A stretch of DNA of 59,689 nucleotides. Source: a bacterium. GTDB lineage: Bacteria > Actinomycetota > Coriobacteriia > Coriobacteriales > CADBOM01. A model generated the notes under the pieces. The model was not told where the DNA came from. It searched no databases and saw nothing but the letters and a program-made list of their open reading frames with translations. The translations under genes and the position numbers were made by a program. The stretch spans positions 1 through 59,689 of the forward strand of contig JAILQZ010000094.1 of the NCBI GenBank assembly GCA_024698685.1. Reading direction: 5' to 3'. Positions 1 to 59,689 of this stretch are shown here, one piece after another (the first letter of the stretch is position 1; the number at the start of each line of letters is the position of its first letter).

Positions 1-356
1 CGAGAGCGCGGAAACTCCTCGGTCAGCGATTTGTCGCCAGCCGCCACGTACTGCGCGCCGAGGATGCGCATTCCCCTGGGCAGCACGCCTTCGAAGGATG
101 CGAGCACCTTCGGCACCGGCACGTAATCGGTCAACAGCACATCGAGGTACTCGTCGATGCTGGCGATGCCCACGCCAAGCGCCCAACCGAAGGCGGTGCG
201 CATGTGCGGCGAGAAGCCCTGGCTCACTGCAAAGGGCAGACCGGCACGCCTGATGCAGCGCTCCATGCAGCGCACGACCTCGAGATGCGAGAGGTAGCGC
301 AAACGCTCCTCCTTGGTGTAGTTGATCCTCAGTCGGAAGGTCGTCGCGTCACTCAC
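1..356 (-). CDS. TIGR03936/DUF2344-type radical SAM-linked protein, partial (runs off left edge)
   Basis: Manual minus-strand translation from GTG at 356: VSDATTFRLRINYTKEERLRYLSHLEVVRCMERCIRRAGLPFAVSQGFSPHMRTAFGWALGVGIAS...; start overlaps the stop of the upstream radical SAM gene. Confidence 0.8.
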   Translation of the reverse strand, partial: MSDATTFRLRINYTKEERLRYLSHLEVVRCMERCIRRAGLPFAVSQGFSPHMRTAFGWALGVGIASIDEYLDVLLTDYVPVPKVLASFEGVLPRGMRILGAQYVAAGDKSLTEEFPRS

Positions 357-2280
357 GGGTGCCTCCCAACGCTATGTCAACACCGAGATTGGGGCAGACG
401 CCGCAGCCGGTGCAGCTGGTGAACGTGCAGTCGGGCGTGGTGATCCCCTCGCTCGCACGCTCATACTCGAGCTTGAGGAAGCGCTCCTCGACTCCGCAGG
501 AGATGTGCGACCACGGGAGCGGACCACCGATCTCGAGGTTGCGCGAAGCGAGCTCCTGCATGTCGATGCCCACAGCCTCTGCGGCTTCCAGCCACCTGTC
601 TAACGAGAAGATCTCGGTCCACGCATCGAAGATGCAACCTCTGCGCCATGCCTCGACGACGAGCTTGGAGAGGTTGCGCCCTCCGCGCGCGAATGCGCCC
701 TCCACCAGCGAAGATGATGGGTCGTGCCAGTTGAAGTCGATGCCCTTGTGAAGGTGGCTATGGCGTATGAGATCGACCCGGCGCTGGGCCTCTGCGGCAT
801 CGATCTGCCCGCACCATTGGAAGGGCGTATCAGGCTTAGGAATGAAGATCGCAACCGAGATCGTCATGCGAACGTTGCCGCGCTGGTTGTCGGGCACGCA
901 GTCCTTCGCGTAGGCGTATGCCTTGTTGGCGAGCTGCGCAATCCCGCGCACATCGTCATCGGTCTCGAACGGCAAGCCGATCATGAAGTAGAGCTTCAAG
1001 CGCCTCCAACCCGCATCGAACGCGGCGGAGATGGCCTGAAAGAGGTTCTCCTCGGTGACGTTCTTGTTGATGATGTCGCGCAGGCGCTGGGTGCCCGCCT
1101 CGGGCGCGAACGTCAGGCCGCCCTTCTTGGCCCCAGCTACTAGATGCGCCATCCTCACGCCGAATCCGTCAAGGCGCTGGGAAGGGATCGAGACCTGGAT
1201 GCCCTGCCCGTCGACGGCGCTGTTGAGCCTGCGCAGGATCTCCTCGATCTGGGAGTGGTCCGTCGAAGAGAGCGACGTGAGCGAGACCTCGTCGTAGCCG
1301 GTGCATGCCAACCCTGTCAGCGTTGCCGAGACCACCGAGTCTGCGCTGCGCTCGCGCACCGGACGGTATATCATGCCAGCTTGACAGAACCTGCAGCCGC
1401 GAGAGCAGCCGCGCAGGATCTCCACCGCGAGGCGATCGTGAACCAGCTCGCCGAAGGGAACGACGGGCTGCGCTTGCAGGGACATCGCGTCGAAGTCGGT
1501 CAGCACGCGCTTCATGACGAGCTCGGGAGCCCCGGAGCCGTCAATCGGGCGCACCCCGAGGTCGGGGTCGTCACCGACCGGCTCATAGAGGCTCGGCACG
1601 TAGATGCCGTCTATATGGGCGAACTCGCGCAGCGTTTCCGCGCGGGACTTGCCCTCCGCTATCGCGCGCCTATGCGTTTGGACTAGATCGACCATCGCCT
1701 GCTCGCCCTCCCCGATCACGATGCAATCGAAGAGGTCGGCTATTGGTTCGCAGTTGTAGGCGCAGGGCCCGCCACCCACGACGATCGGCTCGTCATCCCC
1801 GCGCTGAGCTGCGAATATCTCGATTCCCGCTAGGTCGAGCGCCTCGACTACATTGGTGAAGCTGAGCTCGTGCGGCAGCGTGATGCCGAACATCTGGCTG
1901 CATTTGACAGGCTCGCAGCTCTCGAGCGAATAGAGCGGGATGTTGCGCTCGCGCATCAGCTTGGACATGTCGGGCCATGGCACGTACGCGCGCTGAGCTT
2001 CGACGCCGTCTATGCCGTTGAGAACCGTGTAGAGGATCGCCAGCCCCTGGTTGGGCAGGCCGGTCTCATAGGTGTCGGGATAGAGAAGCGTGCATCTGTA
2101 ACTGCACCCTTCCTTGTGGATCGCGCCAAACTCGGAGTCGATGTAGCGAACGGGCTTCTCGCACTGCAGGAGCAACGGCTCGACCTGCGCCCATACGGAG
2201 CGCGTCGACCCGCTCATAGCGCCGATATTTCGCTGCTGGATAGCCTCGGGCGGTGCACCCGCGGACTGCAATGCGCTCAC
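349..2280 (-). CDS. TIGR03960-family B12-binding/radical SAM protein
   Basis: Radical SAM CxxxCxxC motif (EILRGCSRGCRFCQAGMIYRPVRERS), B12-binding-like N-terminal half, C-terminal CTFTSCTGCGVCP; adjacent to the DUF2344 partner. Confidence 0.85.
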   Translation of the reverse strand: MSALQSAGAPPEAIQQRNIGAMSGSTRSVWAQVEPLLLQCEKPVRYIDSEFGAIHKEGCSYRCTLLYPDTYETGLPNQGLAILYTVLNGIDGVEAQRAYVPWPDMSKLMRERNIPLYSLESCEPVKCSQMFGITLPHELSFTNVVEALDLAGIEIFAAQRGDDEPIVVGGGPCAYNCEPIADLFDCIVIGEGEQAMVDLVQTHRRAIAEGKSRAETLREFAHIDGIYVPSLYEPVGDDPDLGVRPIDGSGAPELVMKRVLTDFDAMSLQAQPVVPFGELVHDRLAVEILRGCSRGCRFCQAGMIYRPVRERSADSVVSATLTGLACTGYDEVSLTSLSSTDHSQIEEILRRLNSAVDGQGIQVSIPSQRLDGFGVRMAHLVAGAKKGGLTFAPEAGTQRLRDIINKNVTEENLFQAISAAFDAGWRRLKLYFMIGLPFETDDDVRGIAQLANKAYAYAKDCVPDNQRGNVRMTISVAIFIPKPDTPFQWCGQIDAAEAQRRVDLIRHSHLHKGIDFNWHDPSSSLVEGAFARGGRNLSKLVVEAWRRGCIFDAWTEIFSLDRWLEAAEAVGIDMQELASRNLEIGGPLPWSHISCGVEERFLKLEYERASEGITTPDCTFTSCTGCGVCPNLGVDIALGGTRE

Positions 2281-3698
2281 TGCGCCGCCGGCGCTTCCTG
2301 ATCGCCCGCCATGTCGATGAAGATCTCCTCGAGAGCCTCGAGCCCATCGACGCTGCCGTCTCTATGGAAGACGATGCGCGCGGGTTTGGCGAACTTGGCT
2401 GTCTTGGAGGGAAGAGCCTCCGAACCCTTGTCCTTGAGCATCCCCGCAAGCCTCTTGACAGAGGCGGGAGCGCCCTTGATGACGAAGTCCTTCGCCGCGC
2501 CGGCGATCCTTGCACCCTTGTCGCCGATATCGGATATCTGGATTGCGGTGCGAACGTTCTTGAGAAGATCCACCCCGCCCTCGCCTATGCCGCGCGCCTT
2601 GGAACCGATGGCGTTGACGATCGAGGAGAGCTGCGGGCTGGCGAGCAGCTCGGCAGCCTCCGGGTCGTTGGGATCGACCTCGACGAGGACCTGCTTTCCG
2701 CCCTCGTTGTACATGTTGACGTAGTGGCCCATCAGCGACGTTCCGAAGAAGGCGATCAGTATGTCAGCTGGAACCTTGAAGGCCGGTAGGGCCTTGGACA
2801 CGACCTTGGATGCGGTCTTGCAGGCCATCGCGCCCGCAGCGAGCGCGCCAGCCTCGTAGAGCGTGCCCTTCGAGAGGCCGCTGCCATGCGCGCGGTCGAT
2901 CTGAAGCAGCATCTTGATCTGGTTGAGCGTCATCACCGGGAAGTCCGCCTTCGACCTGAAGAAGAGCGCTGCGATGCCGGCATTCTCGATCGCGGTGCGG
3001 CGCGTCAGGAACTTTGAGAACGACGGGCGAACGAACTCGAAGCAGTTGGACATCGCGCCCGCCAGCTCCTGGCAATTGGCGCAGATCCAGTCGCCAAGCT
3101 TCACGAACACTGCAGCATAGCGCGAGGTAGGAGACGGATTCTGCGGCTTGCGCAGCGCAACCGAGCTGCTGACGAGGGGCTTGGCTCCGAATACCTTGGG
3201 AATGCGCTGGCCGAATACCTGCAGCGCACATTGGCCCACATCACGTCCCACGCGCGTGAGCCTGTCGACCGCAACCTCTGCGATCGAGATGCCGTTATCC
3301 TTCTCCTTGAGGCCGATGATGTCGCTGGGGTCGATCGGATTTGCCGCACCCTGCTCTTTGGCGAGAAGCGTCGCGAGCTTGTCGGCGATGATGACGGTAG
3401 GGATGCCCTTGGCCTTCGAGGCGTTGTAGGTGGCGTTTACGCATGGGGAATCGCCGGCGAGGATGACGGTGAAGTCGGCTGCGCCGTGAACGTCGAGCGG
3501 CTCGGAATAGAACGCCTCGACGTGCATGAGCGCGTTGGGACTGACCGGTCGAAACGCGATCTTGGTGGCCTGTGCCATCTGCGGGCTGATGCTCTCGTCG
3601 AGAAAGATCGCCAACCGCACGGTGGATTCAGGGTCGCCGGAGCCGGTCTCCAGACTCAGGACCTTGTCAATCACGTTGTTCAGTGAGAGAGCGCACAT
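2277..3698 (-). CDS. Hypothetical protein, weak resemblance to DUF697/YcjF-like membrane-associated GTPase accessory proteins
   Basis: Internal ATG (MCALSLNNVIDKV) preceded by AAAGGAA; segment ADFPVMTLNQIKMLLQIDRAHG...AAGAMACKTASKVVSKALPAFKVPADILIAFFGTSLMGHYVNMY. Confidence 0.5.
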   Translation of the reverse strand: MCALSLNNVIDKVLSLETGSGDPESTVRLAIFLDESISPQMAQATKIAFRPVSPNALMHVEAFYSEPLDVHGAADFTVILAGDSPCVNATYNASKAKGIPTVIIADKLATLLAKEQGAANPIDPSDIIGLKEKDNGISIAEVAVDRLTRVGRDVGQCALQVFGQRIPKVFGAKPLVSSSVALRKPQNPSPTSRYAAVFVKLGDWICANCQELAGAMSNCFEFVRPSFSKFLTRRTAIENAGIAALFFRSKADFPVMTLNQIKMLLQIDRAHGSGLSKGTLYEAGALAAGAMACKTASKVVSKALPAFKVPADILIAFFGTSLMGHYVNMYNEGGKQVLVEVDPNDPEAAELLASPQLSSIVNAIGSKARGIGEGGVDLLKNVRTAIQISDIGDKGARIAGAAKDFVIKGAPASVKRLAGMLKDKGSEALPSKTAKFAKPARIVFHRDGSVDGLEALEEIFIDMAGDQEAPAAQ

Positions 3699-4050
3699 CG
3701 CTGTTCCTTTCAATGCCAATCGAAGGGACATGCCAAGCGCATGATCCAGCTTAGAGCCCATAGCGAGCCCCTAAAGCTTCGATGCGAGCTTTCCGCATGC
3801 CACCCTAGATTGTAACCCTTAACGAAGCATCCCAACCTGCAAGACCTGCAAGATACGCCCCCGCAGTTCCATAAATTGTCTTTTTTTGCGATATGGCAGA
3901 CAGCTTCGCAAGCATGCGCCGAATGTCCAGCGCAAGCTCTCCGCTCTCGCACGAGCGAACTGCGCACATGGGTTTTAATGTTACATTTATAAGGTAGCGC
4001 GTTCTTTGACAACACGCGCAATCCTTGACACCGAACGCAAAAGGAAGAAG

Positions 4051-5883
4051 ATGGCAAGACTGGAAATCACGCGCCCGTCCGAGGCGCATGCCACAATCAG
4101 CGAGCTTACCCAGGATCTGGGTGCGTTGCTGACCACTGGAAGCATGGCAGGCTGCCCTGTGGAGTTCGCAGGCGCCATGGTCCATGCTTCCGCAAGCCAA
4201 AGCTGCGGAAAGTGCGTCCCGTGCCGCATTGGCCTCTGGCAACTGGACAACCTGATCACGCAGGTGCTCGACGGAAACGGCACGCTCAAGACCGTCGAGA
4301 TGATCGAGACGCTGGCGGAGAGCATCTACCACAGCGCCGACTGCGCGGTGGGCTATGGTGCCGCCCAGAGCGTCCTTGCCGCTGTCATCGCGTTCCAGGA
4401 TGATTTCAGGCACCACGTCAGGCGCAACAGCTGCCTTACCAAGATCGAGGGCACGAGCATCCCGTGCATCTCGGGATGCCCGGCAAACGTCGACATCCCA
4501 GGCTACATCGCGCTCGTTGGCGCCGGCCGCTACACCGACGCGGTGAGGCTGATCCGCAAGGACAACCCGTTCGTCCTCGCATGCGGCCTGATCTGCGAGC
4601 ATCCCTGCGAGCTCAGCTGCCGCAGGGCGCTCATCGACGACCCGATCAACATCCGCGGCCTCAAGCGCTATGCCATCGAGCACGCCTCTGACACCTACAC
4701 GCCTTTCCACTACGAGAAGACCGACAGGAAGATCGCGATCATCGGTGGCGGACCATCCGGCCTCACGGCGGCCTACTATCTGGCGCTCATGGGCCACGAA
4801 CCGACCATCTTCGAGCAGCGCGAGCATCTCGGCGGAATGATGCGCTACGGCATCCCCGCATATCGCCTGCCGCGTGAACGCCTCGACGCCGAAATCGACT
4901 TCATGGTCTCCCAGGGCATCGAGGTGCGCCTCAACACGCGCATCCCCGATGACATCTCGTTCGAGGATCTCAAGGCCAACTACGATGCGATCTACGTTGC
5001 GATCGGCGCTCACAACGACAACAAGCTCGGCATCGAGGGCGAGGACGCAGAGGGCGTCATGAGCGCCGTCGAGATGCTGCGCGAGATCGGCGATGGCAAC
5101 TATCCGGACTTCTCGGGAGAGCGCGTCGCTATCATCGGCGGTGGCAACGTGGCGATGGACGTCGCGCGCAGCAGCGTCAGGCTCGGCGCGGAGTCGGTCA
5201 CCATCGTCTACCGCCGCAGGGTCGAGGACATGACTGCGCAGCGGGAGGAAATCGAAGGCGCCATAGCGGAGGGTTGCGAGATCCTCGAGCTCCACGCCCC
5301 ACAGGCCATCGCAACCGAAGATGGCAAGGTCGTAGGGCTGACGGTCCAGCGCCAGATCCCCGGAGCGATCTCAGGTGGTCGCCCGAGGCCCGTTGCAGCC
5401 GATTGCCCGCCCGAGACCATCCCGTTCGACCGCGTTCTGGTCGCCATCGGCCAGGTGATCGATTCCGAAGAGTTCGCCAAGGCGGGAGTCGCGACCTCGC
5501 GCGGCAGGATACTCGGCGATGAGTACGGCGAAGTCTTCGACATCGACGGCGTCTTCGTCGGTGGAGACTGCGAGACCGGACCGGCAACCGTCATCCGCGC
5601 GGTTGCGGCCGGCAAAGTCGTAGCCAGGAACATCGACGATTACCTCGGATACCACCATCCGATCAAGCTCGACGTCGAGGTGCCGCCCGCTGTGGCGCGC
5701 GACCGCGCCGCCTGCGGGAGGTCGAACATGGTCGAGCGAAAGGTCGCCGAGCGCAAGGACGACTTCGAGCTGATGGAGAAGGCCTATTCGGAGCAGGAGG
5801 CCATGCAGGAGGCCCACCGTTGCCTGCGCTGCGACCACTTCGGCATGGGTGCATTCCTCGGGGGAAGGAGCTTCGAATGGTAA
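4051..5883 (+). CDS. NuoF-type 4Fe-4S domain fused to GltD-like NAD(P)/FAD oxidoreductase (hydrogenase-associated flavoprotein)
   Basis: SCGKCVPCRIG motif (NADH_4Fe-4S) followed by GltD-type Cys clusters (CISGCPANVDIPGYI, CGLICEHPCELSC) and two Rossmann motifs (IAIIGGGPSGLTAAYYLA, VAIIGGGNVAMDVARSS). Start could also be the upstream ATG at 4006. Confidence 0.85.
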   Translation: MARLEITRPSEAHATISELTQDLGALLTTGSMAGCPVEFAGAMVHASASQSCGKCVPCRIGLWQLDNLITQVLDGNGTLKTVEMIETLAESIYHSADCAVGYGAAQSVLAAVIAFQDDFRHHVRRNSCLTKIEGTSIPCISGCPANVDIPGYIALVGAGRYTDAVRLIRKDNPFVLACGLICEHPCELSCRRALIDDPINIRGLKRYAIEHASDTYTPFHYEKTDRKIAIIGGGPSGLTAAYYLALMGHEPTIFEQREHLGGMMRYGIPAYRLPRERLDAEIDFMVSQGIEVRLNTRIPDDISFEDLKANYDAIYVAIGAHNDNKLGIEGEDAEGVMSAVEMLREIGDGNYPDFSGERVAIIGGGNVAMDVARSSVRLGAESVTIVYRRRVEDMTAQREEIEGAIAEGCEILELHAPQAIATEDGKVVGLTVQRQIPGAISGGRPRPVAADCPPETIPFDRVLVAIGQVIDSEEFAKAGVATSRGRILGDEYGEVFDIDGVFVGGDCETGPATVIRAVAAGKVVARNIDDYLGYHHPIKLDVEVPPAVARDRAACGRSNMVERKVAERKDDFELMEKAYSEQEAMQEAHRCLRCDHFGMGAFLGGRSFEW

Positions 5884-7625
5884 AGGTCAAGATCAACAAC
5901 ACCAAGGTCGAGGTCTCCGCCGACACCACGATCCTCGATGCCGCCGCCCAGGCAGGCATCTCCATCCCCACGCTGTGCTACTTCAGGAATCTCAACGACA
6001 TCGCAGCATGCAGGGTCTGCGTCGTCGAGGTCGAGGGCATGGAGCGTCTCGTTGCCGCCTGCAACACCAAGGTCGAAGCCGGGGCGCACTACATCACCAA
6101 CAGCCCTAAGGTCAGGGCTGCCCGCACAACCAACGTCGAGCTCATCCTCACCCAGCACAAGACCGCCTGCACCACCTGCGTGCGCAGCGGAAACTGCAGC
6201 TTGCAGGATGTGGCCGCCGACCTCAACATCCTAGACGTCCCGTTCGAAGTCGATTCGAGAGGCGACAAGTGGAATTCAAGATATCCCCTCATCAGGGAGA
6301 ACAAGAAGTGCATCAAGTGCATGCGCTGCATACAGGTCTGCAACAACATCCAGGGAATGCACATCTGGGACCTGCGCAACCACGGGACGCGTACGAGAAT
6401 CGGCCTAAGCGGGGACGCAACGATCGCAGAAACCAAGTGCGTCCTTTGCGGTCAGTGCATCACCCACTGTCCGGTTGGCGCTCTGCGCGAGCGCGATGAC
6501 ACCGACCGCGTTCTCGCCGCACTCGCAGACCCCGACATCACCACAGTCATCCAAATCGCTCCCGCGGTCCGCACCGCTTGGGGCGACGCCCTCGGGCTCA
6601 CTCGCGATGAGGCGACCCCTGGCAAGATGGTCAACGCACTGCGTAAGCTCGGCTTCGACTACATCTTCGACACCGACTTCGCCGCCGACCTCACCATCAT
6701 GGAGGAGGGCACGGAGCTTCTGGGGCGCCTCGCCAACAGGGACGAATACGAGTGGCCGATGTTCACCTCGTGCTGCCCCGGCTGGGTCAGGTACATGAAG
6801 GGCAACCGCTCCGAGCAGATCCCGCAGCTGTCCACGGCCAAGAGCCCGCAGCAGATGTTCGGTGCCGCTATGAAGACCTACTTCATGCAGGAGAAGGGCC
6901 TCGAGCCGAGCAAGGTCTGCTGCATCTCCGTCATGCCATGCGTCGCCAAGAAGTACGAGGTTGGCGTCGAGGAGATGTGGTCGGTTGAGAAGGGCACGCC
7001 CGACGTCGACATCTCTCTCACCACGCGCGAGATGGTCCGCATGCTCAAGTCCGACTTCGTCTCGATCGACGACCTCGTCGAGGACGAGTTCGACCACCCG
7101 CTCGGCGTCGCAACCGGCGCAGGCCACATCTTCGGCGCTACCGGCGGCGTAATGGAGGCAGCACTGCGCACCGCCTACTTCGCGGTCACTGGGGAGAATC
7201 CCGACCCCGATGCATTCGCGGACGTCCGCGGCATGGATGGCTGGAAGGAAGCCACCTTCGACCTCGCGGGAACGCCGCTGCGCGTTGCCGTCGCCAGCGG
7301 CCTCGCCAACACGCAGAGGCTTCTCGAGGCTCTCGATGAGGGCACCGTGGAGTACGACTTCGTCGAGATCATGGCCTGCCCTGGCGGATGCGCCGGCGGA
7401 GGCGGTCAGCCGATCAAGGATAACTGCGAGCAGGCCGAGGCCCGCGGGCAGGTGCTGTACAAGCTCGACAGGAGAGCCGACCTGCGCTTCAGCCACGAGA
7501 ACCCCAGCGTCCAGGAGGCCTACGAGAAGATCTTCGGCGAGCCCAACAGCCACGAGGCGCATAGGCTGCTGCACACCAACCAATACGCGTGGAGCTTCGT
7601 GCCCAGGGAGTGCCTGGAGCGCTAG
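5877..7625 (+). CDS. [FeFe] hydrogenase catalytic subunit (HndD/HydA type)
   Basis: N-terminal 2Fe-2S domain, His/Cys cluster motif, two 4Fe-4S motifs, and all three H-cluster signatures: TSCCPGW, MPCVAKKYE, EIMACPGGCAGGGGQP. ATG overlaps the stop of the flavoprotein gene. Confidence 0.95.
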   Translation: MVKVKINNTKVEVSADTTILDAAAQAGISIPTLCYFRNLNDIAACRVCVVEVEGMERLVAACNTKVEAGAHYITNSPKVRAARTTNVELILTQHKTACTTCVRSGNCSLQDVAADLNILDVPFEVDSRGDKWNSRYPLIRENKKCIKCMRCIQVCNNIQGMHIWDLRNHGTRTRIGLSGDATIAETKCVLCGQCITHCPVGALRERDDTDRVLAALADPDITTVIQIAPAVRTAWGDALGLTRDEATPGKMVNALRKLGFDYIFDTDFAADLTIMEEGTELLGRLANRDEYEWPMFTSCCPGWVRYMKGNRSEQIPQLSTAKSPQQMFGAAMKTYFMQEKGLEPSKVCCISVMPCVAKKYEVGVEEMWSVEKGTPDVDISLTTREMVRMLKSDFVSIDDLVEDEFDHPLGVATGAGHIFGATGGVMEAALRTAYFAVTGENPDPDAFADVRGMDGWKEATFDLAGTPLRVAVASGLANTQRLLEALDEGTVEYDFVEIMACPGGCAGGGGQPIKDNCEQAEARGQVLYKLDRRADLRFSHENPSVQEAYEKIFGEPNSHEAHRLLHTNQYAWSFVPRECLER

Positions 7626-7657
7626 CTTCGAAGCGCGCCGCGCACGCAGACGCAAAG

Positions 7658-7695
7658 CAGGGGAGGCGTTGGAATCATCCAGCGCCTCCCTCTCA
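7658..7695. terminator. Rho-independent-type hairpin between convergent hydrogenase and metQ genes
   Basis: GGGAGGCGTTGGAATCATCCAGCGCCTCCC stem-loop at 7661-7690. Confidence 0.6.
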
Positions 7696-7726
7696 TTGGG
7701 CCAAGTTGCCCTATGTGGGCTTGCTT

Positions 7727-8566
7727 TTAGAACATCGGGATGACGGCACCGGCATAGGTGTCGTTGATGAAGCCCTTGACCTTCTGGCTCTGAACGGCCT
7801 TCACGAGAGCCTGGATCTTCGCGCTATCCTCATCGCCAGCGCGGACTGCGATGATGTTCGCAAAGGTCTGCGCTGCCTCGGACTCGCTATCCTCGCTCGC
7901 GAGCGCGGTGCTGGTGTCGATGCCAGCGGAGATCGCGAAGTTGCCGTTGATGACGGCCATGTCGACGTCCTCGAGGGTGCGCGGCAGGTTGGCGGCCTCG
8001 ACCTCGACGATATCGATGTTCTTCGGGTTGTCGACGATGTCGTTCTTGGTAGCGTTCAGACCTGCGCCGTCAGCGAGCTTGATCAGACCCTGGGCCTGCA
8101 GGAGCTGCAGTGCGCGAGCTTCGTTGGTGGTGTCGGAGGGAACTGCGATCTTAGCACCATCGGCAAGCGCGTCGAGGGACTTGGTCTTGCCAGGATAGAT
8201 GCACAGCGGCTCGAAGTGGACTGCCGCGGCGCTCACGAGATCGGTGCCGTTCTCGGCGTTGTAGTCCTCAAGGTATGGAAGATGCTGGAAGTAGTTCGCA
8301 TCGAGCTCGCCATCGTTGAGCGCGACGTTGGGCTGGATGTAGTCCGAATACTCGACGATCTCGAGGTTGTAGCCCTGCTCTGCCAGCTCGTCCTGAATCT
8401 GCGCGAGGATCTCGGCATGGGGAGCCGGAGATGCGCCGACCTTGATGTTGGGATCCTCGGGATCCGCATTGTTGCTTCCGCAACCTGCAATGGCCAACGC
8501 AGCCATGCATGCGATGGCGGCGACTGCCAGCAGCTTCAGGAAGCCCTTGCCCTTTGCTCTGTTCAT
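7727..8566 (-). CDS. metQ: MetQ/NlpA family methionine ABC transporter substrate-binding lipoprotein
   Basis: Lipobox ALAIAGCGSN; next to metI- and metN-like genes; MNRAKGKGFLKLLAVAAIACMAALAIAGC start. Confidence 0.88.
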   Translation of the reverse strand: MNRAKGKGFLKLLAVAAIACMAALAIAGCGSNNADPEDPNIKVGASPAPHAEILAQIQDELAEQGYNLEIVEYSDYIQPNVALNDGELDANYFQHLPYLEDYNAENGTDLVSAAAVHFEPLCIYPGKTKSLDALADGAKIAVPSDTTNEARALQLLQAQGLIKLADGAGLNATKNDIVDNPKNIDIVEVEAANLPRTLEDVDMAVINGNFAISAGIDTSTALASEDSESEAAQTFANIIAVRAGDEDSAKIQALVKAVQSQKVKGFINDTYAGAVIPMF

Positions 8567-8667
8567 AATCGTTCCTTTCGTAAATGCTCTGCGTTTCTCT
8601 TTCAAATCCAACTCCCCTGACGGGAGCAAAGATTCCACGTCTGCGCCGCTCAACGCGGCATTTCGCT

Positions 8668-9342
8668 CTACTGGCGCTTGTCGATCCTACGCGCAAGCCT
8701 GTCGCCGATCGTCTGGATCACCTGCACCAAGATGATGCAGAGGATGACCGACACGACCATCACGTCGGTCTGGTAGCGCTGGTATCCATAGCGTATCGCT
8801 ATATCGCCCAGTCCGCCAGCTCCAACCGTTCCCGCCATTGCCGAGTATCCGAAGAGCGTGATGAAGGTGATCGATGCGCCGCGGATCAACGAGGGCAGGC
8901 TCTCCTTGAGGAAGACCTTGTAGATGATCTGCCAAGTGCTCGCACCGAAGCTCTGCGCCGCCTCGATGAGCCCGGGATCGACCTCGGCGAGGCTCTGCTC
9001 CACCATGCGCGCGACGAAGGGCGCGGCGCTGACGACCAGAGGGACCACCGCTCCGCGGACGCCGAGCGAGGTGCCCACGATCCAGCGCGTGAACGGAATC
9101 AGCGCGACGAGCAGGATGATGAACGGAATAGAACGGCCGATGTTGACGATCCAGCCGAGGACCATGTAGGTGATGCGTCGAGGCTTGAGGCCGTTGGGCG
9201 CGGTGATCGTCACGAGGACGCCGATTGGAATGCCGATGATGTAGGCGAAGAGCGTCGAGAGCACGACCATGACGATCGTGTCCCAGGTGCCCTGAGCGAG
9301 AAGTCCGCCGTACTGCCCAAAGAACGAGGTGAGCCATTCCAT
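8668..9342 (-). CDS. metI: Methionine ABC transporter permease
   Basis: Hydrophobic permease, MetI-like (EWLTSFFGQYGGLLAQGTWDTIVMV...); gene order. Confidence 0.88.
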   Translation of the reverse strand: MEWLTSFFGQYGGLLAQGTWDTIVMVVLSTLFAYIIGIPIGVLVTITAPNGLKPRRITYMVLGWIVNIGRSIPFIILLVALIPFTRWIVGTSLGVRGAVVPLVVSAAPFVARMVEQSLAEVDPGLIEAAQSFGASTWQIIYKVFLKESLPSLIRGASITFITLFGYSAMAGTVGAGGLGDIAIRYGYQRYQTDVMVVSVILCIILVQVIQTIGDRLARRIDKRQ

Positions 9343-9343
9343 G

Positions 9344-10102
9344 CTACTCACCTGCCGTTTCGAGGTTGTCATAGGCGATCAGGCTCTTGGTGGCCTGGCT
9401 CTGCGGATTGTTGAAGACCTCGAGGGTCTCCCCCTCCTCGACGATCTTGCCATCGGAGAGCACCGCGATCCTGTTGCAGATCTTCTTCGCGACGGCAAGC
9501 GAGTGCGTGATGACCACCATCGTGACCCTCAGCTCGGAGTTGAGCCTCTTGAGCAGCTCGAGGATGGATGCCGTGGTGCGCGTGTCCAGCGCGCTCGTAG
9601 CCTCGTCGCAGAGCATGATCTTCGGCCCGTTGACGAGAGCGCGCGCGATTGCCACGCGCTGTTGCTGGCCGCCGGAGAGCTGGCTCGGATAGCGCTTGGC
9701 CTTGTCGGCGATGTCGACGAGTTCGAGGAGCTCCATCGCGCGCTTCTCGCGGGCCTCCCTGTTCATCTCGCGGCGCAGCTCGAGCGGGAAGGTGACGTTC
9801 TGCAGCACGGTGCGCTGCTGGAAGAGGCTGAAGTTCTGGAAGATCATGCCGATGCTGGCGCGCAGGTCCAGCAGCTGCTTGCCCTTGAATCCCGTGATAT
9901 CCTCACCGTCGATCAGGATGCGCCCAGAGGTGGGCTGCTCCAGCAGGTTGATGCACCTGACGAGCGTGGACTTGCCGGCACCCGACGAACCGATGATGCC
10001 AAAGATATCCCCATCCTCGATGGTCAGGCTTAGATCGCTGACCGCCTCATGGGCGTCCGCGGAATTGCCGTAGATCTTGTAAAGGTGTTGAATCTCAATC
10101 AT
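9344..10102 (-). CDS. metN: Methionine ABC transporter ATP-binding protein
   Basis: Walker A GSSGAGKST, signature LSGGQQQRVAIARAL, Walker B IMLCDEAT. Confidence 0.9.
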   Translation of the reverse strand: MIEIQHLYKIYGNSADAHEAVSDLSLTIEDGDIFGIIGSSGAGKSTLVRCINLLEQPTSGRILIDGEDITGFKGKQLLDLRASIGMIFQNFSLFQQRTVLQNVTFPLELRREMNREAREKRAMELLELVDIADKAKRYPSQLSGGQQQRVAIARALVNGPKIMLCDEATSALDTRTTASILELLKRLNSELRVTMVVITHSLAVAKKICNRIAVLSDGKIVEEGETLEVFNNPQSQATKSLIAYDNLETAGE

Positions 10103-10395
10103 TGGGGAAGGTGCCTTGCAAATTCGATTTCAGTGGGTGGGAAACGACGAGATGTGCGCCTGAGCCGACGTTGCGCCGCCAGACCCAGGCTAGAGCATTT
10201 CCATGCAAGACGTGTATGTCCGAGAAATACGATGCATAGTTGAAAATAGTAGATTAACGTGCGAAAGTGTCAAGGACGCTACGGGGGATACGCCCCGTTG
10301 AGCGCGCAGAATGCACGGTTTGGTGCCGAGGCGTATACTGTTCGGGAACGCACGGCGAAAAGTGCATGCGGCAGCTATGCGGAAAGGCGTTGGCT

Positions 10396-10764
10396 ATGAG
10401 GCTCAAGGCGATAGATGTCGACCTCTCGATTTGCAAGCTCACAGGTGCGGCTCAGATAGACTTCAGCCGCGAATTCACCTTCCTCGCCCACACCGACGAG
10501 GAGCTCTCGCTCGTTTGCCCAACCGAAACCGCACCGACCGCGATGGCCGAGCGCGACGATGGCTGGCGAGCCTTCCGCATCGAGGCGCAGCTCGACTTCT
10601 CGCTTGTCGGAATTCTTGCCAAGATCGTCGCGATACTGGCTCAGGCCAACATCGCCATCTTCGCCATCTCGACCTACGACACCGACTACGTGCTCACGCG
10701 CAAGGAGCGCTTCGAGCAGGCGCTCGAGGCTTTGCAGGCTGCAGGGTACGAGATAGAGCGCTAG
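10396..10764 (+). CDS. ACT domain-containing protein
   Basis: MRLKAIDVDLSICKL...; LVGILAKIVAILAQANIAIFAISTYDTDYVL is typical of an ACT domain. Confidence 0.75.
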   Translation: MRLKAIDVDLSICKLTGAAQIDFSREFTFLAHTDEELSLVCPTETAPTAMAERDDGWRAFRIEAQLDFSLVGILAKIVAILAQANIAIFAISTYDTDYVLTRKERFEQALEALQAAGYEIER

Positions 10765-10799
10765 ATCTCCCAGCGCAGGCGATTCTCCCTCAAGAGCCG

Positions 10800-11996
10800 C
10801 TAATCGATGCTGATCTTCGCAGCGGCATCGGCTCTTTGCCTGCTCCAAACCGAGCAGATGATGCCGATGCAGAGGAAGTTCGAGATCATGAACGACGATC
10901 CGAAGCTGATGAAGGGAAGCGGAATGCCCGTGATGGGCATGAGACCGCAGCACATGCCGATGTTCTCGAAGATAGAGAAGAGCCACATCCCGACGACGCC
11001 GAGGATAATCAGCTTGCCAAAGAGGTCGTCGGTGCGCATCGCCATCGAGATCGCGATTCCGAGGAGAAGGCCGAAGAGGGCGATCAGCACGAAGACCCCA
11101 ACGAAGCCCATCTGCTCGGCGATGGTGCAGAAGACGAAGTCGGTAGGCGCCTCTGGCAGGAAGCCGAGCGCAGACTGAGTGGCGTTGCCGAGGCCCTTGC
11201 CGAGCAGGCCTCCCGAACCGATGGCGATCTTCGCCTGCTTGAGGTTGTAACCAGCACCAGTGGGGTCGGCATCCTCGTTGAGGAAGACGAGGATGCGATT
11301 GAGCTGGTAGTCCTTGAGGAAGACATCCTTGCCGGCGATGTTGTCGAGGATCGGGTCGGCGATGAAGACGAAGGCGATGAACGCCACCATCAGGCCTATC
11401 GTAATTAGCAGCAGCTTCTTGTTCGCCCCTCCCACGAAGATGATTGTCGCGCCGATGATGATGAGCACGAGGCCGGTGCCGAGGTCGGGCTGGGTCATGA
11501 TGCAGATGAATGGCACGCAGAGGAACCCGATGCACTTGAGGTATTCCTTCGGCGAATCGATGCGCCCCTGGTAGCGCGCGACCACGGCCGCCATCAGCAG
11601 GATCGTGACAAGCTTGGCAAGCTCGGCGGGCTGGAATCGGATGCCAATCTTGACCCACGAGGTCGCACCGCCGGCGGAGTAGCCGATTATGGGCAGGTGC
11701 GGCGAGAGGATGAGCACGACATCGATGATCAGCAGCGGGATGATCATGTGCTCGAAGATGCGGTAGTCGATCTTCCAGCAGACCGCCATGCCAACGATGC
11801 CGAGGCCGATGCCCATAGCCTGACGCATCAGCGAGTACTCCGTGCTGCCCGCGAGGACGTAGGAGAGGTTGAGGATGCCGAATATCAGCAGCGCCGCGAT
11901 AACGCCGAAGAAGGGCAGGTTGACCTTGCCGAGAATCGCAGAGATCCTGCTGGCGGAGGCGGTTTGCGCCTTCTCGATCTTCGGGGTCACAGCCAT
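10800..11996 (-). CDS. rodA: Rod shape-determining protein RodA (FtsW/RodA/SpoVE family)
   Basis: Multi-TM SEDS protein; GYSAGGATSWVKIG, GFLPEAPTDFVFCTIAEQMG; downstream of PBP2. Confidence 0.9.
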   Translation of the reverse strand: MAVTPKIEKAQTASASRISAILGKVNLPFFGVIAALLIFGILNLSYVLAGSTEYSLMRQAMGIGLGIVGMAVCWKIDYRIFEHMIIPLLIIDVVLILSPHLPIIGYSAGGATSWVKIGIRFQPAELAKLVTILLMAAVVARYQGRIDSPKEYLKCIGFLCVPFICIMTQPDLGTGLVLIIIGATIIFVGGANKKLLLITIGLMVAFIAFVFIADPILDNIAGKDVFLKDYQLNRILVFLNEDADPTGAGYNLKQAKIAIGSGGLLGKGLGNATQSALGFLPEAPTDFVFCTIAEQMGFVGVFVLIALFGLLLGIAISMAMRTDDLFGKLIILGVVGMWLFSIFENIGMCCGLMPITGIPLPFISFGSSFMISNFLCIGIICSVWSRQRADAAAKISID

Positions 11997-12011
11997 GGGT
12001 TCGCCTCCCTC

Positions 12012-14072
12012 CTACCTCTCATCGCTCTCTTCGACGTAGACGGTCTTGTCACCGTCGAGGCCGAGCAGCTGGGCGAGCACCTTGCGCGCAATGGGTCCTG
12101 CGCTCGAAGTTCCGCCACCACCCTGCTCGATGACGCAGGTGACGCAGTACTTCGGGTTGTCGTAGGGTCCGTACGCGGCGATCCAAGCGTAATCGTCGCG
12201 CTTTTCGGAACCGGTCTCGCCAGTTCCCGATTTAGCCGCGATTTTCGCGCCGAAGCCCTGGAATGCCTTTGCGACTCCACCGGTCGTTACAGCGGCTCTC
12301 AGGCCCTCTCGGATGGTTTGTATGTCCTCTTCCGAAAAGACCGGGGAGAGGTCGCTTGTCTCGAACGTCTCGGGAAGCACTACCTGCCCATCCTTGTTGA
12401 GGACGTCGCCGCGGATATGCGGCTTGGGGATCTTTCCCGTGGCGATTCCGCTGTAGGCGCAGGCGAGCTGGAGCGGCGTGATGAGAACGTCGCCCTGACC
12501 GATGATCAGGTTGGTGAGGTCTCCTCCGAGCCAGATCGAGCTCTCGGGATTGTCCTTGAAGTACTCTTCCTTCCACTCCTTGGTGGGGATGCGGCCCTCC
12601 GACTCGCCGGCAAGCTCGATGCCGGTCTTGGCGCCGAAGCCCCACGACCTCAGATAGTCCTGAAGGGCAGTGGGCTGGTCGTCCTCGATCTCGTAGAAGC
12701 ACTTGGCTATCTCGTAGAAGTAGACGTCGCAGGAATTCGAGATCGCGTCGACGATGGCGAGGTCGCCGTGGCCAGTGAGCAGCCAGCATTTCTTCGGATA
12801 CTTGCGGCCCATTCCGACCCACGTTCCCTTGCACTCGAACTCGGTCTTCTTGTCGACCATCTTGTGCGTAAGGCCTGCAAGGCCGGTGAAGGCCTTGAAT
12901 GTCGAAGCCGCCGGATAGACACCGGAGATGGCGCGGTTGTTCATCGGGTAGTTGGACTTCGCGCTGTTGAGCTTCTCCCAATCCTCGCTCGAGATTCCGC
13001 CGATGAAGTTGTTCGGGTTGAATGTCGGAGCGCTCGCCATCGCCAGGATAGCGCCGGTGTGGACGTCCATCGCAACCACGGCGCCGCAGTACGCGTTCTT
13101 GAATCTGCGCTTGCGGCAATCCTCGAGCCCCTCCGCGAGCGCCTTCTCCGCCGCCTTCTGGGTCTTGTAGTTGATCGTGAGCTTGACGTCGTTGCCCGGG
13201 TCGGAGGGAATCTCGTCGAGCGTCGCGATGGTCTTGCCGTCGGAGTCGACCTTGTAGGTCCTCGTTCCCTTGTTGCCCTGCAGCAGGCGCTCGAAGGCCT
13301 GCTCTGCGCCCGACTTGCCAACCACGTCGCCCGAAGCGTAGTTCATTCCATCGACCTTGGACTTGAGCTCCTCCTCGGAGATCGTTCCGGAGTACCCGAG
13401 GACGTGCGCCGCAAGCGAGCCGTTCGGGTAGATCCTGTTGAACCTCGACTCGATAGAGATTCCCGGGAATACCGCGGGATTCTCGGAGATGAAGGAGATG
13501 GCGCGCATCGAGACGTCGGATGCTATCGCCTTCGACGATTGAACGCCGCCGGTCTCGTCCATCAGCCTCGCCCTGATGGCCTCCTTCGGGATGCCTAGGA
13601 CTAACGAGAGCCTATGAACCAGGTTGGGATTCTCGAGGACTGTGTCGTCAGCGACGACGGTGCGGCTGATCTGGTTCTTGACGAGCTCGACGCCGTTGCG
13701 ATCGAGGATCCTGCCCCTCGTGGCGGGAAGGTTGGCCGTTGCGGTCATGTTCTCCTTCGAAAGGGCGGAGTACTCGGATCCGGAAAGGATCTGCAGCGCC
13801 CAGGACTTCCCCATCAGCACCGCGAGCGCTGCAAGTGAGATTCCGCCGAAGATGAGCGTCCTGTTGCGTGAGATCGAGTTGTGGGTATCCTCTGCGCCGA
13901 AGGCCTGCTTGGGTTCCTTGCCCGTCTTCTTTATCTCGTCCTTCCTGCGCAGGCTCTGCTTGACGACGAGGTCGCCGCCTGTAGAGCGCGTGCGCACGAA
14001 GAAGATGACTCCGACGAGAACGAGCGCGAAGACGACTACGAAGATGATGATTGCGAGAATCAGCGGGGACAT
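12012..14072 (-). CDS. mrdA: Penicillin-binding protein 2
   Basis: PBP dimerisation and transpeptidase domains: YPAASTFKAFTGLA (SxxK), SNSCDVYFYE (SxN), AAKSGTGET (KSGT). Confidence 0.9.
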   Translation of the reverse strand: MSPLILAIIIFVVVFALVLVGVIFFVRTRSTGGDLVVKQSLRRKDEIKKTGKEPKQAFGAEDTHNSISRNRTLIFGGISLAALAVLMGKSWALQILSGSEYSALSKENMTATANLPATRGRILDRNGVELVKNQISRTVVADDTVLENPNLVHRLSLVLGIPKEAIRARLMDETGGVQSSKAIASDVSMRAISFISENPAVFPGISIESRFNRIYPNGSLAAHVLGYSGTISEEELKSKVDGMNYASGDVVGKSGAEQAFERLLQGNKGTRTYKVDSDGKTIATLDEIPSDPGNDVKLTINYKTQKAAEKALAEGLEDCRKRRFKNAYCGAVVAMDVHTGAILAMASAPTFNPNNFIGGISSEDWEKLNSAKSNYPMNNRAISGVYPAASTFKAFTGLAGLTHKMVDKKTEFECKGTWVGMGRKYPKKCWLLTGHGDLAIVDAISNSCDVYFYEIAKCFYEIEDDQPTALQDYLRSWGFGAKTGIELAGESEGRIPTKEWKEEYFKDNPESSIWLGGDLTNLIIGQGDVLITPLQLACAYSGIATGKIPKPHIRGDVLNKDGQVVLPETFETSDLSPVFSEEDIQTIREGLRAAVTTGGVAKAFQGFGAKIAAKSGTGETGSEKRDDYAWIAAYGPYDNPKYCVTCVIEQGGGGTSSAGPIARKVLAQLLGLDGDKTVYVEESDER

Positions 14073-14080
14073 CTTCGCTC

Positions 14081-14656
14081 CTACATCTTCATGCGCTTGC
14101 TCTTCTTGGTGCGCGGGACCTTGGCCTTACGGCTGCGATTGGAGACGAGAAGCCATCCGAACGCGCAGGCTACGGCATCGTATACGGTAGATGGCAGGGT
14201 CTTGTAGAGGAGCGCCGAGAAGAACGAGCCGCCAGCGCCAGCGAATGCCATGATGATCGCATAGATGAGGTTGACTGCGAGAGCGCTGATCGCGACGAAT
14301 GCGATCCATGCGCCGATGCCCTCGACCTGCAGCGAGCTTGTGATCTTCGGGAATGCGTAGCCGATCAGGGACATGATGAGCGTCATCGAGCCAACCGGTC
14401 CGCTGCTGAGCAGATCGAAGACGAGCCCGAGGATGAATCCGATGATAACGCCGGAACGCGGCGAGGTGATGTATGCCCCTACGATGGCCGCAGCGAGCAG
14501 GAAGTTGGGCGCCACTCCCGCGATGGTGATGTTAGGTGCGACGATGGTCTGCAGCAAAAAGGCGCCGAGCGAGATCAGCGCGACCTTTCCAATCGGCTGC
14601 TTGTCCTTTGCTTGGACATTGGAGCTTCCTCCAACTCTGATCGTATGCTCTGTCAT
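14081..14656 (-). CDS. mreD: Rod shape-determining protein MreD
   Basis: Small multi-TM protein between mreC and mrdA; MreD-like GVAPNFLLAAAIVGAYITSPRSGVIIGFILGLVFDLLSSGPVG. Confidence 0.85.
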   Translation of the reverse strand: MTEHTIRVGGSSNVQAKDKQPIGKVALISLGAFLLQTIVAPNITIAGVAPNFLLAAAIVGAYITSPRSGVIIGFILGLVFDLLSSGPVGSMTLIMSLIGYAFPKITSSLQVEGIGAWIAFVAISALAVNLIYAIIMAFAGAGGSFFSALLYKTLPSTVYDAVACAFGWLLVSNRSRKAKVPRTKKSKRMKM

Positions 14657-14657
14657 G

Positions 14658-15542
14658 CTACTGGTCCTCCTTGTCGACGATGTCGACTCCAGAGGTCGCC
14701 TCGGTTTCTCCGCCGATGAAGATCAGGACCTCCTCGGTGACGAGGGAGGACTCGGAGAGAGGCTGGACGATGAGCGTCTGGTAGACGTCGGAGGGGTTGC
14801 TGGTGATCCTCGAGACGATTCCGACAACGAGGCCCTTGGGGTAGGTGCCGCCGAGACCGGATGTGATCACAGGATCGCCGAGTTGGACGTTAACCGAGAC
14901 CGGGACGTACTTGAGGTATAGGAGTCCGTCGACCGAGCCGGTGACGACGCCCTCGGTGCGCGTCGACTGGAGCATGACGGCGACGCCGCTCTGCTCGTCG
15001 GTGATCAGGCGCACGATGCATGTGCTGGGAGTGCAGCTCTCAACCTGCCCTAGCAGGCCCTTGCCGCCCATGACGGGCATTCCGGGCTCTATGCCGTCGC
15101 TAGAGCCCTTGTTGAGAGTGATCGTCTGATTCCACGAGTCGGCGCTGTGCGCGATTACTCGCGCGCCAACGCTCTTGAGGCTGTAGGTGGAGGTCATCTT
15201 GAGCAGCTCGGAGAGCCTGTCGTTTTCGAGCTTGTACTCCTCGTACTCGATGACCTGCGCCTTGAGCGCCTCGTTCTCCTCCTTGAGAGCGAGCAGCTCC
15301 TCATCGTCGGCGGCGGCGTTCGTGATGCCATTGCCGACGGCCTTGAACGGCGTCGCGAGGAAAGCACCTGCCTTCTGCAAAGGTGCGACTACGGTGTTGG
15401 TGACCGTGCGCATGGTATGGAGCGGCCCTCTCGTGCCCTCGACTGACCAGATCGTCATAAGCCCGATGGAAAGGACGATGGCTATGATGAGGACAACGGT
15501 TGCCGTGACCTCCCTGCGTTTCTTAGTCGCGATAGGAGTCAT
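14658..15542 (-). CDS. mreC: Rod shape-determining protein MreC
   Basis: N-terminal TM, coiled coil, MreC domain (GSSDGIEPGMPVMGGKGLLGQV); operon position. Confidence 0.9.
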   Translation of the reverse strand: MTPIATKKRREVTATVVLIIAIVLSIGLMTIWSVEGTRGPLHTMRTVTNTVVAPLQKAGAFLATPFKAVGNGITNAAADDEELLALKEENEALKAQVIEYEEYKLENDRLSELLKMTSTYSLKSVGARVIAHSADSWNQTITLNKGSSDGIEPGMPVMGGKGLLGQVESCTPSTCIVRLITDEQSGVAVMLQSTRTEGVVTGSVDGLLYLKYVPVSVNVQLGDPVITSGLGGTYPKGLVVGIVSRITSNPSDVYQTLIVQPLSESSLVTEEVLIFIGGETEATSGVDIVDKEDQ

Positions 15543-15555
15543 AGGCTTTTCAATC

Positions 15556-16596
15556 CTACTTCTGCGTGTATGACCTTCTGAGCGCCTCAGGATTCTCGAG
15601 TGCGCGAGCGCAGCCCTCGACGACGTTGGAGAAGGCCGTCTCCGACACGTAGACCGGAACCTCGAGCTCCCTGGTGAGCAGGACGTCGAGCATCTTGAGG
15701 AGCCCGCCGCCGCCAGTGAGCAGGATTCCGTTGCGGATGATGTCTGCAGCGAGGTCCGGGTCGGTCTCGAGGAACGCCTCCTTGATGGCGACCACGATCT
15801 GGCTCAATGGGTTGCGGATGCCCTCGCGGATATCCTCGGACTGGACGATGTCGACGCGCGGGAGGCTCGTCGTGAGGTCGCGTCCGGAGATCTCCATGTC
15901 GAGCTCACCGGTTGGTATCGGCAGCGCGGAACCGATTGCGATCTTGATATCCTCTGCGGTTCTGGAGCCGATGCTCAGGTTGTATACATCGCGAACGTGA
16001 CGGGCAACTGCCTCGTCGAGCTCGTTTCCTGCGATTCTGAGAGAGCGGTAGGTGACGATTCCGCCGAGGGAGATGACTGCGATCTCGGTGGTGCCGCCTC
16101 CGATGTCGACGACCATCGAACCAGTGGGCTCATCGACGGGAAGGCCCGCTCCGATTGCCGCCGCCATGGGCTCCTCGATGAGGAAGACCTGGCGTGCGCC
16201 CGCCTCGAGCGTCGCCTCGAAGACGGCGCGCTTCTCGACCGAGGTGACGCCGCACGGAATGCAGATAGCGATGCGCGGCTTGGGCTGGTAGAAGCGCCTG
16301 CGCGGCGCGGCCTTGTTGATGAAGTAGCTCAGCATTGCCATAGTGACGTCGTAGTCTGCGATGACGCCATCGGCCAGCGGCCTCTGGACCGTGATGCTGC
16401 CCGGGTTGCGCCCGATCATCTCGCGCGCCTCGTAGCCGACGGCGAGAACCCTGTTCGTGTTGTTGTCCATAGCCACTACGGACGGCTCGTTGAGGACGAT
16501 GCCCTCGCCCGGAATCGCGACGAGCGTGTTCGCCGTTCCCAGGTCGATGGCCATGTCGCTTCCCCACTGGCCGAACAGATTATCGAAAAAAGACAC
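15556..16596 (-). CDS. mreB: Rod shape-determining protein MreB
   Basis: Actin-like: DMAIDLGTANTLVAIPGEGIVLNEPSVVA, MVVDIGGGTTEIAVISLGGIV. Confidence 0.96.
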   Translation of the reverse strand: MSFFDNLFGQWGSDMAIDLGTANTLVAIPGEGIVLNEPSVVAMDNNTNRVLAVGYEAREMIGRNPGSITVQRPLADGVIADYDVTMAMLSYFINKAAPRRRFYQPKPRIAICIPCGVTSVEKRAVFEATLEAGARQVFLIEEPMAAAIGAGLPVDEPTGSMVVDIGGGTTEIAVISLGGIVTYRSLRIAGNELDEAVARHVRDVYNLSIGSRTAEDIKIAIGSALPIPTGELDMEISGRDLTTSLPRVDIVQSEDIREGIRNPLSQIVVAIKEAFLETDPDLAADIIRNGILLTGGGGLLKMLDVLLTRELEVPVYVSETAFSNVVEGCARALENPEALRRSYTQK

Positions 16597-16663
16597 TTGA
16601 GTCCCGCTTTCTTCCTATCGGAGGTCTCCCGTCAAATTCGATGGCAGCCTCGATCTACCTCTC

Positions 16664-18211
16664 TCACTGCTGGCTGTTGCTGTCGCCAGCTGCTGCATCT
16701 CCGCCCTCTGCGGCTGCATCGCCCTCAGCGGGCGCCTCGGTCTTGCCGTTGACATCGCTGTCGTTGGTCTCCGCCGTGGAATCGTCCGTCATTCCGTCAG
16801 ACGAGGTCATCGTCGAGGTCGACATCGAATTCTGGGTGGATGGGAAGGCGTACTCGATGCCGTTGATCTTCCATCCCACGGACCCTAGGATCGTGGAGAA
16901 GTCACGCTGCATCGAGATCTCGTAGCGCATCGTTCCGCCTCCATCGAGAGTTGCCGTGACGATGACCGTGGACTCGAGCATGCTCTTCTCGACGTAGTCG
17001 ATCGAGACGTCATCGGTCTCGGCGACGGAGTTCATGATCTTGGCGATCACCTGCTCCTCTTCCTCATTGGTCGCAGGGACCCAATATTGCGAGACGTCCT
17101 CGCCGGCCGCATGCGCAGTGAAGAGATCCTGGACGACCTGGCTCTGCGTCGGATAGCCGAAGCCGCGCCAGAAGAGGACTCCCGCTGCGATGACTATGAG
17201 CAGGAGGATGACGAAGATGATCAGGATGGCCCTGAGGCCGCGATGCTTCTTGGGCTTCCCGACCTCCATGTCGAAGCCCTGCTCGCTGCCTTCCTGCGCC
17301 TCGAAGAAGCCAGTTGCATCGGCATCGGGGATGCCGGCGCCGTAGGTAGCGGTGGGATCGATCTCCATCGGAGCGACGGGCTCGATGGCCTGGAAGGGCT
17401 GTACCTGGTCGATCTGCTCGGGCAAGGGCACCTGGACCATTCCGTAGTCCTCGACGAGCGTGTCGGACGACATGAAGAGGCCGGAATCGTCGAAGTCGGG
17501 CTTCCAGGAGCGCGCCTTCTCGAAGTCGGCCTTGGCCGAATCGGAGAGGACGAACGTCGGATCCTCGAGCGCCTTCTCGAACGCCTCGACCGCCTCGGGC
17601 ATCTGCTCTGCGGCCACGTAGGCCTGGCCGATGTTCGAGTAGGTCTTGTTCAACGTCGCCTGATCGGGATTGAAGTCGAAGATCGCGTTGTAGGTGTTGA
17701 TCGCGTCCTGCGGCCTCCCGAGCCCCATGAAGCAGACGCCGAGGTTCTGCAGGGCCTTGACGGGCGCAGGGTTGCGCTCATCGACAGCCGCATTCCTGTA
17801 TGCGGTTCCAGCAGCGGCGAAATCGCCGAGCTTCATGTAGGCGTTGCCTAGGCCGTTATAGGCCTTGAACGGCGTCTCGTAGGTGGGATCCTTGAGAACG
17901 GCCTCGAACTGCTCGATCGCCTCGCGATACTGCTCCTGATGCATGAGCGCAAGACCGTAGTTCGAATGAACAGCCGTGATGTTCTCGTAATCGGTATCGA
18001 GAAGGGCCTTCTGGTATGCCTTGGCGGCATCGTCGAAGCTCTTCATCTTCACGAGGCAGTTGCCGAGCATGTGATAGATGAGGCCGGCCTCTCCCGGCTC
18101 GAATGGACCATCTTGCTCCTTGAGGCAGATGTAATAGCTGCGCAGCGCGCCTGCATAGTCACGAGCGTCGTATGCCGCCTTTGCCTCTGCGAATAGTTGA
18201 CGATTCAGCAA
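16664..18211 (-). CDS. TPR-repeat protein with a single C-terminal-half TM segment
   Basis: Repeated TPR motifs (YEDAAKAYQKALLDTDYENITAVHSNYGLAL-type), then TM ILIIFVILLLIVIAAGVLFW and an acidic low-complexity tail. Confidence 0.75.
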   Translation of the reverse strand: MLNRQLFAEAKAAYDARDYAGALRSYYICLKEQDGPFEPGEAGLIYHMLGNCLVKMKSFDDAAKAYQKALLDTDYENITAVHSNYGLALMHQEQYREAIEQFEAVLKDPTYETPFKAYNGLGNAYMKLGDFAAAGTAYRNAAVDERNPAPVKALQNLGVCFMGLGRPQDAINTYNAIFDFNPDQATLNKTYSNIGQAYVAAEQMPEAVEAFEKALEDPTFVLSDSAKADFEKARSWKPDFDDSGLFMSSDTLVEDYGMVQVPLPEQIDQVQPFQAIEPVAPMEIDPTATYGAGIPDADATGFFEAQEGSEQGFDMEVGKPKKHRGLRAILIIFVILLLIVIAAGVLFWRGFGYPTQSQVVQDLFTAHAAGEDVSQYWVPATNEEEEQVIAKIMNSVAETDDVSIDYVEKSMLESTVIVTATLDGGGTMRYEISMQRDFSTILGSVGWKINGIEYAFPSTQNSMSTSTMTSSDGMTDDSTAETNDSDVNGKTEAPAEGDAAAEGGDAAAGDSNSQQ

Positions 18212-18261
18212 AACGTGTATCCAATCTCCTAGGCGATAAGGTCAATGGGAAAACCCGTGGG

Positions 18262-18813
18262 CTATTCTGCGAGATTCTCGATCGCGATCGACTCGATGAC
18301 GTCGCCAACGCGCAGCGACCAGATGACATCGAGGCCGTCGATGGTCTGACCGAAGACGGTGTAGCCGGAATCGAGGAAGGGCTGCGGGCCGAGGCAGAAG
18401 TAGAACTGCGAGCCTGCGGAATCCGGCATGGAGCTGCGCGCCATCGCGAGCGTACCGTCTAGATGGAGGTTGTTCGGATTGGTGGTGAACTCCTGCTTGA
18501 TGCTGTAGCCGGGGCCGCCGGTTCCAGGCTGCGGACCTTGGAACCTGCCGGATACGAGCTGCTCGGGAGTGAGGTCGCGCGTGTTGGGGCATCCGCCCTG
18601 GATGACGAAATCCTCGACATAGCGGTGGAACTTCAGGCCATCGTAGAAGCCGGAAGTTGCGAGCTCGATGAAGTTCCCGACGTGAATCGGCGCATCCTCG
18701 CCAGCCAGCTGGACCCTGATCGTTCCCTTGCTCGTCTTCACGACCGCGATCTCCCTGCCGGTCGGCTTGTACCTGGGAGTGTAGAGTGCCACTTGATCGA
18801 ACCTCCAATTCAT
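18262..18813 (-). CDS. Cyclophilin-type peptidyl-prolyl cis-trans isomerase
   Basis: KFHRYVEDFVIQGGCPN, SAGSQFYFCLGPQPFLDSGYTVFGQTIDGLDV. Confidence 0.92.
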   Translation of the reverse strand: MNWRFDQVALYTPRYKPTGREIAVVKTSKGTIRVQLAGEDAPIHVGNFIELATSGFYDGLKFHRYVEDFVIQGGCPNTRDLTPEQLVSGRFQGPQPGTGGPGYSIKQEFTTNPNNLHLDGTLAMARSSMPDSAGSQFYFCLGPQPFLDSGYTVFGQTIDGLDVIWSLRVGDVIESIAIENLAE

Positions 18814-18993
18814 ATGTCTGCCCCGAAAAAGGGCGTAGTAATGCTTATATACTTAACTTGAATATGATAATGCATTTCCCCTGTTTGTTCGGGGATTCAC
18901 ACGAAATGGACACTTCACCGCGCGATTCGCGGCTGTTTGGGGATGTTCAACGGGGTTTGCGGCGCTAAAAGGCCTATTTACGCGAAAGAAAAA

Positions 18994-19069
18994 TGGCGCC
19001 CTCTAAAGGATTCGAACCTTCGACTTTCTGCTCCGGAGGCAGACGCTCTATCCCCTGAGCTAAGAGGGC
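18994..19069 (-). tRNA. tRNA-Arg (anticodon CCG)
   Basis: Cloverleaf by eye: acceptor GCCCTCT/AGAGGGC, anticodon loop CTCCGGA, GGTTCGAATCC T-arm, encoded CCA. Confidence 0.95.
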
Positions 19070-19136
19070 GCTTGGATGATGGATGTCGAGTCGAAAGGCC
19101 GCTCGACGACGGGATAATCTTCCCGAAAAAGCAAAA

Positions 19137-19171
19137 GAGCCGACCGCACGCGAACCGCGCACGGCCGGCTC
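19137..19171 (-). terminator. Terminator downstream of ferredoxin gene
   Basis: Minus strand GAGCCGGCCGTGCGCGGTTCGCGTGCGGTCGGCTC followed by TTTTGCTTTTTC. Confidence 0.65.
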
Positions 19172-19183
19172 ATCGGCTAATCC

Positions 19184-19351
19184 CTAGAGGGAGATCGCCT
19201 GAACCGGGCATGCTCCGGTGCAAGCTCCGCACTCGACGCAGGTGTCGTTGGCCTCGGCCTTGCCGTCCGCATTGATCGAAAGTGCGCCGACGGGGCAAAC
19301 GGTGGTGCAGGATCCGCAACCCACGCATGCATCGCTGATAGTCACTGCCAT
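19184..19351 (-). CDS. 2x[4Fe-4S] ferredoxin, 55 aa (absent from supplied ORF track)
   Basis: Manual translation MAVTISDACVGCGSCTTVCPVGALSINADGKAEANDTCVECGACTGACPVQAISL*; two CxxCxxCxxxCP motifs. Confidence 0.95.
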   Translation of the reverse strand: MAVTISDACVGCGSCTTVCPVGALSINADGKAEANDTCVECGACTGACPVQAISL

Positions 19352-19608
19352 TTCTTACCTCCTGTAAAATGTTTCTCTTTCTTCCTCAGGTTCACGGAAA
19401 AAACGCATAAAATGTTTATGGCAATTGCAGAGCCGTGCCCTCCAACATGGCTTCTGGTTGTGAACCCGAACTCGATTATATTGCCGAACGGCCCATACGA
19501 CAAGAAAGCATATCGGGAACGCGAAATTGAACACGACGCTCGACCTGCAAGGCATCGCTCGTCTCACGCGCAACGCGCGTCTATACCCATCTCGAAAAGA
19601 GCACGCGT

Positions 19609-21129
19609 ATGATTGAGGAAGTCGTCGTCGAGCGTCTGGCCTATGGAGGAGATGGGGTTGCCAAGCTCCCGTCCGGCAAGGTCGTCTTCGTTCCCAACGC
19701 ATGTCCAGGCGATAAGCTCCAGATCGAGATAGTCTCCGAAACCCAGCGCTACGACAGGGCCCAGATCAAATACGTCCTCGAGCCCTCGCAATACAGGAAT
19801 CCCACGAGATACTGCAAGCACTGCGATGCGTGCGGAGGATGCCCTTGGCAGTTCCTCGACTACGAGGCCCAGCTCGCATGGAAGCGCACCTTCGTCGTCG
19901 ACGCACTGCAGCGAATCGCCAAGATCGAGGGCGCCGAGGAACTCGTCAGCGATTGCATCCCCTCCCCCAAGCAGCTCGGATACCGCAACAAGATCGAGCT
20001 CGTGCCGACGATGGAGGGCGGCAAGCTCCAGCTCGGATACCACGTCGCCAACGGCGAGACCATCGTGCCGATCGAGTCGTGTCCGCTCTTCGCTTCCGGC
20101 TACGAGCGCGTGCCCAAGTCGCTCGCAGGGGCGCTCGGCTACCTCAAGGCGATGGACTACGGCCTCTATCGCGTGGGCATCAGGGCCTCTACCATCACCA
20201 ACAGCCAGCAAATCGCACTGTGGACCACCACGGGGCATTTCCCGCGCAAGGCGGCCGTCGACATCATCACGAGCGCCGTGAGCTGCACATCTATCACGCG
20301 CGTCATGCAGAAGGAGAGCAACAAGGGCACCCGCCCCGATTCCTCCGAGATACTCTTCGGAGCGGACGTCTGGCGCGAGAGGCTCAACGGGATCACGATG
20401 CGGGTCTCCGCCCCCTCGTTCTTCCAGGTGAACACCTTGGCGGCCGAGCGACTCGTCGATGTCGTGATCAACCAGCTCGACATCCAGCCCACCGACATCT
20501 GCTGCGACCTCTACTGCGGCACCGGGACGTTCACGCTCCCGATGGCGCAGCGCAGCTCGCTCGTCTATGCGATCGAATCCACATCCAGCTCGATCCGAGA
20601 TCTGCGCCGAAACCTCGAGGAGAACGACCTCGACGCAATCGTGGTCGGCGGAGATGCCGGCAGGGAGTCGCGTGACTTCGGACGCGTCGACGTGCTGCTG
20701 ATGGACCCGCCCTACAGCGGCATCGCTTCGCACGTCTACGAGAGCGTCGTATCGATGTCGCCCGAGAGGATCGCGCTGGTCTCCTGCAATCCCACCACTC
20801 TCGCACGTGACACGATCGCGCTGTGCGAGCTCGGCTACGAGGTGCGCAGCGTCACCCCAGTCGACCTCTTCCCGCAGACCTACCACGTTGAAACCGTGAC
20901 GATCCTCGACAAGGGGCTGGACTACAAGGCCAAGGTGCACGCCTACATCACGCGCAAGGCAGAGCAGGCCAAGGCGCACGCGGAGCGCCAAACTGCGGCC
21001 CATGGCGGCCATGGGAAGTCGCAGAACCGCGGGAACCAAGGGGGCCGCGACAATCGCAACGCGTATCACGCCAACCTTCGCAGGCGGCGTTCGAACAAGT
21101 ACTCCGGAAAGTACGGCCGCGACGTCTAG
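19609..21129 (+). CDS. TRAM-domain 23S rRNA (uracil-5-)-methyltransferase, RlmD/RumA/TrmA family
   Basis: TRAM-like N-terminus, 4Fe-4S cysteines (CKHCDACGGCPWQ), CCDLYCGTGTFTLPMA, DPPYSGI, LVSCNPTTLARD. Confidence 0.9.
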   Translation: MIEEVVVERLAYGGDGVAKLPSGKVVFVPNACPGDKLQIEIVSETQRYDRAQIKYVLEPSQYRNPTRYCKHCDACGGCPWQFLDYEAQLAWKRTFVVDALQRIAKIEGAEELVSDCIPSPKQLGYRNKIELVPTMEGGKLQLGYHVANGETIVPIESCPLFASGYERVPKSLAGALGYLKAMDYGLYRVGIRASTITNSQQIALWTTTGHFPRKAAVDIITSAVSCTSITRVMQKESNKGTRPDSSEILFGADVWRERLNGITMRVSAPSFFQVNTLAAERLVDVVINQLDIQPTDICCDLYCGTGTFTLPMAQRSSLVYAIESTSSSIRDLRRNLEENDLDAIVVGGDAGRESRDFGRVDVLLMDPPYSGIASHVYESVVSMSPERIALVSCNPTTLARDTIALCELGYEVRSVTPVDLFPQTYHVETVTILDKGLDYKAKVHAYITRKAEQAKAHAERQTAAHGGHGKSQNRGNQGGRDNRNAYHANLRRRRSNKYSGKYGRDV

Positions 21130-21170
21130 TCTGCCCTGGAGCTCGGAATCGGCGCCCGCCCAAGCCCGTC

Positions 21171-22211
21171 CTAATTGAACTTGAAGAGCTTCTGCGCTAC
21201 GTGGTAGAGGAATAGCTCGACATGCCCCCAGGCCTTGCTCGAGCTGTTCGACATCAAGACAAGCGGATTGCCCCTGATAAAGCGGTAGGTGTTGGGGTTT
21301 CGCTCCTTGAGGTAATTCCAAATCCCCGCACGAAGCTCATACTTGTCCTCGCGTTCGGAGAGCAGCGAGAATACCGAGCATATGGCGAGCATCATCGCGA
21401 GGTAGTTGCCCATATACGCGGCGAGCTTGGGCTCGGCGACGTCGCTGCTGAGATCGTAGGAATCGATGAGCTCGCGCGTGACGCGGAGCTGCTGCTCGAT
21501 GCGCGAGGCCATGACCTTCTCGTTGATCGACTGGTCCTCCCTGCCGATGAACCAGCGGTAGAGGTCGAGGTCGAGGTACATCATGCGCTTGGCGTAAGGC
21601 AGCGGAACGTAGACGAAGATGTTGTCGACGTAGAAGGTGTGCTCGGGCAGTCGCAGCCCGCAGTCGCGCAGGACGCTCGTGCGGAAGATCACCGAGTGCA
21701 TTAGGATGTATCGGGAGATGCCGAACTTGCGGATCTCTGACCATCCGAAGGGCCTGCCGACGGGTAGGGATTTCTTGTAGTCCATGACCTCCTGGCCACG
21801 CTCGACATGCTCGTAGACGTAGTTCGCCAGGAATAGGTCGATCGGCTCCTCGCTGCTCTGCTCGAACGCCTCGATCAGGTCGAGCATCGCATCTAGCGAC
21901 TCCTCGTCCAGCCAGTCGTCGGAGTCGACCACCTTGAAGAACTCGCCGCGTGCATTCGCAAGGCCCTTGTTCACAGCGCCTCCGTGGCCGGCGTTCTCCT
22001 GATGGATCGCGCGGATGACGCCAGGATAGCGAGCTTCCCAGCTGTCGGCCTTCGCGGGCGTGTCGTCCTTCATCGAGCCGTCGTCGACGATGATGACCTC
22101 GATATCTTCGAGGCGCTTCGCAGATCCGTCGATGATCGTCTGTATGCAGTGATCCATGTACTCGGCGGAGTTGTAGCACGGAATGGTGAACGTGATCAGC
22201 TTCTCAGCCAT
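21171..22211 (-). CDS. Glycosyltransferase family 2
   Basis: MAEKLITFTIPCYNSAEYMDHCIQTI..., VIIVDDGSMKDDT, KVVDSDDWLDEESL. Confidence 0.9.
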   Translation of the reverse strand: MAEKLITFTIPCYNSAEYMDHCIQTIIDGSAKRLEDIEVIIVDDGSMKDDTPAKADSWEARYPGVIRAIHQENAGHGGAVNKGLANARGEFFKVVDSDDWLDEESLDAMLDLIEAFEQSSEEPIDLFLANYVYEHVERGQEVMDYKKSLPVGRPFGWSEIRKFGISRYILMHSVIFRTSVLRDCGLRLPEHTFYVDNIFVYVPLPYAKRMMYLDLDLYRWFIGREDQSINEKVMASRIEQQLRVTRELIDSYDLSSDVAEPKLAAYMGNYLAMMLAICSVFSLLSEREDKYELRAGIWNYLKERNPNTYRFIRGNPLVLMSNSSSKAWGHVELFLYHVAQKLFKFN

Positions 22212-22236
22212 CCTGAAGAACCTTCTTTCCAGCAAG

Positions 22237-23475
22237 CTAGGCTTGCTCGCATAGCTCATCGGCGAGCTCGAGGGCCCGCGCAACGACTGCATCCATGTTG
22301 TAGTAGCGATACTCGGCCAGCCTCCCGAGAAGGTGGAATCGCGAGATCGACGCGGCCAGCTCGGCATATTGGCCGTATCTGCGCGCATTCTCCTCTCCGG
22401 GAACCACATAGCAGGGAATCTGGCCCGGCTTGCCCTCGTAAGCGCAAGGATACTCCCTCATTATCGTCGTCACCTCGAGCTCTTGGCCGGTGAGGTGGGA
22501 AAACTCCGTGATCCTCGTGAAATCCTCGCTCACCGTGTAGTTGACCGTGGCGCAGGGCTGGAAGCGCTTCATCGGCAGCGTCTCGAATTCGAAGTCGAGC
22601 GAGCGATACGGGAGCCTGCCGAACCTGAATCCGAAGAGCTCGTCGACCGAGCCGGTGAAGACGATGATGCCGCCATATGGCTCGCCGTTGACGGTGGCCT
22701 GCCGCAGGCGCTCGCCATCGCCAGCGAATCCGAGGAAGCTGCGCGCATCGAGCCCGAGGAAGAGGTCGAGGCCCTCGCAATCGAGCAGCGACTCGAAGAG
22801 GCGCGTGTAGCCCTGGGCGGGCATCCCCTGGAAGGGGTCCTGGAAGTAGCGGTCATCGCGGGAGATGAAGACGGGCACGCGGCTGGTGATCGAAGTGTCG
22901 AGCGTGGCGGGATCGGTGCCCCACTGCTTGGCAGAGTAGTGGCGGAAGACGTTATCGTAGACGAAGTCGGCGAGCTCGGCGATGTCGGGGTCGTCCGTCT
23001 GGCGCAGCTGAGCTATCGGGACCTTGCGCTCATCGCCATAGGCTTCGATGAGCTTGCCTATGAGCTCGGCTCCCCTCTCCTTGCCAAAGGAAATCTCTAT
23101 CGATGTCTTGTTGAACGGGACGGGGATGAAGGTGCCCTCGTCCAGTCGCGCGAGAACCCGATGCTCGTAGGCGCGCCACTCGGTGAACCTCGAAAGGTAG
23201 CCGAAGACGCGCTCGTTGGCCGTGTGGAAGATATGCGGCCCATACATGTGGACCAGCACGCCATGCTCGTCGAGGGCGTCGTAGGAGTTGCCGCCGATAT
23301 GGTCGCGCGACTCGACCAACGCGACGCGCATCCTGGCGCGCTCCGCCAGCTCACGCGCGATCACCGAACCTGCGAAGCCGGTGCCGATGACGATGGCATC
23401 GTAGCCGCGAAGCTCGGATTCGCTCTCAGTGGAGATATGCAATCGAATTCCTCTTCCCAATCTGCGCGCGAACAT
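22237..23475 (-). CDS. glf: UDP-galactopyranose mutase (start uncertain)
   Basis: FAD motif AIVIGTGFAGSVIARELAE, RDHIGGNSYDALDEHGVLVHMYGPHIFHTANERVFGYLSRFTEW. Confidence 0.92.
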   Translation of the reverse strand: MFARRLGRGIRLHISTESESELRGYDAIVIGTGFAGSVIARELAERARMRVALVESRDHIGGNSYDALDEHGVLVHMYGPHIFHTANERVFGYLSRFTEWRAYEHRVLARLDEGTFIPVPFNKTSIEISFGKERGAELIGKLIEAYGDERKVPIAQLRQTDDPDIAELADFVYDNVFRHYSAKQWGTDPATLDTSITSRVPVFISRDDRYFQDPFQGMPAQGYTRLFESLLDCEGLDLFLGLDARSFLGFAGDGERLRQATVNGEPYGGIIVFTGSVDELFGFRFGRLPYRSLDFEFETLPMKRFQPCATVNYTVSEDFTRITEFSHLTGQELEVTTIMREYPCAYEGKPGQIPCYVVPGEENARRYGQYAELAASISRFHLLGRLAEYRYYNMDAVVARALELADELCEQA

Positions 23476-23659
23476 GCGTTTGCCAGACGAGAAACAATTG
23501 TACTCCAAACCTCGACGGCACCTCTCCGCAGTTTGATTGAGCATCGTTTGGAGGGTATCATCGTTACGTGAAGCCATTCTTCACGCGCAACTACGAGTAG
23601 GATGGCGCAAGGTTTCCGCCGCATGGCCGCTGGGCAGCGCGGGCATAGAAAGGATTCCC

Positions 23660-24652
23660 ATGAGCGAGTTTCTCGACAGCGTAATCGCAAAGGCAGCTTC
23701 GGACAAGAAGACCATCGTGCTCCCCGAGGGCAACGACAGGCGCACGTTGAGGGCCGCGCGAGCAGCAACCGACCAAGGCATCGCCAACATCATCGTGCTT
23801 GGCGACCCCGACGACCTCGCCGACGAAGGCGTCGATCTCACCGGCATCCAAATCGTCGACCCCAGGCGCTCGCCCGACCACGACAGGTTCGCGCAGAAGT
23901 ACTTCGAAATGCGCGAGAAGAAGGGCATCACACGCGAGGCCGCTTGGGAGAAGATGCTCGATGAGCTCTACTTCGGCGCGATGATGGTCTACTTCGGCAT
24001 CGCCGACGGAATGGTCTCAGGCGCCATCCACGCTACCTCCGACGTGCTGCGCGCGGCGCTGCAGATCCTCAAGACCGCGCCGAACACCAAGCTCGTCTCG
24101 ACATTCTTCGTCATGGTGGTGCCCGATTGCGATCTGGGCGAGGACGGCATCTTCGTCTTTGCGGACTGCGCTCTCAACCAGCATCCCACGGCTGAGGAGC
24201 TGGCGCATATCGCCTCGGCTTCGGCAGACTCGTTCACGCAGCTCGTCGGCTCGACTCCGACGGTCGCGATGCTCTCCCACTCCACCTACGGCAGCGCGAA
24301 GAGCCCTGCGGTCGACAAGGTGCGCGAGGCAACGGCGCTGGCGAAGGAGCTGCGTCCCGACCTGATGATCGACGGCGAGCTGCAGTTCGATGCCGCGATC
24401 ATCGAGTCCGTTGGCAAATCGAAGGCGCCGGGCAGCGAGGTTGCAGGAAAGGCCAACGTGCTGATCTTCCCCGACATCGATGCCGGGAACATCGCCTACA
24501 AGGCGGTTCAGCGCCTCGCGAAGGCGGAGGCATACGGCCCGATGACGCAGGGAATCGCGAAGCCCATCAACGACCTTTCGCGCGGATGCACCGCCGAGGA
24601 CATCGTCGGCGTCATCGCGATCACGGCGGTCCAGGCGCAGGCCCTCTGCTAG
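23660..24652 (+). CDS. pta: Phosphate acetyltransferase
   Basis: VLPEGNDRRTLRAARAATDQGIANIIVLGD; AKPINDLSRGCTAEDIVGVIAITAVQAQ C-terminus typical of Pta; adjacent to ackA. Confidence 0.95.
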   Translation: MSEFLDSVIAKAASDKKTIVLPEGNDRRTLRAARAATDQGIANIIVLGDPDDLADEGVDLTGIQIVDPRRSPDHDRFAQKYFEMREKKGITREAAWEKMLDELYFGAMMVYFGIADGMVSGAIHATSDVLRAALQILKTAPNTKLVSTFFVMVVPDCDLGEDGIFVFADCALNQHPTAEELAHIASASADSFTQLVGSTPTVAMLSHSTYGSAKSPAVDKVREATALAKELRPDLMIDGELQFDAAIIESVGKSKAPGSEVAGKANVLIFPDIDAGNIAYKAVQRLAKAEAYGPMTQGIAKPINDLSRGCTAEDIVGVIAITAVQAQALC

Positions 24653-24677
24653 CCGCGCGGCAGCAACCGACGAAAAA

Positions 24678-24712
24678 GAGAGAAGGCATCGCAAGCGCGG
24701 TGCCTTCTTCGT
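24678..24712. terminator. Bidirectional terminator between convergent pta and ackA
   Basis: GAAGGCA...TGCCTTC stem (24682-24707) flanked by A-rich and T-rich tracts. Confidence 0.6.
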
Positions 24713-24736
24713 AGTTGCGCTTGAGCGCTCGGGGGG

Positions 24737-26020
24737 CTACTCCTCGATGAACGGAATGCCCTTCGAGGTGTCGAAGTCCTTCGCGGGCTCCTTGAGGGGA
24801 TCCTTATCGAAGGCGATTTCCTCGGGCTTTGCGCAGAGCCTCTCGCAATCCTTTGCGATGATGTACTCCTCGTTGGTGTGGATGACGTAGACCTGGATCG
24901 GCGAGCCCTCGGTGCTGATGGCGCAGTCCTTGGCTCCGACGTTGGCGTTGGCCTCCCAGTCGCAGACGATGCCGAATCCCTCCATATGCTCGAGGATCAT
25001 CCTGCGCATCATAGCGCTGTTCTGGCCGATTCCAGCGGTAATCGTCAGCGCATCGCAACCGCCCATCTCGAAAGCGAACGCGCCGATGTACCTGCGCACC
25101 GATTCCGCATACATCTTCAGCGCCAAGTCGGCCCTGTAGTTGCCGGAGTACCTCGCCTCGTCGATCTCGCGGATGTCGTTGCTGATTCCCGAGACGCCCA
25201 GCAGGCCGGACTCCCTATTCAGGATCGCATCCATCTCCTGCGGCGTGAGATCCTTCTCCTCCATGATGAAGGGGATGATCGCCGGGTCGATGGAGCCGCA
25301 ACGCGTGCCCATCATGATGCCATCGAGCGGAGTGAATCCCATAGAGGTGTCGAAGGACTTGCCCTTCTTGATGGCGCAGATGCTTCCACCGTTGCCGAGG
25401 TGGCAGGAGACGATCCGCATCGACTCGCGCCTGCGGCCCATGAGCGCAGCGACCCTGCGCGAGACGTAGTCGTGCGAGATGCCGTGGAAGCCGTACTTGC
25501 GCACGTCGTAGTCGGTGTAGTACTCGTACGGGAGCGCGTAGGTGTGATGCTCTGGCGGGATGGTCATGTGGAACGCGGTGTCGAAGGAGACCACCTGCGG
25601 TATGCCCTGCATCTGGTGCATGCAGGCCTCGATGCCCTTGGCCGCAGCGTCGTTGTGCAGCGGCGCGAGCTTGATGAGCTTCTTGATCTTGTCGAGCACG
25701 TCGTCGTCGACGATTGCCGGGCCGTCGAAGTACTTGCCGCCATGAACGATGCGATGGCCCACCGCGCCGATCTCGTCGAGACTCTTGATGACGCCGATGT
25801 CAGGGTCGAGGAGCCCGCTGAGGACCATGCGGATGCCGGCCTCGTGATCGGGCAGCGCGACGTTGATGTGCTTCATCCTGGTCTTCGACTTCGATCGGAT
25901 GTAGGAGCCCGGGAAGCCAATCTGCGCGGCCTCGCCAGACTGCAGCACATCGAAGCTAGTCACATCGATGAGCTGGTATTTGATAGATGAACTGCCGGAA
26001 TTGACTATGAGAGTCTTCAT
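24737..26020 (-). CDS. ackA: Acetate kinase
   Basis: MKTLIVNSGSSSIKYQLID, HRIVHGGKYF, CHLGNGGSICAIKKGKSFDTSMGFTPLDGIMMGTRCGSIDP. Confidence 0.97.
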   Translation of the reverse strand: MKTLIVNSGSSSIKYQLIDVTSFDVLQSGEAAQIGFPGSYIRSKSKTRMKHINVALPDHEAGIRMVLSGLLDPDIGVIKSLDEIGAVGHRIVHGGKYFDGPAIVDDDVLDKIKKLIKLAPLHNDAAAKGIEACMHQMQGIPQVVSFDTAFHMTIPPEHHTYALPYEYYTDYDVRKYGFHGISHDYVSRRVAALMGRRRESMRIVSCHLGNGGSICAIKKGKSFDTSMGFTPLDGIMMGTRCGSIDPAIIPFIMEEKDLTPQEMDAILNRESGLLGVSGISNDIREIDEARYSGNYRADLALKMYAESVRRYIGAFAFEMGGCDALTITAGIGQNSAMMRRMILEHMEGFGIVCDWEANANVGAKDCAISTEGSPIQVYVIHTNEEYIIAKDCERLCAKPEEIAFDKDPLKEPAKDFDTSKGIPFIEE

Positions 26021-26037
26021 TTGCCCACCTGCGCGAT

Positions 26038-26370
26038 CTACTGCATCTGCGCGCCGCCGATGACATGCACGTGGACATGCTTGACGGTCTGGTTGGCATC
26101 GTCGCCGGTGTTGATCACGACGCGATAGCCGGATTCGTAGATGCCGGTAGCCTTGGCAACCTCGGGAACGGCCTTCATGAGCGCTCCGAGGAGCTCGGCG
26201 GGAATGTCATCGGAAAGGCTCGCGTAATGGTCCTTGGGGACGACGAGGACATGGATCGGCATCTTGGGGTTGGCGTCGTTGAACGCCGCCACCTTGTCCG
26301 TCTCATAGACAAGGGTGGTGGGAATCTCGCCGTTCGCCAGCTTGCAGAAGATGCAATCCTCTTTTTGCAT
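26038..26370 (-). CDS. HIT family protein
   Basis: DCIFCKLANGEIPTTLVYETD; HVHVHVIGG histidine triad. Confidence 0.93.
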   Translation of the reverse strand: MQKEDCIFCKLANGEIPTTLVYETDKVAAFNDANPKMPIHVLVVPKDHYASLSDDIPAELLGALMKAVPEVAKATGIYESGYRVVINTGDDANQTVKHVHVHVIGGAQMQ

Positions 26371-26577
26371 TTCGTGCTCTCCTCGTTGTATACGCAACAT
26401 ATTCGGGAGTCAGGCACTCTCCCATTGGATAATGTTAGCAGAGAAGGATTGGAAAACACCGCCGCTCGCCTATCGTTGCGCCAGTCGCTGCGCTGTTTGA
26501 GCGCAAGCGGCATGGGGTACACAGTATCTCCACAAAGAAAGCGATGCGAGCGGCTTGCAGAATGGGGTGGTCGGCAG

Positions 26578-26856
26578 CTAGCTCAGCTGGTCGTCGACCT
26601 CTTCGATCGAGGCGGGATCGAACTCGCCGAGCAGCACGGTGATCCTCTGCTGCGCGTCATCGAGCTTGCCCTGGAGGCTGCGAAGCAGCTCCACTCCCCT
26701 AGCGTACTTGCCAAGGCTCTCCTCCAGCTCGAGCTGGTTGCCCTCTAGTGCGCGGATGATTCCCTCGAGCTCGTCTAGCCCCTGCTTGAAGGTCATGTTG
26801 TCTGCGGGCGCCGCCTGCTCTTCGCCGAACAGCGAGCCCATCGTCTCCTCGTCCAT
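26578..26856 (-). CDS. xseB: Exodeoxyribonuclease VII small subunit
   Basis: MTFKQGLDELEGIIRALEGNQLELEESLGKYARGVELLRSLQGKLDDAQQRI; next to xseA. Confidence 0.93.
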   Translation of the reverse strand: MDEETMGSLFGEEQAAPADNMTFKQGLDELEGIIRALEGNQLELEESLGKYARGVELLRSLQGKLDDAQQRITVLLGEFDPASIEEVDDQLS

Positions 26857-26857
26857 C

Positions 26858-28177
26858 CTATGCTTCCTCTCTGCCGATTCCCTCCACAGTGCAGTCGATG
26901 GTTCCATCTGAGACCCGCACCTGGATGCTGTCCGATACATTTACGCCTTCGACGCTCTTGAGGATGTGACCTCCGTCGTCGTAGGCGATCGAATAGCCGC
27001 GCCCCAAGATCGTCAGGGGCGATAGGTCGTTGAGACGCGCTGCGGAAAGCGCGATGACGTTGCGCTGCCTATCGAATAGCCTGGGGGCCAGCGATGCCAG
27101 CTTGCCCTTCGCGTTGGCGAGGCTGCGCTCATCGGATGCCATCGCATTGAGAATCGCGCGATGCAGGCGCTCGGCATCCGAATCGATGCGCATGGCGAGA
27201 TTGCCCGTCAGCGCCTGCGGATCGGTGAAGATCGGGCGCGCCTTCAGCGCCGTGAGCTGCATCTGCGCGCGATCGGCCTTCGCCTGCAGGGCCATTCCCA
27301 TCCGGTTGCCCGCAGAGGATATTCGACTCTGCAGATCGGCGATCGATGGCGCAACGGCTTCGGCGGCGGCCGTCGGGGTCGAACAGCGCACGTCACCGAC
27401 CATATCGGCGATCGAGTTGTCGGGCTCGTGCCCGATGCCGGTGACAACTGGCTTGGCGCACGCCGCGACCGTCCGCGCCACCTGCTCGTCATTGAAGGGC
27501 ATGAGGCTCTCGTAGGAGCCTCCTCCGCGCACCAGCAGTATCACGTCGCAATCGGACGCATCGGCCACGCGCAGGCCCTCGCAGATCCAATCGGGAGCAT
27601 CCTTCCCCTCGACGGGAACGCCGACCACGGAGACCTCGACATACGGGCTCCTGCGCCTGAGAGTGCGCAAGACGTCCTGAATGGCCTTCCCACGCGGAGA
27701 TGTGACGACGGCGACGCGCTCGACGCTCGGCGGGATAGGCCTCTTGCGCTCGGGGCGCATCAGCCCCTCAGCCTCGAGTTGCTTGGCGAGGCGCTCTACC
27801 TTGAGCCTGAGGTCTCCCGCGCCCGCATACTCGATGACCCGCGCCATGAAGTTCATCCTGCCCGCCTTGGCGTAGAGGGTGAAGTAGCCGGTGACCTCGA
27901 CGAGGTCGCCGATCTTGACGTCGATGCCGAGCTTGCGATATTCGCCCTGCCAGATCATGCAGCCAAGCGAGCTGGAGTCATCCTTGATGGTGAAGTAGAC
28001 GGCCTTGTAGCCTGGCTTGTTCGCGAACTCGGAAACCTCGCCGATCACCTTGACGCGAATTCCCTCGAGCGATCGCTTGGCGAGGTTGAGCGCGGTTGTA
28101 ACCGAGATGGCGGCGCTGCCAGCCGTTTCCTCCGAAGCTTTCCGACCGCTGGCCATCATATTCGAAAGCGTAGCCAT
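26858..28177 (-). CDS. xseA: Exodeoxyribonuclease VII large subunit
   Basis: OB-fold and ExoVII core (VAVVTSPRGKAIQDVLRTLRRRSPYVEV; VTGIGHEPDNSIADMVGDVRCSTPTAAAE; ILGRGYSI). Confidence 0.95.
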   Translation of the reverse strand: MATLSNMMASGRKASEETAGSAAISVTTALNLAKRSLEGIRVKVIGEVSEFANKPGYKAVYFTIKDDSSSLGCMIWQGEYRKLGIDVKIGDLVEVTGYFTLYAKAGRMNFMARVIEYAGAGDLRLKVERLAKQLEAEGLMRPERKRPIPPSVERVAVVTSPRGKAIQDVLRTLRRRSPYVEVSVVGVPVEGKDAPDWICEGLRVADASDCDVILLVRGGGSYESLMPFNDEQVARTVAACAKPVVTGIGHEPDNSIADMVGDVRCSTPTAAAEAVAPSIADLQSRISSAGNRMGMALQAKADRAQMQLTALKARPIFTDPQALTGNLAMRIDSDAERLHRAILNAMASDERSLANAKGKLASLAPRLFDRQRNVIALSAARLNDLSPLTILGRGYSIAYDDGGHILKSVEGVNVSDSIQVRVSDGTIDCTVEGIGREEA

Positions 28178-28186
28178 CGAAAGCCC

Positions 28187-28849
28187 TTAGTTCTCGGCGC
28201 GCGCTACTAGGTAGAGGAGCTGCAGCAACGATGCAAGCGCTGCGGCGACGTAGGTGAGCGCAGCCGCGGTCAACACGCTGCGTGCGCCCTTTTCCTGGTC
28301 GACCGACATAGCGAGGCTATCGCTGATGTAAGTCATAGCGCGGTTTGAGGCGTTGAGCTCGACGGGCAGCGTGACCAGCTGGAACAGCACGACGAGCGCG
28401 TAGAGCCCCACGGCGACCCAAACCATGTCCATCAGGTTCATCGCGATGCCGATCAGCAGCACGACGATCCATGCGTTGGAAGCGAAGTTGACCACCGGGA
28501 AGATGGCGGTGCGGACCTTGATCGGAGTGTATCCGAGATTGTGCTGCACCGCATGGCCTGCCTCATGGCACGCAATCGCGATCGAGGCCACGGAGTATGA
28601 GCCATAGACGCTCTGCGAAAGGTTGAGGCAGTTCCTGCGCGGGTCGAAATTGTCGCTGAGCTTGCCCGTGGTGATCGAGATCGGCACATCGTAGAGCCCA
28701 TGGGAATCGAGCATCCGGCGTGCTGCCTCGGCCCCGGTAAGGCCAGCGTGCGAGTAGACCTTGTCCCATTTCCTGTATTGCGCATTGATCAGCGCTTGCG
28801 TGCCCAGGCCAAGGCCCAGCGTCACGACGATGAGAAGCAGATAGAGCAT
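28187..28849 (-). CDS. YugP-type neutral zinc metallopeptidase (membrane)
   Basis: CHEAGHAVQHNLGYTPIKVRT (HExxH), three hydrophobic segments, YISDSLAMS. Confidence 0.85.
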   Translation of the reverse strand: MLYLLLIVVTLGLGLGTQALINAQYRKWDKVYSHAGLTGAEAARRMLDSHGLYDVPISITTGKLSDNFDPRRNCLNLSQSVYGSYSVASIAIACHEAGHAVQHNLGYTPIKVRTAIFPVVNFASNAWIVVLLIGIAMNLMDMVWVAVGLYALVVLFQLVTLPVELNASNRAMTYISDSLAMSVDQEKGARSVLTAAALTYVAAALASLLQLLYLVARAEN

Positions 28850-28857
28850 GTTTCCCC

Positions 28858-30027
28858 CTAGATGCAGCCGTCCGCCCTGCTGATGCTGACGTTTCCGCCC
28901 TCGATGCGCAGGGAAATGCGCCCCTCGAGTATCTCCAGCAAGTCGCGGCCGGCGATTTCATATCTCCAGCCCTTAAGTATATCAAGACCTGCGCGCTGGC
29001 CGGAAACGAACGCGATGAGGTCATCATGGGTTGCGAGCACCTGATGCGTGAGCATGTTCTCCTTGGCGCGCGTGCGCAGGAAGGCGGTGAGCAGGTCGAC
29101 CATCGCGTCGGCGTTGGCGGCCGTGGGCCTCCTGGTGGCGTGCTTCGGCCAAGTATCCGGGCTGGAAGCCAACGCGGCTTCGATGACCTTGACGATCTCG
29201 CGGGCGCGCCCGGTGTTGAGCTTTTCCTTGGCGCCGCGGATCTCGTACACCTCGTCGACGTTCTTCGGCTGCCTGCGCGATAGCTCGACGATCAGCTCGT
29301 CCTGCAGGATCCAGCGCCTTGGGATGTTCGAACGCTTGGCGCAGTTCTCCCTCCACACCGCGATAGCCTGAGCGCATGCGAGCTGCGCGCGAGAGAGCGA
29401 GTTGGTCTTCTTGACCTTGGACCAGAGCTCGGACTCTGGCGTGCCGAACTCGGTGTCCTCTCCCAGAGCCGCGAACTCGGAGTCGAGCCAGTGCCTGCGT
29501 CCCAGATCGTCGAGCCTCTTGCACATCTCGCGGTAGAGCGGCACGAGGTAGCGCACATCGTCGAGCGAGTACTCGACTTGGCTCTTGGAAAGCGGGCGCT
29601 TCGACCAATCGGAGAGCGAGTCGCGCTTGGAGAGCCTCACGCCGAGGATCTCTTCGACGAGCGACTTGAGGCCGATCTGCTGCTGGAACCCCAGAAGCGG
29701 AGCCGCGAGCTGCGTATCGAATATCGGATTGGGCACGACGCCGCAGACGTTGAAGAGCATCTCGCGATCCTGCCTGCTGGCATGGAGCACCTTGACCGTC
29801 TTGGGGCTTGTGAGCACTGGAGCGAGCGGCGTGAGGTCCTTCACGGCCAGGGGGTCGATGATGAACGAGGTGCTCTCCGTGGCGATCTGGACCAGGCAAA
29901 GCAGCGGATAGTAGGTTTTCTCACGCATGAACTCGGTGTCGATGGCAAGTATCTCGGCATCTGCGATGGATTCGATGGCCGATTGCAATTCGCTCTCTGT
30001 CTTTACCTGCATGCTTTGTTCTTCCAT
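28858..30027 (-). CDS. rnd: Ribonuclease D
   Basis: DEDD exonuclease ILAIDTEFMREKTYYPLLCLVQIA; YSLDDVRYLVPLYREM; HRDC-like C-terminus. Confidence 0.92.
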   Translation of the reverse strand: MEEQSMQVKTESELQSAIESIADAEILAIDTEFMREKTYYPLLCLVQIATESTSFIIDPLAVKDLTPLAPVLTSPKTVKVLHASRQDREMLFNVCGVVPNPIFDTQLAAPLLGFQQQIGLKSLVEEILGVRLSKRDSLSDWSKRPLSKSQVEYSLDDVRYLVPLYREMCKRLDDLGRRHWLDSEFAALGEDTEFGTPESELWSKVKKTNSLSRAQLACAQAIAVWRENCAKRSNIPRRWILQDELIVELSRRQPKNVDEVYEIRGAKEKLNTGRAREIVKVIEAALASSPDTWPKHATRRPTAANADAMVDLLTAFLRTRAKENMLTHQVLATHDDLIAFVSGQRAGLDILKGWRYEIAGRDLLEILEGRISLRIEGGNVSISRADGCI

Positions 30028-30073
30028 TAGCCTTCCTGATGTTAATATCTTAACCAATATGGAGGCATAGGCT

Positions 30074-31006
30074 ATGAAGCTACTCGTTATCAACAACAAA
30101 TGTTCGGGGCTCGGCGATTCGGACATCTACGATTTCATCAGGATAGCCACCCAAGAGGGCGACGACGTGGTGATCCGCAACCTCTCGCCCGAGCGTTCGA
30201 TAGCGGAGATGCTCGTCGACGCGCGCGAATTCGACCGCGTCGTGGCAGCTGGCGGCGACGGAACGGTGGCTTCTGTCTGCTACGAGCTGCGCTACACCGA
30301 TGTGCCGATCCTTATCTTCCCGGCGGGCACGGCGAACCTCCTCGCGATGAACCTCGCCGGCTCGAACAACCCGCGTGAGCTCGCGCGGCTGGTGCGCGAG
30401 GGGCAGACCGCGCGCTTCGACATCTGCGAGATCGAGTACGTCGACGCCGGTGGCGTGCAGCGCAAGCATGGATTCGGCGTTATCGCTGGTGCTGGATACG
30501 ATTCGAAGATCATGGAGTCGGCCAATCGCCTGAAGAAGAGCATCGGATCGTTGGCCTACTACCTCTCGTTCCTCACGAATTCGCCCGAAAAGCTCGACAT
30601 CGAGCTCGTCATAGATGGTGTCGAGCATCGCACCGAGGGCATGGCGGCGCTGCTCGTCAACTTCGCGCGCGTTGCACCGGACATCTCGATCATCCATGAG
30701 AACGACGCCCAGGACGGCCTCTTCGACATCGTGATACTCAAGCCCGACAAGGTCTGGAAGCTGGCGCCGACGGCAATAGCGGCGCTTCTGGACACGGGGG
30801 GCCAATTCCCGGAGCGCGGCGAGGCGATCGACATCTTCAGCGGTCGCGAGGTCTGCGTGCGCACCGATCCGCCGATGCGCATCCAGTTCGATGGAGAGGT
30901 GCTGGAGGCCACGACGCCCTTCGTGGCGCGCGTGCTGCCGCGCTCGTTCAGGGCCATCATCAGCGATGAGGAGGCAGAGCACCTCAGGGGCATCGGCAGG
31001 CTCTAG
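30074..31006 (+). CDS. Diacylglycerol/lipid kinase family protein
   Basis: VVAAGGDGTVASVCYEL, IFPAGTANLLAMNL motifs of the DAGK catalytic domain. Confidence 0.9.
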   Translation: MKLLVINNKCSGLGDSDIYDFIRIATQEGDDVVIRNLSPERSIAEMLVDAREFDRVVAAGGDGTVASVCYELRYTDVPILIFPAGTANLLAMNLAGSNNPRELARLVREGQTARFDICEIEYVDAGGVQRKHGFGVIAGAGYDSKIMESANRLKKSIGSLAYYLSFLTNSPEKLDIELVIDGVEHRTEGMAALLVNFARVAPDISIIHENDAQDGLFDIVILKPDKVWKLAPTAIAALLDTGGQFPERGEAIDIFSGREVCVRTDPPMRIQFDGEVLEATTPFVARVLPRSFRAIISDEEAEHLRGIGRL

Positions 31007-31482
31007 CAGGTAAGATCGGCGAGCTTGCAGCCCAGCATCTCCACGAGCGCATCGAGGCTCAGCTCGATCTGCTTGCCTATCCTGCCGGCGGAAACCACTA
31101 TCGCGTCGTAGAGGATCGCGGTCTCATCGACCGTCGTGACGAACTGCTTCCTCATCCCGATCGGCGAGCAGCCTCCGTGGATGTAGCCGGTCAGAGGCAG
31201 CAGCTCCTTCGACTTGATCATCTCGATCGACTTCTCCCCCACTGCCGAGGCGGCCTTCTTGAGGTCGAGCGTCGAGCAGCCGGGGATGACGAAGACGTAG
31301 TGCTCGCCCGATTTCCCCACGGTGACGAGCGTCTTGAAGAGGCGCTCCGGCTCGACTCCGAGGATCTCCGCGACCTCGGTGGCGGGAAGCGCCTCCTCGG
31401 TCTCGTACGCATGGAAGACGTAGTCGAGCCCTGCGGCATCGAGCAGCCTCATCGCGTTCGTCTTGTCCTCTTGCCTCGCCAT
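31003..31482 (-). CDS. YbaK/EbsC-family Cys-tRNA(Pro) deacylase
   Basis: MARQEDKTNAMRLLDAAGLDYVFHAYET...ERLFKTLVTVGKSGEHYVFVIPG...GYIHGGCSPIGMRKQF. Confidence 0.9.
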   Translation of the reverse strand: MARQEDKTNAMRLLDAAGLDYVFHAYETEEALPATEVAEILGVEPERLFKTLVTVGKSGEHYVFVIPGCSTLDLKKAASAVGEKSIEMIKSKELLPLTGYIHGGCSPIGMRKQFVTTVDETAILYDAIVVSAGRIGKQIELSLDALVEMLGCKLADLTC

Positions 31483-31511
31483 GTTCCCCCGCGAAGTCCA
31501 GCCAAAAAGAG

Positions 31512-31538
31512 AACGGCGCTTCTTCAGGAGGCGCCGTT
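31512..31538 (-). terminator. Terminator of tRNA-Gly transcript
   Basis: Minus strand AACGGCGCCTCCTGAAGAAGCGCCGTTCTCTTTTT. Confidence 0.75.
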
Positions 31539-31546
31539 GAATTCGA

Positions 31547-31622
31547 TGGAGCGGACAACGGGACTCGAACCCGCGACCCCAACCTTGGCAAGGTTGTGCT
31601 CTACCAACTGAGCCATGTCCGC
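31547..31622 (-). tRNA. tRNA-Gly (anticodon GCC)
   Basis: Acceptor GCGGACA/TGTCCGC, anticodon loop TTGCCAA, GGTTCGAGTCC T-arm, encoded CCA. Confidence 0.96.
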
Positions 31623-31845
31623 TTAATGCAAATAGCATTCTAAGAGTAAATCGGAGGTCTTGCAAGTCAAAAACCGCTTATGGCTCGTGGAGTGCATTCG
31701 GGACGGTCGACGGCGTATCGAGAAGCGCCTGCTCCCCGCCATCTCATAGGAAACGCCGTTTATGGTTTTCAGAGAAACTCTTTTGACTTTTGCTTGCAGT
31801 CCTGTAAACTAGTTCCTTGCGCGATGGTTTGCCAAGGCGCTACGT

Positions 31846-31920
<75 letters not shown>

Positions 31921-31930
31921 CGAATTCGAG

Positions 31931-31962
31931 AGGTCGCTGGATATGCTTCCAGCGACCTTTTT
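31931..31962 (+). terminator. Terminator of tRNA-Val transcript
   Basis: AGGTCGCTGGATATGCTTCCAGCGACCTTTTTC. Confidence 0.85.
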
Positions 31963-32059
31963 CAATTGACGCGCACATGCGCAAGCGCCGATGCCTCCCA
32001 TTGAATGCGAAGGAGCCGCCCAAGGGCGACTCCCATTCGCGTCGATATGCGATTTCGGT

Positions 32060-32470
32060 TTAGAGGATCGAGTTTCCAGCCTCAGGACCGGGGGCCACGT
32101 TGTAGATCTCCTCGACATCGATGAAGCAGGCGCCCTTCGACTTGAGCGGTGCGCCCATCTGGGCCGCGATCTGGTCGACCATCTTGGCGACCTCCTCGAA
32201 ACGCTCGCCCTCGTTCTCATAGACTGCGGTTCCCTTGATCTGGTAGCCCTCGTTCCCACTCCAAACGGTAACCGTAGCCTTCGGGTTGGCCATCAGGTTC
32301 GCCAGCGTCTTCTTGAAGAACTGGTCGGAGATGACGATGACATCGTCGCCTGCAACCGCCTTCATTCCTACCGGCACCGCATTCGGCATGCCGTCGGCAT
32401 CGCAGGTAGCGAGGATAGCGGTGGGCACGCTGTTGATGAGATCGATGACATTCTGCGGCATCTTAGCCAT
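32060..32470 (-). CDS. Pyridoxamine 5'-phosphate oxidase-like FMN-binding protein
   Basis: PTAILATCDADGMPNAVPVG...VIVISDQFFKKTLANLMANPKATVTVW. Confidence 0.85.
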   Translation of the reverse strand: MAKMPQNVIDLINSVPTAILATCDADGMPNAVPVGMKAVAGDDVIVISDQFFKKTLANLMANPKATVTVWSGNEGYQIKGTAVYENEGERFEEVAKMVDQIAAQMGAPLKSKGACFIDVEEIYNVAPGPEAGNSIL

Positions 32471-32536
32471 GTTGTTCCTCCATTCGTCGGAAAAGCGTTC
32501 TACAGATGATAGCACTGCATTTGCAGGTTTTTCGCA

Positions 32537-33577
32537 TCAAAGCAGCGGGTGTTCCACACCTGCCTCGCGAAGGATCTGGGCCATTCCGACCCTATACTCC
32601 GGGCAGATGCTGGCCTCGTACTCCGCATAGCCTTTCTGTCCCAAAGCCTCGACGACCAGCGGCTTGGCAACGCGCTCGAGCACCGGATCGACATAGAAGC
32701 CGTAGTCGAACTTGCGGAACCTCTTGACCAGCTCAACGTAGTCGCTGAGCTTCTCGCGCAGAAACTCCTCGTCGCCGCGCTCGGATGCAGCAACCAGCTC
32801 ATCCTCGATCGGATAGAGCTGCTGCCAGATCTGAACGCGTCTGGCCGTGAGGGTGCGCGCCTCGAATGCGCGATTCTTCTCAACCTCGAGCTTCTTGTTC
32901 TCATCGACGATCCGATAGTATTCCTTGCGGCCGACGAACTTCATCTCCGAGGCAAGCTCATGCGCACCCTTGAGCGCCATGTAGTTCGCATAGGGCACCT
33001 CGAGGTCGCAGATCACCTCGAACCTCTCGGTTTCGAATGTGCCCGGATATCGTCTGAACAGGATGCTCGGCTGCTTGAAGAGCTTGCCGAACAGCTTGAG
33101 CATATCGGGCGGGAAGCAGAGCTTGGCGTCGTTGAAGCTCGCGCGCCTCGCAGGGAAGAAGAGCGACTTCGAGAGGCTCCTGCTCGTCTTTCCATACGCA
33201 TAGACCACCTTGCGGCCCGCAGGCTCGAGGATCTTGATCGTAACCGCGATGCCCGGCTTCTCGAATCTGAACGGACTGAGCATGTTGATGTAGGTGCTGT
33301 GCGAATTCACGAAGCGAGCAATCGGGAAGCCATCGATCTCGGTTTCCTCGATCTCGCGGTTCTCGAGCGCCTCCAGCGCCGGCTTGGCGCGCTCGTAATC
33401 TGCACGCAGCATCGCAACCGTAGCCTCGCCCTCTGCGCCTTTGAAGCCCTTGAAGCCCTTCTTCTCGCGCCATGCGAGCCTATCGACGATGCAGTACTGC
33501 ACGCCCACCTCGCTGCAGACGCGATCGAGCTCGATCAGGAGATTCAGCAGTGCGGTCTGGTAGTTCTTAAGCGCCAT
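32537..33577 (-). CDS. Degenerate LicD-like protein
   Basis: MALKNYQTALLNLLIELDRVCSEVGVQYCIVDRLAW... mimics a LicD N-terminus; the metal-binding D-x-D segment is not evident; start overlaps the 3' end of the upstream LicD gene. Confidence 0.55.
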   Translation of the reverse strand: MALKNYQTALLNLLIELDRVCSEVGVQYCIVDRLAWREKKGFKGFKGAEGEATVAMLRADYERAKPALEALENREIEETEIDGFPIARFVNSHSTYINMLSPFRFEKPGIAVTIKILEPAGRKVVYAYGKTSRSLSKSLFFPARRASFNDAKLCFPPDMLKLFGKLFKQPSILFRRYPGTFETERFEVICDLEVPYANYMALKGAHELASEMKFVGRKEYYRIVDENKKLEVEKNRAFEARTLTARRVQIWQQLYPIEDELVAASERGDEEFLREKLSDYVELVKRFRKFDYGFYVDPVLERVAKPLVVEALGQKGYAEYEASICPEYRVGMAQILREAGVEHPLL

Positions 33578-35234
33578 GCTGCACCTCCATCTTGTCCTGG
33601 ACATTGAGCAAGACCATGCAGTTGGTGGTCTTCGTCAGCGCCTCCTCGCGCATCGCGCGCGCCTCGTCGGAGCGCCCGAACTTCTCGAGAAGATCCGCAT
33701 AGTATGCGAGATATTCGCCGTTTTCCCTGCAATACTCGAGGTCAGCGGAGAAATCGTCGAGCGCTGACTCGCCCTCCTCGTTAGCAGCGAGCCAGATTCG
33801 CCCGATACGAGCCTCGTAGGCTGAGGGGCAGATCTCCGCCACGCGATCGAAGTGCCCGCGCGCTGCGGCCACGTTTCCCTTATCCATCTCCAGATGCATC
33901 TCGCTGATCTCGCTCAGCAGCTCCTCGAGCTTCGTGTAGCGGGGATCCGCAGCAAGGCTTTCCGCGTCCTTCGAGTAATCGTTGGTCATCCTGACGATCT
34001 GCGCGGCTTCCCAGTAATCCTTGCGCACCAGCAACTGCGCCCAGAGCGCTGCAAGCAGCCACTCGTTCTCAATCGGAATGGCCACGCGCCAATACCTGTA
34101 GCGCTCGCTGCGCTGCGTGCTCCTGAACTTCGCGAAGATGTCGAAGACCTTCTCGGCAATCTCCAGATCGCCTTCGAGCAGCCTATCCACCACGGTGTCG
34201 AGGTCGACACCGGCGGTCTGCGCGTCATCTCTTACGCTTGCAAGGCTGAAAAGCCCCTTCATCGCATATACATCCGGAGAATACTTGTAGCGGATGAATG
34301 CGTCCTCCATCTGAGCGTCCTTGTATGCCTTCAGGCTCTCGAGCGCTTTCTCCTGCGGATAGGCGATCCACGTCTGATCGACGAAGACTTTTGCAGGCAG
34401 ATGCAGAGCTGCGCTGTAGGGGACGAATTTGGCATCCTCGGTGGGCTTGTAGCGCCAGCTGTCCCCATAGTCGCCACGAAGAATCTCCAGATAGCCCGTG
34501 AATACCGGCAGCATGTGTCCGTTGACGGGCATCCTCACCGTAGACTCGACCCACTCGCGCCTGCGGATCTCGTAGCAGAGGTATGTACCGGCAGAGGCGA
34601 TGAAATACCAGTCGGCATCGTCGATGTTGTGCGCGTCGGCTCTCGCCTTCGCCCACGCCACCGCCTCCTTGTGGCCGAGCAGCCGCTCCTGCTCCTTGAA
34701 CTCCCGATAGCGCTCTATGAACAGCTCCGGACGATGGCCATGCCTGCGGCCGAGCTCGCAGATTCCCTCGTCGTAGACGTCGTAGTCGACAATTGCCTCT
34801 AGCTGCTCGCCGGGATCGTTGGGCAGCGGTCTCAGTAGGAAGATATCGATGAAGACGCCGATGACCTCATCCTCCCAGCCGAGATGGGCGAACATGGTCG
34901 CCTGCTTGGTATCGAGGATCCTTCCGAAACCGGTCTGATAGTTCTCGAGGGTCTCGTAGCTTGCGAGCACCAGTCCATCTGGAAGCATGCCGGCTTTAGA
35001 CAGTTCGACGAGCTTGGCGTACTGGTCAAGATGCATCGTGATATCGACATCGTTGTCCCAGGGGATGTATCCGCGATGCCTCACCGCACCGATCATCGAG
35101 CCGAAATCAAGCGAGTACTCGATTCCATTCTCGGTGAGAAACTCGTCCAAGCGCAGAAGTAGCTCGAACTGCGCCTCCTGCCAGTCATCCTTGTTGAAGG
35201 AATCCAAGCACCTAACCATACAATCGACCGCCAT
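33567..35234 (-). CDS. LicD family phosphotransferase with long C-terminal helical/TPR-like extension (start uncertain)
   Basis: LLRLDEFLTENGIEYSLDFGSMIGAVRHRGYIPWDNDVDITMHLDQY is the LicD signature. Confidence 0.85.
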   Translation of the reverse strand: MAVDCMVRCLDSFNKDDWQEAQFELLLRLDEFLTENGIEYSLDFGSMIGAVRHRGYIPWDNDVDITMHLDQYAKLVELSKAGMLPDGLVLASYETLENYQTGFGRILDTKQATMFAHLGWEDEVIGVFIDIFLLRPLPNDPGEQLEAIVDYDVYDEGICELGRRHGHRPELFIERYREFKEQERLLGHKEAVAWAKARADAHNIDDADWYFIASAGTYLCYEIRRREWVESTVRMPVNGHMLPVFTGYLEILRGDYGDSWRYKPTEDAKFVPYSAALHLPAKVFVDQTWIAYPQEKALESLKAYKDAQMEDAFIRYKYSPDVYAMKGLFSLASVRDDAQTAGVDLDTVVDRLLEGDLEIAEKVFDIFAKFRSTQRSERYRYWRVAIPIENEWLLAALWAQLLVRKDYWEAAQIVRMTNDYSKDAESLAADPRYTKLEELLSEISEMHLEMDKGNVAAARGHFDRVAEICPSAYEARIGRIWLAANEEGESALDDFSADLEYCRENGEYLAYYADLLEKFGRSDEARAMREEALTKTTNCMVLLNVQDKMEVQHGA

Positions 35235-35337
35235 CTCAAATGCGCTCTGCAGGATACGAACTGCTATCATACCGAAAGCAGGGCCTGCATGCGGCGCCAC
35301 CGCCATGCGCACGGCCGAGAATCGATGCGGGTGCGCT

Positions 35338-36531
35338 ATGGAAGCAGATGCCATGAACAACACCATCGGCGCGGACAGGGCAGCAGAGTCCGGAGGCTCT
35401 CGAACGGCCGAAATCGCCGCATCCGATACGGATATTCTAAGCAATCCTTTCAGCTTGATGAAGGATTCCTCAAGCAAAAGGGTCGCCTTCTTCGACAACG
35501 CGAAGGGCCTGCTAATCCTGCTCGTAGTAATGGGGCATTTGCTTACCTATATGCCCAGTAACTCTTCTATGCTGATGAGCACCGCGGCAATCTGGATCTA
35601 CACCTTCCACATGCCGCTGTTCCTGTTCATCGGGGGCATCTTCGCGTCGAAATCCTATAGCGAGGAGAACGAGTACCGCGGGGAGAACTTCCTCTTCTAC
35701 ATGGCGCTATGCCTGATCTTCGCCCTCCTCTCGCTGGCCGCCAAGGTGGCGATGGGTGGCGAGCTGGAATTCAACTTCTTCAACCAGGCCAATTCGCCTT
35801 GGTACCTTTGGGTCATGGCGGTCTACGTGCTGATGGTTCCGCTCTTCGCGCGCATCAAGCCCGGCGTTATTCTGCCTATCCTGGTGGCGCTCGCGCTCTG
35901 CAGCGGCTTTTGGCTCGACTCCGGCAACCGCACGCTCTTCGCATGCGCCAAGCTGATCGTCTACTGCCCGATCTTCGCAGCCGGGTGCTACATCGGCTTG
36001 CCGCGAGCCTTGCGCATCCAGGAGCGCATCCTCTCCTCCAACAAGGTTTGGATCGTTCGGATCGTGGCCCTCGCGGTGCTCGTCGCGTGGTTCGCTTTCC
36101 TCTACGAGCTCGGACCGGATAGGGCGATCGTCTTCAAGCAGATGTCCACTGGCTGGAACGAATTCGACATCATGGCCGAGAGGTTGGGCGGCTCGGCCTG
36201 GCTCTTCATCGCGATGCGGCTTGGATTCTACGCCTGGTCTGCGTTGATCGGCATCGCCTTCATGCTTATGGCCCCGAAGCGCAAGTGCTTCCTCACCCGC
36301 TGGGGAGAGCACAGCCTGCAGATCTACATCCTGCACATCATCGTCATCAACGTCATGAGCCACTTCGGGTTCTTCGAGTACCTGCTGGGACTTTCGCATT
36401 GGATGATCTTCTATCCATTCGTGCTGGCGGTGATCCTCACCGCGCTGATCGGAGCGCCGAGGTTCTTGCAGACGTGGGCCAACGCGCTCAAGCGCCTCTG
36501 CAAGAAGGCCGTACGCCCGTCAGCCCCATAG
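35338..36531 (+). CDS. Acyltransferase family 3 membrane protein
   Basis: RVAFFDNAKGLLILLVVMGHLL...YTFHMPLFLFIGGIFA; about ten hydrophobic segments. Confidence 0.88.
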   Translation: MEADAMNNTIGADRAAESGGSRTAEIAASDTDILSNPFSLMKDSSSKRVAFFDNAKGLLILLVVMGHLLTYMPSNSSMLMSTAAIWIYTFHMPLFLFIGGIFASKSYSEENEYRGENFLFYMALCLIFALLSLAAKVAMGGELEFNFFNQANSPWYLWVMAVYVLMVPLFARIKPGVILPILVALALCSGFWLDSGNRTLFACAKLIVYCPIFAAGCYIGLPRALRIQERILSSNKVWIVRIVALAVLVAWFAFLYELGPDRAIVFKQMSTGWNEFDIMAERLGGSAWLFIAMRLGFYAWSALIGIAFMLMAPKRKCFLTRWGEHSLQIYILHIIVINVMSHFGFFEYLLGLSHWMIFYPFVLAVILTALIGAPRFLQTWANALKRLCKKAVRPSAP

Positions 36532-36621
36532 TTGCAGGGCAGATGCCATTTGCCCCGTCGGCAAGCACACGCTGAAATCTATGGCGCAATGCGCGCTTTA
36601 TCTGTTACAATGTGTTTTCGC

Positions 36622-36695
36622 GGCGACGTGGCCAAGAGGTAAGGCAGAGGCCTGCAAAGCCTTTACCCCCGGTTCGAATCCGGGCGTCGCCTCCA
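36622..36695 (+). tRNA. tRNA-Cys (anticodon GCA)
   Basis: Acceptor GGCGACG/CGTCGCC, anticodon loop CTGCAAA, GGTTCGAATCC, encoded CCA. Confidence 0.96.
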
Positions 36696-36705
36696 TAGAC
36701 TTCCC

Positions 36706-36733
36706 AACGGCTGGAATCCCCAGCCGTTTTTCA
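36706..36733 (+). terminator. Terminator of tRNA-Cys transcript
   Basis: AACGGCTGGAATCCCCAGCCGTTTTTC. Confidence 0.85.
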
Positions 36734-36817
36734 TTGGTCCGAAGGGCGATGGGAGCGAGGCGGCGCGTCGATCGCTTTCCCACCCTGAGCTGGGCAAGCA
36801 TCTCTGGGGAAACGAAA

Positions 36818-36840
36818 ACGGCGGTCGCTCGGACCGCCGT
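36818..36840 (-). terminator. Terminator of tRNA-Leu transcript
   Basis: Minus strand ACGGCGGTCCGAGCGACCGCCGTTTTCGTTT. Confidence 0.8.
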
Positions 36841-36850
36841 GATTCTCAAG

Positions 36851-36936
36851 TGGTGTCGGTGGAGGGATTTGAACCCTCACGTCCGTTCGGACACTAGCCC
36901 CTCAAGCTAGCGCGTCTGCCGTTCCGCCACACCGAC
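36851..36936 (-). tRNA. tRNA-Leu (anticodon GAG)
   Basis: Acceptor GTCGGTG/CACCGAC, anticodon loop TTGAGGG, long variable arm, GGTTCAAATCC, encoded CCA. Confidence 0.95.
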
Positions 36937-36950
36937 ATATGTTCCCGCAA

Positions 36951-37187
36951 CTAGTGCGGGTAGATGATCATCATCACCAGAATGGTGACGATGAATATTA
37001 TAGCCAGAATAACCGTGATTCGATCGAGATTTTTCTCGACGATCGCGGTGCCCATAGTCTGATTGATGGTGCTGGCGAGCATCTCGCTGACGCCGGTGCC
37101 CTTGCCGGAATGGAGCATGACCATGATCACGAGACCGATTCCGGAGATCAACCATAGAGCGATGACTATCCAAAGCAAAACTGCCAA
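36951..37187 (-). CDS. secG: Preprotein translocase subunit SecG
   Basis: Two TM helices, MVMLHSGKGTGVSEMLAST; downstream of glycolytic genes. Confidence 0.85.
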   Translation of the reverse strand: MAVLLWIVIALWLISGIGLVIMVMLHSGKGTGVSEMLASTINQTMGTAIVEKNLDRITVILAIIFIVTILVMMIIYPH

Positions 37188-37356
37188 AGCAAACTCCTAA
37201 ATTGCATCCTTACGACGTTTCATCGTCGCGGAAATCCGATTATAGTGTCTTGCCCCAACCGCTTCAAGCATTTGATTCCCTTTGTGGGATGAAAACCCGT
37301 AATCGGCAAAAAGCGGACGAGGGCGCGGCTCGACCGGCGTGGCAAGTCGACGGCTC

Positions 37357-38922
37357 CTAGCGGGCCAGCAGGCTCCTTCCCGTCCACAGCTCGGGAATCT
37401 CGACGCCTGCGAGATCGAAGAAGGTTGGCGCGATGTCCGCCAAGCGGCCATCTCCATCGACGAAGGCGAGCTTGCCACTGTTCTCGCCGCTCTCATCGAT
37501 TGCGATCAGCGGCACCGGCGAGAGCGAATGCGCGGTCATCGGAGAGCCTTCCTCGGTCAGCATGACGTCGGCATTGCCGTGGTCGGCGGTTATCAGGCAG
37601 ACGCCCTTCTTGTCCTTGATCGTCTTGACGAGCCTGGCGACGCACGCATCTACCGCCTCGACGGCGGTCTTGGCCGCGGGAATCGAGCCGGTGTGCCCTA
37701 CCATGTCGCAGTTGGCGAAGTTGACGATGTAGAACTGCGCGCGCTCGCCGAGGATGGCGTCGACCAGCGCATCGCAAACCTCATAGGCGCTCATCTCAGG
37801 CTGAAGGTCGTAGGTCGCGACCTTAGGACTCGGAATGAGGATGCGTTCCTCCCCCTCCTTCGGCGCCTCGACGCCGCCGTTGAGGAAGAATGTGACATGC
37901 GCGTACTTCTCGGTCTCGGCGATGTGCAACTGCTTGAGGCCCATCGCGGAGATCGCGTCTGCCATCACCATCTCGGGGAACTCCTTCGGGAAGGCGATCG
38001 GCAGCCCGAACGAAGCGTCGTACTCGGTCATGCAGACATAGTCGACCTCGGGCGAGAGCACCTTATCGAAGCCGTCGAATCCAGGCTGCGTGAATGCGCG
38101 AGTGAGCTCGCGCGCTCTGTCGGGGCGGAAGTTGAAGAAGATGATGCCGTCGCCGTCGCGCACGCCCGCGTCGCAAAACGCCACGGGAACGATGAACTCG
38201 TCGGTCACGCCCTCGGCATAGCTCGCCTCGACGGCGGCCTTCGGCGAAAGCTCGGTGATGTAGCCCTTTGAGGCCTCGTCGGGGATGACGATGGTATCCC
38301 AGTGGCGCTTGACCCTCTCCCAGCGATTGTCGCGGTCCATGCCGTAGTAGCGACCGCCTAACGAGGCGATGATCGCATCGGCACCGAACTCCTCGCGAAT
38401 GCCGGCGAGATGCTCCTCGAGCTCCTCGACGTAGCCAGCACCACTCGTGGGCGAGACGTCGCGGCCGTCCATGAAGGCGTGGACATGCACGCTGGAGACT
38501 CCGCGACCGCAGGCCATGTCGACGAGCGCCTCAAGATGCTCGAGCTCGCTGTGGACTCCTCCGTCGGAGAGCAAGCCCATGAAATGCAGCGTCTTTCCGC
38601 GCTCCTTCACCGCATCCATGATCTTGACCAGCACCTCGTTGGAGAGGATCGAACCGTCGGCTATTGCGTTGTTGATGCGGGAGAGGTCCTGGTAGATGAT
38701 GCGCCCCGAGCCGATGTTGAGATGCCCTACCTCGGAGTTGCCCATCTGGCCCGCAGGCAGGCCGACGTTCTCGCCGCACGCCTCGATGAGGCGCACCGGG
38801 TAGTCCTTGCCCGAGAGCAGATAGTCCAGATGCGGCTTGTCAGCCAGGCTGATCGCGTTGCCCGGGCCGCTCTCCGCGATTCCGAATCCGTCCATGATCA
38901 CCAAAAGTGCCGGTGTCTTCAA
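37357..38922 (-). CDS. gpmI: 2,3-bisphosphoglycerate-independent phosphoglycerate mutase (TTG start)
   Basis: LKTPALLVIMDGFGIAESGPGNAISLADKPHLDYLL...; TTG preceded by AGGAGG; the 715-aa ORF in the track is an upstream extension. Confidence 0.93.
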   Translation of the reverse strand: MKTPALLVIMDGFGIAESGPGNAISLADKPHLDYLLSGKDYPVRLIEACGENVGLPAGQMGNSEVGHLNIGSGRIIYQDLSRINNAIADGSILSNEVLVKIMDAVKERGKTLHFMGLLSDGGVHSELEHLEALVDMACGRGVSSVHVHAFMDGRDVSPTSGAGYVEELEEHLAGIREEFGADAIIASLGGRYYGMDRDNRWERVKRHWDTIVIPDEASKGYITELSPKAAVEASYAEGVTDEFIVPVAFCDAGVRDGDGIIFFNFRPDRARELTRAFTQPGFDGFDKVLSPEVDYVCMTEYDASFGLPIAFPKEFPEMVMADAISAMGLKQLHIAETEKYAHVTFFLNGGVEAPKEGEERILIPSPKVATYDLQPEMSAYEVCDALVDAILGERAQFYIVNFANCDMVGHTGSIPAAKTAVEAVDACVARLVKTIKDKKGVCLITADHGNADVMLTEEGSPMTAHSLSPVPLIAIDESGENSGKLAFVDGDGRLADIAPTFFDLAGVEIPELWTGRSLLAR

Positions 38923-38993
38923 TGTTGGTGCCTCCTTGAAAACTTTCAAAACCAATGCATCGGGGGCGCTTCTTGGTGCACGCCCCCGATTGT

Positions 38994-39785
38994 CTACCTC
39001 TTCATGAGCTCCTTTGCCGACTTGACTATGTCGTGGAAGTCCTCTGCGTCGAGCGAGGCCCCTCCGATGAGCCCCCCGTCGACGTTTTCCAACGGCAGGA
39101 TCTGATGTGCGTTGGCCGGCTTGAGCGAGCCGCCATAGAGAATCCTTACAGCCTCCGCGACTTCGCTGCCGAACATCTCGCGCACGAGGCCCCTGATGGC
39201 CGCGCAGATCGCGTCGATCTTCTCCGGGATGGGCACCTCGCCGGTGCCGATCGCCCAGATCGGCTCGTAGGCGATGATCGACTTCGCGACGTCGGTGGCG
39301 GAAAGGCCCTCGAGCGCAGTGCGAATCTGCCCCGAGACGAACTCGACGGTTCCGCCGGCCTTGTTGACCTCGAGGCTCTCGCCGCAGCAGATGATCGGGA
39401 TGATGCCGTGTTCCAGCAGCAGCTTGACCTTGCGCGCGACCAGCTCGTCGCTCTCGCCGTTGTGCTGGCGGCACTCGGAGTGGCCTACGATGCAGTAGCT
39501 GCACTCGAGATCCTTGAGCATCTCGACGCTGACTTGCCCTGTAGCGGCGGCGATGCCCTCGGGCATCTCCTCGTAGACGTTCTGCGCGCCGAGCTGGATG
39601 TCGGAGCGGTCGAAGCTGAAGACGTTGGCCACGCCTTTGATGTAGGTGAACGGCGGGCAGAGGATGATGTCGATGTCAGGATATTTCTTGTCGCAGCAAT
39701 CGGAGATGCGCTGGGCGAGCCGCACGGAGCTGGCCCATGTGCAGTTCATCTTCCAATTGCCCGCTATGACGGCTTTGCGGCCCAT
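38994..39785 (-). CDS. tpiA: Triosephosphate isomerase
   Basis: MGRKAVIAGNWKMN, CIVGHSECR, AYEPIWAIGTG, ILYGGSLKPAN. Confidence 0.97.
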   Translation of the reverse strand: MGRKAVIAGNWKMNCTWASSVRLAQRISDCCDKKYPDIDIILCPPFTYIKGVANVFSFDRSDIQLGAQNVYEEMPEGIAAATGQVSVEMLKDLECSYCIVGHSECRQHNGESDELVARKVKLLLEHGIIPIICCGESLEVNKAGGTVEFVSGQIRTALEGLSATDVAKSIIAYEPIWAIGTGEVPIPEKIDAICAAIRGLVREMFGSEVAEAVRILYGGSLKPANAHQILPLENVDGGLIGGASLDAEDFHDIVKSAKELMKR

Positions 39786-39827
39786 TCCCTACCCCCTCGT
39801 GCTAGCCCGAGACCAGACTCCGGCCAA

Positions 39828-41006
39828 TCAGGCGTTGAGTGCGACGATTGCGGGAAGCTCGCACCCCTCGACCATCCTCATCGACGCACCGCCGCCGGTG
39901 GAGACGAAAGTGACCTCGTCGGCAAGGCCGAACTTCGCGATTGCAGCACCGCTGTCGCCACCTCCGACAACCGTGGTGGCGGCCTTGTTGGCAGCGAGCG
40001 CCTCGGCAACCTTGCGGGTGCCGTTCTCGAACGGCTTCATCTCGAAGACGCCCTGCGGGCCGTTCCAGAAGACCGTCTTGCCCTCCATGATGACGCTCTT
40101 GAAGAGCTCGCAGCTGGCCGGGCCGATGTCGAGGCCCATCATGTCGGATGGAATCTCGTCATAGCCCCTGATCGCCACGGTTGCGCTCTCGGAGAACTGG
40201 TCGGCGACGACGAAGTCGATGGGCAGCACGATATCGACGCCCTTCTCAGCCGCCTTTGCGAGCATGTTGCGCGCGTCCTCGAGGCAGTCCTCCTCGACGA
40301 TCGACTTGCCTACGTCGTAGCCCTGAGCCGCGAGGAACGTGAAGCACATGCCGCCGCCGACAAGCATCTTGTCGACGATGTTGATCAGGTTGTTGATGAT
40401 CTTGATCTTGTCGGAAACCTTAGAACCGCCGAGGATGGCGATGAAGGGGCGCTCGGGACTCTCGAGCATCGCACCGAGAACCTCGACCTCCTTGTCGAGG
40501 AGCAGGCCGCTATAGTGCGGAAGCATCCCAGCGAGAACGTCGATAGAGGCGTGGGCACGGTGCGCGGCGCCGAACGCGTCGTTGCAGTAGATGTCGCCGA
40601 ACTTGGCGAGCTCGGCAGCGAACTCCACGTCGTTCTTCTTTTCGCGCGGGTCGAATCGCAGGTTCTCGAGCATCAGCACCTGGCCATTCTCGAGCGCGTC
40701 CACCATCTGCTGCGAGGCCTCGCCCGTGACCTCGGGAGAGACGAGCACCTCGGCGCCCAAGAGCCTGCCGAGCACGCGCGCGGCGGGCGCGACGGAGAAG
40801 TCGGCCTCGAAGCCGATGCCGCTCGGACGGCCCAGGTGCGTGAGGATGATGACCTTGGCACCCTCGTCGGCGAGGTACTTGATGGTCGGCAGCGAACCCC
40901 TGATGCGTGCATCGTCGGTTACGGTGCCCTCCGAAAGCGGAACGTTGAAATCGACACGCAGCAGAACGCGCTTGCCCTTGACATCAGCTTCACGAATGCT
41001 CTTCAT
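39828..41006 (-). CDS. pgk: Phosphoglycerate kinase
   Basis: RVLLRVDFNVPLSEG, LTHLGRPSG, VVGGGDSGAAIAKFG, FVSTGGGASM. Confidence 0.97.
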   Translation of the reverse strand: MKSIREADVKGKRVLLRVDFNVPLSEGTVTDDARIRGSLPTIKYLADEGAKVIILTHLGRPSGIGFEADFSVAPAARVLGRLLGAEVLVSPEVTGEASQQMVDALENGQVLMLENLRFDPREKKNDVEFAAELAKFGDIYCNDAFGAAHRAHASIDVLAGMLPHYSGLLLDKEVEVLGAMLESPERPFIAILGGSKVSDKIKIINNLINIVDKMLVGGGMCFTFLAAQGYDVGKSIVEEDCLEDARNMLAKAAEKGVDIVLPIDFVVADQFSESATVAIRGYDEIPSDMMGLDIGPASCELFKSVIMEGKTVFWNGPQGVFEMKPFENGTRKVAEALAANKAATTVVGGGDSGAAIAKFGLADEVTFVSTGGGASMRMVEGCELPAIVALNA

Positions 41007-41114
41007 TTGCTCCCCTAAAGATCCTAGTAACTTGCCTTTTTCGTCTATGAAGCCACCCAATTCGTTCCCGAATATGGATGGCTTCACTTAGTCGATTTCT
41101 ATGGTGTTGTTGTG

Positions 41115-42122
41115 CTAAGCCATTACATACTTGGCCAGGTCCTTGACCCTCTCGGAATACCCGGCCTCATTATCGTACCAAGCTATCACCTTGACCAGAT
41201 TAGACTCTCCACCAATGACCATCGTCAGCCCGCTATCGAATACCGCGGAGTAGAGGTTTCCGATCACGTCGCACGAGACGATCGGGTCGGTGCAGTAGTC
41301 GATGTAGCCCTTCATATAGCCCTCTGCGGCCTCCTGGAATGCCGCGTTGACGATCTCCTTGGTGACCGGCTTCTCGAGCTCGCAGACGAGGTCGACCATC
41401 GAGCCGTCGGGGGTGGGAACCCTGGTGGCCATGCCGTCGAGCTTGCCTGCAAGCTGCGGGAGAACGAGGCCGATGGCCTTTGCGGCACCGGTGGTGGTGG
41501 GAATCATCGAGACGGCGCCGGCACGTGCGCGGCGAAGGTCCTTGTGGGACTTGTCGAGCATTTGCTGGTCGTTGGTGTAGGCGTGGATGGTGTTGATGAA
41601 GCCGCGCTTGATTCCGAATGCGTCGTCGAGGACGCGCGCGACGGGCGCGAGGCAGTTGGTGGTGCACGACGCGTTGGAGATGATGTTCATCGTATCCTTG
41701 TCGTAGATCTGCTCGTTGACGCCCATGACGATGGTGGCATCGACGTTCTTGCCGGCAGCGGTGAGGATGACCTTCTTGACCTTGTCGGAGAGATGGTCCT
41801 TGGCCTTCAGGCCGTCGTTGTTCTTGCCCGACGACTCGATGACGATGTCGACATCGTGGTCATCCCAGGGAATCGCAGCGATGGACTCGCGCTCGTTGTA
41901 GACGGGAACGAAATGGCCGTCGACGATGATGCCGCCGTCGCCGGGAACGACGCTCTCGTAAACCCGCCTATGGACGGAATCGTATTTGAGAAGGTGCGCC
42001 GCCGTTGCAAGATCGCGCGTTCCGTTGATCGCCACGATCTCGAAATCCGGGTCGTTCTCCATTGCGCGGAAGACTAGACGGCCGATGCGCCCGAATCCAC
42101 TGATTCCAACCTTGATAGCCAC
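41115..42122 (-). CDS. gapA: Glyceraldehyde-3-phosphate dehydrogenase
   Basis: VGISGFGRIGRLVFRAM; ISNASCTTNCLAPVARVLDD; WYDNEAGYSERV. Confidence 0.97.
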   Translation of the reverse strand: MAIKVGISGFGRIGRLVFRAMENDPDFEIVAINGTRDLATAAHLLKYDSVHRRVYESVVPGDGGIIVDGHFVPVYNERESIAAIPWDDHDVDIVIESSGKNNDGLKAKDHLSDKVKKVILTAAGKNVDATIVMGVNEQIYDKDTMNIISNASCTTNCLAPVARVLDDAFGIKRGFINTIHAYTNDQQMLDKSHKDLRRARAGAVSMIPTTTGAAKAIGLVLPQLAGKLDGMATRVPTPDGSMVDLVCELEKPVTKEIVNAAFQEAAEGYMKGYIDYCTDPIVSCDVIGNLYSAVFDSGLTMVIGGESNLVKVIAWYDNEAGYSERVKDLAKYVMA

Positions 42123-42292
42123 TTAAGATCATCCTTTCAATTTGCAAAAAGAGCCTGTAAAACACATGCTGGAGATTCGATTTTCAAGGCGCGTCACGGA
42201 GTCTCCGCAAGCGCGCCCAGATATGCTCGCCATGCACTTCTGATTATAAGTGCTAGACCCCCATGAGTGGCGATTCATCACAAGAAAAGCAC

Positions 42293-43207
42293 TCATTCGA
42301 GCTCCCTTGCCATCGCCTCAATTCGGCGAATCCTGTGATATACGGCGGATTTGGACAAAGGCGGATTTGCGAGCTCTCCCAACTCGCGCAAAGAGGCCTC
42401 CGGATTTGCCAGCCGAAGTAGAGCGAGCTCCTGAAGGGCCGGGGAGAGCGACTCGATTCCGTAGGTGTCGACGAGCTGCCTGATGGCACCAACCTGGTCC
42501 ATCGCGGCGTTGATCGTCTTCGCCTGGTTGGCAACCTCGGCGTTGAGCCTGCGGTTGACGTCGTTGCGAACCGACTTGGTGACGCGGATGCTCTCCATGT
42601 TGAGGACCGCATTGTGCGCGCCGGTGCGGCCGAGGAACTCTACGATGAGATCTGCGCCCTTGAGGTAGATGACGAAGGTGTTCCTGCGACGCGTCACCTT
42701 GGCGGGGATGCCGAGCTCGACCATGAGGTCGACGAGCGCCGTGGCCAGCTCCTCGTGCGGGGTGGTCATCTCGAGGTGCGAGTCGCCGTTGGGATCGGCG
42801 ATGAACCCGCCGCCTATGAAGGCGCCGCGCAGGTAGGCCACCTTGCAGCAATCCTTCTTGACGAGCTTGGGATCGATGCCGAGGTCGAGGCCGCGCTCGG
42901 TGATGATGCCGAGGTTGTCGAGCGCCTCCTTGAGGCCGATCTGCGCGGGAACCATTATCAGGTAGTTGTAGGACTTATGCAGCACCGACCTGCGCGTGGT
43001 GATCTCGGTTTTGAGGCCGTAGAGCTCATGGATGAGGCTGACGACGCGGCGGGCGACCGAGGCGGTCTCGGTGGCTATCTCGAGCCTATAGTTGGCGGAG
43101 AGGTTGCCGTCGATGCGAATGAGCGCGGAGAGCTCCGCGACCTTGCAGTCCTCGCATTCCCACGGAACCCTCGAAAGCTCTTCTCTGACAGTCGATGCGA
43201 ATGACAT
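42293..43207 (-). CDS. whiA: WhiA homologue (LAGLIDADG-like/HTH DNA-binding protein)
   Basis: AYLRGAFIGGGFIADPNGDSHLEM; C-terminal HTH LRELGELANPPLSKSAVYHRIRRI; position after yvcK. Confidence 0.93.
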   Translation of the reverse strand: MSFASTVREELSRVPWECEDCKVAELSALIRIDGNLSANYRLEIATETASVARRVVSLIHELYGLKTEITTRRSVLHKSYNYLIMVPAQIGLKEALDNLGIITERGLDLGIDPKLVKKDCCKVAYLRGAFIGGGFIADPNGDSHLEMTTPHEELATALVDLMVELGIPAKVTRRRNTFVIYLKGADLIVEFLGRTGAHNAVLNMESIRVTKSVRNDVNRRLNAEVANQAKTINAAMDQVGAIRQLVDTYGIESLSPALQELALLRLANPEASLRELGELANPPLSKSAVYHRIRRIEAMARELE

Positions 43208-43269
43208 CGCTAGCGCACCTCCAGAGCCTCAAACCTGCAGCGCATTTCGCCACGCCCCTATTATGCACC

Positions 43270-44349
43270 CTAAACGCGCCGTTGGAGCGCTTCGGCGAAA
43301 ATTGCCTCGAGGGCAGCGGGGCTGTGCCACGTTGGGAGCACGGTGTCGACGAGATTGGCCTCGACGAGCTGCGGGCCCATCGCTTGGATGCGGGCCCTGA
43401 TCTCATCGTTGAGCAGCGGACGGCGGATCGGCGCGGAGGCGGGCGCATCGGGGCTATCGGCTAGCTTCTCGTTGGCGGGGACGATCTCGCGATCGACCGA
43501 GAGGCCGTAGCGCTCATCGCAGGTCGAGCTGACGCAGACGATGTCGACCAGCCCCTCCATGCCGTGGTCGAGCAGCGCCTGAACATGCTCTGCGCAATCG
43601 AGTCCCCAAGTCTCGCCCTGCATGTCCGCCAAGCTGCAAAGGAAGATCGTCGTGGCGCCCGATTCCCTGATGGCATCGCATATGCCGGGAACGAGGATGT
43701 TCGGGATGATCGAGGTGAAGAGCGAGCCTGGCCCGAGGACCACGAGGTCGGCCTCGCGCAACGCGTCGAGCGCTGGCCCGTAGGGCGTGGGGTCGGACGA
43801 ATCGATCCAGACCTTCTCGATAGCTGTGGAGCTGTGCCCGATTGCCGCCTGGCCCACTATGGTGCGGCCGTCGAGCGTGCGCGCGTTGAGCACGATGGAG
43901 TCGAGCGTCGAGGGGTAGACGTTGCCCTGCGTGTCGAGTATGCGCTGGCAGATCTCGATGGCCTCGGGAAAGGATGAGATCTTGGCGAGCGCAGTGATCA
44001 TCAGGTTGCCGAGTGCATGGTCGTCAGCGTAGTTGAAGCGATACTCGAAGGCCTGCGTCATCGGGGCGTCGGAGTCAAGCGCCATCGCGGCGAGGCACTT
44101 GCGGATGTCGCCTGGCGGGATGGCATCGGCGTATTCGCGGATGAGGCCGGTGGATCCGCCGTCGTCGGCCATCGCGACCACCGCGGAGGTCTGCACGCCC
44201 ATACCGAGCAGCGTCTTGATCGAAACCGGAGCGCCGGTGCCGCCTCCGACAACGACGGCCTTGAACCTAGAAAGATCCCCGCTAGAGCGAGCAATCGAGT
44301 CCTTGAGATTCCAGCCCTTGTTGGTTGATGGGAGCGTAGGGGCGATCAT
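43270..44349 (-). CDS. yvcK: YvcK/CofD-like gluconeogenesis factor family protein
   Basis: KAVVVGGGTGAPVSIKTLLGMGVQTSAVVAMADDGGSTG; LVVLGPGSLFTSIIPNILVPGI. Confidence 0.93.
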   Translation of the reverse strand: MIAPTLPSTNKGWNLKDSIARSSGDLSRFKAVVVGGGTGAPVSIKTLLGMGVQTSAVVAMADDGGSTGLIREYADAIPPGDIRKCLAAMALDSDAPMTQAFEYRFNYADDHALGNLMITALAKISSFPEAIEICQRILDTQGNVYPSTLDSIVLNARTLDGRTIVGQAAIGHSSTAIEKVWIDSSDPTPYGPALDALREADLVVLGPGSLFTSIIPNILVPGICDAIRESGATTIFLCSLADMQGETWGLDCAEHVQALLDHGMEGLVDIVCVSSTCDERYGLSVDREIVPANEKLADSPDAPASAPIRRPLLNDEIRARIQAMGPQLVEANLVDTVLPTWHSPAALEAIFAEALQRRV

Positions 44350-45269
44350 TGCTTCCCCGCCTCCGCGTAGAGGATGTCGCGGTGATCGATGGACACCGCG
44401 TATCCGCAAGAGGCAAGGTAGTCGGAGGTCTCCCTGGCCAAGGCCACGCTGCGATGCTGCCCGCCCGTGCAGCCGAGGCCGATCGTGATGTAGTTCTTCC
44501 CCTCCGCGACGTAGCCGGGCATGACCACGTCGAGCAGCGCATGCCAGCGCTCCAGGAAGAGCTTGGTCTCGTCCTTCGAGAAGATGAAGTCGCGCACCTC
44601 GTCGTCGAAGCCCGTGAGGGAGCGCAGCTCGTCGATGTAGTAGGGGTTGGGCAGGAAGCGCACGTCTATGAGGATGTCCGCGTCGGCGGGCATCCCGTAT
44701 TTGAAGCCGAAGGAGAAGACGCGAACCTGCAGGCCGATCTCGGAGTCGTTGTACGCGTAGATGTCGCGGATCATGGAGCGTAGCTCCTGCGGCTTGAGGC
44801 TGGACGTGTCGATGACGTAGTCGGCAACGCGCTTGGCCTTGCGCAGCTGCGCGCGCTCCTTCTCGATGCCGTCCATGACCGTCATGCCCTTCTCGCACAG
44901 CGGGTGGCGGCGGCGCGAGGCCTTGAAGCGCTTGAGCAGCGAGGTGGTGTCGGAGTCGAGGAAGAGCATGTTGAAGTCGAGGCCCGACTCCTTGAGGCTC
45001 TCGATCTCCTGCATGAACTCGGTGAAGAACGCGCGGGCACGCAGGTCGCAGACCACGGCGAGCTTGCGCGCGATGCCGTCGGGAGTGCTGACGAGATTGG
45101 TGAGGTCGATGAGCAGCGAGGGCGGCAGGTTGTCGATGCAGAAGTAGCCGAGATCCTCGAATGTGTGCATCGCCTCGGTGCGACCGGCGCCGGACATGCC
45201 GGTGATGATGATCAGATCTGGAATCGAGTGCGGCGTGCGCTCGGTGCTTTCGACTTCCTGGCCTTCCAT
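44346..45269 (-). CDS. rapZ: RNase adapter/nucleotide-binding protein RapZ (YvcJ)
   Basis: IITGMSGAGRTEAMHTFEDLGYFCIDNLPPSL; IGLGCTGGQHRSVALAR. Confidence 0.95.
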   Translation of the reverse strand: MEGQEVESTERTPHSIPDLIIITGMSGAGRTEAMHTFEDLGYFCIDNLPPSLLIDLTNLVSTPDGIARKLAVVCDLRARAFFTEFMQEIESLKESGLDFNMLFLDSDTTSLLKRFKASRRRHPLCEKGMTVMDGIEKERAQLRKAKRVADYVIDTSSLKPQELRSMIRDIYAYNDSEIGLQVRVFSFGFKYGMPADADILIDVRFLPNPYYIDELRSLTGFDDEVRDFIFSKDETKLFLERWHALLDVVMPGYVAEGKNYITIGLGCTGGQHRSVALARETSDYLASCGYAVSIDHRDILYAEAGKQ

Positions 45270-45344
45270 TGGATCACCTCGAAACGCTGAGGGCGCGGGC
45301 GCGAAGCCCTGGCCCAATATTCCTAGCGGGCGCGAGCGGAGGCC

Positions 45345-45791
45345 CTAGCCCATCTTCTTGATCGCCTCGGAGAACTCCTCGATCGACTTGAAGTCCCTAT
45401 AGACCGAAGCGAACCTGATGTACGCGAGATCGTCGACGTCGCGCAGGCGCGCGAGAACCATGTCGCCAAGGGCGGTGGAGTCGATCTCGGTCTTGTTCTC
45501 CGCGCGGATGTCGTTCTCGATGCCGTCGATGAGATCCTCGAGCTTGCTCGGGGGAACGTCGCGCTTGGCCGTTGCGGTGAGCAGACCGCGCAGCAGCTTC
45601 TTCCTGTCGAATGGCTCGGCGCTGTTGTCTCGCTTTATGACGATGATCGGACGCTCGGCGAAGCGCTCGTAGGTGGTGAACCTGTAGCCGCATTTGGGGC
45701 ATTCGCGGCGTCTGCGCACCGTCTTACCCTCGTCGATGACCCTGGAATCTATAACCTTGGTGTCGGCGTTGTTGCAGCTTGGGCAGAACAT
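45345..45791 (-). CDS. nrdR: Transcriptional repressor NrdR
   Basis: MFCPSCNNADTKVIDSRVIDEGKTVRRRRECPKCGYRFTTYER. Confidence 0.97.
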   Translation of the reverse strand: MFCPSCNNADTKVIDSRVIDEGKTVRRRRECPKCGYRFTTYERFAERPIIVIKRDNSAEPFDRKKLLRGLLTATAKRDVPPSKLEDLIDGIENDIRAENKTEIDSTALGDMVLARLRDVDDLAYIRFASVYRDFKSIEEFSEAIKKMG

Positions 45792-45844
45792 AGGCCATCT
45801 CCTGAATCGAGACTATCGAGCAATTCGATTATAGCAAACGTAAG

Positions 45845-45872
45845 AGGCAGACATCGCAAGATGCCTGCCTCT
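45845..45872. terminator. Hairpin terminator candidate with GCAA tetraloop
   Basis: GAGGCAGACATCGCAAGATGCCTGCCTC. Confidence 0.6.
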
Positions 45873-45915
45873 TTGAGCGGGGGATGACGCGTAGGCAAAG
45901 GTGCTCTAGGGAGGG

Positions 45916-46203
45916 CTAGAGAACGATGACCATCGTGATGATCGTAGAGATGGCGAAGGCCGCCAGGCTGCCTATGGAGGCTACCCTATCCTTCCAGGTG
46001 AAGCGCTCGAGGGTGATGCCGCGCGAGGTTCCCTCGCGCATGCTCCTGACCTCGGGAATCGAGTCGAAACGCTCCCTGGCCCTTGCGGGCACCTGGTTGA
46101 TGCCATTGCGGACCGAAGCCATGTCGATCGAGCGATGGGTGCCGCTGCTGCCCATCCGGCGAGAACGCCCGCCAATAACCGCGGCATTTGAATTCGAAGC
46201 CAT
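45916..46203 (-). CDS. Small protein (95 aa) with one C-terminal TM segment; candidate SOS-regulated
   Basis: Divergent from lexA, strong SD (AGAAGGAGGACAGCATG); C-terminus RVASIGSLAAFAISTIITMVIVL. Confidence 0.75.
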   Translation of the reverse strand: MASNSNAAVIGGRSRRMGSSGTHRSIDMASVRNGINQVPARARERFDSIPEVRSMREGTSRGITLERFTWKDRVASIGSLAAFAISTIITMVIVL

Positions 46204-46276
46204 GCTGTCCTCCTTCTATCGCGCCCGTGTCATCTGCCGAGAACATCTAACATCAGGCACCGGACAAAAATGACAT

Positions 46277-46290
46277 AGAACGTTTGTTCG
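46277..46290. promoter_or_regulatory. LexA (SOS) box 1
   Basis: AGAACGTTTGTTCG, exact GAACnnnnGTTC. Confidence 0.85.
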
Positions 46291-46304
46291 ATAACATCAT
46301 ATAT

Positions 46305-46318
46305 CGAATATTTGTTCG
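46305..46318. promoter_or_regulatory. LexA (SOS) box 2
   Basis: CGAATATTTGTTCG, one deviation from CGAACnnnnGTTCG. Confidence 0.75.
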
Positions 46319-46333
46319 AATCAAGAGAAAATT

Positions 46334-46347
46334 CGAACATTTGTTTG
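46334..46347. promoter_or_regulatory. LexA (SOS) box 3, overlapping the putative lexA -35 (TTGATT 46345-46350; -10 TATACT 46368-46373)
   Basis: CGAACATTTGTTTG, one deviation from consensus; 17-bp promoter spacing. Confidence 0.75.
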
Positions 46348-46404
46348 ATTTTTTTCGGGCGAATGCATATACTAGAGCTACAAGACCTCAGGAGAGGAGC
46401 CATC

Positions 46405-47064
46405 GTGGCCGGAAAAGAGAAACTCACCCAGCGCCAACAGCAAGTGCTCGACTGCATCAAAGAGTCCATCAAGGAAAACGGCTATCCGCCCAGCGTCAGG
46501 GAGATCTGCGCCAAGGTGGGGCTCAAGTCGTCCTCGTCCGTCCAGTCGCACCTCGACGCGCTCGAGCGCAAGGGCTACCTCAAGCGCAACTCGTCGTCGG
46601 CCAGGGCGCTCACGGTCGAGAGCTCCAAGGACGCCGATCAGGGATTCTCCGCCGAGGATGCCCAGGTTCTTGAGGAGGTCAGCCGCAACACCGTTCCCCT
46701 CCCCCTCGTCGGCAAGGTCGCCGCGGGCAGCCCCATCCTCGCCGAGCAGAACATCGAGGAGGTCATCGGCCTGCCCAAGCAGCTCGTAGGCGATGCCAAC
46801 TCCTTCATGCTCACCGTCTCAGGCGAGTCGATGATCGAAGCGGGCATCTTCGATGGCGACATCGTCGTAGTCACCGAGCAGAAGAGCGCCAACAACGGCG
46901 AGATCGTCGTCGCCATGATCGACGGCGAGGCCACGGTCAAGGTCTTCTACAAGGAGGATGGCCGCATCCGCCTGCAGCCAGCCAACTCCACGATGGAGCC
47001 CATCTACGCCGATGACGTGCAGATCCTCGGCAAGGTCAAGGCGCTGATCCGCCAGTTCAGGTAG
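46405..47064 (+). CDS. lexA: LexA repressor (GTG start)
   Basis: LTQRQQQVLDCIKESIKENGYPPSVREICAKVGLKSSSSVQSHLDALERKGYL; catalytic GESMIEAGIFDGDIVVV, TVKVFYKE. Confidence 0.96.
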   Translation: MAGKEKLTQRQQQVLDCIKESIKENGYPPSVREICAKVGLKSSSSVQSHLDALERKGYLKRNSSSARALTVESSKDADQGFSAEDAQVLEEVSRNTVPLPLVGKVAAGSPILAEQNIEEVIGLPKQLVGDANSFMLTVSGESMIEAGIFDGDIVVVTEQKSANNGEIVVAMIDGEATVKVFYKEDGRIRLQPANSTMEPIYADDVQILGKVKALIRQFR

Positions 47065-47093
47065 GCGAAGGCAAACCCCCAACTGGAACGAAG

Positions 47094-47118
47094 AAGGGCT
47101 TCCACAATGGAAGCCCTT
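47094..47118. terminator. Bidirectional terminator between lexA and serine acetyltransferase gene
   Basis: AAGGGCTTCCACAATGGAAGCCCTT. Confidence 0.85.
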
Positions 47119-47142
47119 TCTCGTTGGCTGTTTCTGGCTACC

Positions 47143-47946
47143 CTACCCGATGGCGTTCATCTCGGGGAGCTTGGTCGAAACGCGCGAGTTCGGCGGAATC
47201 GACTCGGTGATGAAGACGCCGCCACCGATGGTCGAACCCTCGCCTATCACAGTCTCGCCGCCGAGGATGACCGCGCCCGCGTAGATCGTCACGTTGCTCT
47301 CGATCGTGGGGTGGCGAACCACGCCGGAGAGCTGCTGGCCCTTGCGCGTGGAGAGCGCGCCGAGCGTGACGCCCTGGTAGAGCTTGACGTGATCGCCGAT
47401 GCGGGTGGTCTCGCCGATGACGACGCCGGTGCCGTGGTCGATGAAGAAGTACTCGCCGATGGTGGCACCCGGGTTGATGTCGATGCCGGAAACGGAGTGC
47501 GCGTACTCCGACATGATACGCGGGATGACCGGCACCTTCAGCTCGTAGAGCACGTGCGCGACGCGGTACGTCATGATCGCGAAGAAGCCGGGATACGCGA
47601 GGATGATCGCCTCCTTGCTCTCGGCCGCGGGGTCGCCGTCGAAGAGCGCCTGGATGTCGGTGTCGAGCAGGTCGAGGATCTTCGGCAACTGGTCCATGAA
47701 GGCGTCGACCTCCACGTCGCAGACCTTGGAGAGCAGCTCCTCGAGCTCGTAGCGGATCTTCTCGAGCAGCATGACCGCCTTGCGCTCCTCGCGCTCATAC
47801 GACTCGTGGCGGATGTAACACGCCGTGATCAGGGTCTTGATGTCCTGGAGCACGCTGACGACCTCGTCGTGGCTCAGCGCCTCGCCGAAAACGCCCTCGA
47901 GCTTCCTGTTGCCCAGCAGATCCTTGGCCATCTGGTTCGCGTTCAT
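47143..47946 (-). CDS. Serine O-acetyltransferase (CysE/EpsC-like)
   Basis: Left-handed beta-helix hexapeptides: INPGATIGEYFFIDHGTGVVIGETTRIGDHVKLYQGVTLGA. Confidence 0.92.
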   Translation of the reverse strand: MNANQMAKDLLGNRKLEGVFGEALSHDEVVSVLQDIKTLITACYIRHESYEREERKAVMLLEKIRYELEELLSKVCDVEVDAFMDQLPKILDLLDTDIQALFDGDPAAESKEAIILAYPGFFAIMTYRVAHVLYELKVPVIPRIMSEYAHSVSGIDINPGATIGEYFFIDHGTGVVIGETTRIGDHVKLYQGVTLGALSTRKGQQLSGVVRHPTIESNVTIYAGAVILGGETVIGEGSTIGGGVFITESIPPNSRVSTKLPEMNAIG

Positions 47947-48136
47947 CTCCGCCCCTTCTCTTATCGACGCGTTTGCATAATTGTAGCCAATTATCGGGGA
48001 ATTGGGGATGGCAACCGCATGAGGGCGGGCAGTTGACAGCGCGGGCGCAGAAGTGTCAACATCAGGCGTGATGATCCGCTTGTGTTGATGGGCGCGCCAC
48101 GGGAAGACCGCATGGCTGCACATGCGAGGGGAAGAG

Positions 48137-49516
48137 ATGGCGAAGAAGAATTCAGCGTTGGTGACGAAGCTCTATCGCGCGCTCAGCGTCGTTCAGAGCT
48201 ATGCCATGGCGACCAAGATCAGCGCAATCGAGACAGCCAGCGCAATCGCAGGCGTGCTCGTCGGCGGCATCGAGATCTTCGCCAACCTCGGCGGCGACGC
48301 CTCCGAGTACTCCGGGCTGATCCTCATCGCATGCGGCATCGCGATCCTCGTCCCGTTCATCCGCGCCTTCGCGTCGATCAGGACGAGCCGCTTCGGCCAC
48401 ACCATCCAGAGCAGCAAGATGTACCACGACGACGTGCAGAGCCGCCTGAAGCTCAGCCCCAACTACATCGCCAACGGCTACGAGATCCGCGACTTCGTCG
48501 ACGGCGGCGTGACCGAGCGCTACGTCGCGAGCGACCTGGTCGACCGCAGCCTTATCCGCGGATCCTTCCACCCCGAGCAGGCCAACCCGCTGTACCTCGA
48601 CAAGGGCGGCTACAGCATCCCCGACGAGGTGCGCCCGCTGGCCATCGGCATCATCTCCACCATCCTGCGCAAGGGCAAATCGAAGCGCCTGACCAACGGC
48701 AAGCTCACGCGCCAGAGCACCGACCTGCTGCCCGAGGACCCGAGCTTCAAGACCTGCGTGGTGAACAAGGTGCGCTACTTCGACGGCCAGTGCACACACG
48801 AGATCGTCTACAAGCAGGCGCCGAGCAAGCGATCGATCGACGAGTGCTTCAAGGGCGAGGCGCTGCTGATGGACGAGAGCGGCGAGCTCATAGAGCTGTG
48901 GCGCAGCAGGTGCGCGAACTTCATGGGCGCCTCGACCATCGCGATCACTCGCGACCTCAAGCTCATCCTCAACGTGCAGGGCAAGCAGAGCATGGCCAAC
49001 GCGGGGCGCTGCGCCCCGTCGGGCTCGGGCTCGGTAGAGTTCTCCGACTGCACGCTGGTCTTGGGGCGGAGCGCCAACGCCATGCTGCCGGCGCTTATAA
49101 CCCAGGCGGCCGAGCGCGAGCTGCACGAGGAGTGCGCGCTGAAGCTCGGCAGCAGCAAGATGAGGAGCTACCTCATCGGCTACGCACGCCTGCTCGAGCG
49201 CGGCGGCAAGCCCGACTTCTTCTGCGTGACGTTCCTCGACATGAGCTCCCAGCAGCTCGTCAGCGAGTACCTCGGCAACATCTCCGCGGGCGAGATGGAC
49301 CTCGGCACCGTTCCTGATCCGGTCGACATCGCGGATCCCCTGCATCCCTCGCAGGCGCTTGCCAGGGCGCTCGCCAAACGCGCCGCGGACAACCCTGGCC
49401 AGCACTCCATCTCGATCCAGCTCCACATCCTCGTGCACAACCTCGAGCTCTTCGAGGCCACAGAGGAAGGCCGTGCGGCGCTGGCTCAGTGGGCCGAGAG
49501 CGGCCAGCTCGGCTAG
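48137..49516 (+). CDS. Predicted 2-TM membrane-anchored protein with C-terminal NUDIX-like domain
   Basis: TM pair (SAIAGVLVGGIEIFA / GLILIACGIAILVPFIRAF), then NUDIX-like ANAGRCAPSGSGSVEF...AAERELHEECALKLG (REL-x-EE present, final G replaced). Confidence 0.6.
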   Translation: MAKKNSALVTKLYRALSVVQSYAMATKISAIETASAIAGVLVGGIEIFANLGGDASEYSGLILIACGIAILVPFIRAFASIRTSRFGHTIQSSKMYHDDVQSRLKLSPNYIANGYEIRDFVDGGVTERYVASDLVDRSLIRGSFHPEQANPLYLDKGGYSIPDEVRPLAIGIISTILRKGKSKRLTNGKLTRQSTDLLPEDPSFKTCVVNKVRYFDGQCTHEIVYKQAPSKRSIDECFKGEALLMDESGELIELWRSRCANFMGASTIAITRDLKLILNVQGKQSMANAGRCAPSGSGSVEFSDCTLVLGRSANAMLPALITQAAERELHEECALKLGSSKMRSYLIGYARLLERGGKPDFFCVTFLDMSSQQLVSEYLGNISAGEMDLGTVPDPVDIADPLHPSQALARALAKRAADNPGQHSISIQLHILVHNLELFEATEEGRAALAQWAESGQLG

Positions 49517-49551
49517 CACGCGGCTGTTTCCCCGCATCGCCCAATTTCTGG

Positions 49552-49579
49552 TGCAATTATTTGCGATTGTGCACGATTT
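49552..49579 (+). repeat. Phased repeat copy 1
   Basis: TGCAATTATTTGCGATTGTGCACGATTT. Confidence 0.95.
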
Positions 49580-49601
49580 CGGCCATTTTCCGTCGACGCG
49601 A

Positions 49602-49629
49602 TGCAATTATTTGCGATTGTGCACGATTT
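49602..49629 (+). repeat. Phased repeat copy 2 (identical 28-mer exactly 50 bp after copy 1)
   Basis: TGCAATTATTTGCGATTGTGCACGATTT. Confidence 0.95.
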
Positions 49630-49719
49630 TTCGACGAGGTTTGGATTTCGCAAAAACAGACAACCCCTCTGACCTGCGGTTTTGCTGAAACAGATGCCGC
49701 TCTTTCGGATCGGCTCGCA

Positions 49720-49734
49720 AAAAATCGTGCACAA
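49720..49734 (-). repeat. Phased repeat copy 3, inverted, core only
   Basis: AAAAATCGTGCACAA, reverse complement TTGTGCACGATTTTT. Confidence 0.85.
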
Positions 49735-49770
49735 CTTGATATTTTTGCACTCGACCTGACGCAGAGTGCG

Positions 49771-49793
49771 AAAATCGTGCACAATCGCAAATT
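49771..49793 (-). repeat. Phased repeat copy 4, inverted, 50 bp after copy 3
   Basis: AAAATCGTGCACAATCGCAAATT, reverse complement AATTTGCGATTGTGCACGATTTT. Confidence 0.9.
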
Positions 49794-49908
49794 TTGGCAA
49801 CGGTTTCGTTACAACTCGGCTCTCGGAGACATCGGCGACATAAGATTCGAGCGCCGGCCTGCGCCAACGCCCGAATCGAATCGCTATTTTGCAATAATCT
49901 GCAGCCCC

Positions 49909-50970
49909 CTACCCCTTCTTCTTCCTGTTATAGGCCCACCTGCCCTCGGCGAGCCTCTGCATGACGTCCATGTAGCGGCGGCCCATGACGATCGAGGCGG
50001 TGCCGAGGATGAAGACGACGAAGTACTTGTTGAGGCGATGGTAGCGCTCGAAGGTGCAGTCGCAGCGCCAGATCAGACGGCATGCGTTGCCGTAGATTGG
50101 CACGATCTGCCAGTTCCAGGTCCAGCAGAAGCGGCGGAACCACAGCTTGAGCGCAGCCTCCTCATTCGGCCCGCGGTTCTTGTAGCCCAGGTCGGTTGCG
50201 GTGTCGGAGTGCGCAGCCCAGCCATATGGCGCCACGTCGGAAACCTCGGTCACCCATTCGCCAATCGTCAGCGGCGCCTGGTGGAACCACTGGAAATCGC
50301 CGACCTTGAGATTCTGCCACTCGGGATGGATGTCGTAGTGGTTATGGATCTTGAAGGTGAAGATGCGCTCGAGCCAATCGAAGCTGTACCAGCCGGCCTT
50401 GGTCTGACCAGACTGCTTGACGTACTTCCACACCTTGTCGGCAGGCGCGTCGATGGTGATGGCGGAGTCGTAGCGCAGGTGCTTCTCTCCGGGCTTGATC
50501 CAATCATCGCCGGGCATGACGCGCGCCTTCTCCTCGGGGGTCTGCTTGTAGCGCATGCCGTAGACCCACATGTCGCCGAGGATGATGAAGAGGATCGCGA
50601 CGACGAGGAAGAAGGTGCCCCAGCCGCTCGGCTGCGCGATGCCGATGATGGTGCCGGGCACCGCAAGCACAACGCCGTAGGAGCCGAGGAACACGCTCAG
50701 CCATCCGCAGACCACGAGCGAGAGGATGCTTGACGCCGGGCTGCACGCTCCCGTGCGGGTCAGGATGTACCAGAGAACCACGCCGGTCGCCCAGCCGATG
50801 ATTCCGAGGAAGATGCCCTCAGCCGAGCACTCCATCTGGCGTTTGCGATGCGCGATTCCCCAGCAGATGAACACGCCGATCCACCCGAGGCAGAATCCGA
50901 TGAGGATGAAGCCCAGCTCCTTCCAGCGCGAATAGCGATATCCGTCGCGCCTCTCTTCGTACAAGATCAT
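49909..50970 (-). CDS. Multi-TM protein with C-terminal SRPBCC/polyketide-cyclase-like domain
   Basis: N-terminal hydrophobic segments; YDSAITIDAPADKVWKYVKQSGQTKAGWYSFDWLERIF typical of SRPBCC domains. Confidence 0.7.
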   Translation of the reverse strand: MILYEERRDGYRYSRWKELGFILIGFCLGWIGVFICWGIAHRKRQMECSAEGIFLGIIGWATGVVLWYILTRTGACSPASSILSLVVCGWLSVFLGSYGVVLAVPGTIIGIAQPSGWGTFFLVVAILFIILGDMWVYGMRYKQTPEEKARVMPGDDWIKPGEKHLRYDSAITIDAPADKVWKYVKQSGQTKAGWYSFDWLERIFTFKIHNHYDIHPEWQNLKVGDFQWFHQAPLTIGEWVTEVSDVAPYGWAAHSDTATDLGYKNRGPNEEAALKLWFRRFCWTWNWQIVPIYGNACRLIWRCDCTFERYHRLNKYFVVFILGTASIVMGRRYMDVMQRLAEGRWAYNRKKKG

Positions 50971-51182
50971 GTCATTGCTCCGTTCAATTCCGTTGCAGCG
51001 TCCGCGCATTGCGAAACCCCGCGCACAGCTATCCATGCGGGCCTTCCATTATCGCACAGTTGTCCATCATTTTTCCAAAACGCGCCTTCATCATGCCGTG
51101 AAGAAAAAACCGCGCACGCGTGCCGATACAAGCGTAGAATCGAACTATCCGAATATGTGTGCTTTTCAGGAGGCGTTTCATC

Positions 51183-52718
51183 ATGTTTACCGAGAACATC
51201 TACAAGACGTATTACTGCGACGTCGCGGTGGTGGGCGGCGGAGTCGGCGGCTGCGCTGCGGCCATCGAGGCTGCCCGCAAAGGCATGCGCGTCACGCTCT
51301 TCGAAAAGGGCGTCTCGCTGGGAGGTCTGGCCACCAACGGATTCGTACCCTCAGTAGCGGGCAACATCGAGGGAATCGCCCTCGAGTTCGTGCGCAGACT
51401 CAAGGAGATCGGCCAAATCGACGACTCCTTCCGCGAGGACGGCTTCAGGAACGCCCTGTTCGAGCCCGAGTACGGAAAGATCGTCCTCGAGGATATGGTC
51501 TTTGAGGCCGGTTCGCGCATCGTCTACGACTCCACGCTGATCTATGCGGAGGTCGAGGGGCGCAATATCACCCGCGCCATCTTCTACACCAAGAGCGGAT
51601 ATATGGCCGTCAAGGCGAAGATCTTCATCGACGCCACGGGCGATGGCGACCTCGCTGCCCTAGCCGGGGTGCCATACGAGATTGGCGGGCAGGAGTTCGC
51701 AGGCCTCAACATCGCCTCCACGCTCGGCTCGCGCTGGGCAAACGTCAACCTGGTCAAGTACGCAGAAGCCAACTCCAAGTTCATGCAGGAGCAGAGGGAT
51801 AAGGGCATCGAGTATCCGCGCGAGCTAGCTGCGGCGCTGCAGGATGAAGCCATCGAGAAGGGCGAGCTCACCCGTCGCGTAGGCAGCAAGCGCATGTTCT
51901 TCAAACTGCCGCTTCCCAACACGCCGAAAGACAACGCGGACATCGTCACCTACGCCTTCCATAGCTACTACACCCACTGCACCGACCCGATCGACATCAC
52001 GCGCCAGGTGCTCGAGCAGCACCAGCTCATGAAGCAGTTCCATGCGTTCTTGAAGAAGTACGTACCCGGATACGAGAACGTGCGCCTCGTCGGCCTGGGC
52101 AACATCCCCGGCGCAAGAGAGTCGCGCCATGTGTTCGGCGAATACATGCTCAAGGGCTACGACATCGCCTGCGGCTCCAAGTTCGAGGACGGCATCGCGC
52201 GCTTCCCGGAGATGTTCGACGTGCACCATCCCACCAACGAGGACTGGTTCTTCATCAGGCACATCCACATCCCCGAGCCGGCAGGCTCCGCAGTGTGCGA
52301 GGAAGAGCATATCGGAGTCGACTGCGATGCCAAGATCCATCCCTTCGGAATCCCGGCGGGCGTTCCCGCGCGCTCGAACCCCCGCGACTACTGCGACATC
52401 CCCTATCGCTGCCTGCTCCCGCAGGAGATCGACAACATGCTCTGCGCGGGAAGGTGCTGCTCGGCCGACTTCCACGCCACCGGCGCCATGAGAATCATCG
52501 CGCCCGCGATGGGCACCGGCATGGCAGCGGGCCTCGCGGCTAGCATCGCGGTGAACGAGGACGTGCGCCCGCGCGACATCGATGGCGTCAGAATCCGCGA
52601 CCTGATGATAGCCGACGGCGTGCCGCTGGACGAGCCGCCAGCCGGCTATTGGAAGATCCTGCGCGAGAAGGACGGCGAGCTTCGCATCAATATGGGAGAT
52701 GCCATCTCGATCGTTTAG
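51183..52718 (+). CDS. FAD-dependent oxidoreductase (FAD_oxidored/PF12831-like), paralogue A
   Basis: CDVAVVGGGVGGCAAAIEAARKGMRVTLFEKG; IFIDATGDGDLAALAG; C-terminal FAD motif MRIIAPAMGTGMAAGLAASIA. Confidence 0.88.
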   Translation: MFTENIYKTYYCDVAVVGGGVGGCAAAIEAARKGMRVTLFEKGVSLGGLATNGFVPSVAGNIEGIALEFVRRLKEIGQIDDSFREDGFRNALFEPEYGKIVLEDMVFEAGSRIVYDSTLIYAEVEGRNITRAIFYTKSGYMAVKAKIFIDATGDGDLAALAGVPYEIGGQEFAGLNIASTLGSRWANVNLVKYAEANSKFMQEQRDKGIEYPRELAAALQDEAIEKGELTRRVGSKRMFFKLPLPNTPKDNADIVTYAFHSYYTHCTDPIDITRQVLEQHQLMKQFHAFLKKYVPGYENVRLVGLGNIPGARESRHVFGEYMLKGYDIACGSKFEDGIARFPEMFDVHHPTNEDWFFIRHIHIPEPAGSAVCEEEHIGVDCDAKIHPFGIPAGVPARSNPRDYCDIPYRCLLPQEIDNMLCAGRCCSADFHATGAMRIIAPAMGTGMAAGLAASIAVNEDVRPRDIDGVRIRDLMIADGVPLDEPPAGYWKILREKDGELRINMGDAISIV

Positions 52719-52750
52719 GCGACAGGTCGGGCTTTGAATTGGAGAGCCGA

Positions 52751-53173
52751 ATGACAGAAGACAGCAAAGCAGGCGTTGCCCGCCGCGAGGACTGGAAAAC
52801 AGAGCCAATGCCTGAACAGCATGAGACCTTCGTGCTGAGCAGGTCGTTTAGCGATGAGGAAATGGCTGCGCTCCGTTGCGGCAATATCCCTCAAGCCATG
52901 GAGGACAAGTGGTTCTGGTACATGGAGGGATCTACTCTTTGGGCGCACCGCAGCTGGACTGGGAACTGCATCTACCAGGTCGACTTCAAAGATGACGGCA
53001 ATCATGTCGTGACGGTCAACCGCAATCCGGAGCAATACAAGTGCACCAGTGTCGAGGAGGACATCGAGTCCTTGAACAAGCTTTTGGACTGGTGGACCCA
53101 GGCCCCCTACGACCACTACAACGAGTGGATTTCTGAAACATACGATTCGCTGAAGAAGGCAGGCAAGATTTAG
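52751..53173 (+). CDS. Conserved small hypothetical protein
   Basis: MTEDSKAGVARREDW...FSDEEMAALRCGNIPQAMEDKWFWYMEGSTLWAHRSWTGNCIYQVDF; lies between the two FAD paralogues. Confidence 0.75.
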   Translation: MTEDSKAGVARREDWKTEPMPEQHETFVLSRSFSDEEMAALRCGNIPQAMEDKWFWYMEGSTLWAHRSWTGNCIYQVDFKDDGNHVVTVNRNPEQYKCTSVEEDIESLNKLLDWWTQAPYDHYNEWISETYDSLKKAGKI

Positions 53174-53232
53174 CGCGCAAGGCATATCAGGATTTGCAGA
53201 TTAGCCACATCATCGAAAGGTATTGACACGAT

Positions 53233-54768
53233 ATGCTTTCTGAGAATGTATACAAGACCTACTACTGCGACGTCGCGGTTGTTGGAGGCGGAACGGGCGG
53301 TTGCGCGGCGGCCATCGAGGCTGCCCGCAAGGGCATGCACGTCACGCTCTTCGAGAAGGGCGTCGCCCTGGGCGGCTTGGCCACATGCGGCTTCGTTCCC
53401 CAGATCGCGGGCAACATCGAGGGCATCGCGCTCGAGTTCGCGCAAAGGCTCCAGGAGATGGGCCAGCTTCTGAGCGCCTACGGCGACAAGTACCTGCGCA
53501 ACCCGCTTTTCGAGCCGGAGTACGGCAAGATCGCGCTCGAGGACATGGTGTTCGAGGCTGGCGCGCGCATCGTCTACGACTCCACGCTGATATACGCGGA
53601 GACCGAGGGCCGCAACATCATGCGGGCGATCTTCTACACCAAGAGCGGCTACATGGCCGTCAAGGCCAAGGTCTTCATCGACGCCACGGGCGACGGCGAC
53701 CTATCGGCGCTTGCCGGCGTGCCCTATGAGATCGGCGGCCAGGACTTCGCCGGGCTAAACATCGCGTCGACGATAGGCTCGCGTTGGGCCAATGTCAACC
53801 TGGTCAAGTACGAAGAGGAGAACGCGAAGTTCCTCGCGGAGCAGAAGGCGCAGGGCGTAGAGAGGCCAAGGGACCTCGTCTCGGCCCTGCAAGACGTCGC
53901 GCTGGAGAATGGCGAGCTCACGCAGCGCGTGGGCAGCAAGTTCAAGTTCTTCAAGCTGCAGCTTCCCAACACGCCGGAGGACAACGCGGACATCGTCACC
54001 TTCGCGTTCCACAGCTACTACTGCCACGCCACCGACCCGATCGACATCACGCGCCAGGTGCTCGAGCAGCACCAGCAGATGAAGCGCTTCCACGCCTTCC
54101 TCAAGAAGTACGTGCCCGGCTACGAGAACGTGCGGCTCGTCGGTATCGGCAGCCTGCCAGGCGCCAGGGAGTCAAGGCGCGTCTACGGCGAGTACATGCT
54201 CAAGGCTTCCGACGTGGCCTGCGGCACGAAGTTCGAGGACGGCATCGCGCGCTTTCCCGAGATGTTCGACACGCACCACCCCACTAACGGAGAATGGTTC
54301 TTCACCAGGCACGTGCATATCCCCGAGCCGGCTGGCTCGGCCGTGTGCGAGGAGGAGCACATCGGCATGAACTGCGATGCCGGGATGCATCCCTTCGGCG
54401 TGCCCGCAGGCATCCCCGCGCGCTCCAATCCGCGCGACTACTGCGACATCCCCTATCGTTGCCTGCTGCCACAGGAGATCGACAACATGCTCTGCGCTGG
54501 AAGGTGCTGCTCCTCCGAGTTCCACGCCAACGGAGCCATGAGGATCATCGCGCCCGCGATGGGCACCGGCATGGCCGCAGGACTCGCCGCGAGCATCGCC
54601 GTCAAGGAGGGCGTGCGCCCGAGGGACATCCCCGGCACCAGGGTTCGCGAGCTGATGATCGCCGACGGCGTGCCGCTGGACAAGGAGCCAGACGGTTACT
54701 GGGCGGAGCTTCGCGAGAAGGAGGGCGAGATCCACGTCAATTCGGGAGACTTCCTCGTGATCGAATAG
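53233..54768 (+). CDS. FAD-dependent oxidoreductase, paralogue B
   Basis: CDVAVVGGGTGGCAAAIEAARKGMHVTLFEKG; collinear and highly similar to paralogue A over its whole length. Confidence 0.88.
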   Translation: MLSENVYKTYYCDVAVVGGGTGGCAAAIEAARKGMHVTLFEKGVALGGLATCGFVPQIAGNIEGIALEFAQRLQEMGQLLSAYGDKYLRNPLFEPEYGKIALEDMVFEAGARIVYDSTLIYAETEGRNIMRAIFYTKSGYMAVKAKVFIDATGDGDLSALAGVPYEIGGQDFAGLNIASTIGSRWANVNLVKYEEENAKFLAEQKAQGVERPRDLVSALQDVALENGELTQRVGSKFKFFKLQLPNTPEDNADIVTFAFHSYYCHATDPIDITRQVLEQHQQMKRFHAFLKKYVPGYENVRLVGIGSLPGARESRRVYGEYMLKASDVACGTKFEDGIARFPEMFDTHHPTNGEWFFTRHVHIPEPAGSAVCEEEHIGMNCDAGMHPFGVPAGIPARSNPRDYCDIPYRCLLPQEIDNMLCAGRCCSSEFHANGAMRIIAPAMGTGMAAGLAASIAVKEGVRPRDIPGTRVRELMIADGVPLDKEPDGYWAELREKEGEIHVNSGDFLVIE

Positions 54769-54812
54769 CGACCACGGGGAATGGCTGCGCGAAACCCGCA
54801 AACCGCAAACGA

Positions 54813-54847
54813 AAGGCTCCCTCCAGAGCGATTCTGGAGGGAGCCTT
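54813..54847. terminator. Bidirectional terminator
   Basis: AAGGCTCCCTCCAGAGCGATTCTGGAGGGAGCCTT perfect inverted repeat between convergent units. Confidence 0.9.
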
Positions 54848-54876
54848 CTTCAGCTTCGATGGCTGTTCGCCATCTG

Positions 54877-55335
54877 CTAGATGATCTTGCGATCGGGGCT
54901 CGCGTAGACGACGCCCTCCTTCGAATCCTCCCACGCAGGAAGCTGATAGATGCGAGCGCCGCGCTGGCGGGCCGCCTCGATCTTCTCAACAGCATCCGCG
55001 CCGTAAGCGAGCGCCTTGTTGGGGCACTGCGCCACACAATACGGAAGCTCTCCGGCCTCGGTGCGCGGCTTGCACTTGATGCAGAATTGCGAATAGGTCG
55101 GCATCCACGACATGCGCAGGTCAGGCCACACGCCGGCCGGGCGGTCGATTCCCTCGCCCGATCCAAGGGTGCGAACCTTGACGAAGAACTTGCCATCGGC
55201 AAGCTTGTTGCCGGTCATGCAGGCAAGCGAGCAGGTCCAGCAGCCCGTGCAGCGCAAGCGGTCGACGAAGATGACATCCTCTGGAAGCTCATCGGCAGCG
55301 GGCGAATGCGCCCATACGATCTTCTTATCAGTCAT
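54877..55335 (-). CDS. 4Fe-4S ferredoxin-type electron-transfer subunit (eight Cys in cluster motifs)
   Basis: RCTGCWTCSLACMTGNKL and FCIKCKPRTEAGELPYCVAQCPNKAL; next to a molybdopterin enzyme. Confidence 0.85.
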   Translation of the reverse strand: MTDKKIVWAHSPAADELPEDVIFVDRLRCTGCWTCSLACMTGNKLADGKFFVKVRTLGSGEGIDRPAGVWPDLRMSWMPTYSQFCIKCKPRTEAGELPYCVAQCPNKALAYGADAVEKIEAARQRGARIYQLPAWEDSKEGVVYASPDRKII

Positions 55336-55350
55336 GATTGCATCCCCTTC

Positions 55351-57765
55351 CTATCCCTCGACCTTGCGGATATCGCATGCGCAGTCCCAGATGGTATCCC
55401 AGGCACCGGACATCGCCGAGTAGGTCGTGCCGCCAAGGATGTATCCGACGGCGTTGTCCTCCTCGGTGCACTGATACCAGAACAGCGCCCTCTCATCGAG
55501 CGTGTCGTTGTCGCCCAGCGGAACGAGCAGCTCGGAGTACATGCCGGAGCCTTCGCCCTCGACGGCGTCGAACGCACGCTTGCGCCAGCCGAACCACACC
55601 TGGATGGTTCCGGGCGGAATCGCCTCGTCAAGGCGCATCTCGATGATGACATGGCCGCGTCCGTTGTAGACCTCGCACTTCTGGCCATCGACGATGCCCT
55701 CCGCAGCCGCGTCGACCGGATTGATGCGGCCGGTGGGCTTGCCGCCTGAGAAGTCGGCCATGACCGGGTCGTCCGTGAACATCGACTGCATGAAGAAGCG
55801 CTGGCGTCCGCTGAAGAACTGGTACTTGCCTTTGGCCGTGCCGTTCGCGAGGCGCGTGGTGGTGGGCACCTCGTAGGGCTCGTGATAGGTGGCCATGGGC
55901 GCACCGACGGCGGTGAGGCGCTCGCAGTAGAACTCCATGTGGCCGGTTTGCGTGGGGAACTTCATCCCGAAGAACGGATCCCACGGAATGGGCGGAACGG
56001 CCGCGCGGACGAGCTTCTCCTCAGCCAGGCGCTCGTAGGTCAGCGGCGGGTCGATCTGGGTCAGGAACGGCTGCGGTGAGTTGAGGCGCATGCGGATCCA
56101 GTCGCTAGCCTCCATCGGAGTGCCGTCCTCCTTCTCGTAGTACTCGCCGAGGCCGATCGCCTTGGCGATGCCGTGATAGATGAACGACGGGTCCTTGCAC
56201 TCGCCCATCGGCTCGATGGCGGGCTGCTGCAGCACCACGTGATTGTAGTTGGCTGCCGCGATGAGCTCCTCGCGCTCGAAGGGCATGCAGGCGGGCAGCA
56301 CGTAGTCGGCATACTCGCCGGTGTCGGTCATCCAGACGTCGATCTCGACGACGAGTTCCATGTTTGGAATCGTGTCCTCGATCCAACGGCTGCGGTTCGG
56401 GCAGTTGTGAACCGGATTGCCCTGAACCTTGATGAAGCCCTTGTACTTGCCCTCCTTAGCCGCGTCGAAGAAGTCGCCGTTCTTCACGAACGTCGTCTTG
56501 TCGTTCTCTCGGCCGTTGGCGAAGATGACCGATCCGTTGTTGAAGCCGAGCGGCCAGCCGCAGGGCTGGATCTCGGAGGTCACGCCGCCATTGGGATGGC
56601 CGAGATTGCCCGTCAGCATTCCGAGCAGGTAGAACGCGCGATACGCGTCGCCCTGGTTCTGATAGCGCAGGCCTAGCGCGCCGACGATGAATGCCGGGCG
56701 ATGGCTGGAATATTCCTCGCCGAGCTTGATCGCGTCAGCCGCGGGAACGCCGGTGATGGTCTCCTGATACTCGGGAGTGTAGGTCGCGAGGTGCTCGCGC
56801 AGCATCTGGAACGCAGGCTTGTAGGTGATGCCGTTGACCTCGTAGGTGCCGCTGAACGCGGGCGTGCCCTCATACTCCTCGGCTCCCCTCGCCGTGGCCT
56901 TGATCTCGTTGGCATCCTCGTCCCAATAGAAGAACCAGCCCTCGTTGGTGGCGAACTTGCCCGTGGCCACGTCGACGAGCAGCGGAGCGACGGTGTACTT
57001 GGTCAGGAACGCGCGGTCATACTCCTCGCGCTCGACGATCTGGCGCGCCATGCACAGCGCCAGCGCGGTGTCGGAGCCGGGCTTGACCGGGATGAACCAG
57101 TCGGCATAGCCGGCAGTGCCGTCGAAGAGCAATCCGACGTCGACGATCTTGGCGCCGCGGCTCTTGGCCTCGACGATGTGCTTGGCCACGCGCTGCTGGT
57201 TCTCGACGGGATTGCCGCCCCAGACGATCAGGTAGGTGGTGGCATCGAACTTCACCGGGTCGATCATCATGTACTTGTAGAAGTCGCCCAGGTCGAAATA
57301 GGACGCGTAATACGGGCCGTTGTCCAAGCCGTACGCGTTCATCGGGTCGGTGCCGCCCCACAGGCCGCACAGACGGTTGCCGAGCAGGGTGTCGAGGCCC
57401 TGCGACGGCGGCAGCGATGCGGTGATGCACCAGAACGCGATGGAGTCATGACCGTACTTCTCGCCAATCTCGAGCATCTTCGCGCCGATCTCCTCGAACG
57501 CCTGATCCCAGCTGATCTGCTCCCACTTGCCCTCGCCGCGCTCGCCCGCGCGCTTGAGGGGGTGGAGCAGGCGGTCAGGCGAGTAGACCTGGCGCCACGA
57601 TGCGGTTCCCTTCTGACAGCAGTAGCCTTCGCCTGCTTCAGCGCCCGTGTATGGAACGCCCTCGGTACGCACGATCTTGCCGTCTTTGACGACCGTCTTG
57701 ATCGCGCAGAACTCGTGGTCACCCCATCCAGGGCAGGCTGTGCAGACCCATTTCTCCTCTGACAT
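55351..57765 (-). CDS. Molybdopterin-dependent oxidoreductase, DMSO reductase superfamily, no evident Tat signal
   Basis: VCTACPGWGDHEFC...GEGYCCQKGTASWRQVYSPDRLLHPLKRAGERGEGKWEQISWDQAFEEIGAKM; WGGNPVENQQRVAKHIVEAKSRGAKIVDVGLLF; YADYVLPACMPFERE. Confidence 0.9.
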   Translation of the reverse strand: MSEEKWVCTACPGWGDHEFCAIKTVVKDGKIVRTEGVPYTGAEAGEGYCCQKGTASWRQVYSPDRLLHPLKRAGERGEGKWEQISWDQAFEEIGAKMLEIGEKYGHDSIAFWCITASLPPSQGLDTLLGNRLCGLWGGTDPMNAYGLDNGPYYASYFDLGDFYKYMMIDPVKFDATTYLIVWGGNPVENQQRVAKHIVEAKSRGAKIVDVGLLFDGTAGYADWFIPVKPGSDTALALCMARQIVEREEYDRAFLTKYTVAPLLVDVATGKFATNEGWFFYWDEDANEIKATARGAEEYEGTPAFSGTYEVNGITYKPAFQMLREHLATYTPEYQETITGVPAADAIKLGEEYSSHRPAFIVGALGLRYQNQGDAYRAFYLLGMLTGNLGHPNGGVTSEIQPCGWPLGFNNGSVIFANGRENDKTTFVKNGDFFDAAKEGKYKGFIKVQGNPVHNCPNRSRWIEDTIPNMELVVEIDVWMTDTGEYADYVLPACMPFEREELIAAANYNHVVLQQPAIEPMGECKDPSFIYHGIAKAIGLGEYYEKEDGTPMEASDWIRMRLNSPQPFLTQIDPPLTYERLAEEKLVRAAVPPIPWDPFFGMKFPTQTGHMEFYCERLTAVGAPMATYHEPYEVPTTTRLANGTAKGKYQFFSGRQRFFMQSMFTDDPVMADFSGGKPTGRINPVDAAAEGIVDGQKCEVYNGRGHVIIEMRLDEAIPPGTIQVWFGWRKRAFDAVEGEGSGMYSELLVPLGDNDTLDERALFWYQCTEEDNAVGYILGGTTYSAMSGAWDTIWDCACDIRKVEG

Positions 57766-57957
57766 GCAAACCCCTTCCCTTATTCGATTCTCTTCCCATC
57801 AAGCAATTTACCTTGCATCCTTGCCTGTGCCCGCATTATACCCCAAGCGTCTCATAGACAACGTGAATCTGAATAAAACAGAGTGGCTTCAAGTCGATTT
57901 TGCATAGTTTGGAATGCTGGATTGGGGTGAATAATGGACTTGCGCTCACGCTCATTA

Positions 57958-57981
57958 CAAGTATACTTGCACATATACTTG
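57958..57981. promoter_or_regulatory. Tandem 12-bp palindromic operator upstream of toxin-antitoxin pair
   Basis: CAAGTATACTTG (perfect palindrome) immediately followed by CACATATACTTG (10/12 match). Confidence 0.7.
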
Positions 57982-57992
57982 AAAGGAGAAAC

Positions 57993-58235
57993 ATGCCTCA
58001 ACTATCGCTTTACATAGATGACGCCACGATGGGCTTGATGAAGCGCAACGCCTCAGCCGAGGGCGTATCGCTCTCCCGCTATGCCGCCAACGCGATTCGC
58101 GAATACATCGATGCGCCCAAACGGGTTGCCGATGACGACTATTGGGACAAGCTGTACGGTTGCCTGGCCGACGATGATTCGTTCGGATATCCCGAGCGCT
58201 ACGAGTCGGATCCGATACCCGCACTCGATCTATAG
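57993..58235 (+). CDS. VapB-like/ribbon-helix-helix-type antitoxin
   Basis: MPQLSLYIDDATMGLMKRNASAEGVSLSRYAANAIREYI; directly upstream of PIN toxin. Confidence 0.8.
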   Translation: MPQLSLYIDDATMGLMKRNASAEGVSLSRYAANAIREYIDAPKRVADDDYWDKLYGCLADDDSFGYPERYESDPIPALDL

Positions 58236-58245
58236 CAGGTGCGCC

Positions 58246-58653
58246 ATGTACGTTTTCGATACGAATGTCCTTGTCGATTTCCTGCGTGGCAGGCTGCCAC
58301 TCGGACTGGAGCTGCTGAAGAACACGGATAGCCGCCTGATTAAGATTCCCGCAGTTGTTGTAGCTGAGCTGCTTGCGGGAGCATACAAGAACAAGAATCC
58401 CGAAAAGCTTCGCGAGGCAATCGAAAGCCTGCTGGTCAATTTCGAAATACTCCCATTTGACGAACGCTGCGCCATTAAGTATGCGCAGATACGAGCAGAG
58501 CTGGAGCTTGCAGGGAACAGGATAGAATCGAACGATATGATGATCGCCGCAACGGCGATTGTGCATGATGCCATTCTCGCGACGAACGATTTGAATGACT
58601 TCGGGCGAATCCCTGGCTTGCGCATCATGTCGCTTGCCGAAGTGGAGTTATAG
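58246..58653 (+). CDS. VapC-like PIN-domain toxin
   Basis: MYVFDTNVLVDFLRGR...VVVAELLAGAYKN...IESNDMMIAATAIVHDAILATNDLNDFGRIPGL. Confidence 0.92.
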   Translation: MYVFDTNVLVDFLRGRLPLGLELLKNTDSRLIKIPAVVVAELLAGAYKNKNPEKLREAIESLLVNFEILPFDERCAIKYAQIRAELELAGNRIESNDMMIAATAIVHDAILATNDLNDFGRIPGLRIMSLAEVEL

Positions 58654-58656
58654 CCG

Positions 58657-59421
58657 CTAACGGCAAGCGAGATCGGCTATCGCATCGGCAGCTTGGGCCT
58701 GCTGGTCCTCGCGAGAGATGCCCGCTTCGCCATCTTTCGACTGCGCACCGTAGTTGCCGAAGTTCGCGTGGTTGCCGCCATCGATTACGAGCTCTTGCGC
58801 ATGAGGAGGCATATTGGCTTCGGCTTCAGCGTACTTCTGCAGGTCGAGCACTCCGTCGTTGCTGCCAACGATCGAAAGCGCTTCCAAGCTCGTGCCCGAC
58901 AGATCGTCGTCTGGATAGGCGGCTAGGAAGACGATGCCTGCGAAGTCCTCAGCATGATCGGCCAGGTACATGCTCGCTGAGACACCGCCCAGGGAATGCC
59001 CGCCTATCAGCCACGCGTCGACCTCGGGGAACTGCGCCGCGATGCCATCGGCGGCATCGGTGTCGAAGATGGCCAGATTGAATGGCGGCTTGACGAGCAC
59101 GCAGAGGATGCCCTCGCGAGCGCACATGGTGAGCAGCGGCGCATACGCCTCGGGCTGCACCTTCCCACCGGGATAGAAGATGAGCCCGGCGATTGTGCGC
59201 TCTGGCACGAAGGCGATCTCGCCGTCTGGGAGCGTCTGCACGGTCACGCCATCGGCAGCGCCGTCCTCATCGGCAACGGCCGCGAGCGCCTCGTCGTCGG
59301 CGTGATAGTAGTCACTGACGTAGGCGAAGAACCCCACGGCAAGCACGACGATGAGCGCCCCGATCGCAATCAGAACGCGCTTCGACCGCTTTCTCTTGGG
59401 CTTTGTTCCCTCGGTTACCAC
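58657..59421 (-). CDS. Alpha/beta hydrolase with N-terminal membrane anchor
   Basis: TM VLIAIGALIVVLAVGFFAYV; nucleophile elbow WLIGGHSLGGVSAS; C-terminal GGNHANFG. Confidence 0.85.
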   Translation of the reverse strand: MVTEGTKPKRKRSKRVLIAIGALIVVLAVGFFAYVSDYYHADDEALAAVADEDGAADGVTVQTLPDGEIAFVPERTIAGLIFYPGGKVQPEAYAPLLTMCAREGILCVLVKPPFNLAIFDTDAADGIAAQFPEVDAWLIGGHSLGGVSASMYLADHAEDFAGIVFLAAYPDDDLSGTSLEALSIVGSNDGVLDLQKYAEAEANMPPHAQELVIDGGNHANFGNYGAQSKDGEAGISREDQQAQAADAIADLACR

Positions 59422-59481
59422 CGCGTTCGCCTTTCCGCTGATATTCGTGCCCTGAAATCATCCCACAAGATACTCGAATAT

Positions 59482-59509
59482 GAAAAGACCCCCGGCTTCG
59501 GGGGGTCTC
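59482..59509 (-). terminator. Terminator just downstream of the tRNA-like locus
   Basis: Minus strand CGAGACCCCCCGAAGCCGGGGGTCTTTTCA. Confidence 0.8.
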
Positions 59510-59519
59510 GAATAATCAG

Positions 59520-59542
59520 TGGTGGAGATGATGGGGTTCGAG
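59520..59542 (-). other. tRNA 3'-end-like fragment (T-loop remnant, acceptor 3' strand, CCA)
   Basis: Minus strand CTCGAACCCCATCATCTCCACCA. Confidence 0.6.
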
Positions 59543-59640
59543 CGTTAGGCGCGGCAGCGCCGTGCGCAGCATCCCAGTGGGCTGCTGCGAGCGAGAACGG
59601 GCGGGCGGAAGCCCGCCCAAGGGGATTACGCGTCTGCATC

Positions 59641-59689
59641 GGTGACGACCCCCGCGTTGCTAACGCGCTGCTCTCCCAGCTGAGCTACA
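59641..59689 (-). tRNA. tRNA 5' half (D arm and anticodon arm, anticodon reads AGC); truncated by window edge and lacking an adjacent T arm
   Basis: Minus strand TGTAGCTCAGCTGGGAGAGCAGCGCGTTAGCAACGCGGGGGTCGTCACC. Confidence 0.6.

Follow-up and report, generated by a model that had tools for sequence, protein, structure and literature searches.

The window, that is, the whole stretch of 59,689 nucleotides that was analysed, comes from a gut bacterium of the order Coriobacteriales (genome G000), and it holds, between two convergent genes, an unannotated element of about 250 bp. Elements of this family carry up to four sites of ∼33 bp, two direct and two inverted, at intervals of 50, 106, and 50 bp, and the copies lie between genes. 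The parts and neighbours of the window copy are the following:

48122-49516, + strand: left flanking gene, 464 aa, no Pfam match, ending 35 bp before the element
49552-49799: whole element copy, four sites and centre (nhmmer and alignment)
49552-49584, + strand: site (unit) 1, TGCAATTATTTGCGATTGTGCACGATTTCGGCC (sequence comparison)
49602-49634, + strand: site (unit) 2, 50 bp downstream of unit 1
49647-49691: constant centre, the TTCGCAAAAACAGACAACCCCTCTGACCTGCGGTTTTGCTGAAAC region; 25 copies compared in pairs average 85% identity
49666-49681, - strand: Actinomycetota-wide 16-mer AACCGCAGGTCAGAGG, within the centre
49717-49749, - strand: site (unit) 3, inverted
49767-49799, - strand: site (unit) 4, inverted, 50 bp from unit 3
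49909-51036, - strand: right flanking gene, 375 aa, no Pfam match, 3' end towards the element

An earlier note on this DNA had already pointed to the identical 28-mer at 49552 and 49602, to the inverted cores starting at 49721 and 49771, and to the convergence of the flanking genes, and all of these are present. Two details had to be corrected: the positions 49569, 49619, 49727, and 49777, given as GTGCAC centres, are in fact GTGCAC starts, and the long form TTGCGATTGTGCACGATTT, claimed for the outer pair only, is common to copies 1, 2, and 4. With regard to the anatomy as a whole, the four repeats stand, while the 45-bp centre, the most conserved part of the element, had been overlooked. Terminal inverted repeats are present, formed by the inverted units 1 and 4, with arms of 28 nt that are 89% complementary. 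A 19-mer, allowing up to three mismatches, has 3 matches in the window versus 0 in 100 dinucleotide shuffles, and an nhmmer model built from 22 copies, the window copy itself included, matches positions 49550-49803 (E 1.8e-71). Further along the window, at 51183-52699 and 53233-54749, there are two tandem paralogues of an FAD-dependent oxidoreductase, with 81.7% DNA identity.

The array of the window is one of at least 23 copies. When the genome was searched with the unit, allowing up to three mismatches, dozens of matches were found versus five for the reversed pattern, and they group into arrays that share the design of the window array. The alignment of these arrays reveals the constant 45-bp centre between the inner sites, and a search with this centre gives 23 copies in this genome plus two in G001, the single congener compared (Coriobacteriales MAG RGIG5709, from sheep duodenum, incomplete). 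A profile search over 1.43 Mb of the 1.78-Mb genome again returned these 23 copies, to which it added one weak match and a remnant consisting of the centre only; isolated element ends did not turn up in these 1.43 Mb. The remnant, CTCTGACCTGCGGTTTTACTGG (L249:12000-12040, contig C69), abuts an apparent tRNA gene. The earlier note had taken uniqueness of the 28-mer in the genome as an argument against a dispersed extragenic element; related sites are found throughout the genome, and this hypothesis is supported by the 23 copies, polymorphic between congeners. A chance local duplication has practically no probability left: 25 copies share the same anatomy, and the shuffled expectation is 0.

The geometry of the element is strict. 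Counted from the centre, the starts of the site motifs are at -92, -42, +64, and +114, and all intervals lie within 1 bp of the mode across the 25 copies: unit 1 to unit 2 is 50 bp in 16 of 21 copies, and 49 or 51 bp in the others; unit 2 to centre is 42 bp in 24 of 25; centre to unit 3 is 64 bp in 23 of 25; and unit 3 to unit 4 is 50 bp in 17 of 21, the deviation never exceeding 1 bp. This 50/106/50 phase supports the phased site array that had also been proposed. The mean identity is 42% and 32% in the spacers between units, versus 85% in the centre; spacer length is kept though the sequence is nearly lost, and this is best read as selection on the phase. Unit 1, unit 4, or both are missing from some copies, and the units come in several subtypes (TTGTGCACGATT, TTTTGTACGATT, TTATGCGAAATT, and TAATGTGAAACT). 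Units within one copy, same-strand units included, tend to match in subtype; the copy of contig C23 is instead a mosaic. Variable ends and a conserved centre are the opposite of a REPIN, with its conserved palindromic ends and variable spacer.

Where do the copies lie? None was found inside the genes called with our own codon-usage gene caller. Among the 19 copies with both neighbours known, 11 lie between convergent genes, versus 12.6% of gene pairs (p 3.5e-6), and the weak point of these location counts is the caller, which is simple and home-made; it scored one of the 11 (C53:16.3k) as tandem, and this copy was reassigned manually with the help of the ORF list. The enrichment in convergent intergenic regions, which the earlier note had suggested looking for, is present. 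Most of the copies between tandem genes are closer to the end of the upstream gene, and the elements sit directly past gene 3' ends. An intrinsic terminator separates gene and element at 15 of 30 testable gene ends, and in contig C89 the element comes immediately after the T-run of the terminator. A role as terminator for the neighbours was considered and rejected, because many adjacent genes have intrinsic terminators of their own. A theme shared by the flanking genes was also discarded, since the neighbours are ordinary metabolic genes. Two cobalamin riboswitches (L013:2555-2783 and 3739-3962) are located near the C78 element.

The comparison with the congener adds another dimension. At six orthologous sites in G001, the element is missing from four and present in two. 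The empty sites (C94:11.8k, C89, C78:3.4k, and C36) have G000 flanks that align at about 91-96% on at least one side, and they are not clean at the single-base level because the intergenic DNA differs too. At C81:12.6k and C97:10.0k the element is in both species, with flanks 90-95% identical and units of another subtype, and at C97 its orientation is flipped between G000 and G001. On contig C99 of G001, an older GTGCAC-type unit is retained beside a newer element. Such empty or replaced sites mean that the gain, loss, or replacement of elements far outpaces change in the surrounding genes. Two copies can also enclose a gene: in contig C53 (L046:3903-5491), two copies in the same orientation (91.6% identity across 202 bp) stand on either side of a 336-aa gene that matches DUF559 weakly (E 0.049).

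The unit pattern was searched in 300 other genomes of the order and found only in G001, G184, and G109. The G109 match sits in a different inverted repeat of 57 nt. G184 has one two-site version, with arms of 27 nt set 97 bp apart, and its congener G037 has another. Like the window element, both have inverted TGGCCAAAA..CGA.TT.TGC units, about 130-150 bp apart; unlike it, they have a single unit per arm, and the centre is different or absent. The situation is reversed in G014, from another Coriobacteriales family, which has the same AACCGCAGGTCAGAGG centre within inverted arms that differ from those of the window element and carry a single unit each. Its two copies (C10, at ∼64.6k and 66.7k; L380 and L389) are 244-bp inverted-repeat elements, 95.5% identical, with the motif at the centre, and they directly flank a GmrSD/HEC-05-like candidate defence gene. 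In G184, G037, and G014, one or two copies were seen per genome.

The centre leads well beyond the order. Its motif, AAAACCGCAGGTCAGAGG (window 49666-49681, - strand), recurs across Actinomycetota, and the 16-mer is exact in 12 of 158 other Actinomycetota genomes, at 15 sites, versus 0 for the reversed control. On our reading of the sequence, the sites include tRNA ends that adjoin tyrosine integrases, one border of a CRISPR array, and positions upstream of gyrB-like and carD-like genes. We know of no description of this motif, and text searches returned none. In a phage collection, a 30-nt query matched 919 records, mostly phages of Mycobacterium, Gordonia, and Streptomyces; the reversed query matched four. 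By our own count, the motif is at most 200 bp from the genome end in 43 of 60 evenly sampled phage rows, mostly on the + strand at the right end and on the - strand at the left end, and it is unannotated (loci include L370, L403, and L404). Both the record count and the end count are inflated by related phages. The motif string is present in the int-attP primer of Streptomyces phage phiJoe (PMC5311408). In IMG/VR the 26-nt core was not found, and a shorter core was. At L376 (G469 C30:10.1k), the first repeat of an apparent CRISPR array follows the motif by a few tens of bases.

Does the element act as RNA or as DNA? A structured non-coding RNA, that is, a long hairpin pairing unit 1 with 4 and unit 2 with 3, would agree with the strong folds of the window copy (-106.8 kcal/mol on one strand and -100.8 kcal/mol on the other, with z near -6.3) and with the 23 of 45 pairs predicted by RNAalifold that have two-sided changes. 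However, the two strands fold alike, as any inverted repeat would, and units 1-2 and 3-4, which are on the same strand and unable to pair, covary as strongly as 1-4 and 2-3, a result that speaks strongly against RNA. Positions with a 2:2 split of letters show no preference for the hairpin partners (6 versus 4 versus 0 in the motif, 15 versus 36 in the 5' part), T-runs of the left arm lie opposite T-runs of the right arm and break the helix, units 2 and 3 are mismatched in C23, and an Rfam search of the element gave no family match. A hairpin RNA is thus improbable. A protein array at the DNA level fits better: a protein reading all four sites explains the same-strand covariation, and shared subtype ancestry contributes to it. 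Of the three hypotheses of the earlier note, the dispersed element and the phased array are supported together, and the RNA is not favoured. It is very improbable that the element is a REPIN moved by a RAYT, or a classical MITE belonging to a DDE insertion sequence. The element is short, non-coding, and dispersed; like the RAYT-associated REP, BIME, and REPIN sequences, it is an extragenic inverted repeat with many copies near gene 3' ends, and like MITEs of the Correia, ERIC, and RUP type, it is in the range of ∼0.1-0.25 kb, with imperfect inverted repeats, and polymorphic between relatives. Yet its units are not hairpins, they follow a 50-bp phase with two sites per arm, and conservation peaks at the centre and falls at the ends. 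A target-site duplication was not found (mean longest flank repeat 1.52 versus 1.63 in shuffled pairings). As for a cognate transposase, whose presence the earlier note had proposed to check, Y1_Tnp (PF01797), the RAYT family, has 0 matches in G000, G001, G002, and G184, with the control genomes positive; no autonomous parent copy and no recent multi-copy insertion sequence were found in 1.43 Mb of the 1.78-Mb MAG; and there is no recombinase or transposase among 20 flanking proteins scanned.

A BIME-like structural array would stay put and act locally, either as a platform to which a nucleoid protein or gyrase binds or by forming a bidirectional transcription boundary where convergent genes meet. 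The convergent enrichment, the position directly past gene ends, and the strict phase are all consistent with it. So is the placement of the centre motif elsewhere: several phages have it ∼20-25 bp past stop codons, and in a Corynebacterium plasmid-phage it adjoins a perfect terminator hairpin. We consider it unlikely, though not negligible, given the intrinsic terminators already at 15 of the 30 gene ends and the complete absence of the element at four of the six orthologous sites. Decidedly doubtful is an attachment-like site, in which arm-type sites around a core would let a site-specific recombinase exchange or insert gene cassettes. The arm-core-arm layout, with two units on each side of a constant centre, resembles the attP of phages with tyrosine integrases, where pairs of arm sites lie on either side of the core, and the motif adjoins tRNA and tyrosine integrase genes in other Actinomycetota; the C53 gene lies between two direct copies, and the GmrSD/HEC-05-like gene of G014 is flanked likewise, with different arms and the same motif. 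Unlike attP, however, the arms are symmetric, whole elements rather than split halves are dispersed, no integrase adjoins the copies examined, and no recombinase is tied to the element; the flanked genes number only two.

The explanation that we prefer, and to which we give about an even chance, is that of a non-autonomous, phased four-site DNA element, lineage-restricted and non-coding, that is dispersed by being moved in trans. The four ∼33-bp units would be putative binding sites for a DNA-binding protein, and two inverted pairs of them at a fixed phase would produce a symmetric protein-DNA assembly around the fixed 45-bp centre. Gained and lost as a unit, it would be mobile or recombine through factors acting in trans, and would survive where it is probably least harmful, directly past gene 3' ends. 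Both the binding of a protein to the units and a role of this protein in moving or recombining the element are inferred. Counting against this mobile site array are the missing target-site duplication, the lack of autonomous copies and isolated ends in the 1.43 Mb searched out of 1.78 Mb, and the stronger conservation of the centre than of the ends, where most transposons show the opposite; its weakest points are that the one congener compared is incomplete, that the assemblies are MAGs, and that the gene caller is home-made. A literature search found no paper on the element or the motif, and the family is previously undescribed. Twenty-five diverged copies keep the four-site geometry to within 1 bp, a constancy that calls for proteins assembled in phase, and with such a strict geometry the bound protein can be sought directly with a 250-bp bait.

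The centre is what connects this small repeat of the chromosome with phages: hundreds of actinophage genomes have the same unannotated motif at their ends, and it also occurs next to integrases and a CRISPR array. With this link, the role of the motif across the phylum becomes testable. A speculative and rather unlikely extension is that AAAACCGCAGGTCAGAGG marks an unrecognised Actinomycetota-wide system, some recombination, packaging, or transcription-boundary machinery common to phages and chromosomes, and that the four-site elements would be chromosomal landing or assembly platforms around the motif, able to bring in genes flanked by two copies.

A few other contexts of the motif can be mentioned. 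In the IMG/VR contigs L257, L260, L278, and L332, it lies between inverted CTGCCCACTTTT arms and TTTTTGGCCA repeats, and this arrangement is another arm type around the same centre. In Streptomyces sp. NRRL S-87 (L087), a 26-nt centre match adjoins TTGTCAGTGG, which we take to resemble the PafBC/RecA-ND promoter motif. Last, one phage contig has two 200-bp intergenic motif repeats, 86.5% identical and 8 kb apart (L269:2749-2948 and 10815-11013).
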